Below are positions 1 through 32,182 of a stretch of 32,182 nucleotides of DNA, piece after piece. The number at the start of each line of letters is the position of its first letter. Position 1 is the first letter of the stretch. Origin of the DNA: Treponema sp. (GTDB taxonomy: Bacteria > Spirochaetota > Spirochaetia > Treponematales > Breznakiellaceae); assembly GCA_031283105.1 (NCBI GenBank), contig JAITCL010000071.1:1-32182 (forward strand). The letters are read 5' to 3'. Position numbers and translations under genes: made by a program. The notes under the pieces are model-generated. The model saw only the letters and a program-made list of their open reading frames with translations, had not been told where the DNA came from and made no database searches.

Positions 1-1732
1 TAAGCCATACAAGGTTAGGATTGGCATCGCGCAGCTCTTGATCGCTTATTTCCGAAACGCCTTCGCATATCACCCCGTTCACAATGGGAATAACCGGAAG
101 ATAGTCTTTGGTAAGCGTCTTGCAGACAAGTATATCACCGCCGGACGCGCCGCCCAGCTGCATTATTTTTTCGTGCGCTTCTTCCGGGCTTGCTGCGTGA
201 ACAACCCTGCCCTGTTGGCGGGTAACGCCGTCTTTGGCAAATCTTCCCGCGCCGGAACGGGCAAGCACGGTTCCAAGTATAAGAACGCGGGCGGTATTCA
301 CCATGACGGGGCTTTCGAGGGGCAGGCCAGCCACAAGCATAATTTTGTCCGATATGCCCGCAATACCCGTATCCAGGGCGGCTTTTATAACTTTTTGGAT
401 AAGGCTTTCCGATTCGCCGACACGCGGCGCATAACAGGCGCGGACGCCCCAGTACAACTGCATAACGCGTTCAGCGTGTTTACCAGGTGTTAACGCGAGT
501 ATGTGTTCATCCGGCCTGAACACGCTCAGTATCCGCGCAGTATTGCCGGTCAGGGTCGGGGTGACTATCGCCTTCGCGTTCACCTCGGACGCTATCTCTA
601 CCCCCGATCTCGACATGATGATGCCCAGGTTTTCATCAGAATTGTGATCCCATGAAAGACATTCGTTGTGATGCCTTCTCATACGCGACAGGAATTCGGG
701 CGACTGCTCGACAGTGAGGGCGATTTTATCCATTATTTTTACCGCTTCAACAGGGTATGCCCCGGCAGCCGTTTCGCCTGACAGCATGACCGCGTCCGTT
801 CCATCAAAGATGGCGTTGGCGACATCGGTAAGCTCGGCGCGCGTTGGCCGGGGATTCACAATCATCGATTCCAGCATCTGCGTCGCGGTGATGACGGGTT
901 TTCCGATCTTCCGGCATACGCTGATTATCTGTTTCTGCACAAGCGGAATCTGTTCGACAGGAAGCTGTACGCCAAGATCCCCGCGCGCCACCATTACGCC
1001 GTCCGCAAGAGAGGCGATTTCCTTAATGTTTTCAACCCCTTCGCCGCTTTCGATTTTTGCGATAATTTTGATATGCGATTTAAGGCTGTTAAGATAATTC
1101 CTGATTTCGGTAATTTCATGCGGAAAACTAAGAAAACTTGCCGCGACAAAATCAAGGTCCATTTCCGCGCCAAACGCGATGTCCTTTTTATCCTGCTCGC
1201 TCATTATCGGAAGCCGGGCATGAACGCCTAAAAGGTTGACGTTTTTTTTGCTGCCGATTACCGCGGCGTTAAGCGCCCGGCAATTGACAGCGCCCGGCAC
1301 CGTATCAATCACTTCAAGATCAAGAAGCCCGTCGGCTATAAGAACGTGGTGCCCGCTTTTTAGCATTGAACCGGCCTCTTTCCACGAAATGGAGAGGCGG
1401 GCGGGGCTTTCCCCCTGCGCCGGCACGGTAAGGCAGTCGTCGGTGGTAACGACAACCCTGTCCTCCGCCTTTATCGTCACTTTGCCGTCGTTTTCAACCA
1501 TGCCGGTACGGATTTCCGGCCCCTTGGTGTCCAGCATCAGGGCGACGCAGATACCCAACTCGCCGGAAATCCGCCTGACACTTTCTATTCTGGCGCGGTG
1601 CTCTTCATGCGAACCGTGCGAAAAATTAAGGCGCGCGACATTCATACCCGCAAGAATAAGACCGCGCATAACTTCGTCGCCGGACGATGCGGGACCTATG
1701 GAACAAACAATTTTGGTTTTTCTGTTTTGCAT
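1..1732 (-). CDS. pyk: Pyruvate kinase, C-terminus cut by window edge
   Basis: Converts phosphoenolpyruvate and ADP to pyruvate and ATP, the last step of glycolysis, in the cytoplasm. I translated the minus strand from the ATG at 1732. The protein opens with NRKTKIVCSIGPASSGDEV, followed by MNVARLNFSHGSHEEH and LDTKGPEIRTG, and contains the signature IKIIAKIESGEG with the catalytic lysine and GVMVARGDLGVQ. The frame is open to the left edge, giving 577 residues without a stop. This is longer than the roughly 470-residue enterobacterial enzymes and fits the Bacillus-type layout. There, a PEP-utiliser-like swivel domain follows the core (here roughly the last 90 visible residues, around GGDILVCKTLTKDYLP). 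It lies downstream of dxs on the same strand with a 112-bp gap containing repeats. The identity is secure; the nature of the C-terminal domain is less so. Confidence 0.96.
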   Translation of the reverse strand, partial: MQNRKTKIVCSIGPASSGDEVMRGLILAGMNVARLNFSHGSHEEHRARIESVRRISGELGICVALMLDTKGPEIRTGMVENDGKVTIKAEDRVVVTTDDCLTVPAQGESPARLSISWKEAGSMLKSGHHVLIADGLLDLEVIDTVPGAVNCRALNAAVIGSKKNVNLLGVHARLPIMSEQDKKDIAFGAEMDLDFVAASFLSFPHEITEIRNYLNSLKSHIKIIAKIESGEGVENIKEIASLADGVMVARGDLGVQLPVEQIPLVQKQIISVCRKIGKPVITATQMLESMIVNPRPTRAELTDVANAIFDGTDAVMLSGETAAGAYPVEAVKIMDKIALTVEQSPEFLSRMRRHHNECLSWDHNSDENLGIIMSRSGVEIASEVNAKAIVTPTLTGNTARILSVFRPDEHILALTPGKHAERVMQLYWGVRACYAPRVGESESLIQKVIKAALDTGIAGISDKIMLVAGLPLESPVMVNTARVLILGTVLARSGAGRFAKDGVTRQQGRVVHAASPEEAHEKIMQLGGASGGDILVCKTLTKDYLPVIPIVNGVICEGVSEISDQELRDANPNLVWL

Positions 1733-1782
1733 GGCTGCAGTATAACACAGTTTTTCATTGGCAAACAAGCAGGCGGCGCAAA

Positions 1783-1880
1783 GGTGCCTGTCACCCGAAT
1801 AGCCTGGTGTCGTTATGCGACATTATACGCTACCGGTAGTGTCATTAGGGGTACCCTGAGCTTGTCGAAGGGCTCAGTGA
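1783..1880. repeat. Short palindromic repeats between dxs and pyk
   Basis: Two small palindromes lie here. GGTG-CCTGT-CACC is at 1783-1795. CTGAGC (1856-1861) pairs with GCTCAG (1872-1877) around TTGTCGAAGG. The second matches a dispersed bacterial intergenic repeat that I recognise from its core, GAGCTTGTCGAAGGG. It overlaps the last codons of dxs. No U-tract follows either palindrome, so a terminator role is not evident. Confidence 0.6.
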
Positions 1881-3809
1881 CCACTCTCCAATCTTATCCG
1901 CAATGCTGTTACCGTCCAGGCCGTTGGCTTTCAGCAATTCTTCCCGTGTTCCCAGAGCGCGGCCTTCAATGGCAAAGTCTTCCTCCACTGCCAGCGTTAA
2001 AATTTTTGCCCGGCAGTCCCGGCAGCGGGCCAGAGCCGCGGCATATTCGCCAAATCCACCGGAGCGTATCCCTTCCTCGATAAAGACGGCCAGATCGTAA
2101 CGGTTTAACAGTTCGGCTAAATAATCTTCGTCAACCGGTTTGAGAAAGCGAAGGTTGTACAAATCCGCTTCAATCCCTTTGGCTTTTAGCTTTTCCACGG
2201 CATCAAGCGCCTGGGGATACAGGCTTCCCGTAAAAGCCAGACAAACGCGGCTGCCCGCCATCTGCCGCAGCCACACTCCCCTGCCCTGCTCCAACGGAAG
2301 GGAAAAAGGGGGCAGTTCATCAGGACAGGGGGCTTTGGGATAGCGGATCATTGCCGGACTATTAAGGCGCAGGGCATAATCCAGCATCAGCCGCAATTCG
2401 CTTTCGCTTGCCGGAGCAAGAATCGTCATGTGGGGAACGGTACGGAACAGGGCTATGTCAAATAGGCCCTGATGGGTCTCGCCGTCGCCGTCAACAAAAC
2501 CGCTGCGGTCAAGGGCAAACAGCGCCGGCAGATTTTGGAGGGCAACGTCATGAATCACCTGGTCTACCGCCCGTTGAATAAACGTTGAATAAATCGCCGT
2601 TACCGGCCTTAAACCCTGCGCCGCAAGACCGGCGGCAAACGTGACCGCGTGGGCTTCGGCGATACCCACGTCAAAAAAGCGGCCCGGGTACGTTTCCCTA
2701 AAAAGGGAAAGTCCGGCGCCCTTTTCCATAGCGGCAGTCAGCGCGACAATGCGGCTGTCACGCCCGGCAAGGTCAAGCAGGGCGGCGCCAAAAGCGGCGC
2801 TGAAAGAAAGCCCGTTTTCGTTAGATGTAACGGCAGGGATTTCAACATCATCGGCTTCGCCGCCGGCGAGACCTCCGCTAACCGAGAATGTCCCCACCCC
2901 GTGATAATTCCCCGGATCGTCTTCAGCAAAACCGTAACCCTTGCCTTTGCGGGTAATTATATGAATCACCACCGGCCGTTCAAGCTGCCGCACATCCTCA
3001 AACACCCGCGCCAGACTCTGGATATTATGCCCGTCAATCGGCCCCACATACTCAAAGCCCAAATCTACAAAAAAATTGTCTGTGTAAAACACCGCCTTAA
3101 CCGCCCGCTTAAGCCGCACCACCATATCAAAAAAAACATCGCCGACATAGGGAATTTTTTTCGCCATGGAATCAAAGTAGCGGCGGAACCGCTGATATTT
3201 CGCCTTCATCGAGAGGCGGCTTAAGTATTTGGAAAGCGCCCCCACGTTGGGGCTGATCGACATATTGTTGTCGTTGAGGATAACGATCAGGGGAAGTTCA
3301 AGATGCCCCGCGTGGGAAAGGGCTTCGTAGGCAAGCCCGCCGGTCAAAGCCCCGTCCCCGATGACCGCAACCGCACGGGAAGGGCGCACCCCACCCCCCG
3401 CCATCCGTTCCGCGGCAAGCAGACCGGCGGCGGCGGAAATGGCCGTTGAGGCATGGCCGGTGTTAAACGCGTCGTGGGGGCTTTCCTCCCGTTTGGGAAA
3501 GCCCGCCAGCCCCCGCGCCTTACGCAGCCCGGAAAAGGCGGCATAGCGCCCCGTCAGCAGTTTATGCGCATAGCACTGATGCCCCACATCCCAGACAATC
3601 TTGTCGCGCGGCGAATCAAACACCCGGTGCAGGGCTATGCTTAACTCCACCACCCCCAGATTCGAGGCAAGGTGTCCCCCATTCTGCGCCACCCGGTCAA
3701 CAATAACTTCCCGTATCTCAACCGCCAGCCGTTCCAGTTCTTTGTGATTGAGTTTTTTAAGGTCGCCCGGACCGTTAATGTGGGACAAAAGGGAGCCAGA
3801 ATTCACCAT
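1845..3809 (-). CDS. dxs: 1-deoxy-D-xylulose-5-phosphate synthase
   Basis: A thiamine-diphosphate enzyme that condenses pyruvate with glyceraldehyde 3-phosphate, the first step of the MEP isoprenoid pathway. Visible family blocks are LSHINGPGDLKKL near the N-terminus, HQCYAHKLLTGR, the GDGALTGGLAYEAL ThDP motif, NDNNMSISPNVGALS, the transketolase-like DVGIAEAHAVTFAAGLA and the C-terminal EEGIRSGGFGEYAAAL. I chose the ATG at 3809 (654 residues) because family members begin a few residues before the LLxxIN block. An upstream in-frame ATG at 3842 would add 11 unconserved residues and has no visible ribosome site. The 3809 start has AGGGA about 14 nt upstream, which is rather far. The last codons (SLSPSTSSGYP) are encoded by a dispersed repeat, so the native stop was probably displaced. 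It precedes pyk on the same strand. Confidence 0.96.
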   Translation of the reverse strand: MVNSGSLLSHINGPGDLKKLNHKELERLAVEIREVIVDRVAQNGGHLASNLGVVELSIALHRVFDSPRDKIVWDVGHQCYAHKLLTGRYAAFSGLRKARGLAGFPKREESPHDAFNTGHASTAISAAAGLLAAERMAGGGVRPSRAVAVIGDGALTGGLAYEALSHAGHLELPLIVILNDNNMSISPNVGALSKYLSRLSMKAKYQRFRRYFDSMAKKIPYVGDVFFDMVVRLKRAVKAVFYTDNFFVDLGFEYVGPIDGHNIQSLARVFEDVRQLERPVVIHIITRKGKGYGFAEDDPGNYHGVGTFSVSGGLAGGEADDVEIPAVTSNENGLSFSAAFGAALLDLAGRDSRIVALTAAMEKGAGLSLFRETYPGRFFDVGIAEAHAVTFAAGLAAQGLRPVTAIYSTFIQRAVDQVIHDVALQNLPALFALDRSGFVDGDGETHQGLFDIALFRTVPHMTILAPASESELRLMLDYALRLNSPAMIRYPKAPCPDELPPFSLPLEQGRGVWLRQMAGSRVCLAFTGSLYPQALDAVEKLKAKGIEADLYNLRFLKPVDEDYLAELLNRYDLAVFIEEGIRSGGFGEYAAALARCRDCRAKILTLAVEEDFAIEGRALGTREELLKANGLDGNSIADKIGEWSLSPSTSSGYP

Positions 3810-3842
3810 TTTATATAAATATATCCCTTTTTCAGCATACAT

Positions 3843-4434
3843 TTCTGAATAAACTCAGTTGTGCAACGCAGATAGTGAAAAGTGACTTTCTCAGAACTGA
3901 AGTTTTGAAAGAGTCTCCGTTATTTGTTTTTGTGTCTGTTTTTCCGCAGTTTTTTCTTGCGTTTGTGGGTGGCAATTTTGCGCAGTTTTCTTTTTCTTCC
4001 GCAGGGCACTTAAATCTCCTTGTATAAAGATAAATCAGTATGGAACAGGACGGAAAAAAGGTCAATAGCCCGACAAGGCAACAGCATTTACTTTTTATCT
4101 ACACATCAATAGCGCGTAAATCGGCACAGGGGGTAGCGCGGGGCTGCCAAAGCAGATGGGGGAACTCAACTACGCAGCCCCCGCACGGCTTCTGTGCATT
4201 ATTCAAAACTAGGGGTAATTCCATTATCAGCGTGTCCTCTTGCTTTCCGTGCCGTGCGGCTGTTACTGTACACTTAGTTTTTGCTTTTACTCCCTGGTCT
4301 GCTCCGTCGAAGAATCCCATAATGTTTTGGCAACCCCAGCGCTGTCCCCCGTGCCGCCCTATACCGATGTAACAGGGTAAATGCTGTTGTCCACGGTAGA
4401 GACCAGCCGGAGGGGGCGCATTGTTTGCTTCCCT
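3843..4434. other. Stretch of 0.6 kb without a convincing gene
   Basis: No open frame here has a ribosome site together with recognisable protein features. The longest are 110 codons on plus (from 4040) and 73-77 codons on minus. The minus frame at 4099-4320 (MGFFDGADQGVKAKTKC at its start) lacks a Shine-Dalgarno and resembles nothing I know. The composition changes from AT-rich (3850-4080) to GC-rich (4110-4430), so a decayed gene fragment is possible. It must also hold the dxs promoter, which I could not place. Confidence 0.5.
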
Positions 4435-4866
4435 TTACTGAATGGAACCCTTTATGTCCAAAATGATTATTCTTATAGTATTAGTGTCGCTTTTCTTGTA
4501 TGGAGTGACAATTTCTGAAACCAATCCTTTTTTCGCATTACTTCTTAAATCTCTTGCCGCTTTATCTGACATTGAATCATCAAGATTTGTCCATGACTTA
4601 ATGAATTTCCTTAATTCAACAGGTTCAGACATTTCAATGCTTTTTGATTTTTTTATGAAAGTGATAGCTTCTTTAGACAATTCATTCCACCAAAAACACA
4701 TCCAACCGCCATCAGGCGCTTTCCGGCCAGGCCATAAAGGATGACCTTCCTTATAGTCAGATTTTGAAACTTCAATTTGGTAAACCTTGAGAGTTTCCTT
4801 AGTCTCAGCGAACAGGGATGAACTTAAGAGACACAGAGACAGAGCAAGCAGTACACAGCGTTTCAT
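4435..4866 (-). CDS. Small secreted protein of unknown function
   Basis: 143 residues. The N-terminus MKRCVLLALSLCLLSSSLFA is a clear Sec signal peptide with probable cleavage after LFA, so the mature protein of about 123 residues should be periplasmic or exported. The mature part is lysine-rich, with an aromatic patch (PDGGWMCFWWNELSKEA). No lipobox cysteine lies at the cleavage site. A strong Shine-Dalgarno (AGGAGG) precedes the ATG, which supports a real gene. It follows the zinc-transport cluster on the same strand after an 82-bp gap, but nothing ties it to metal uptake. I do not recognise the family. Confidence 0.75.
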   Translation of the reverse strand: MKRCVLLALSLCLLSSSLFAETKETLKVYQIEVSKSDYKEGHPLWPGRKAPDGGWMCFWWNELSKEAITFIKKSKSIEMSEPVELRKFIKSWTNLDDSMSDKAARDLRSNAKKGLVSEIVTPYKKSDTNTIRIIILDIKGSIQ

Positions 4867-4948
4867 GATACCACCTCCTAAAAATTTTTATGGTTTCATA
4901 TTGATACTTTATATAAGAATTTTCAGAATTGTTCAAGACAGGGATTAC

Positions 4949-5554
4949 TTACTGCAATACCGTTTCCGCGCCCCGTTTGCTCAATACGTTCAGCGCGGCC
5001 AAATCCAGATACAGATATTGGGAATACCCGTCTTCTTCATAACTTTTTAACACGCCCGCCGCTTCAACCCAGGAATCGTTGGCGGGATACGGCTGCGCAT
5101 CTTCTTTGGCCCATGCCACTTCAAACCCGGCGTTTCCGTCATTGCCGCAGCATCCCGGCCCATACCGTATCACAAAACAGTATGATTTTTCATAACCCTG
5201 TTCTTCCTTGAAAATCCCTTCAAGTTTAATGGTTTTTCCCAAATAATCTGCGGGGTTAAGGTAGACATCATTGACCTGGGCAAGAAACATTTTTTCTTTT
5301 ATTTCGACGAGGCCCTTGTTTGGCGATAGTGACGCATAACGTGTTTTTTCTTCGATGGTTTCTGGTTTCTGATTACCGAAGAAATCCTGCGCCGTTGGGG
5401 AAAAATTAAGTTCCGCGCTTTTCCCCAATACCGCGTTCAAATTTTCGATTTTTTGCTTTGCCCTGACATAGTTAAACGAAAAAAGCGAGACGGTTACCGC
5501 GAGCGTAACCAGGGCGATAATAAGGCTGTTTCGCGCGGAGTTGTCTTTACGCAT
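4949..5554 (-). CDS. Membrane-anchored protein resembling the TIGR03943/DUF1980 C-terminal domain
   Basis: 201 residues from the ATG at 5554, chosen because AGGAGGGA stands at ideal spacing; an upstream start at 5623 would lie inside znuB and has no such site. One N-terminal membrane segment (NSLIIALVTLAVTVSLFSFNYV, about residues 9-30) is followed by a short helical stalk and an exported domain. That domain has YLGKTIKLEGIF, a Cys-Cys pair in YGPGCCGNDGNAG, and NDSWVEAAGVLKSY. The pattern (an OB-like strand block, a CC pair and a WVE-x-x-G strand) recalls the C-terminal domain of TIGR03943 proteins, often found with metal-uptake genes; this is from memory and untested. It overlaps the end of znuB by 8 nt, so it is probably translationally coupled and may help periplasmic metal handling. 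Confidence 0.8.
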   Translation of the reverse strand: MRKDNSARNSLIIALVTLAVTVSLFSFNYVRAKQKIENLNAVLGKSAELNFSPTAQDFFGNQKPETIEEKTRYASLSPNKGLVEIKEKMFLAQVNDVYLNPADYLGKTIKLEGIFKEEQGYEKSYCFVIRYGPGCCGNDGNAGFEVAWAKEDAQPYPANDSWVEAAGVLKSYEEDGYSQYLYLDLAALNVLSKRGAETVLQ

Positions 5555-6401
5555 GATTTTCCCTCCTGTATCTGTTAAGTATAGTTGAATTATGCATAAT
5601 TTCAATAAGCCAAAACAACACAAAAACGATTATATTAATCAATACCACGCTGGCGCCGGTCGGTGTCGCGTATATGTATGAAATAACGACTCCAATAAAA
5701 AAACACAATATTGAAACAAGGGCGGAACAAACGGTAACGCTTCTGAATTGTTTGAACAGGCGCATTGAACTTAAAGCGGGAAAAATAATCAGGCTTGAAA
5801 TCAGCATGGCCCCCATGATGCGCATACCCAGCACAATGGTAAGGGCGGTTAAAAGGGCGATGAGCATATTGTACAGGCCGGTTGGTATGCCGGTCGCTTT
5901 GGCGAACGTTTCGTCAAAAGTTACGGCGAATAAATGATGGTAAAACAGGATAAAGAGCGTCAATACGATAATTGAGAGGGCGACGCTTAAATACACGTCG
6001 GTTTTGTTCATGGCAAGAATGCTGCCGAAAAGGTAGTTGCATACGTCGGTATTCATTCCCGTTGTTTGCGATATGATAATCACGCCGACAGCCAGAGCGC
6101 CGGTTGAAATAAGGGCGATTGCGGCGTCGCCCTTGATTTTGCTGTGTTCACTGAGGCGCAGCAGCAGAAAGGCGGCGGCTATCACGACGGGAATTGCCAC
6201 GGTCAGGGGGGCCGTGTGCAGCGCGGTGGCAAGGGCAAGGGAACCGAAGCCGACATGGGAAAGGCCGTCGCCTATCATTGAGTAGCGTTTCAGCACCAGG
6301 CTGACACCCAGCAGGGCGGCGCAGACTGATACCAGCGCGCCGACCGTGAACGCCCTCACCAGAAACGGGTAACTAAACATTTCAGAAATTACATCAAACA
6401 T
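5547..6401 (-). CDS. znuB: Zinc/manganese ABC transporter permease (ABC-3 family)
   Basis: Inner-membrane channel subunit of a ZnuABC/TroABCD-type metal importer. The 284-residue protein is almost wholly hydrophobic with about seven to eight membrane segments. It carries the family blocks LVLKRYSMIGDGLSHVGFG near residue 45 and LLTALTIVLGMRIMGAMLIS near residue 200. The ATG at 6401 is preferred over the upstream one at 6428 because GGGGGG lies directly before it and the family starts at this point. The gene is 217 bp downstream of znuC, unusually far for this operon, and the gap is filled by an inverted repeat. Metal specificity (Zn or Mn) cannot be decided from the permease. Confidence 0.93.
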   Translation of the reverse strand: MFDVISEMFSYPFLVRAFTVGALVSVCAALLGVSLVLKRYSMIGDGLSHVGFGSLALATALHTAPLTVAIPVVIAAAFLLLRLSEHSKIKGDAAIALISTGALAVGVIIISQTTGMNTDVCNYLFGSILAMNKTDVYLSVALSIIVLTLFILFYHHLFAVTFDETFAKATGIPTGLYNMLIALLTALTIVLGMRIMGAMLISSLIIFPALSSMRLFKQFRSVTVCSALVSILCFFIGVVISYIYATPTGASVVLINIIVFVLFWLIEIMHNSTILNRYRRENHA

Positions 6402-6455
6402 TTTGAACCCCCCAAGAATCATTACCATCTGGAGGTGTCCAATAAGTAAGAATTA

Positions 6456-6603
6456 ACCACGGAGTACACGGAGTACCACGGAGTTTTGGTACGAAAATCT
6501 TTTCTTCCTCCGTGTTCTCCGTGACCTCCGTGGTGAAAAATTCTTTTTGGATAGACCCGGAGTACGTGGTTTTAATACCTTCTTTCTCCGTGGTAAAAAT
6601 TCT
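6456..6603. repeat. Inverted 'CCACGGAG' repeat inside the znu operon
   Basis: The left arm (6456-6483), built of CCACGGAG/ACACGGAG units, pairs with a right arm (6507-6534) of CTCCGTG units. A further CTCCGTGG lies near 6585-6592. The same repeat family recurs at 8641-8656, 9110-9152 and 18324-18378. The transcript could fold into a long hairpin between znuC and znuB and so alter the ratio of the subunits or stabilise the upstream mRNA. This last point is inference. Confidence 0.85.
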
Positions 6604-6618
6604 TTTCTCTTCCATGTT

Positions 6619-7323
6619 TCACGTCTCTTTTTTTATAAAAAAATTTTTCCCTGTTTCCGAATGCAGGTAATCTTCCATGCCGCCAAAAAACAACTGCCGC
6701 TGGTGCAAATGCAGGACTTTTTTGGCGCATCCGGCGGCCTCGCTGTCATGGGATGCCATGATTATGGTCATGCCGGTTTCGCGGTTGATGTGCGCCAGCA
6801 GACGGTACAGTTCCGCGCTTATCAGCGGGTCAAGACCCGCAAAAGGTTCGTCCAGCACGAGGAGTTTTTCCGCGGCGCACAGGGAACGGGCCAGTAAAAC
6901 CCGCCGCTGCTGACCGCCGGACAGTTCCCGAAAACAGCGGTCTTTTAATTCCGCAATGTCCAGCAGCCGCAGATTTTCGTGCGCCTTTTGTTTTTCCGCA
7001 GAGCGGTAAAAGGGTACAAGCCCCTTCTTCCCCAAATTCCCCGACAGCACGATTTCAAACACCCCGGCGGGAAAATCCTGTTTCGCGGCAGTCTGCTGGG
7101 AGAGGTAGCCGGTGCGGGACGGCGTACATTCCGCGCTGAAGTTGAGCGTTCCCTCCATCGGCGGTATCAGCCGCAGCAGGCCCTTAATCAGGGTGGACTT
7201 GCCGGAGCCGTTTTCCCCGGCAATCAGAAGAAAATCCCCGGCCTCTACGGAAAAGTTCAGGCCGCAGACCGCGCTCTGTCCGTCATAGCCAAACGCGGTA
7301 TTTTGGCACTGTATCTGCGTCAT
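6619..7323 (-). CDS. znuC: Zinc/manganese ABC transporter ATPase
   Basis: Energises the metal importer by ATP hydrolysis on the cytoplasmic face. The 234-residue protein has Walker A GENGSGKST (about residues 37-45), Q-loop YLSQQT, signature LSGGQQRRV, Walker B LLVLDEPFAGLD and H-loop MASHDSE, in the right order and spacing. The stop of znuA and the start of znuC share one base (TGATG at 7325-7321), so the two are translationally coupled. The partner permease lies downstream beyond an inverted repeat. Confidence 0.95.
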   Translation of the reverse strand: MTQIQCQNTAFGYDGQSAVCGLNFSVEAGDFLLIAGENGSGKSTLIKGLLRLIPPMEGTLNFSAECTPSRTGYLSQQTAAKQDFPAGVFEIVLSGNLGKKGLVPFYRSAEKQKAHENLRLLDIAELKDRCFRELSGGQQRRVLLARSLCAAEKLLVLDEPFAGLDPLISAELYRLLAHINRETGMTIIMASHDSEAAGCAKKVLHLHQRQLFFGGMEDYLHSETGKNFFIKKET

Positions 7324-8270
7324 CAGCGCAACGCCTCCCGCAGGTTTTCAACATTTCGGCGCATAATTTCAGTATAACCCAAACCGGAATCAAAATCACG
7401 TCTGGTAATGTTATGGCAGGAGTGCAGCAGGAGTTTTTTCGCGCCGGTTTCCCCGCTGATGGTATCGGCCATGCGTTCATTGGAAAGCTCGATGTGAAAC
7501 ACCACGGGAATTTTTTCAGCTTTGATTTTGTTGATTAAAAAGGCGACGGTAGCCGCGCTCGGTTCGGTTTCGGTAGAACAGCCGGGGAAGGCGGCAAAGT
7601 AAGTCAAGCCGTAAGCGTCGGCAAAGTACCGGAAGGGGAAACGGTCGGCGAAAACAATGGTGTTCCGCTGCGCTCCCGCGATTACTTCGTTAAAAGCGGC
7701 GTCAATCTGCGCCAATTCCTCGCCGTAGGCGGTGGCGTTGCGCCGGTAAAAATCCGCATTGGCGGGGTCGGCTTCGCACAGCAGCGCGGTTATCGCATTG
7801 ACAATCAAAATCGCGTTGCGGACAGAAGTCCAAACGTGCTCGTCATATTCGGTATCTTCTCCCTCGTCTTCGTCATCTTCCATGCCCTCAACAATTTCTT
7901 CTTCAACCGCTTCAACCGCGTCAATCATGGCAAGGATTCTGATTTTATCCGTGTTCATGGATTCAAGAATACGCTCTACCCACTTGTCCGAATTCCCGCC
8001 CGCATGGATAAAAAGGGCGCTGTTCTGCACAGTGATAATATCCTTCGGCGAAGGTTCAAAAGAATGGCTTTCCGCTCCGGGCGGGAGCAGCATCGTAAGG
8101 TTTACCATGTCCCCCGCGATACGCCGGACAAAATCAAATGGCGGAAAAATCGTTACGGTTACGTTGATTTTACCGTCAGCGTTGCGCGTAACGGAGTTTT
8201 TATTTTGTTTACAGCCGCTCATGCCGAAGATTGCGGCAAGCGTTATCAGTATTAAAATGTTTTTTTTCAT
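7323..8270 (-). CDS. znuA: Zinc/manganese-binding lipoprotein of the ABC importer
   Basis: Periplasmic metal-binding component (cluster A-I, ZnuA/TroA family). The 315 residues start with a lipoprotein signal whose lipobox GMSGC places the lipidated cysteine near residue 20. Family features are FPPFDFVRRIAGD, GAESHSFEPSPKDI with the first metal-ligand histidine, a second region DEHVWTSVRNA, then ADRFPFRYFADAYG and the late HIELSNERMADT. Between residues about 125 and 145 lies an acidic stretch (EGMEDDEDEGEDTEYDEH). It corresponds to the histidine-rich metal-sensing loop of ZnuA but is acidic here and almost without histidine, which is unusual. Strong ribosome site AGGAGG. It follows the small membrane protein gene by 47 bp. 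Confidence 0.94.
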   Translation of the reverse strand: MKKNILILITLAAIFGMSGCKQNKNSVTRNADGKINVTVTIFPPFDFVRRIAGDMVNLTMLLPPGAESHSFEPSPKDIITVQNSALFIHAGGNSDKWVERILESMNTDKIRILAMIDAVEAVEEEIVEGMEDDEDEGEDTEYDEHVWTSVRNAILIVNAITALLCEADPANADFYRRNATAYGEELAQIDAAFNEVIAGAQRNTIVFADRFPFRYFADAYGLTYFAAFPGCSTETEPSAATVAFLINKIKAEKIPVVFHIELSNERMADTISGETGAKKLLLHSCHNITRRDFDSGLGYTEIMRRNVENLREALR

Positions 8271-8317
8271 TATACCTCCTGTGAAAATATTTAAAGAATG
8301 TGAGTTACAGCGGGTTT

Positions 8318-8605
8318 TCAGGAATTGAAACGAACTTTAAGCGCAATCTGCGAAAAGGGATAAACGACCAATGTGGTATCCGGGGCGGTTTGGGAGAGAA
8401 ACGCTGAATAAAGCACTAAAAGCAAACCAACACCCGACAGTTTGAGGGTTTTGAGAAAATACTGCGCCGCTTCAATGTGCAGACAGACCGGACAGCCTTC
8501 CCCGGTACAGTCATGCTCATGATCGGCGGCGGTCAGGACTGCGGCAAAAATAACCGAAAAGGCAATACAGACTGTCAAAAAGATAACAAGATTTTTTCTT
8601 TCCAT
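8318..8605 (-). CDS. Small membrane protein with HDCTGEGCPVC motif, first gene of the znu cluster
   Basis: 95 residues from the ATG at 8605. An in-frame start further up (8773) would run through the promoter and start of the divergent gene and is rejected. There is an N-terminal hydrophobic segment (residues about 5-25), then HEHDCTGEGCPVCLHIEAAQ, and a second membrane segment (LSGVGLLLVLYSAFLSQ). The His/Cys cluster between two membrane helices suggests metal or redox chemistry at the outer face. From memory, small proteins with a CTGE-x-CP-x-C motif occur near zinc-uptake genes in Firmicutes; I could not check this. The ribosome site is weak (AGG, 5 nt). Position upstream of znuA on the same strand makes it the probable first gene of the operon. 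Confidence 0.8.
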   Translation of the reverse strand: MERKNLVIFLTVCIAFSVIFAAVLTAADHEHDCTGEGCPVCLHIEAAQYFLKTLKLSGVGLLLVLYSAFLSQTAPDTTLVVYPFSQIALKVRFNS

Positions 8606-8659
8606 GCCTGATGATACCATAAATAAAGGAAAATCAACAACTACGGAGTACGGAGGAAG

Positions 8660-8694
8660 AAAATATTGATATTTTTCAAGAAACATGCTATGCT
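8660..8694 (+). promoter_or_regulatory. Promoter with overlapping palindrome, divergent region
   Basis: TTGATA (8666-8671), a 17-bp spacer and TATGCT (8689-8694) form a near-consensus sigma-70 promoter. The -35 sits in the palindrome AAAATAT-TG-ATATTTT (8660-8675), a possible operator. The predicted start point, about seven bases after the -10, is the A of the ATG at 8701, implying a leaderless message. The site lies between the divergent znu cluster and this gene, so a metal regulator could act here, but the palindrome does not look like a typical Zur or Fur box. Confidence 0.6.
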
Positions 8695-8700
8695 TTACCC

Positions 8701-8904
8701 ATGGGCAGCAAAAACTGGAATCAGGTAAGAAAAACCATTGGCAATATATTTGTTGACTTGGGTAAATTATCATTTGGAAGCCTGATATTGGGTTCTGTAT
8801 TGAGAGGTGGATTCGACCCTTTTCAAACCTTTATCTTTGGAACCATTCTCGCAATCGTTTTATTTATTGTTGGTGTACTAATTATCGCAAAAACCAAGGA
8901 GTAA
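8701..8904 (+). CDS. Small two-helix membrane protein (DUF6722-like)
   Basis: 67 residues: a short amphipathic start (MGSKNWNQVRKTIGNIFVDL), then two hydrophobic segments (about 20-38 and 42-63) separated by GGFDPFQ, and a charged tail AKTKE. The arrangement resembles small membrane proteins filed under DUF6722, which is a guess from the pattern IFVDLGKLSFGSLILG. No ribosome site precedes the ATG; instead a promoter ends six bases upstream, suggesting leaderless translation. It is followed after 3 bp by a second small membrane-protein gene with a strong ribosome site, which supports a real two-gene operon. Confidence 0.75.
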   Translation: MGSKNWNQVRKTIGNIFVDLGKLSFGSLILGSVLRGGFDPFQTFIFGTILAIVLFIVGVLIIAKTKE

Positions 8905-8907
8905 CCT

Positions 8908-9009
8908 ATGGAAATTTTAATCCTTTTTGGTGGTGTAGTTGTTCCGCTTTTTTTAATATATCTTTATGCCTCTTATAAAGAACGACAGGAAGAACGTAAC
9001 AGTATCTGA
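8908..9009 (+). CDS. 33-residue single-pass membrane peptide
   Basis: Translated by hand: MEILILFGGVVVPLFLIYLY followed by a charged tail (ASYKERQEERNSI). One N-terminal helix of about 18 residues is followed by a basic/acidic tail, typical of small single-pass peptides. AAGGAG lies 6 nt before the ATG, an ideal ribosome site, and the gene begins 3 bp after the preceding gene's stop, so the two should be cotranscribed. Function unknown; it could be a subunit or regulator of the neighbouring two-helix protein. Confidence 0.7.
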   Translation: MEILILFGGVVVPLFLIYLYASYKERQEERNSI

Positions 9010-9480
9010 AACCATACGTGTAAGCGCCATTTTTGGGGTGGTTTATTTTTTACCACCAACCAACACGAACAGCGGCAAGATATGTTCTAAAAGTTCGTGT
9101 GGTTCGTGGTAGAATTCTTTTCTCCTCCGTGTTCTCCGTGTACTCCGTGGTTGATTCCTCTTGGTGTCTTTGTGTGAATCTCTTATTTTTCTTTACATCG
9201 CATTATTTCGCGATTCATAAAATTTCTGTAATCTGCCGTATACCTCGCTCTGTCTGCGGCGCGGACGACCAGCTAAAGCTGGTCTCCTTTTACTGGTCAT
9301 GGTTAACTTGTCCGGCGCCGGAACGATTGGGATTTATTCATCTACACCCCTTGACGCGCGCTGCTCAGGCTAAAGCCCTCGCACATTTGGATGCATACTG
9401 TGGAATTCATTGGCGCTACACTGTGCTGGTTTTATTCAATGGACACTGCTTAACGCAGTGCATTATCAAGTGGGGGTGCA
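9010..9480. other. Gene-free stretch with repeats and small hairpins
   Basis: It holds a copy of the CTCCGTG repeat family (about 9110-9152) and three short hairpins with TAA-type loops: GACCAGC-TAAA-GCTGGTC (9267-9284), GGC-TAAA-GCC (9368-9377) and CACTGC-TTAAC-GCAGTG (9444-9460). An open frame of 170 codons crosses the whole region, including the repeat, and has no ribosome site; I do not regard it as a gene. The first hairpin may end the upstream small-protein operon, but no proper T-run follows. Confidence 0.55.
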
Positions 9481-10092
9481 TTACTCGGTTCTCATCGCCT
9501 GAAATCTTTCGCGTACTTTTTGCAGCAGGGCCAATTCGCGGTTAATTATTTTTTCGTAATCAAGCTCTCCGGTTCCCATGCGTAAAGACTCGTCTTCCCA
9601 AAATTGAACCTTGGGTAAATGGATAAAGTAAAAACGTTTTTCCTGCGCCTTTTTCGCCCAGTCCGCCGCGGCTTTCCAGTAGTATAACGCCGTGCGGTAA
9701 CAGGTTTCCGCCGTTTCTAAACTTTCCAGATTTTGTTCTTTCCAGGGGGCGTTGTAAAAATAGGCGCGCCGCTTGTTCCACTTGTTGCCCAAAAAAAGGT
9801 ACTGCTCAATCATTTTAAGGTTGATGTGCATATTGAACAGGTAGCGGTATTTTTCCCATTGGGTTTCATCTTCAATCAGGGCAAGGGCATAGAGGGGATT
9901 GCAAAAATCGGCCTTCATTGCTTTTTCAAGCCAGTAAATATTTTCCATAGTGTCGTCGGGGTATTGGATATAATGCAGGTGGTACAGGCGGTAGTACTGT
10001 TCCTTGTAGGTGACGTAATACGCGTTCAACGGCATAACCGCGGCAAAAAGAACAATGCCCAGCATTACCATTTTCAGTGGTTTTTTCAGCAT
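9481..10092 (-). CDS. Exported or membrane-anchored protein of unknown function, next to tmk
   Basis: 203 residues. The N-terminus MLKKPLKMVMLGIVLFAAVMPLNAYYV is a signal peptide or membrane anchor. The rest is rich in Tyr, Trp and Leu with helical, TPR-like spacing (NIYWLEKAMKADFCNPLYAL, ETAETCYRTALYYWKAAADWA), suggesting helical repeats. It may act in envelope assembly, but only its neighbours suggest so. The ribosome site is weak (GAGAAG about 10 nt upstream). It begins 16 bp after the end of tmk on the same strand, so it is probably cotranscribed with it. I cannot name the family; it may be a spirochaete-specific protein. Confidence 0.85.
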   Translation of the reverse strand: MLKKPLKMVMLGIVLFAAVMPLNAYYVTYKEQYYRLYHLHYIQYPDDTMENIYWLEKAMKADFCNPLYALALIEDETQWEKYRYLFNMHINLKMIEQYLFLGNKWNKRRAYFYNAPWKEQNLESLETAETCYRTALYYWKAAADWAKKAQEKRFYFIHLPKVQFWEDESLRMGTGELDYEKIINRELALLQKVRERFQAMRTE

Positions 10093-10108
10093 ATCCGTGA
10101 TACTTCTC

Positions 10109-10738
10109 TTATCTCAATATCGGCATTTGTGACACATAACTCCATACCTCGGCGGCGGCTTTTTCAACGCTCTGCGCCGCGTCAATAATCTCCACCCGGA
10201 CTCCGGCGTCGCGGTATTCGCCGAGCAGGGCATGGTAGTGTTTTCGGACTTTTTTCTGGAATTCCAAATGTTCATAAATTTCCAGGGAGGGGCGGCTGTG
10301 CAGGCGTTCCTGGGCGATTTGGGGGTCTATGTCAAAGAAAAGCAGCAGTTCGGGGGCGGGAAAAGCTGAATTCAGGCTGCGGGGAAGGTCTTCGCCGCAT
10401 TCTATGCCCTGATAAACCAGCGAGGACAGCACGTAACGGTCGCAAATCACCAATTCCCCGCGTTTACAGCGTTCCACTATGCCGTCTGAAGCGTATAAAT
10501 GCTCGCCGCGGTCGGCGGCAAAGAGCCGGGCAAGGGTATCCGGCTGTAAAACGGGGTTGTTTTTCAATGCGGAACGGATTATGCGGCCTATGGGGCCTTC
10601 CGCCGGCTCTGCCGTGGGGAAAAAAGGCGGGGGTTTCCGGCGGCGGGCGGCAAATTTATCCTTCAGCAGGGCAAGTTGGGTGCTGGTTCCGCTGCCGTCG
10701 CCCCCTTCAAATACGGCAAAATTGCCTAAAATTTCCAC
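10109..10738 (-). CDS. tmk: Thymidylate kinase
   Basis: Phosphorylates dTMP to dTDP for DNA synthesis. The protein shows the P-loop FEGGDGSGTSTQ, the DRYVLSSLVYQG motif with the Asp-Arg pair, FDIDPQIAQERLHSR and the Tmk-like C-terminal helix. I chose the GTG at 10738 (209 residues, starting MEILGNFAVFEGG) because family members begin about five to eight residues before the first strand. A TTG at 10759 would add seven residues but lies inside the promoter. The promoter (TTGATA, 17 bp, TATTTT) predicts a start point only about three bases before the GTG, and there is no Shine-Dalgarno. The start is therefore somewhat uncertain. It runs divergently from tamB. Confidence 0.93.
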   Translation of the reverse strand: MEILGNFAVFEGGDGSGTSTQLALLKDKFAARRRKPPPFFPTAEPAEGPIGRIIRSALKNNPVLQPDTLARLFAADRGEHLYASDGIVERCKRGELVICDRYVLSSLVYQGIECGEDLPRSLNSAFPAPELLLFFDIDPQIAQERLHSRPSLEIYEHLEFQKKVRKHYHALLGEYRDAGVRVEIIDAAQSVEKAAAEVWSYVSQMPILR

Positions 10739-10747
10739 AATTATGTC

Positions 10748-10776
10748 AAAATACCGCAAATTTTGAGAACTATCAA
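10748..10776 (-). promoter_or_regulatory. tmk promoter
   Basis: On the minus strand, TTGATA (10776-10771), 17 bp, then TATTTT (10753-10748). The expected start point is near 10741, three bases before the GTG codon used for tmk. No ribosome site is present, so the mRNA would be effectively leaderless. Confidence 0.55.
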
Positions 10777-10801
10777 GTATACCTTATCGCGTCAAATGTG
10801 T

Positions 10802-10820
10802 TATATTATAATAGGAAGGA
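10802..10820 (+). promoter_or_regulatory. tamB: -10 region and ribosome site of the tamB operon
   Basis: TATATT (10802-10807) and TATAAT (10807-10812) overlap. AGGAAGGA (10813-10820) follows, 5 nt before the ATG at 10826. No good -35 is visible for either -10. The ribosome site decides the start: the open frame begins earlier, at 10763, but the extra 21 codons overlap the divergent tmk promoter. Confidence 0.5.
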
Positions 10821-10825
10821 AGACA

Positions 10826-13800
10826 ATGCCGGAAAAAACACCTCCGTTTCGCCTATATGTCCAAATTCTCATTTTCTCCGGCCTTGTCGTCCTGGGCGTG
10901 TTGATTTTATGGCCGGTACAGCGGGCGGTACAGGGGGGGATGGTCAGTATCCGGGACGACCTTATTACCCGGCTGGAACAGCAGATAGACCGGAAAATAC
11001 GGTATACCTCAATCAGTCCTTCGATTTTTGGCGCATTTGACGTGCGGAATGTCCGTATCACGGATTATGATGGCCGTCCGGTGCTGACCATGTCCCGTTT
11101 TCGCATTGCTTACTCGTTGTGGGACTTGCTGCGGGGAAAGGTTCAGGCAATCCACACTGTGCGAATCGATTCTCCGTTTATTGATTTCAATACGGTTCGT
11201 GACCAAGAACTGATTGATCTCTTTAAAAATTTTAAAACCGGCGGAGATAATTCCCGGCAGGATTTTGCCGCGCTGTTTCCCGAAAAACTTATGGTGCAGA
11301 TACGCAACGGCAAATGTCTGGTTCGTAAAAACGGGGATCAGTTTGATCTTGACTCGCTGAATCTGGATGTCGAGATTGACGGCGACCGCGTGGTCTTTGG
11401 CGGCAAATGGAGATTTGGCGTTACCATAGACCGGCTGATCGGTGAGCCGGTGAACCTGTACGCGGCGGTAAGGGCAAACGGTTCTTTCAAAACGGACATG
11501 ACGGAAGGCGAGGCTATGTGCAGTATCCCCGCCATTACCGGAGACGCGGCGAGCGCAAGCCCCATTGCCTTTGGCCTTGTTCTGGAGAATCGCGTAATCC
11601 GCGCGGGAAAAATGCCTGACCAGCTTCCCTGTGATTTTTCCCTTGAATACGGGCTTAATGACAAAACGATAGACGCGCAGTTTGATTGCGCCAATTTCAC
11701 GCTGGGTGAATTTGTTTCTTTTTCCGGAGGGCTTGAGGATGTCCGCCAACTGCTGGACATCGCATCTTCCGGTACGGCTTCGTTTGAACGCAGGCATGAC
11801 GGCAGTCTTGATTACGCGGTGGATTTGTCCGGCGCGGCGCTTGCCAATGCTTCCCGTCATTCCCCGGCTGCGGGAGGGTCATTTGAGATAAACGCCGCGG
11901 GCGACGAACAGCGCGTCATTATTAACACCCTCCGCTTTTCGGCGCTTGAAACGGAAGGCGCGGACGATTTCTTCTGCGGCGAGATAAGTTTTAGCGGCGG
12001 CGCCGGCCTGGAACCCTTTGCCCCCGACGGCAGCATCTCTCTGGTTAATTTCGGACTCTCCGGCAGGGAAAAACTCAATGCGAATATCGCCGTAACTACC
12101 CATGACGGTGAAATCAAAGTATGGTGCGAGACGCTGAATCTGGGGCAGGTTAAACTGAGCAGTTTCAGTGCGCTGCTGCGGCCTGAGGGAAATAATCTGG
12201 GCTTTACCGTTTCCGTCCTGCGCCTTGATGACGTTGAACTTTTTGACAACGGGCGCAGGGGATCATTGGCGCTAAAAGGCTCTCTGGATTCGCAGCCGCG
12301 GAACATGGAATTCAATTTGAAACTGGATTCTTTTTCAGCGGGCGATCTTGCCGGTATGGCGCTGCCTTTTATACAAGACGCGTCTCTTCCGGCCCCCCTC
12401 AAAGGACTCATGGACGACACCCTCATTACCACCGAAATCCATCTCAATACGGATTTTGTCCATTGGTCGTACAACGCCCCCCGCTTTGCCTTTAACGGCG
12501 GAGCGGGCAAAGGTTTCCAGGGATATATTTCCCTGGCGGGCACCGAGCGCCGTTTTGAACTGAACGAGAGCCGTTTTGTCCGGGGGGAAGAAACCCTGCT
12601 CGTATCGGGAAACGCGGATTTTACCGGGGGAAAAAATACCAATTTTGTAATAAATGCCCGTTACCGGGATATCGAATACTCTTTTGAAGGGGCGGCGCTG
12701 AACGGAAAGTCGGTGAATATTCAGGGTTCCCACGGCTTTAACGTGAGTCTTGCCGCGTCCGGCAGTAAGGGCTACACCGGCTCCCTGCGCGCCGAGAGGC
12801 TTCCGGTGCCTTTCCTGGGGAATCCGGCCTTTTTCTCCTGCGCGGCGCGTCTCCGTTATGATAACGCCGCTTCCTGGTCGGTTAATCTGGAACAGTTTGA
12901 ATTGACCGATATTGCCAGTCCGGCGGGGCCGGCGCAGGTACGGATTGCCGGCAATGCGGATCAAAAAGGGGCGCATTTTCCCCTGCTGTATTACCGGGAC
13001 ACCCTGGGCCCCCTCAACGGCAAGGCGGACATTTCATGGCCGGCGGATTATGCCACTTTTACCGGTACGCTGGAAATGGGAGAGGGCGCGGAGCGTTACC
13101 GCGCGGAAGCGTCTTTTGCCGACCGCCATTTTAACCTTGCCTTTACCGTGTCATCCGTACAGCTTGACCGCGCGTTTGTCAAAGTAAAAGCGCGGGCTGA
13201 CGGGGATATTTACCTGTCATGGGATTCCATTAATTCCTTCCGTACTGAATTTAATCTGTACGCGGTCAAAGGCAAATTATTTGGCCAGGAATTCGGGGCG
13301 CGGGCTTACGCCGTGCTGGACAACGGGGAATTAACCGTCAACGGCCTGAACTTCAGCTTTGCCGATATTGAGGGGACAATACCCCGTTTCATAATGAGCG
13401 GCGTAAAAGGGGCGGCCGAGGCCGAACTGGAAATAATTGGCCTTGCCGGAAACAAACTGATAGAAGGCGGCTTGTCGTTTACCGCCGGTTTCAGTCCCCT
13501 GCGCTCATGGTTTGAAATTGGCCGTATAGCGGATTCGTTTGCCGGAAATATCCATGTTAAAAAATTAAGTTACGGCAACGCAAGACAAGCGCAGGCATTT
13601 GATATAACCTTCTCCCGTTCGGAGGGTATCTTTACGGTGGCCGGCGGCCCCCGCAATATGATCCGCTTCCGAATGGACGACGAGGGCAGTTTTTACGCGG
13701 GTCTTTCCAGCCCCTTTCCCGTGCGCGGGACAATCATTGGCAGCATTAAACAAAAATACATTGATGCCCGCTGCGGCGACTTGTACGTCGATATGGGGGA

Positions 13801-15199
13801 ATTGTTTAATATCCTGCCGGAAAACAGTGATTTTTTCATGACCGGCGGTTATGTCAACGCGTCGCTGGATATTAGGGGTTCAATTACCGACCCCGAATTT
13901 TTTGGCTCCGCGCGGGCTACCAGTGTACGGGCAAGGATACCAACCTACATAACCCAGGAAGTGCGCCCCATTCCCTTTACCATAACCATTGAGGGAAATG
14001 AAATGAATTTCGGCCCGGTTCCTGTCGTCGCGGGAAAAGGGGCGGGAACGGTCAAGGGCTGGTTTCGCATTGACCGCTGGATACCGGATACGTTCAGCAT
14101 AGACGCCACTGTCCCCCGCGAGACCCCCATTCCCTACGGCTTTGACATGAACGGTTTTGTAGCCCGCGGCGAGGCTGCCGGCGATCTCAATTTTTCCATG
14201 GAAAATTTACGCTTTGATATTTCCGGCGATCTGTATGCCAACAATACCGAGATGGGCATTAATTATGATGAAATGGTCAACCAGCGGGGAAAAAATCCCT
14301 TTTCCGGCGGGAAAACCCCCTGTGTCGTTGATTTGACGGTCAGTACCGGTCCGGTAGTGGAATTTATTTATCCTAATTCAAGACTGCCTATCATCAAGGC
14401 GAATCCGGATATGGGAACCAAAATCCATGTTACCGTTGATTCTCTGGCGCGGCAGTTTTCCCTGGTAAGCGATATAAAAATCCGCAGAGGGGAGATTTTT
14501 TACCTTGAACGGAGTTTTTATATCCGCTCGGGCCTCCTGGTCTTTCGGGAAAGTGAGTCGCGTTTTTCCCCCCGCCTGACAACCCGCGCCGAGATACGCG
14601 ACCATACCGACAGCGGGCCGGTAACCATTGCCATGATTGTTGACAACGCTCCCCTGCTTTCCTTTACCGCCCGCTTTGAATCATCTCCCCCGCTTTCCCA
14701 AATGGAAATACTCGCCCTGTTGGGGCAAAATGTTCCCGGCGCCCAGCAGGACGAGAATTCCGCCGCCGTCCAGCGGGCTTTTTTCAACTCAGGGTCGGAA
14801 ATTGCGACCAATTTCATTGTGGGGCGGCAGATGGGGCAGCTTGAGCGGCAGATACGCAACTTTACGCGGCTTGATATGTTCAGCGTGAGAACCCAGGTTG
14901 TCCAGAATGCCCTTTACCGGGCGTTCCAGCCCCCGGTTGACAGAACAAGCGGGGTAGGTAACTATTTTGATAATACAACTGTTTTTGGTGGTAAGTACAT
15001 TGGACAGGATATGTTTGTCCAGGGTATGCTTTCTATGCGCTACGATGAGAATAAAGATACCTTCGTTTTAGCGCCTGATATTGGGATTGAAATGCAAAAT
15101 CCCCTGTTCGGCATACGCTGGGATTTTACCCCGACACATCCGGAAAACTGGTATGTTAATGATACTTCCATAACCCTTACCTGGTCCAGATCATTTTAG
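10826..15199 (+). CDS. tamB: TamB/DUF490 family translocation and assembly protein
   Basis: Large periplasm-spanning protein anchored in the inner membrane. TamB-family proteins are thought to carry lipid or help insert outer-membrane proteins, working with a BamA-family partner. The 1457 residues begin with one membrane helix (about residues 11-31, VQILIFSGLVVLGVLILW). Over a thousand residues of alternating beta-type sequence follow, and then the conserved C-terminal domain. There, IRRGEIFYLERSFYIRSG, SRFSPRLTTRAEI and SSPPLSQMEILALLGQN are diagnostic. The start at 10826 is set by AGGAAGGA. bamA follows 8 bp after the stop, and skp follows that; I recall the same order in T. pallidum (TP0325-0327). 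No frameshift or deletion is seen. Confidence 0.94.
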   Translation: MPEKTPPFRLYVQILIFSGLVVLGVLILWPVQRAVQGGMVSIRDDLITRLEQQIDRKIRYTSISPSIFGAFDVRNVRITDYDGRPVLTMSRFRIAYSLWDLLRGKVQAIHTVRIDSPFIDFNTVRDQELIDLFKNFKTGGDNSRQDFAALFPEKLMVQIRNGKCLVRKNGDQFDLDSLNLDVEIDGDRVVFGGKWRFGVTIDRLIGEPVNLYAAVRANGSFKTDMTEGEAMCSIPAITGDAASASPIAFGLVLENRVIRAGKMPDQLPCDFSLEYGLNDKTIDAQFDCANFTLGEFVSFSGGLEDVRQLLDIASSGTASFERRHDGSLDYAVDLSGAALANASRHSPAAGGSFEINAAGDEQRVIINTLRFSALETEGADDFFCGEISFSGGAGLEPFAPDGSISLVNFGLSGREKLNANIAVTTHDGEIKVWCETLNLGQVKLSSFSALLRPEGNNLGFTVSVLRLDDVELFDNGRRGSLALKGSLDSQPRNMEFNLKLDSFSAGDLAGMALPFIQDASLPAPLKGLMDDTLITTEIHLNTDFVHWSYNAPRFAFNGGAGKGFQGYISLAGTERRFELNESRFVRGEETLLVSGNADFTGGKNTNFVINARYRDIEYSFEGAALNGKSVNIQGSHGFNVSLAASGSKGYTGSLRAERLPVPFLGNPAFFSCAARLRYDNAASWSVNLEQFELTDIASPAGPAQVRIAGNADQKGAHFPLLYYRDTLGPLNGKADISWPADYATFTGTLEMGEGAERYRAEASFADRHFNLAFTVSSVQLDRAFVKVKARADGDIYLSWDSINSFRTEFNLYAVKGKLFGQEFGARAYAVLDNGELTVNGLNFSFADIEGTIPRFIMSGVKGAAEAELEIIGLAGNKLIEGGLSFTAGFSPLRSWFEIGRIADSFAGNIHVKKLSYGNARQAQAFDITFSRSEGIFTVAGGPRNMIRFRMDDEGSFYAGLSSPFPVRGTIIGSIKQKYIDARCGDLYVDMGELFNILPENSDFFMTGGYVNASLDIRGSITDPEFFGSARATSVRARIPTYITQEVRPIPFTITIEGNEMNFGPVPVVAGKGAGTVKGWFRIDRWIPDTFSIDATVPRETPIPYGFDMNGFVARGEAAGDLNFSMENLRFDISGDLYANNTEMGINYDEMVNQRGKNPFSGGKTPCVVDLTVSTGPVVEFIYPNSRLPIIKANPDMGTKIHVTVDSLARQFSLVSDIKIRRGEIFYLERSFYIRSGLLVFRESESRFSPRLTTRAEIRDHTDSGPVTIAMIVDNAPLLSFTARFESSPPLSQMEILALLGQNVPGAQQDENSAAVQRAFFNSGSEIATNFIVGRQMGQLERQIRNFTRLDMFSVRTQVVQNALYRAFQPPVDRTSGVGNYFDNTTVFGGKYIGQDMFVQGMLSMRYDENKDTFVLAPDIGIEMQNPLFGIRWDFTPTHPENWYVNDTSITLTWSRSF

Positions 15200-15207
15200 G
15201 AGTTTTG

Positions 15208-17748
15208 ATGCGCGCGCAATTTCGCTTGGTGAAGACAGCATTTTTGACATTGGTGTTACTGTGTGTTTCTGTGCCGGGCTTTACCCAGCAATGGTATGAG
15301 GGGAAACCGATAAAGGATATAGTTTTTACCGGTCTGCGCCATGTAAAAGCTGCCGAACTGGAAGGGTTGATGGAACCCTATAAAGACCTCCTCTTTGAAG
15401 ATTCGCTGTTCTTTGAGATACAGGGCAAACTCTATGCCCTTGAATACTTTGACCTTATCAACACCAGCATAGTACCTGCGGATTTTACCCGTAATGAAAT
15501 TATTATCCGTTTTGCCGTTACCGAACGTCCCACCGTCGGCAGGATCAACTTTGTCGGGAATTCCGGCGTACGCAGAAACGAACTGCTTGATACCGTTTCC
15601 ATCAAGGTAAACGACGTGGTGAATCAGGCAAAAATACACGTTGCCGAACAGGCTATCATCAACAAATACCTGGAGAAGGGGTATCCTGACATAAAAGTCA
15701 GATCGACAACCCAAACCGGACGCGATTCTTCAATCACCCTCACTTTTAACATTACCGAAGGCGAGAAAATCTCCATCGAAGAATTCCGCTTTGAGGGCAA
15801 TACGCTTTTCTCAACCAGGACATTAAGGGGCCAGCTCTCCCTGAAAGCCAAAACTTTGGTTAATTCCGGCGCTTTTCAGGAATCAAAACTCATTGCCGAC
15901 CGCGCCGCCATTGTTCAGTATTATCATGACCGCGGATACATTGACGCCGACGTTATTGATATAACCAGAGAAGTAAACAAAGACGCGAAAGGAAATAACA
16001 AACTCACCCTGACATTCAAAATTTACGAGGGGAGGATATACACCTTTGGCGGCATTACTTTTGAAGGAAACCTGATATTTTCCAACGAACAGTTATCCGC
16101 CCTGATAAGATCCAAAACAGGTGAAACAATCAATGCCAGCAGGGTAGAAACGGATCTTCAGAGGATTGCGGATCTGTATTATGAAAACGGTTATATTTTC
16201 AATACCATAGGCAGGGAAGAACGAAAAGACCCCGCCGCCGGAATGGTTTCCTATCATATTCCCGTCGTAGAACGGGGCAGAGCGCATATCGAAAATGTTA
16301 TTATCAGGGGAAATGTTAAAACAAGAACCAGCGTCATACTCAGGGAAATACCCCTGGAGCCGGGCGACGTATTTTCCAAGACCAAGGTAATGGAGGCGTG
16401 GCGCAACCTGATGAACCTCCAGTATTTTACCAATGTAGTCCCGGAAACGCCGCCGGGCGGCGCCGACGGCCTTATGGATTTGGTATTTGTCGTTGAAGAG
16501 CAGCCCACGACGGATTTACAGTTCGGCCTTACCTTTTCCGGCAGCGCCGACCCGGAAGCATTCCCCATTTCCGGCCTGATTAAATGGAACGACCGCAACC
16601 TGCGCGGTACGGGCAACCAGCTTGGGGCGGAAGTCAACGGTACCTTTGATTCGGTCAGTTTTTCCACGAACTACAACCAGCGCTGGTTATTTGGCACGCC
16701 CCTTTCCGGCGGGTTTGATTTTACCGTTCAGTGGAACGAGCGTTTGGCGGCAATGGACAACAGCCCTCCCTTTTTCTATGGCAATGAGACCTACGCTTTC
16801 CCCGATGGTTTTGCTTCATACGATGAATATGCTTACGCCAGCAAACTGCCCCCGCAGGAATTTCTCATGAAGTACCGGCAGTGGTACCTTTCCATCGGAT
16901 TTTCCACCGGTTATCGCTGGTCAACCCCGTTAGGCAATCTGTTCCTGGGAGGGGGCGTTAGAACCGGTTATGTCCTGAATACCTACGATGGTAATATCTA
17001 CCGCCCCTTTGATCCCGCGCTCAGGGAGGGGAATAATATGTGGAGGCCCAAAAATTCGCTGTGGACTACCATTTCCCTTGATCAGCGGGATTTGTATTAT
17101 GATCCCTCAAGGGGATATTACCTGTACGAACGTTTTGGCATCTACGGTCTGTTAGGAGAAATTGAGCGGGAACATTACCTGCGCAACGATGTCAAAGCGG
17201 AGCAGTATTTTACCCTGCTGAATCTTCCGGTAACGGAGAAATGGAACTTCAGGGTTATTTTGGCCTTCCATTCGGGAATCTCGTTTATTTTCAAACAGCC
17301 GGGCAGGGATACGGACAGTTTTACGCCGATCATGGAAGAAAGCAACAAACTGGCTGTTGACGGAATGTTTATCGGCAGGGGCTGGAGCAGCGAATACCGC
17401 GTCAAGGGGCTTACCTTGTGGGAAAACTGGATGGAGTTGAGGTTACCCCTCGTGCAGAACCTGCTGGCCTGGGACTTTTTCTTTGATGCCGCCGGCGTGG
17501 AAACGGTACAGGGTTACTATTACGGGATAAACAACGAAAGAAAACGCAACTTTACCATGGAGAATATGCGTTTCAGTTTTGGCGGCGGCCTGCGTTTTAC
17601 CCTGCCCCAGTTCCCCTTCCGCTTCAGTCTGGCAAAACGGTTCAGGGTGATAGACGGGGAAGTTATCCTGGAGCCGGGCTCCATGTTCCGCAGCGCTAAT
17701 CCCAAGTCCGGCGTCGATCCGGTTATTTCATTTGCCATTGCGTATTAA
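15208..17748 (+). CDS. bamA: Outer-membrane protein assembly factor BamA
   Basis: Central subunit of the machine that folds beta-barrel proteins into the outer membrane. The 846 residues comprise a signal peptide (TAFLTLVLLCVSVPGFTQ, cleavage near residue 25) and five POTRA-like repeats of about 75-80 residues up to about residue 410. Repeat landmarks are IKDIVFTGLRHV, VGRINFVGNSGVRRNEL, IEEFRFEGNTLFSTRTL, FGGITFEGNLIF and IENVIIRGNVKTRTSVI. A C-terminal barrel follows, ending FAIAY with the terminal aromatic residue of outer-membrane barrels. The barrel has the Omp85 motif IGRGWSSEYRVKG (VRGF-like). ATG 15208 has TTTAGGAG 5 nt upstream; the TTG one codon earlier is not needed. Confidence 0.96.
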   Translation: MRAQFRLVKTAFLTLVLLCVSVPGFTQQWYEGKPIKDIVFTGLRHVKAAELEGLMEPYKDLLFEDSLFFEIQGKLYALEYFDLINTSIVPADFTRNEIIIRFAVTERPTVGRINFVGNSGVRRNELLDTVSIKVNDVVNQAKIHVAEQAIINKYLEKGYPDIKVRSTTQTGRDSSITLTFNITEGEKISIEEFRFEGNTLFSTRTLRGQLSLKAKTLVNSGAFQESKLIADRAAIVQYYHDRGYIDADVIDITREVNKDAKGNNKLTLTFKIYEGRIYTFGGITFEGNLIFSNEQLSALIRSKTGETINASRVETDLQRIADLYYENGYIFNTIGREERKDPAAGMVSYHIPVVERGRAHIENVIIRGNVKTRTSVILREIPLEPGDVFSKTKVMEAWRNLMNLQYFTNVVPETPPGGADGLMDLVFVVEEQPTTDLQFGLTFSGSADPEAFPISGLIKWNDRNLRGTGNQLGAEVNGTFDSVSFSTNYNQRWLFGTPLSGGFDFTVQWNERLAAMDNSPPFFYGNETYAFPDGFASYDEYAYASKLPPQEFLMKYRQWYLSIGFSTGYRWSTPLGNLFLGGGVRTGYVLNTYDGNIYRPFDPALREGNNMWRPKNSLWTTISLDQRDLYYDPSRGYYLYERFGIYGLLGEIEREHYLRNDVKAEQYFTLLNLPVTEKWNFRVILAFHSGISFIFKQPGRDTDSFTPIMEESNKLAVDGMFIGRGWSSEYRVKGLTLWENWMELRLPLVQNLLAWDFFFDAAGVETVQGYYYGINNERKRNFTMENMRFSFGGGLRFTLPQFPFRFSLAKRFRVIDGEVILEPGSMFRSANPKSGVDPVISFAIAY

Positions 17749-17767
17749 CGTAAAAGAGGAGTGAAAA

Positions 17768-18286
17768 ATGAAAAAAATTACTTTTCTCATTATATTTGTT
17801 TGTCTAACTGCCGCTTCGTTGTGCGCCCAGCAGCTCACCCGTTTTGCCGTGGTTGACCTTCCCAAGGTTTACGCCGCTTTCTTCCGCGATTCCCGCGCCG
17901 TGCGTGAACTTGAGGAGCGTAGCGCCCGGGTTCAAACCGAGATAGACCGGATGACCAGGGAGATTCAGGACTTAAAGTCAAAACATGCGGACCTGGTTCT
18001 GAAGGGCGATCAGGCGCAAGCCCTGAAAATAGAAAATGAAATTTACCGTAAATCTGATTTTCTCAGGGAATATTATACGGTTAAAACCGCCGAACTGGAA
18101 GACCAGCGAAAAAAACTTTCCCAGTCCGGTACTTTTCTGGAGCAGGTATACAGCGAAATGCGCTCCATTGCCGAAAGCGAAGGCTACAGCATGGTGCTCA
18201 ACCCCAAGGACATTCTCTGGTACAGCCCCACGGTAGACATCACCGACAAACTGATTCAAAACCTGCTTGAAAAATCCCGGCGCTAG
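17768..18286 (+). CDS. skp: Periplasmic chaperone Skp/OmpH
   Basis: Holds unfolded outer-membrane proteins in the periplasm for delivery to BamA. The 172 residues have a signal peptide (MKKITFLIIFVCLTAASLCA), then the family start RFAVVDLPKVYAAFFRDS. A long coiled coil (about residues 40-125, rich in Glu, Lys, Gln and Leu) is followed by the closing strand GYSMVLNPKDILWYSPTVDIT, which is typical of OmpH proteins. Good ribosome site (AGAGGAG). It lies 19 bp after bamA and is the last gene of the operon; a repeat hairpin follows. Confidence 0.94.
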   Translation: MKKITFLIIFVCLTAASLCAQQLTRFAVVDLPKVYAAFFRDSRAVRELEERSARVQTEIDRMTREIQDLKSKHADLVLKGDQAQALKIENEIYRKSDFLREYYTVKTAELEDQRKKLSQSGTFLEQVYSEMRSIAESEGYSMVLNPKDILWYSPTVDITDKLIQNLLEKSRR

Positions 18287-18323
18287 GAAACCTTGGTGAA
18301 TATCGTTTACTTAAGAATTTTCA

Positions 18324-18378
18324 CCACGGAGAACACGGAGGAAGAAAGTATTATTGCAAAACTCCGTGTACTCCGTGG
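18324..18378. repeat. Inverted CCACGGAG repeat between converging operons
   Basis: The 17-nt arms at 18324-18340 and 18362-18378 are complementary with a single mismatch, around a 21-nt loop. The repeat sits between the ends of skp (plus) and the peptide transporter (minus), where it could stop or separate transcripts from both sides. It is the cleanest copy of the family in the window. Confidence 0.85.
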
Positions 18379-18382
18379 TAAA

Positions 18383-20482
18383 TTAATTATTCTTCTGTTC
18401 TCTCATGCAGCGCAGTTCACGGCTGCCGCTCACGGCAAGCGGCGGTAATATCTCGTAACATTCCGGCTGCGCCTGCGAACAGCGGGGGGCGAAGGGGCAG
18501 CCGGTTTCATTTCCGAATGAATCGCTGACCTTGCCGGGAATGGCGGGAAGCCGCCCCTGGGAGTAATGGCTGCCGAAACGCGGCGAGGAGGCAAGCAGCG
18601 CCTTTGTGTAGGGATGTTGGGCGCTGCCGGTAATGTCCGCCGCCGCCCCCGATTCCATCACCATGCCGCCGTACATGACCATAATACGGTCTGAAATTTC
18701 CGCCACCAGTTCAATGTCATGGCTGATAAAAATAATGGAAATGCCGCGGCTACGGCGCAGGGTTTTTAACAGTTCGACAATTTGTTGTTGAATCGTAACG
18801 TCCAACGCCGTCGTCGGCTCATCGGCGATTAACAATTCGCAGCCCTGGGCAAGCGCCAGCGCGATGCCGATGCGCTGCAACTGGCCGCCTGAAAACTGGT
18901 GGGGGAAATTCCCCAGCCGTTCCCTGCCGCGCTCCAGCCCGGTTTCGGCCAGCAGCGCCGCCGCTTTTTCAAAAGCTTCTTCCTTGCCGATGTCCGGCTC
19001 GCTGTTTTTGAAGGTCTCAAAAAATACGCCGCCCATATTGTGCAGCGGGTCAAACGAGCGCCCCGGTTCCTGAAAAATCATCCCTATCTTTTTCCCCCGG
19101 TATTCCCGAATCTCCGCCGTTCCCCGCCCCAGCAATTCTTCGCCATCATACAAAATCGAACCGCTCACGCCGGCATTTTTCGGCAGCAGTCCCGGTATTG
19201 CCAGCGTACTGACGCTTTTGCCGGAACCGCTTTCCCCGACAATGCCCAGACACTCGCCCTTGTTCAAGGTAAAGGATACGCCGCGCACGGCTTGAATGGA
19301 TGCCGGCTTGTTGCCGCGTAGCACGGAAAAGTTAATGTGGAGGTTGTGAACTTTCAACAATGAGCAATGAGTAGTGAGCAAATTGTTCATTGCTAATTGT
19401 TCATTGTTAATTGCTCCCTGTTCCCTACTCCCCTTCTTCTTCCCAACCGTATGATACGGGTCATAATAATCCCGCAGCGCGTCTCCCAAAAAATTAAAGG
19501 CAAGCGTGACGCCTAACAGAAACCAAACGGGATTCAGCAGCCAGGGGTACGCCTGCAAATTGGCCAGCGTTGAAATATCCCGCTTAATCAGGCTTCCCCA
19601 GCTTACCGCCGGGTCGGTGATGCCCAGCCCCAGATAGGACAAAACGGTCTCGGTCATAATAAAGCCGGGAATACTCAGGGCGATACTGACGATTAACAGG
19701 CTGGCTATCTGCGGAATGATGTGGTTCACAATGATCAGCGGCGAGGGAATCATCTCCAGTTGCGCGTTCAGGACAAATTCCTCGCGCTTGATCGCGTGTA
19801 CCATGCCGCGTATCGTGCGGGCAGAGCCGGGCCAGCCCACCAGCGACAGAATCACCGTGATCATCATGTATGACTGGCCGGTGTCCATAGTCGAGGCCAT
19901 GAGGGAACGGAGGAACAATATCAGATAAAGGCTGGGTATCAACATCAAAAATTCCGAGAAACGCATAATCGACCAGTCGGTTAAGCCGCCGTAGTAGCCT
20001 GAAAGCCCGCCGAAAAGGACGGCGAGGGCAAGGGAAATAAAAGTCGCCACAAAGCCGATGGTCAGCGAAATGCGCGAGCCGTAGACGATGCGGGAAAAAA
20101 GGTCGCGGCCCAAATTGTCGGTTCCCATGACGAAAACCGGATAAGAACCGAAGTTTACGGTAAACAGATGGCGTTCAACGGGGATAATTCCCCACAGCCG
20201 GTAGGGTTCACCCTTCCCCAAAAAGTGAATCGCCGCGTACTGCCCCCGCACACGGGTATATTTCCAGCTTACCGTGTTGGTTACCCGCGATTCCTGCGCC
20301 TGCGGCTTCCCCTGATAAAAACGGACATTGGGAGGGTGGTAGCTTTTGTCGGGAAAGGAAGTGTTAGGCGAATAGGGGGCAAAGAATTCGGCAAAGGTCA
20401 TCATGACATATAACACAACAAGAATAACGAGTGATACCATGCCGATGGGGCGGGTTTTAAGATAAGCGGCAAATCGCTTCAT
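18383..20482 (-). CDS. Fused OppC-type permease and OppD-type ATPase
   Basis: One 699-residue frame joins two subunits that are normally separate. Residues 1-345 are a DppC/OppC permease: an N-terminal membrane helix, a periplasmic insert, MGTDNLGRDLFSRIVYGSRIS, then five further membrane segments and NFLGDALRDYYDP. Residues about 346-374 (GKKKGSREQGAINNEQ...) form a low-complexity linker encoded by an intergenic-type repeat. Residues 375-699 are an OppD ATPase with Walker A GESGSGKS (about 416-423), FQEPGRSFDP, signature FSGGQLQRIGIALA, LLIADEPTTALD, ISHDIELV and the C-terminal CPFAPRC-x6-C cluster. ATG 20482 has GAGGGGGG before it. OppB ends 10 bp upstream. No OppF partner gene is present here. 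A sequencing artefact cannot be excluded. Confidence 0.92.
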   Translation of the reverse strand: MKRFAAYLKTRPIGMVSLVILVVLYVMMTFAEFFAPYSPNTSFPDKSYHPPNVRFYQGKPQAQESRVTNTVSWKYTRVRGQYAAIHFLGKGEPYRLWGIIPVERHLFTVNFGSYPVFVMGTDNLGRDLFSRIVYGSRISLTIGFVATFISLALAVLFGGLSGYYGGLTDWSIMRFSEFLMLIPSLYLILFLRSLMASTMDTGQSYMMITVILSLVGWPGSARTIRGMVHAIKREEFVLNAQLEMIPSPLIIVNHIIPQIASLLIVSIALSIPGFIMTETVLSYLGLGITDPAVSWGSLIKRDISTLANLQAYPWLLNPVWFLLGVTLAFNFLGDALRDYYDPYHTVGKKKGSREQGAINNEQLAMNNLLTTHCSLLKVHNLHINFSVLRGNKPASIQAVRGVSFTLNKGECLGIVGESGSGKSVSTLAIPGLLPKNAGVSGSILYDGEELLGRGTAEIREYRGKKIGMIFQEPGRSFDPLHNMGGVFFETFKNSEPDIGKEEAFEKAAALLAETGLERGRERLGNFPHQFSGGQLQRIGIALALAQGCELLIADEPTTALDVTIQQQIVELLKTLRRSRGISIIFISHDIELVAEISDRIMVMYGGMVMESGAAADITGSAQHPYTKALLASSPRFGSHYSQGRLPAIPGKVSDSFGNETGCPFAPRCSQAQPECYEILPPLAVSGSRELRCMREQKNN
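19362..19440. repeat. In-frame AT-rich/TAGGGA repeat in the permease-ATPase gene
   Basis: On the coding strand the sequence runs GGGGAGTAGGGAACAGGGAG, then ATTAACAATGAACAATTAGC and CAATGAGTAG-like units. Such units usually occur between genes. Here the repeat is fully open in the reading frame and codes the linker between permease and ATPase. A second repeat with the same TAGGGA units lies at 21541-21670 in the same operon. Confidence 0.8.
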
Positions 20483-20492
20483 AATGCCCCCC

Positions 20493-21632
20493 TCACTCTT
20501 TCCCGTAGCGTATGCGAGGGTCAACCAGGGCGAGTAAAATGTCGGCTAACGCCATGCCCACCAGCACTAAAAAGGAAATAAACATAATATTGGCAAGCAC
20601 CAGATTAATGTCCTGCTGGATAACCGCTTCGTACATGAGCCTGCCTATTCCCGGATAGGCAAAAATAATTTCGAGGATAAGGGAGCCGGAAAAAAGACCG
20701 GCAAGAAGGTTCGCGCTGCCGGTAATGTAGGGGTTCAACGTATTGCGAAAAGCGTGGGCGAAATAGACCCGCCACTCGGCAATGCCCCGCGCCCGCAGGC
20801 TGGTAATGTAGGGCTGGCCAAGCTGGTCAAGCATCGTTGCCCGTATCATCCGCACCGTGCCGCCGATGCCGCCCAAAAACGCCGCCAATAAGGGCAGAAA
20901 AATATGATGGGCATAGGAAAAAACAAATTTCGCCGGCGCTTCGGAAAAGGGAAAGGGTGGGTAGGCGGTTACCGGAAACAGCCCCGTTACCGAAGCGAAT
21001 AACTGTAACAAAATCAGGAGCAAGAGGCCGGGGAAGGCGTGTAAAGCCAGGGCGATAAAAGTTACCGCAAGGTCGGTTTTGGTTCCCGCTTTGGCGGAAA
21101 AGTACACCCCCAGCGCGAATGAAAACACCGTAATCAGCACCAGCGAAATGACATTTAACAACAGTGAATTGAGCAGACGGGACGCTATTAAAAAAGAAAC
21201 CGGAGCGCGGGAGATAAGGCTGACCCCCAGATCGTGGTGAACGATAACGCGGTTCAGCCAGCGGAAATACTGCACGTAAAAGGGCTGATCAAGCCCGAAT
21301 TCGGCGCGGTAAGCGGCAAATTGATCCGCGCTGAAATTCCGGTTGTCCCTGTCCCTGTAGCTTTTTGCCTCGTCGCTGTTCATCAATTGCTGCATCATAA
21401 TCTGATCAACAATATCGCCGGGGGCAAGCGCCATGAGGCCGAAAACCGCCAGGCCAAGCAGGAACAGCATCACCGTCATGGTCACCAGCCGATTGGCGAT
21501 GTAGGAACACAGGGGGAAACGCCGTTTGAAAGCGTAGAAAGGTTTGAGGAGAGGGAGTAGGAAGTGGGGAGTGGTGTGTGGTGTGCGGTGTGTGGGGTCT
21601 GTTTGTTTGAGTATCTCGCCTTGCTTTCTCAT
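20493..21632 (-). CDS. Peptide ABC transporter permease, OppB type
   Basis: Inner-membrane permease of the oligopeptide importer. Recognisable blocks are IANRLVTMTVMLFLLGLAVF (first helix), DQPFYVQYFRWLNRVIVHHDLGVSL, then five more hydrophobic segments, MIRATMLDQLGQPYITSLRARG with the cytoplasmic coupling loop, and ending YPGIGRLMYEAV...DILLALVDPRIRYG. The first 30 or so residues (MRKQGEILKQTDPTHRTPHT) are unlike any OppB start and are encoded by repeat DNA. The ribosome site (GGGAG) before the ATG also lies in the repeat. No ATG occurs between this start and the first helix, so the native start seems lost or replaced. It follows the binding-protein gene by 36 bp. Confidence 0.92.
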   Translation of the reverse strand: MRKQGEILKQTDPTHRTPHTTPHFLLPLLKPFYAFKRRFPLCSYIANRLVTMTVMLFLLGLAVFGLMALAPGDIVDQIMMQQLMNSDEAKSYRDRDNRNFSADQFAAYRAEFGLDQPFYVQYFRWLNRVIVHHDLGVSLISRAPVSFLIASRLLNSLLLNVISLVLITVFSFALGVYFSAKAGTKTDLAVTFIALALHAFPGLLLLILLQLFASVTGLFPVTAYPPFPFSEAPAKFVFSYAHHIFLPLLAAFLGGIGGTVRMIRATMLDQLGQPYITSLRARGIAEWRVYFAHAFRNTLNPYITGSANLLAGLFSGSLILEIIFAYPGIGRLMYEAVIQQDINLVLANIMFISFLVLVGMALADILLALVDPRIRYGKE

Positions 21633-21670
21633 TACTCTCCCTACTCCCTATTCCCCATTCCCTATTCCCT
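21541..21670. repeat. TAGGGA/GTGTGGGGT repeat between binding protein and OppB genes
   Basis: On the minus strand, TAGGGAATAGGGAATGGGGA and further TAGGGAG units follow the binding-protein stop codon. A GT/GC-rich tract (ACACACCGCACACC-like) lies near 21575-21600. The repeat contains the binding-protein stop, the ribosome site and the first about 30 codons of the permease. Confidence 0.75.
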
Positions 21671-23489
21671 ACTGCCTTAAAAAAATATGACTAATCTCCG
21701 CGCCGTTCAAATTATCGTAATACACGTTGGTAAAATCCCACCGGTTTTGAATAGCCCAAAAACTTCTTGATCTCATCAGATAGATAATCGGGCATTGTTC
21801 AAGAATCAGACGCTGGTATTCATCCCAAATGATTTTTGCCTTTTCTTTATCAATGGTGTAACTCCCTTCGTTATACAAATAATCAACACGCGCCTCCCAA
21901 TCGGTAGACGCTTTTTCCTGCAAGGGATGCCACAGGTGGAGATTCCCGCTTGAGGGCCATACATTGGAACCCTGGGAGGGAAATAAATTAGCGCCCAGCC
22001 CGATCATGATGGTCTGCCAGTCATAGGTTGAGCTTAACTGTTCTACCAGTTTTTGAAAATCGGTAGCGCGAATATTTACCTTTATGCCCACCTTGCCCAG
22101 TTCGTCAACAATAATCGCGGCAATATCGGCGGTCATGGTATTGTCGGCGGTAAAGGAAATATCAAACTCCACGCGGCGTTTTTTTTCATCTAACAGTACG
22201 CCCTGGCGGTCGCGGGTAAAACCGGCGGACTCCAGCAGTTCCAGCGCCCGTTGGGGGTTGTACAGGTATTGAAGAGTTATGTCCGGGTTGTAGTAAGGAT
22301 TGGGCGGCGGAAAAAAATCAAGTTTCGGTTCGGCAAGACCGCGGTAAACCTGGGCGTTAATTCGTCCGCGGTTTAACAGGCACGACATCGCCTGGCGGAA
22401 TTCTTTTTTGGTAAACCATTCGTAGTACGGGGTATCGCGGTTTTGGGGATTCTGATTAAAACTCCACAAGCCCGCCCCCATGTTTCCCTCCGCGTTAAAG
22501 ACCGTATAAGCGGCATTTTCTTTACTCACCAGTTCGTTCAGGTCTTCGGGGCGTACGCTGTAGGTTTCCAGTTTCCCCTGTTTAAAAACAAGGTACTGGG
22601 TATACTGATCGGGAAGTATCTGCACAATATTTTCTTCAAAGTAGGGTATGGAAAGCCCGGCGCTGTCCTTGTCCCAATAGTTTGGATTTCTTTTAAATAC
22701 CAGCCGCTGGCTGGGAACATATTCAATCAAAAACCATTCCCCCATTGAGGGAATCAATTTCGGATCCGACGCCACGCTGAACAGGTCAAGCACCCCCTGA
22801 ACGCCGCCTGCCTTTTTTGCAGGTTCGTACACATGGCGGGGGCCAAAGTCGCGGTTGGTACTTAACAGCGGGTCGGCGACAATGCGGGGAAAGTGAAACC
22901 GGAAACGCCGGTTATCAATTTTTTCAATGGTAATGCGTTCCTCGCTGCCGTCTTCCATAGTAAGAAACTGGCCGTTATACGATGAGCTTTGAAAACTTTC
23001 ATCGCCTTCGATTTCGTTATACCAGAAAATCACATCATCGCTGGTAACGGGAATTTTTTTGTCCGAACCGTAATAGCTCCAGTACAAATCTTCCCTGAGG
23101 GTATAGATAACGTCCAGCGTTTGATCCGCCTCGTTAACGGTAATTTCGGGGGAGGCGCATTTGGCCTTCCATTCCCGGCGCACAACGTCATAATCTATCA
23201 AAAAATCGTTCAGACTGCGCACAATGGCGTTGGTCTCCGCGTCCCGTTCCGCTATCAGGTGGTTAAAACTTTTGGGGTCTTTAATCATGCTGGAATTCCA
23301 GCTTCCCCCCCGTTTACCAGGGACAAACGCCTCGCCCCGCCAGGGCCTGGTTTGCGTCTTTGCCAAAAGTTCCTGCAAACCTTCGGCGCTGCGCTCTTCA
23401 ATCTCTTCCAGGGACAATTCTTCGCTTTTGGTACAGGAAAAAAACGTACAAACGACGCACAACAGGGGAATCAGGGGAAACCGTTTCAT
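21669..23489 (-). CDS. Peptide-binding lipoprotein of the ABC importer (family 5, YejA-like)
   Basis: Periplasmic solute-binding protein that captures oligopeptides for the permeases encoded downstream. The 606 residues have a lipoprotein signal (MKRFPLIPLLCVVCTFFSC, lipidated Cys near 19) and the SBP family-5 architecture. Landmarks are GGSWNSSMIKDPKSFNHLIA, DVIYTLREDLYWSYYG, VTSDDVIFWYNEI, WFLIEYVPSQRLVFKRNPNYW, EFRQAMSCLLNRGRIN, LLESAGFTRDRQGVLLD and VGIKVNIRATDFQKLVEQL. The long early segment and size near 600 recall YejA-type proteins, but specificity is unknown. No ribosome site precedes the ATG; the promoter's predicted start point is the A of the ATG. The stop codon lies at the very edge of a repeat. 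Confidence 0.92.
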   Translation of the reverse strand: MKRFPLIPLLCVVCTFFSCTKSEELSLEEIEERSAEGLQELLAKTQTRPWRGEAFVPGKRGGSWNSSMIKDPKSFNHLIAERDAETNAIVRSLNDFLIDYDVVRREWKAKCASPEITVNEADQTLDVIYTLREDLYWSYYGSDKKIPVTSDDVIFWYNEIEGDESFQSSSYNGQFLTMEDGSEERITIEKIDNRRFRFHFPRIVADPLLSTNRDFGPRHVYEPAKKAGGVQGVLDLFSVASDPKLIPSMGEWFLIEYVPSQRLVFKRNPNYWDKDSAGLSIPYFEENIVQILPDQYTQYLVFKQGKLETYSVRPEDLNELVSKENAAYTVFNAEGNMGAGLWSFNQNPQNRDTPYYEWFTKKEFRQAMSCLLNRGRINAQVYRGLAEPKLDFFPPPNPYYNPDITLQYLYNPQRALELLESAGFTRDRQGVLLDEKKRRVEFDISFTADNTMTADIAAIIVDELGKVGIKVNIRATDFQKLVEQLSSTYDWQTIMIGLGANLFPSQGSNVWPSSGNLHLWHPLQEKASTDWEARVDYLYNEGSYTIDKEKAKIIWDEYQRLILEQCPIIYLMRSRSFWAIQNRWDFTNVYYDNLNGAEISHIFLRQ

Positions 23490-23495
23490 GCTTTT

Positions 23496-23524
23496 ATAGT
23501 AGCGGGCGGGGAGAAAAGCGTCAA
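23496..23524 (-). promoter_or_regulatory. Promoter of the peptide-transport operon, leaderless
   Basis: On the minus strand, TTGACG (23524-23519), a 17-bp spacer and TACTAT (23501-23496) are followed by only six bases before the ATG at 23489. The expected start point coincides with the A of the ATG, and no Shine-Dalgarno exists. Confidence 0.6.
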
Positions 23525-23607
23525 TTCGTCAGTTGGAAAGCTGGTATTGACAAATTTTGCCGTTTTTGTCATAGTGTGTTCCTAAAGCCGTTTTTTGAAG
23601 CGGCATT

Positions 23608-23680
23608 GGGCCGTTAGCTCAGTCGGTAGAGCATCGCCCTTTTAAGGCGGTGGTCGGAGGTTCGAATCCTGCACGGCTCA
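23608..23680 (+). tRNA. tRNA-Lys (anticodon UUU)
   Basis: A 73-nt cloverleaf: acceptor GGGCCGT/ACGGCTC with one G-U pair, D-arm AGCTCAGTCGGTAGAGC, anticodon loop CTTTTAA with anticodon TTT, and T-arm with loop TTCGAAT. The discriminator is A and CCA is not encoded. An integrase gene begins 117 bp downstream, so its 3' half is the likely attachment site of the element to the right. Confidence 0.95.
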
Positions 23681-23797
23681 TTGGTAACTCCTTATCCTGT
23701 AAGGAATTACGTTTCTGTTGTTTTGATGTCATTATCCGAAATGGACTGGTAGTGCGCTTATCGTGCATTTATTTTTTCTCGTTCAAGGAGAAAGGAT

Positions 23798-25078
23798 ATG
23801 CCACGTCCGAAAAAACCGTACGTTATCCAGAAACGAAAAGGATCAAAAACGTATCTGTTGACGCTCAATGATACTTCCGGGCTATCGGTTCGTATATGCA
23901 AAGAATGGCAGCGCAAGAGCTTTCAGAATTTCCCGCCCGAGCTTATAGCCTACAGCAATCCCAAGACAAAAGCCGCAGCCGAAACCAGCGCAATGGTCTT
24001 GATCGCCTTTCTCAAAAGCGCCGGAACGTCTGTGCAGAAAAGAGATTTTCTTGTAGGAGACTGGCTACGCCTGTTCACATCCCTCGCCGACAGCCCGAAA
24101 GGGGCGCGGAACATTGCCGAGAATAACTCGTATTCCGAACAATCCATTGACCGTTTGAAAGGGATTTACGAAGTCCACATGAAAGATGATCCGTTCATGA
24201 AGCTGCTCATGTCAGAAATCGAAACGTCTGACGCGCTTGCCTTCATAAACCGTATGGGGTTGCGGAAGTTGACAGGTGGACCATACCGGAACAAGAAAGA
24301 CCCGCCGCAGATGATGGGAACCGAAACATTTGCCAAGTTGATCAAATTTGTCCGCATGGCGTTCAAGGAATATGGCCGCGAGCGCCCGTATTGGCGCAAC
24401 GCTTTCCAGTACATTGAACCGCCCAAAAACATACCGTACCGGGAACGGGACGCGATGCCGGAAGATGAAGTTCTCAGGCTCTTTGAACCTGGTGTGTTGC
24501 TTGACAGCATGGAAATAGCGGTCTGTGCCGCAATGTTTTGGGCTGGACTGCGGCGGTCTGAGGTTTTTGCGCTACGCCCGGAAGATTTGGATTGGCATAC
24601 TCCGAAGATCACGGTACGGAAGGCTTGGAAGAATTTTACCTATAAACGCCGGAAGTTGGGAACTACAAAGAGCAAGAGAGAGCGGATTATTCCATTTGAT
24701 GAATTTCTACAAAATGCCATTAAAAAACTGTGGGAAGAAAACGGGCAACATGAATTTGTTTTCTCGTTTGCTGACGGGACTACTCCGGGGCCGTCGTGGA
24801 TAAAATGCAGGTTTAAGAAATGGCTTGCCCGGGCCGGAATAGAATTGAATGGCCGTCACCTTGTACCGCACAGTAGTCGCCATTCCCTTGCGTCTATCCT
24901 TGAGGAGCGTAACGTACCGCTGCGGCACATTCAGGAATTACTCGGACACTCAAGCCTCAAGACAACCAAGCGTTATTTGCACTCCACCGATAAAACGCTC
25001 AGGGACATTAGAAATAAAACCAACGAAGCCAGAGAGAAACCGGAGCCGGAGGTCAAGATTATTCAATTCGCAGGATAG
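23798..25078 (+). CDS. int: Tyrosine-recombinase integrase
   Basis: Catalyses site-specific integration and excision of the element. The 426-residue protein has an N-terminal arm-binding region (about 1-100), a core-binding helical domain (about 100-200) and a catalytic domain. Catalytic residues seen are Arg252 (AGLRRSEVFALRPEDL), the HxxR box H358-SS-R361 with H362 (HSSRHSLASIL), His in LGHSSLKTT and the nucleophile Tyr393 (KRYLHS). All are present, so the enzyme looks intact. AAGGAG stands before the ATG. It is directly downstream of tRNA-Lys, the classical layout of a tRNA-integrated prophage or island, and it is transcribed away from the tRNA into the element. Confidence 0.95.
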   Translation: MPRPKKPYVIQKRKGSKTYLLTLNDTSGLSVRICKEWQRKSFQNFPPELIAYSNPKTKAAAETSAMVLIAFLKSAGTSVQKRDFLVGDWLRLFTSLADSPKGARNIAENNSYSEQSIDRLKGIYEVHMKDDPFMKLLMSEIETSDALAFINRMGLRKLTGGPYRNKKDPPQMMGTETFAKLIKFVRMAFKEYGRERPYWRNAFQYIEPPKNIPYRERDAMPEDEVLRLFEPGVLLDSMEIAVCAAMFWAGLRRSEVFALRPEDLDWHTPKITVRKAWKNFTYKRRKLGTTKSKRERIIPFDEFLQNAIKKLWEENGQHEFVFSFADGTTPGPSWIKCRFKKWLARAGIELNGRHLVPHSSRHSLASILEERNVPLRHIQELLGHSSLKTTKRYLHSTDKTLRDIRNKTNEAREKPEPEVKIIQFAG

Positions 25079-25137
25079 CCAGAAAGAAATAATATTCCAC
25101 TAATAATTCTGTTATGCAAATAATATTTTCAAAAAAA

Positions 25138-25246
25138 TAAAAATATTTTAATTATTTTCATAAAAACTATTGACAGATATTAGTATATGTGATATTATTA
25201 TAGTATAAGATAATTAAATATCTTATTAAATTAAATAAGCGTTATA
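25138..25246 (+). promoter_or_regulatory. Promoter/operator module, copy 1
   Basis: TTGACA (25170-25175), 17 bp, TATTAT (25193-25198) with an extended TGA before the -10: a very strong sigma-70 promoter. The inverted repeat ATAAGATA-ATTAAA-TATCTTAT (25205-25226) lies across the predicted start and early transcript, as an operator would. Upstream is an A/T-rich tract (possible UP element). The whole module recurs without gaps at 32063-32171. It drives the three small genes that follow. Confidence 0.75.
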
Positions 25247-25277
25247 CGAATAACACCTAACGCAAAGGAGATTGGAA

Positions 25278-25550
25278 ATGACAAAAGAAATGATTTCCGC
25301 GATGATAGCAAAAAACGGAGCAGTCCCTTATAAAGAAGACGAAAACGGCGAAGTATTTATACGGATGACAGATGGCTATGGAATAGCAACAAATTTTAGT
25401 GTTAAAAACAAATGCCCAAAATGCGGTGCAAAGCTCGTTAAAATTGGTGTTCATCAAGGTTGTTATGACGGCGAGTTTACTCATACAGATAATTTTACTT
25501 GTGAAAATAAATGTATCCTTTATTTTCAAGACATAAGAGGGAGGGGATAA
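25278..25550 (+). CDS. Small zinc-ribbon protein of unknown function
   Basis: 90 residues from the ATG at 25278 (AAAGGAG 7 nt upstream; a TTG two codons earlier is less likely). The centre has KNKCPKCGAKLVKIG, half of a zinc ribbon, and the C-terminus has FTCENKCILYF, which could supply the second cysteine pair. The N-terminal part (MTKEMISAMIAKNGAVPYKE) is helical. It is the first gene after the strong promoter module. Possibly an early phage regulator; the function is not recognised. Confidence 0.7.
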   Translation: MTKEMISAMIAKNGAVPYKEDENGEVFIRMTDGYGIATNFSVKNKCPKCGAKLVKIGVHQGCYDGEFTHTDNFTCENKCILYFQDIRGRG

Positions 25551-25724
25551 TTGACAGACAAACAGATGCATAAGGTAATCGCTGAACGAGCGGAGAAAAT
25601 GGCAACCGATGAAGAAATAAAATTGCTTGTTAAGCAAAAATTCGGAAAGAACATCGCCGCAGCGAAAAGATATGTCTATAAACTAGCGATAGCGACGCTG
25701 TATGGAAAAATAGAATGGGAGTAA
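25551..25724 (+). CDS. Small basic helical protein of unknown function (TTG start)
   Basis: 57 residues, translated by hand: MTDKQMHKVIAERAEKMATD then a basic helix ending LYGKIEWE. The TTG start directly abuts the preceding stop (TAATTG) and has GAGGGG about 5 nt upstream; an ATG five codons later is the alternative. The close packing, ribosome site and amphipathic composition support a real gene. No family recognised. Confidence 0.65.
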   Translation: MTDKQMHKVIAERAEKMATDEEIKLLVKQKFGKNIAAAKRYVYKLAIATLYGKIEWE

Positions 25725-25728
25725 GAAA

Positions 25729-25998
25729 ATGAAAATCGGAGAAAAGAGACCGATACCAAAGTACATCAAGAAGAAACTTCCAGGGGGGATTGAGCGCCTT
25801 AATACGATTAACTGCCGGTATTACGGGATTATCGGATTAAGCCGCAAAATAAAAGATTGGTATGAAGGGATGTTTATGGAGTGGATTTTTAACCGGTACG
25901 AAGCCGACTACATTCTTGACCTGAAAGAAGGAGTGTGGTGGTGTACCGGCAGAAATAATACTGAACTGGCAACACGGCTTGAAAGGGAAACAGCGTAA
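25729..25998 (+). CDS. Small protein of unknown function
   Basis: 89 residues, beginning MKIGEKRPIPKYIKKKLPGG, with a Trp/Tyr-rich middle (KIKDWYEGMFMEWIFNRYEA) and a C-terminal ELATRLERE helix. GGAG lies 8 nt before the ATG, and the gene starts 4 bp after its neighbour's stop, so it belongs to the same operon. Family not recognised; it may bind DNA, given the basic N-terminus. Confidence 0.65.
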   Translation: MKIGEKRPIPKYIKKKLPGGIERLNTINCRYYGIIGLSRKIKDWYEGMFMEWIFNRYEADYILDLKEGVWWCTGRNNTELATRLERETA

Positions 25999-26057
25999 CA
26001 ACCGGGGCTTTGCCGGAAAAAATAAATATCTACTAATAGGTAGAGAAGGAGAAAGAA

Positions 26058-26513
26058 ATGAACAATTTGAACAGCATTTTGCTAGAGGGAAACATGATGA
26101 AGGACCCGCTATTACGCAGTACCCCCAAGGGAATATCAATCTGCACATTCAGCTTGGCGTCCAACAGGTATTTCAGACGAGAAACCGGATTTGAAAAAGA
26201 GGTCGGCTTTTTTGACATCGAAACCAACGGAAAGTTGGCGGAAGCCTGTTATGACACGGGCAAGAAAGGGCGCGGATGCCGTGTAGTTGGTCGCTTAAAA
26301 CAAGACCGTTGGGTAGACAATGAAAACAAACAATGTTCAAAAGTTTTTATTGTCGCCGAACACGTTGAGTTCCGTCCAGTCAGCCGTTCAACAGGCGAAT
26401 ACACAGAGGAAGAATTGTCAGACCCTGCGGTAACTTCGGAATTTTCGCCGGAAGAGGAAGTAATTGACGAGGCCGTGATTGAGGAAGTACCGAGGGAAGT
26501 AGCGGTCGCCTAA
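26058..26513 (+). CDS. ssb: Single-stranded DNA-binding protein
   Basis: Coats single-stranded DNA during replication or recombination of the element. The 151 residues start MNNLNSILLEGNMMKDPLLR, the classical SSB OB-fold opening, then STPKGISICTFSLASNRYF, VGFFDIETNGKLAEAC, GRGCRVVGRLKQDRW and KVFIVAEHVEFRP. The OB fold takes up residues 1-105 and is followed by an acidic tail. The tail ends EEVPREVAVA and lacks the usual terminal DDxxPF-type tip that recruits host partner proteins. A GAGAAGGAG-rich leader precedes the ATG, and a terminator follows the gene. Confidence 0.93.
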   Translation: MNNLNSILLEGNMMKDPLLRSTPKGISICTFSLASNRYFRRETGFEKEVGFFDIETNGKLAEACYDTGKKGRGCRVVGRLKQDRWVDNENKQCSKVFIVAEHVEFRPVSRSTGEYTEEELSDPAVTSEFSPEEEVIDEAVIEEVPREVAVA

Positions 26514-26532
26514 AACGTTAGGAGACCAAGCA

Positions 26533-26558
26533 AGGCTGGGGAAACCCGGCCTTTATTT
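26533..26558 (+). terminator. Intrinsic terminator after ssb
   Basis: AGGCTGGG (26533-26540), a GAAA tetraloop and CCCGGCCT (26545-26552) form an 8-bp stem with one G-U pair, followed by TTTATTT. This closes the first small-gene operon. The next gene starts only 12 bp later, so some read-through is probable. Confidence 0.75.
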
Positions 26559-26570
26559 GAGGAAAAGGTA

Positions 26571-26978
26571 TTGAAAGATAATAGCGCATATAGTAGTATC
26601 TTAGATATGAATATCGTAAATCTTAATGGTAAAAAATCTTCGCAAATTGCCCGTGAATATGGCGTAACCCTTGGAAGAGTAAACCAATGGGCATTGGAAC
26701 ATGACATCCAGTGTGTCAGTTTCGATGGCGGCGCTACCGTAGAATTTTATGTGTTTGATGCGGCGGCGGAGGAAGCGTTTATAAACAGAAAGGTAAAGCC
26801 GGGGCCTGTGGCTACGGAGAAACCTCCCAAAGTGCCGGGGAAACCCGGTCGGCCCCGTAAAGAAAAACCGATAGATACCGGGCCGAAAAATCCGGGCGGG
26901 CGGCCCCATAAAAATCCCAAGAAAGCAATGGACATTGTGCCTAAACGACATGGTCGCGGAAGACCACGGAAGAAATAA
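26571..26978 (+). CDS. DNA-binding protein with HTH-like start and AT-hook tail
   Basis: 135 residues if the TTG at 26571 is used (AGGAAAAGG upstream); the first ATG is 12 codons in. Residues about 18-45 (GKKSSQIAREYGVTLGRVNQWA) look like a helix-turn-helix. The last 50 residues are rich in Pro, Lys, Gly and Arg, with three AT-hook-like units: KPGRPRKEKP, NPGGRPHKNPK and GRGRPRKK. AT-hooks bind the minor groove of AT-rich DNA such as the promoters seen in this element. This points to an architectural or regulatory role, by inference. It lies between the ssb terminator and the converging nuclease gene. Confidence 0.75.
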   Translation: MKDNSAYSSILDMNIVNLNGKKSSQIAREYGVTLGRVNQWALEHDIQCVSFDGGATVEFYVFDAAAEEAFINRKVKPGPVATEKPPKVPGKPGRPRKEKPIDTGPKNPGGRPHKNPKKAMDIVPKRHGRGRPRKK

Positions 26979-27007
26979 CGAACCGAAAAACACCTCGTAT
27001 TTGCTTC

Positions 27008-27095
27008 ATAGCGGGCCGCTATAAGGTTTTACCGGGGTCTGCCCTACCCCCACACTACCCTTTTGGTTTTTCAACGCAATAGCGGGCTTTTTTGA
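27008..27095. terminator. Hairpins between converging genes
   Basis: The 171-bp gap between the AT-hook gene (plus) and the nuclease gene (minus) has the palindrome ATAGCGG-G-CCGCTAT (27008-27022). An AGCGGGCTTTTTT run follows at about 27081-27093. Either could end transcription from the left. No gene is visible here. Confidence 0.5.
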
Positions 27096-27149
27096 GCGAT
27101 TTGCAAATAATGTCATTAGGCGCAATAGACGTAAATAAGCGCATAGTAA

Positions 27150-28511
27150 TTATGCCGGATTATCGCTCTTGTGCCGGTTGCAGTAGCGATGGGTAATCTG
27201 CGCGTTTTCCAGCGTGGTAGGTCCACCCTGACTGTACGGAATGATGTGATCTACCTCAGCGTCCTCTATCGCCATGATTTGGTTTTTACAGAGTTTACAG
27301 GTCGGGTCTGCGTCAAAGAGTTGCTTTTTGATGACATAAGGGAAAACCCGTGGGGAAGGCGGCGTATCCGCCAATATTTGCTTTAATACATTTAGCCATT
27401 TTTCAAACCTAAAGGTCATCTGTTTTGTACTGCTTGTTTGTGATTCGATGGACTGAATAAACTCTTCATCATTGCACATGAGGTCTAGCATTGCTTCACG
27501 AATTATATCAGAACGGTTAATTATCTGATTGCGTTCATAAGGCACAAATCCACACATCTGAATGTCAAACAATGCCATGTTAATGCGGATGGCACTCCAA
27601 TTGCCGTCACGGGTTACGGCATCTCCTGGCTTGAAACGCCTAAAAACATTTTCGCCGAATACCGAAAAACATAGCTCAACACATTTTTCAAATCTGTTTT
27701 GGTATTCCTTTGCTTTTTCCTCAAGGAGGTTACGGTTATTTCTGAGTTCTTTGTTACAGAATTGCTTCATACTGGGGCGGTAATTGATATAGGTTTTTTC
27801 TGAAAGGGCGAGAAACCGAAGAATCATCCCACGATATAACATACGGGTTTTGAAATTAGGTTTTCTGACCAATTTGTCGAAGGTCTTGTTATCAGCGAGC
27901 TTGTCTAATAGCTCAATGTACGGGCCCCGATAAACAGAATTTCTTATTTCATCCTCATTCAGCTTCATGGAACCGGTATTAAGGCGTTCAAAAATATCAA
28001 ATTTAACATCTTCATCCGATTCGTTTAGGATTTTAATTACATGGATGGGCGTATTTTGGATTTTTAATTGCATGGGTTTATCAAGATCAGAATATTTGCA
28101 TTTTAGATCAAGCATTTTCAGTCCACTTAATTTGAATTCCGTCCATCCCTCTTTTGTAGGAAATTTGTCGTCTATGAAAAAGAAAAAAGTGGAAAGGCGC
28201 TGTTGACCGTCTATTACGCTCATTGTTCCATCGGATTCTTCCGCTAAGTATATGGCAGGTAACGGAACATCCTGTAAGACCGATTCAATGAGCCTGCTTG
28301 CTTTTATTTTGTCATAAACATAATTCCGTTGCCATGTAGGGCTGAGATCAATTTCTCCGGTTTTATTTTTGTTATATAGTTCCTGGATCGAATAGTCCAT
28401 TGGACGCCAAAAGATTTTCTTATTAACACTTTTATCAAATACATCTTCGTCGCCTTTATCTTGTCCGTCTAATTCCTCTTTTTCGTTAATCTTCGCAAAT
28501 TCATCAGACAT
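27150..28511 (-). CDS. DUF262-HNH nuclease, candidate anti-phage protein
   Basis: 453 residues. The N-terminal DUF262 (ParB/GmrS-like) domain carries DLSPTWQRNYVYD and the signature DGQQRLST (residues 101-108), thought to use nucleotides. The middle is helical. The C-terminus is an HNH nuclease: Cys405 and Cys408 (CKLC), Asp421-His422 (EVDHIIPYSQGG), Asn436, and Cys444 and His447 (CNRH). All catalytic and zinc residues are present. DUF262 proteins with nuclease domains (GmrSD, SspE and relatives) cut foreign or modified DNA, which suggests but does not prove a defence role. AAGGGAG precedes the ATG. It follows the repressor gene by 26 bp on the same strand, so both should be expressed in the integrated state. 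Confidence 0.9.
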   Translation of the reverse strand: MSDEFAKINEKEELDGQDKGDEDVFDKSVNKKIFWRPMDYSIQELYNKNKTGEIDLSPTWQRNYVYDKIKASRLIESVLQDVPLPAIYLAEESDGTMSVIDGQQRLSTFFFFIDDKFPTKEGWTEFKLSGLKMLDLKCKYSDLDKPMQLKIQNTPIHVIKILNESDEDVKFDIFERLNTGSMKLNEDEIRNSVYRGPYIELLDKLADNKTFDKLVRKPNFKTRMLYRGMILRFLALSEKTYINYRPSMKQFCNKELRNNRNLLEEKAKEYQNRFEKCVELCFSVFGENVFRRFKPGDAVTRDGNWSAIRINMALFDIQMCGFVPYERNQIINRSDIIREAMLDLMCNDEEFIQSIESQTSSTKQMTFRFEKWLNVLKQILADTPPSPRVFPYVIKKQLFDADPTCKLCKNQIMAIEDAEVDHIIPYSQGGPTTLENAQITHRYCNRHKSDNPA

Positions 28512-28537
28512 TTCATTCTCCCTTTAATTTCGCCATA

Positions 28538-28891
28538 TTATGCGTTTGCCGAGCTGGATAAAATATCGCCCCTTTTTGCATTTTCTAATTTCATCTCAAC
28601 AATGCCGAGTACATCACCTTGATCCCTGGAATCAAGCTGGCGGAAACCGTCAAGAAGTATCCGTTCATTTTGGGTAAAGCTAATTTCATCTTCTCCAGTT
28701 ATAAGCCATTTTACAGAAACACGAAGATAATCAGCAATTTTTATAGCTGTATCGGCTGCAGGGATGCTTTTTTTAATATTTGTTATATTTTGCGATTTAA
28801 TACCGATAGCCTTGCACATATTTAGCCTTTTCAGGTCTTTTTCTGCCAATACACCAATTATTCTATTAAAAATAGCTTTTCCGTCAGCCAT
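28538..28891 (-). CDS. XRE-family repressor
   Basis: 117 residues. The N-terminal helix-turn-helix (about 1-65: FNRIIGVLAEKDLKRLNMCKA, IGIKSQNITNIKKSIPAADT, AIKIADYLRVSVKWLITGED) is of the CI/XRE type. The C-terminal half is short and helical, without a visible LexA-type protease domain. No Shine-Dalgarno precedes the ATG. Divergent from it is the early rightward promoter with phased ATCATA-N4-TATGAT sites, its probable targets. Its operon continues into the DUF262-HNH gene. It is probably the lysogeny or maintenance repressor. Confidence 0.9.
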   Translation of the reverse strand: MADGKAIFNRIIGVLAEKDLKRLNMCKAIGIKSQNITNIKKSIPAADTAIKIADYLRVSVKWLITGEDEISFTQNERILLDGFRQLDSRDQGDVLGIVEMKLENAKRGDILSSSANA

Positions 28892-28919
28892 ATTACAATA
28901 TCGGCATCAAAATAAAAAA

Positions 28920-28997
28920 ATCATAAATTTTTTATTTTTTTCTTGACATAATCATAAAAATATGATATAAATAAATTATAAATCATAGATATATGAT
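28920..28997 (+). promoter_or_regulatory. Rightward promoter with three phased operator-like sites
   Basis: Promoter: TTGACA (28943-28948), 17 bp, TATAAA (28966-28971), predicted start near 28978. Sites: ATCATA-AAAA-TATGAT (28951-28966, in the spacer), ATCATA-GATA-TATGAT (28982-28997, just after the start) and a degenerate ATCATA-AATT-TTTTAT (28920-28935). The spacing is exactly 31 bp each time, about three helical turns. This is the layout of a repressor-controlled switch between the XRE gene and the rightward operon. Confidence 0.8.
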
Positions 28998-29277
28998 TTT
29001 ACCCCGAACGTCCCCGGGATGAGAAAGAGCGTTTTGTCAGCCAACGCCGGGGACGGCCGTAAGTTTTACGGTTCGGTGGAGGCTGGCAAAGCGCTTTTTT
29101 TATCCCTGCAAGCCTGTTTCGGCGGCGGCTGGGAGAAAAAGCTACAAAAAGACCGGAAACGGCCCGGAACTAGGCTATGCGCGGCGAAAGTTAGCAGTCC
29201 GGCAGCGCTGGGAATGGGGTGTGGAAAGTCCGAAAACAAGGCCCTTGCAGGAAGCATCGGCTGACAGGAGGTATGAA
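28998..29277 (+). ncRNA. Structured GC-rich leader with terminator-like stem and possible pseudoknot
   Basis: 280 nt between the early promoter and the first rightward gene. AGCGTTTTGTCAGCC (29028-29042) pairs with GGCTGGCAAAGCGCT (29081-29095) over 15 bp with two G-U pairs, followed by a run of T (to 29101). This looks like an intrinsic terminator or attenuator. Its 38-nt loop holds CCGTAA-GTT-TTACGG (29057-29071). The loop segment CCGGGGACG (29047-29055) is perfectly complementary to CGTCCCCGG upstream (29009-29017), giving a pseudoknot or a competing fold. A second domain is closed by CCTGCAAG (29105-29112) and CTTGCAGG (29244-29251) and contains CCG-GAAA-CGG (29153-29162). No known RNA family recognised. 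An 81-codon open frame overlaps it without a ribosome site. Confidence 0.7.
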
Positions 29278-29448
29278 ATGGCAAACGAACAAAAAACTAA
29301 AAGGAATGTCGGTGTTCGCAAGTTAAAGCCCATTGCGGTTTACGGTAGCAAGTCCGGCGGATGGTATCCAGTGTACCAAATAACAGAAACACCAAAAAGC
29401 GTCTCGCTCTTAGTTGGCGTAAGAAGCACCAGAGGGGGTGTTAAATGA
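29278..29448 (+). CDS. Small basic protein, first gene of the rightward operon
   Basis: 56 residues: MANEQKTKRNVGVRKLKPIA, then VYGSKSGGWYPVYQITETPK and a strand-rich end. The ATG at 29278 has AGGAGG 7 nt upstream; an ATG two codons earlier is too close to it. Lysine-rich start and beta-type remainder. No family recognised. Its stop overlaps the next start by 4 bp (ATGA). Confidence 0.75.
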   Translation: MANEQKTKRNVGVRKLKPIAVYGSKSGGWYPVYQITETPKSVSLLVGVRSTRGGVK

Positions 29449-29684
29449 ACTACGAATCTTACGACCAAGAATGGGACGAGACTTACGAGGAAATGTTTAA
29501 GTTTCAACCGGAATTGTATGACGATGTGCTTTGTTGCAATCCAGAGGTTCACGCTGGAAAAGTTGACAACATCAACATTCGTAACGGAATCCGCTATTAC
29601 ATGGTACGGCTTTCAGACGGCACTGTTGATGAATTCGCTGAATCAGATGTTTTGAAGCGAAAGATTGAAGAGGTAGCCGCGTGA
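29445..29684 (+). CDS. Small acidic protein of unknown function
   Basis: 79 residues, very acidic at the start (MNYESYDQEWDETYEEMFKF), then VHAGKVDNINIRNGIRYYMV and RLSDGTVDEFAESDVLKRKI, which may form a small beta barrel or SH3-like fold. ATGA overlap with the gene before and GTGA overlap with the gene after, so the three are coupled. Acidity raises the possibility of a DNA mimic, but nothing else supports this. Confidence 0.7.
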   Translation: MNYESYDQEWDETYEEMFKFQPELYDDVLCCNPEVHAGKVDNINIRNGIRYYMVRLSDGTVDEFAESDVLKRKIEEVAA

Positions 29685-29893
29685 TTGCCAGAACTTTGGA
29701 AAACAAGGCAAAAGCCGCTTATGAACATGGGAAAATGGACTTTTGGGCTGGCGCTCCCCGCGATCCCCAAACCCCATTGCGGGTTTACCGCGATCTAACC
29801 AAGGAACAGCAAACCATCATTATGGAGGCTTGGGAGAACGGTTGGCAAGATGAAAGCCTGATGCAAGCGCTACCGGACGGAATGCCGGCATGA
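29681..29893 (+). CDS. Small protein of unknown function (GTG start)
   Basis: 70 residues from the GTG at 29681, which overlaps the previous stop by 4 bp. It is helical, with KAKAAYEHGKMDFWAGAPRD and EQQTIIMEAWENGWQDESLM. The repeated helix-Gly-x-x-aromatic pattern (HGKMDFW, NGWQDE) is common in small phage proteins of this type, although I cannot name the family. The codon at the start makes a weak initiation site that depends on coupling. Confidence 0.65.
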   Translation: MIARTLENKAKAAYEHGKMDFWAGAPRDPQTPLRVYRDLTKEQQTIIMEAWENGWQDESLMQALPDGMPA

Positions 29894-29903
29894 GGATTTT
29901 TGT

Positions 29904-30185
29904 ATGAATGAAATAATGACAGGAAAAGCACTTGGCTTAAAAACAGTTCAGGGCCGGCTCTTGAAAGCGATAGAAGTTGCCGAACTTCTGCGAGTTAGTG
30001 AAAGATGGGTTCATAAGCATATGAGAGATGGGACTTTTCCAATTCGATGGTTCCCTATCGGAGAACGGGAACGTGTAGTTGATTCTGTTGAATTGGATAC
30101 ATGGCTTTCAAAAATAGTATTCAGTGCCGGAACTGCGCCACTGCCATTAAAGGCGGTCAGAAAATTCCGAAGGACGGCAAAATGA
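29904..30185 (+). CDS. Excisionase-like helix-turn-helix protein
   Basis: 93 residues. Residues about 18-72 match the MerR-like HTH_17/excisionase fold: LLKAIEVAELLRVSERWVHK, then HMRDGTFPIRWFPIGERERV with the winged arm, and DSVELDTWLSK. The C-terminal 20 residues are basic (KAVRKFRRTAK). Such proteins often direct excision with a tyrosine integrase or regulate early phage genes. Here it is far from the integrase, so a regulatory role is equally possible. Its stop overlaps the HU-like gene start by 4 bp (ATGA). Confidence 0.82.
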   Translation: MNEIMTGKALGLKTVQGRLLKAIEVAELLRVSERWVHKHMRDGTFPIRWFPIGERERVVDSVELDTWLSKIVFSAGTAPLPLKAVRKFRRTAK

Positions 30186-30481
30186 CAGGCAAATTTACCA
30201 GAACCAATATACAAGAAATTCTCCGGGGTTCCGGTCTAAATATTATTCAGGCAAGGGAGGCGGCCACCAAGATTATTTATAGCATGGCTGATTCTCTTGC
30301 CTCTGGAGAAGTAATTGAACTCCGGGGCCTGGGAACGCTTGAACAACGGGAACGGAAAGCCCGTGTTATGCACAATCCGCGCACAATGGCCGCGGTAAAT
30401 GTTCCTGCCCGGAGCGTCATCTTTTTTAAGCCTTCTGAAAAGCTGAAAATAGCAATCAATCAAAAGGAGGTAAGTATGTAA
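30182..30481 (+). CDS. HU/IHF-family DNA-bending protein
   Basis: 99 residues from the ATG at 30182, chosen because it forms the ATGA overlap and fits the family start (TGKFTRTNIQEILRGSGLNI). The DNA-binding signature appears as ELRGLGTLEQRERKARVMHN followed by PRT, matching the HU block GFGTFEVRxRxARxGRNPxT. HU-like proteins bend DNA for replication, recombination or repression. The frame continues upstream to 30101; that part lies within the preceding gene and is not needed. A strong hairpin follows the stop. Confidence 0.92.
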   Translation: MTGKFTRTNIQEILRGSGLNIIQAREAATKIIYSMADSLASGEVIELRGLGTLEQRERKARVMHNPRTMAAVNVPARSVIFFKPSEKLKIAINQKEVSM

Positions 30482-30489
30482 CAGATAAA

Positions 30490-30560
30490 AACCTTAATCC
30501 AGGGGGCCGGTACTTTGAAACCAGTCCTTTCGGTCCGGCTTCCCCGGATAAGGTTATTTT
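30490..30560 (+). terminator. Long hairpin after the HU-like gene
   Basis: AACCTTAATCC (30490-30500) pairs with GGATAAGGTT (30546-30555) with one bulged A. Inside it GGGG pairs with CCCC, and CCGG (30507-30510) with CCGG (30535-30538). ATTTTATCTT follows. It is probably an intrinsic terminator, or a regulated one, because the operon seems to go on 20 bp later. Confidence 0.65.
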
Positions 30561-30580
30561 ATCTTAACACAGGAGGGATT

Positions 30581-30754
30581 ATGAAAAAAGGTATTTGGTA
30601 CAGATTCGGTGTTTCGGTTAAAGAATTCGGCGAGCGCATGGGTCATATAAAAGTATTGGGTATTCCAATATTGCGCTGGTGTTGTAGCCTGGTAATCTGG
30701 CTGGGGCTTATCATTAAGGATTCGGTGCGTAACTGCCCGATTGAGGAAATATGA
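30581..30754 (+). CDS. Small membrane-associated protein
   Basis: 57 residues from the ATG at 30581 (AGGAGGG upstream): MKKGIWYRFGVSVKEFGERM, then GIPILRWCCSLVIWLGLIIK, a hydrophobic segment, and a short polar tail. Probably one membrane helix. Its end overlaps the next membrane peptide gene (ATGA). Two small membrane proteins in tandem could be lysis-related or involved in exclusion, but this is a guess. Confidence 0.65.
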   Translation: MKKGIWYRFGVSVKEFGERMGHIKVLGIPILRWCCSLVIWLGLIIKDSVRNCPIEEI

Positions 30755-30885
30755 AGGATTTGATAATTCTTGCCGGTGTTATTGTAGTATGCCTCGGTCT
30801 TGCTCTGGTCGCATTTTATTTCGGCTGGTCTGACGAATCTGACGATGACAAAGGGTTTCCCTATTCAAGGCGGGATAAAAAATGA
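30751..30885 (+). CDS. 44-residue single-pass membrane peptide
   Basis: Translated by hand: MKDLIILAGVIVVCLGLALV then a short membrane end and an acidic/basic tail (SDESDDDKGFPYSRRDKK). One transmembrane helix at the N-terminus. It begins in an ATGA overlap with the upstream gene and ends in an ATGA overlap with RusA, so it is part of the operon. Function unknown. Confidence 0.65.
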   Translation: MKDLIILAGVIVVCLGLALVAFYFGWSDESDDDKGFPYSRRDKK

Positions 30886-31304
30886 AGACCGTGTATCAGC
30901 TATTTGTAAACGGTATCCCCAAGGCGCAGCCCCGCCCCCGGATGACGGTCAACGGTCATGTGTATAATCCGTCTTCGGCGGATGCGTGGAAGGAAGAAGT
31001 CAAGGCTGCTTTTATTTCCTGCCGCCGCCCAATGATAACGGAACCGATACGCTTGAAGGTTTATTTTTTCATGCCTGTTCCCAAAGGAATGAAAATTGTA
31101 TGTAAAGACGGACATTATATGCCACATATTAAAAAACCTGATGCAGATAATTTACTCAAGGCTGTTATGGATGCACTAACAGAAGTGGGGGTTTGGAAAG
31201 ATGATGCTCTGGCCTTTTGGACAGAAGCGGTAAAATTTTATGCCGCAAATGAAAATTATCACGAAAAAACCGGGGCGCAAATTATTATCGAAACAGGATT
31301 TTAA
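30882..31304 (+). CDS. rusA: RusA-family Holliday-junction resolvase
   Basis: Cuts four-way DNA junctions during phage recombination or replication. The 140 residues show the family start FVNGIPKAQPRPRMT and the catalytic block KKPDADNLLKAVMDALTEVG (D87, D89, K93) with VWKDDA (D107/D108), matching the RusA metal site. Length is near the 120-140 norm. Start ATG overlaps the previous stop (ATGA). With SSB and HU it makes up the element's DNA-metabolism set. Confidence 0.93.
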   Translation: MKTVYQLFVNGIPKAQPRPRMTVNGHVYNPSSADAWKEEVKAAFISCRRPMITEPIRLKVYFFMPVPKGMKIVCKDGHYMPHIKKPDADNLLKAVMDALTEVGVWKDDALAFWTEAVKFYAANENYHEKTGAQIIIETGF

Positions 31305-31314
31305 GGGAGGAGAT

Positions 31315-31482
31315 ATGAAAAAGAAGAAACCGTACCGCTATGTTGATTTGAAAGATGTTGTATGCGCCTACACCGAAAAAGGCAAAGAGCATCATTATGA
31401 GTTCCCCGCGACAAAGAGACGAAAACAATTCCAGCTTCCGTGGCGGGTACAGGGCAAGGGCTTGAAAAGGAAATTGGTTTAA
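31315..31482 (+). CDS. Small basic protein after rusA
   Basis: 55 residues from the ATG at 31315 (GGGAGGAG upstream): MKKKKPYRYVDLKDVVCAYT, then EKGKEHHYEFPATKRRKQFQ and a basic end. Net charge strongly positive, so nucleic-acid binding is likely. No family recognised. A short hairpin (CCGC-ATA-GCGG, about 31488-31498) follows. Confidence 0.6.
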   Translation: MKKKKPYRYVDLKDVVCAYTEKGKEHHYEFPATKRRKQFQLPWRVQGKGLKRKLV

Positions 31483-31538
31483 TGCTCCGCATAGCGGGGA
31501 AAATTATATCAGGAGGGTTTTGCAGTTAATAATTTTTA

Positions 31539-31644
31539 GGGGACGTGGTGTTAATTGGCAGCACGTTGCGGTCGGGTTCAGCCGGTTAAAAACCAATGGC
31601 CAACACCGACAACGAAGGCGCAGGGTCGAGACCTGCCGTTCCCG
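31539..31644 (+). ncRNA. tRNA-like RNA with oversized anticodon-arm region
   Basis: Acceptor GGGGACG/CGTTCCC (31539-31545 and 31637-31643, with one G-U pair), a D-arm GTGT-TAATTGGCA-GCAC (31548-31564) and a T-arm GCAGG-GTCGAGA-CCTGC (31620-31636) are all in place. Between D and T arms are 55 nt rather than about 23. They fold into one long broken hairpin, GTTGCGGT...ACCGACAAC outside and GGTT-AAA-AACC at the tip. No anticodon loop of seven is visible. It may be an intron-bearing, degenerate or re-purposed tRNA. Confidence 0.55.
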
Positions 31645-31812
31645 TCAAGATTTACGGTACAGGTAGACCAAGTCTACTTGGAATCTGTGGGTACAACGCC
31701 GTATGTAGTCCCACCCGAAACCCGACCGGGTGAGAAGCATGAGAACGCCGGGAGCAGAACGGGGGACTTGGTTAATAGCCAGAGGCGTGACAGCCCGGAG
31801 AGACGGGCGCTT
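31645..31812 (+). other. Structured spacer in the tRNA cluster
   Basis: Several perfect stems occur: GTAGAC-CAA-GTCTAC (about 31664-31678), nested in ACAG/CTGT and TACGG/CCGTA; CACCCG...CGGGTG (about 31712-31732); and GCCCG-GAGAGA-CGGGC. Part of it (AGGTAGACC ... GTGGGTACAACGCCGTATG) recalls the middle of a tRNA-Leu, without a complete cloverleaf. No gene is evident. Confidence 0.45.
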
Positions 31813-31885
31813 TGTAGGGTGGAGCAGTTGGTAGCTTACCGGCCTCATAAGCCGGAGGACGCGGGTTCGATTCCCGACCCTACAA
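31813..31885 (+). tRNA. tRNA with CAT anticodon (Met or Ile2)
   Basis: A 73-nt cloverleaf: acceptor TGTAGGG/CCCTACA, D-arm GAGC-AGTTGGTA-GCTT, anticodon stem CCGGC/GCCGG with loop CTCATAA, and T-arm with loop TTCGATT. The outermost T-stem pair is a G-A mismatch. The discriminator is A and CCA is not encoded. Whether it reads AUG or, after modification, AUA cannot be told from sequence. It is carried by the element, as is usual for phage tRNAs. Confidence 0.88.
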
Positions 31886-31894
31886 AGGTAAGGC

Positions 31895-31932
31895 TTTTAC
31901 ATGGCACACCCCCCAAAGGTTGCCATGTAAGG
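31895..31932 (+). other. Perfect hairpin between tRNA genes
   Basis: TTACATGGCA (31897-31906) and TGCCATGTAA (31921-31930) form 10 bp, extended by two T-G pairs, around a C-rich 14-nt loop. No T-run follows, so it is probably a processing or stability element of the tRNA transcript rather than a terminator. Confidence 0.6.
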
Positions 31933-31961
31933 CTAATCGAAAGCGGAAACGTGAGTAGGTG

Positions 31962-32025
31962 TTGGAAAGTTAATGGTAACGGCGGTACGTTGTACCGTAT
32001 GCAGGTTCAATTCCTGTTTTCCAGC
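31962..32025 (+). ncRNA. Short tRNA-like sequence, anticodon-like GTT
   Basis: Acceptor TTGGAAA/TTTCCAG, a T-arm GCAGG-TTCAATT-CCTGT, and an anticodon-like arm GCGGT-ACGTTGT-ACCGT that would present GTT (Asn). The D-arm is reduced to GTTA-ATGG-TAAC, position 33 is C instead of T, and the variable region is two bases, giving 64 nt in all. It is a minimal or degenerate tRNA; function is uncertain. Confidence 0.5.
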
Positions 32026-32062
32026 AGTATGATTTTTTGTGCAAAAAATATTTTTAAAATAA

Positions 32063-32171
32063 TAAAAATATTTTAATTATTTTCATAAAAACACTTGACA
32101 ATTATTAGTATATGTGATATTATTATAGTATAAGATAATTAAATATCTTATTAAAACTATTAAGCGTTATG
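32063..32171 (+). promoter_or_regulatory. Promoter/operator module, copy 2
   Basis: It aligns without gaps to 25138-25246 (constant offset 6925) with about nine mismatches in 109 bp. It has TTGACA (32095-32100), 17 bp, TATTAT (32118-32123), and the inverted repeat ATAAGATA-ATTAAA-TATCTTAT (32130-32151). The gene it drives lies beyond the right edge. Confidence 0.75.
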
Positions 32172-32182
32172 TGAAAACATAA

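Follow-up and report, generated by a model that had tools for sequence, protein, structure and literature searches.

A conserved hairpin with a UNCG loop lies in the early-operon leader of a prophage (29104-29133, + strand) in the stretch of Treponema DNA analysed here, a window of 32,182 nucleotides carried on contig C162 of the draft genome G000 (2.79 Mb, 167 contigs). The hairpin is real, conserved, supported by covariation and on the right strand within the leader, and its likely reader is the NusG paralog LoaP of the host. Our preferred explanation, which we hold to be fairly probable, is that the leader carries a LoaP recruitment site and that the prophage uses the antiterminator of its host; a virus thus appears to borrow a control switch from the cell that it infects.

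From 23.6 kb onward the window is a prophage or integrative element, which runs past the end of the contig, C162 terminating inside it. The features that matter for the leader and its setting are the following (positions in the window).

23608-25078, + strand: tRNA-Lys (23608-23680; gathering-score Rfam match), then a phage integrase gene (from 23798; Pfam), the element's left end
From 26058: SSB gene
27150-28511, - strand: gene with GmrSD_N (DUF262) and HNH (Pfam), on the repressor side of the prophage
28538-28891, - strand: CI-like helix-turn-helix repressor gene, divergent from the early promoter
28943-28972, + strand: early promoter, read by eye as TTGACA (28943-28948), 18 nt, TATAAA (28967-28972)
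29009-29017 and 29047-29055, + strand: 9-nt complement (possible pseudoknot), at chance level
29022-29101, + strand: long terminator-like hairpin ending in U7 (29095-29101), 5' of the UNCG hairpin
29104-29133, + strand: conserved UNCG hairpin, CCCUGC-AA-GCC-U-GU[UUCG]GC-GGC-G-GCUGGG, putative LoaP recruitment element
29278-29448, + strand: first early gene, 56 aa, function unknown, AGGAGG just before
29445-31482, + strand: rest of the early operon inside the window, small unknown genes and three recognisable ones
From 29904, + strand: AlpA/excisionase-like HTH gene
From 30101, + strand: gene for an HU/IHF-like protein
From 30882, + strand: gene for a RusA-like resolvase
Within 31540-32023: tRNA-Met

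The repressor matched Pfam HTH_26/Phage_CI_repr weakly, below Pfam's cut-offs, and the regulator families phrog_8/phrog_4. Two inverted repeats by the early promoter, ATCATAAAAATATGAT (28951-28966) and AATCATAGATATATGATT (28981-28998), are likely its operators, and a promoter scan listed no + strand promoter in the leader. The product of the 56-aa early gene had neither a relative among the 38 other genus genomes nor a Pfam or PHROG match; relatives of the early proteins were absent from viral contigs, and 194 other genomes of the family yielded one weak match. The GmrSD/HNH-type gene at 27150-28511 is a candidate defence or superinfection-exclusion gene. Elsewhere in the element, a small basic protein (26571-26978) has repeated, AT-hook-like PGRPRK/GRGRPRK motifs and no Pfam or PHROG family match, and the tRNA-Met lies amid tRNA-like stretches that ARAGORN does not call (e.g., the T-arm-like AGGTTCAATTCCTG near 32005), which may form a phage tRNA cluster with some degenerate members.

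The first-pass annotation had outlined a structured leader between the repressor-controlled promoter and the first gene, of no family that it recognised, with a terminator-like stem, a pseudoknot and a second domain as its named elements. The outline proved sound, since a conserved antitermination-type hairpin lies in the leader, and Rfam had no match in the leader either, including the hairpin itself: only two tRNAs reached gathering score in the window, and 28850-29500 gave six chance-level matches up to E 10. The stem ending in a T-run is likewise present, and beyond chance. Its 15 bp (29028-29042, AGCGTTTTGTCAGCC, with 29081-29095, GGCTGGCAAAGCGCT; two G-U pairs; T7 at 29095-29101) are part of a 21-bp helix with G-U pairs (29022-29042 with 29081-29101), the longest in 28998-29277, which none of 300 dinucleotide shuffles matched. 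The 122-nt fold of 28980-29101 gave z = -7.6 and that of the whole 280 nt z = -4.4, and a terminator scan covering loops of up to 8 nt listed no + strand terminator in the leader.

The remaining elements fared less well. The perfect 9-nt complement exists, and the order of its strands gives an H-type topology, as does an 8-bp complement that would close the second domain (29105-29112 with 29244-29251) exist; but perfect complements of at least 9 and at least 8 nt occurred in 14.6% and 46.8% of 500 shuffles, respectively, so neither is beyond chance, and both the pseudoknot switch and the 8-bp second domain were dropped. No relatives of either were found in the 59-genome search or the phage collection. 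The 8-bp stem would also need the 5' arm of the hairpin at 29104-29133, the fold that relatives support, and it is missing from the minimum-energy fold of the 280 nt, which instead joins 29108 to 29180 and 29112 to 29175. Of the named elements, the terminator-like helix is real but was found nowhere else in the 58 other genomes searched; the conserved core at 29104-29133 had been counted as an arm of another stem. The same annotation had suggested an attenuator or antitermination site, which stands as far as the conserved hairpin is of the antitermination type and falls for the elements at chance level. An 81-codon frame (29019-29264) was rejected as coding, having no ribosome-binding site by eye and crossing a hairpin kept in the leaders of relatives.

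The strength of the upstream helix bears on two other readings of the leader. In one, the attenuator of the first-pass annotation, the 28998-29101 structure would be a terminator, a pseudoknot or rival fold would set readthrough, and 29104-29133 would be incidental. The helix with its U7 far exceeds chance and stands past the promoter and ahead of the first gene, as an attenuator would; against this, the pseudoknot pairing is no better than chance, homologues did not turn up in 59 genomes, the phage collection or the family genomes, and the hairpin at 29104-29133 is demonstrably conserved; we regard this account as improbable, while noting that a working terminator could coexist with the LoaP reading. 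In the other, the transcript to 29101 would be a phage RNA in its own right, about 120 nt long, with the LoaP hairpin serving the readthrough product only. The strong fold and the U7 end agree with this, whereas no relative was found in 58 other genomes and Rfam had no match; it would be compatible with our preferred explanation, and we consider it decidedly improbable. For the preferred reading, in which LoaP acts from 29104-29133, the helix is a separate feature beyond reach: LoaP loaded at the hairpin cannot help polymerase past 29022-29101, because the helix precedes the recruitment hairpin. Possible roles for the helix are the end of a short RNA, a 5' hairpin, or attenuation close to the promoter under some other control. 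In the 280-nt fold its base is extended by GGGAU (29016-29020) pairing with AUCCC (29102-29106), and since this extension overlaps the 5' arm of the UNCG hairpin the two structures can compete, as read from this one sequence.

Conservation of the hairpin became apparent when the leader DNA was searched against 59 genomes, which gave one weak match outside its own genome (E 8.9e-4, identical in 26 of the 29 letters of 29105-29133) and, in the 58 others, none to the terminator-like helix. As a pattern with up to two mismatches, 29105-29133 is present in 7 of 39 genomes of the genus, its own included. A 20-base core pattern (1 mismatch) found 30 places in 26 of 291 genomes of the order, where a reversed control pattern had 11 matches; six of the 30 (L028, L029, L038, L043, L044 and L045, in frames of 248-902 codons) were set aside by eye as coding-like or unpaired. 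A covariance model, R1, was then made from 30 aligned copies other than that of the window, comprising 23 places in the order and seven from genus and named genomes. All of them, four of which were folded, are built alike: the lower helix has up to 9 bp and is followed by AA/G or CA/G as internal loop, then GCC/GGC, the bulged U, GU/GC and finally UUCG as the loop. R1 recovered copies that the core pattern had missed: it matched 33 of the 291 order genomes and, in the taxonomic family, 57 places in 50 of 195 genomes and 29 of 56 genera (own genome included in both counts). A scan of genome contigs returned 72 stretches, 18 of which are spirochaetal and were taken by eye as family copies, whereas the other 54 all lie inside open frames of at least 138 codons. 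The family-copy contigs in named records are assigned to Treponema, Spirochaetaceae, Spirochaetia or Spirochaetes, mostly as MAGs, and many of these bins presumably come from termite guts, to judge by their names. Open frames are not decisive, as 21 of the 46 members of the later alignment also lie in frames of at least 100 codons; one locus, L293 (30.2 bits), in a frame of 730 codons, may be a coding chance match.

The window copy scored 40.0 bits with R1 (E 1.6e-9 in the window, 1.4e-7 in the genome), below most other aligned members, and is almost certainly a member of the family. It has the R1 core AAGCCUGUUUCGGCGGCGGC, the UNCG loop and the bulged U, partly by construction since the seed pattern came from the window. 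The lower helix was absent from that pattern, and five of its six inner pairs form in the window copy, with one mismatch. On its own, the 36-nt stretch folds as expected, with a z of only -1.0, no better than many shuffles; and the UNCG hairpin, though in the 5' leader, is absent from the whole-leader minimum-energy fold, in which its 5' arm pairs elsewhere. Within G000 the prophage copy is the only convincing R1 match, the next best reaching 16.6 bits at a threshold of E 10.

Covariation provides strong evidence that R1 is an RNA hairpin with a UNCG loop. In a first alignment of 30 copies (27 distinct), 6 of 14 pairs changed on both sides, and four of five covariation measures were above nearly all shuffles, the fifth being equalled in 196 of 500. 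The larger alignment, A2, has 46 matches, namely 44 of the 57 family places (window included), L290 from another family of the order and L101 from a named record; the 13 family places left out were mostly weaker. In its 43 distinct rows, the window being one, pairing holds in 90.1% of cells and both sides have changed in 10 of 14 pairs; double changes occupy 38 cells, compared with 12.9 in shuffles, with none of 500 shuffles reaching any of the five observed measures. Slid controls, in which double changes never exceeded 14 cells, make the safer comparison because the alignment was fitted to the model and the shuffle control ignores kinship. The lower helix covaries across the family (43 distinct rows), and the loop, mostly UUCG, is UACG in L272 and UCCG in L283. 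Compensatory changes, whose lack the first-pass annotation had named as telling against a structured leader, are thus present at 29104-29133. An upper pair changes from C-G to G-C in L282 and L290, loci from two different families of the order (genomes G065 and G067, families f1 and f5), where a compensatory GCG/CGC upper helix stands before flippase- and glycosyltransferase-like genes.

R1 copies sit close to genes, the first sense ORF of at least 90 codons beginning within 130 nt of the motif in 19 of 24 loci. Among nine first genes, taken from 20 downstream genes, that were analysed with Pfam, seven are of envelope or polysaccharide types (VanZ, NTP_transferase, Polysacc_synt (flippase), DegT_DnrJ_EryC1, ABC2_membrane, Glycos_transf_4 and UDPG_MGDP_dh_N) and two are ATPases (AAA_21 and ABC_tran); VanZ-, rml-, epimerase- and flippase-like genes were seen by eye at further loci. 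In the loci examined, R1 hairpins therefore mostly precede surface-polysaccharide genes. This is not the case in the window, where phage early genes follow: the window copy is a structural member of R1 before a different type of operon, in the only phage-like setting found for the family. Some R1 operons, L294 and L295, start with AAA ATPase-like genes as in defence or toxin-antitoxin systems, followed by sugar genes.

A single phage copy raises the question of whether it is a passive, functionless relic of host DNA, to which we assign a low probability. It is the one phage copy known, its lower stem is mismatched, and a 16-base core pattern found at least 100 stretches in viral contigs that included seven R1 matches up to E 1, the best of which (24.5 bits with E 0.0016; 23.8 bits with E 0.0026) sit in open frames of 142 and 503 codons and were taken as chance. 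In further searches of viral sequence, the leader had no match in the phage collection, and a first pattern, AAAGTTAGCAGTCCGGC, found 4 viral stretches in unrelated contexts and was abandoned. Against a relic, the copy has an intact core and reads in the sense direction within an early leader, and at column 10 it has A where all 11 genus copies of A2 have C, which means that it was not copied recently from a typical host leader of the genus type.

The identity of the reader was approached through LoaP, a NusG paralog of Bacillota, Actinomycetota and Spirochaetota that is often encoded beside secondary-metabolite or polysaccharide operons, according to PMC12691694. There, LoaP of B. velezensis is described as binding a UNCG-loop hairpin in the dfn leader that is required for terminator readthrough (PMC12691694). 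G000 encodes LoaP (NF033641; G000:C131:19544-20044) at 142.6 bits, above the curated cut-off of 125, with a Polysacc_synt_2 gene directly 3' of it. Beyond the spirochaetes, 17 loaP loci were collected; they come from 15 genomes among 250 of the class to which the Listeria locus L094 belongs (hereafter Bacilli). In one of them, L309, a hairpin beside loaP has the same plan as R1, 3 bp, a bulged U, 2 bp and UNCG, and a search with a descriptor of this plan found it in 4 of the 17 loci (L304, L309, L311 and L312), within about 340 nt of loaP, while 200 shuffles of the 17 loci gave a mean of 0.055 and a maximum of 1. As the descriptor was written from L309 and R1, L309 is not independent; the other three are. 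Two of the four hairpins lie 47-48 nt after the loaP stop, one lies about 130 nt before loaP and one is divergent, about 335 nt from the loaP start. They share with R1 the 3 bp, the bulged U, GU/GC or GC/GU closing pairs, the UNCG loop, a small internal loop and a lower helix, but their helix sequences differ: none is an R1 match, and the full model gave only three 9-nt partial matches, at chance level, on the Bacilli loaP loci. A slightly wider descriptor had 7 matches in 904 kb of viral loci. We favour LoaP as the reader because this bulged-U UNCG plan recurs near loaP in 4 of 17 Bacilli loci, because LoaP is encoded in the genome, and because a UNCG hairpin is its published target.

Several results were counted against LoaP. 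In the order, 59 loci around loaP/NusG genes gave no R1 match better than 16.8 bits (E 0.075). A generic descriptor found nothing in 30 of them, all loaP loci; it had three matches in nine other loaP/NusG loci, two of them several kilobases from loaP. The window hairpin is followed by no simple terminator in the next 160 nt, unlike that of dfn, although weak candidates occur farther on (e.g., 30399-30417 and 30533-30549); across the 46 aligned copies, 9 have a simple terminator within 160 nt 3' of the hairpin, where 2.65 are expected. Co-occurrence of LoaP and hairpin is only moderate: among 195 draft genomes of the family, uncorrected for kinship and with LoaP scored absent when there was no match at E <= 1e-30, 41 had both, 9 the hairpin only, 92 LoaP only and 53 neither (Fisher p = 0.021), and two of the nine hairpin genomes without LoaP are over 90% complete. 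E40 and R41 are the published residues shown to recognise the dfn hairpin, and they were mapped via LoaP of the Bacilli locus L304, whose positions 40 and 41 are precisely E and R. The E40 position was E in 13 of 13 readable Bacilli proteins and in 1 of 24 from Treponema, two further Treponema loci yielding no protein. The R41 position, R or K in Bacilli, speaks for LoaP instead, being basic in all 24 Treponema proteins (R in 23, K in 1).

These results leave room for a different reader. RfaH is a NusG paralog recruited to surface-polysaccharide operons, and the hairpin could be a polysaccharide-operon leader element read by another RNA-binding protein, or as DNA like the ops site of RfaH, with the phage copy working via that factor. 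Such a reader would accommodate the lack of LoaP in 9 of 50 hairpin genomes, the lack of hairpin-loaP linkage in the 59 loci, and the absence of E40 in 23 of 24 Treponema proteins, and an invariant GGCGGCGG-like stretch seems to resemble ops. We nevertheless think it unlikely, as the same architecture occurs near loaP in 4 of 17 Bacilli loci and LoaP is published as recognising a UNCG hairpin in a leader (PMC12691694). The DNA variant faces a further difficulty, since ops is read as non-template DNA (PMC12691694), whereas covariation and the changes within the UNCG loop argue that R1 is read as RNA.

If LoaP is the reader, polymerase leaving the repressor-controlled promoter would copy the leader until the nascent hairpin at 29104-29133 emerges and is bound by the host LoaP, which would join the elongating polymerase and make it resistant to NusA-assisted pausing and termination, so that the modified polymerase could reach the distal phage genes. 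Binding of the hairpin by Treponema LoaP and the action of the hairpin on the phage operon are both predictions of this scheme. More tentatively, and at somewhat less than even odds, a temperate spirochaete phage could have put its early operon under the host's surface-polysaccharide antiterminator, coupling its development to the state of the host surface and possibly to the presence of its receptor. The phage would then rely on the specialised NusG paralog of its host and not on an antiterminator of its own.

Early phage leader RNAs that modify RNA polymerase are familiar from lambda nut and HK022 put. The likeness to these lies in the early phage leader RNA; here Rfam had no match and the proposed factor is a host NusG paralog. 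Among the closest known systems are the dfn and mln leaders of B. velezensis, an organism with LoaP, where a UNCG RNA hairpin likewise sits in the 5' leader, past the promoter and ahead of the first gene; they differ in that they belong to polyketide operons and have the leader terminator after the hairpin, whereas the window has phage early genes and a strong terminator-like helix that precedes its hairpin (PMC12691694, with the dfn hairpin compared by its published description and not by its letters). In Eggerthella lenta, LoaP has been linked to capsular polysaccharide clusters in a phage-resistance setting (PMC13174815); the association with surface polysaccharide is common to both cases, while the accessible part of that paper describes neither an RNA site nor a phage-borne one (PMC13174815). 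Within the open-access literature, we found no paper pairing LoaP with Treponema, no LoaP target site in Spirochaetota, though the protein is known there, and, among the matches listed, no phage early leader with a site for a NusG paralog. Neither LoaP nor its UNCG hairpin is new; the new findings are the Treponema hairpin family with its covariation and the prophage copy, although reference 53 of PMC12691694, an earlier paper on the hairpin seen through its citation there, may already describe spirochaete hairpins. R1 provides a concrete, covariation-supported candidate LoaP target site for Spirochaetota, the prophage copy suggests a phage exploiting its host's specialised NusG paralog, and the bulged-U UNCG architecture common to Treponema and Bacilli defines what LoaP may recognise. 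The R1 model also makes regulons of uncultured spirochaetes searchable.

Host leaders carrying R1 show further elements around the hairpin. A conserved hairpin 5' of R1 was suggested by eye and was not significant in 45 loci (mean z -0.78 vs -0.29, p = 0.08). In leaders of genus g1 (L009, L015-L017, L273 and L277), a second short hairpin, CCNN-UUU(U)-NNGG, lies 3' of R1, with a U-run in L273, and is a candidate pause or terminator. Finally, by eye, most of L020-L027, L030 and L033-L035, from several genera, have a GTTGTTCAAA...TTGAACAAC-type palindrome, or half of it, about 100 nt 5' of the hairpin and then a TATGCTAT-like -10 box, which possibly points to a shared transcription regulator of these operons.
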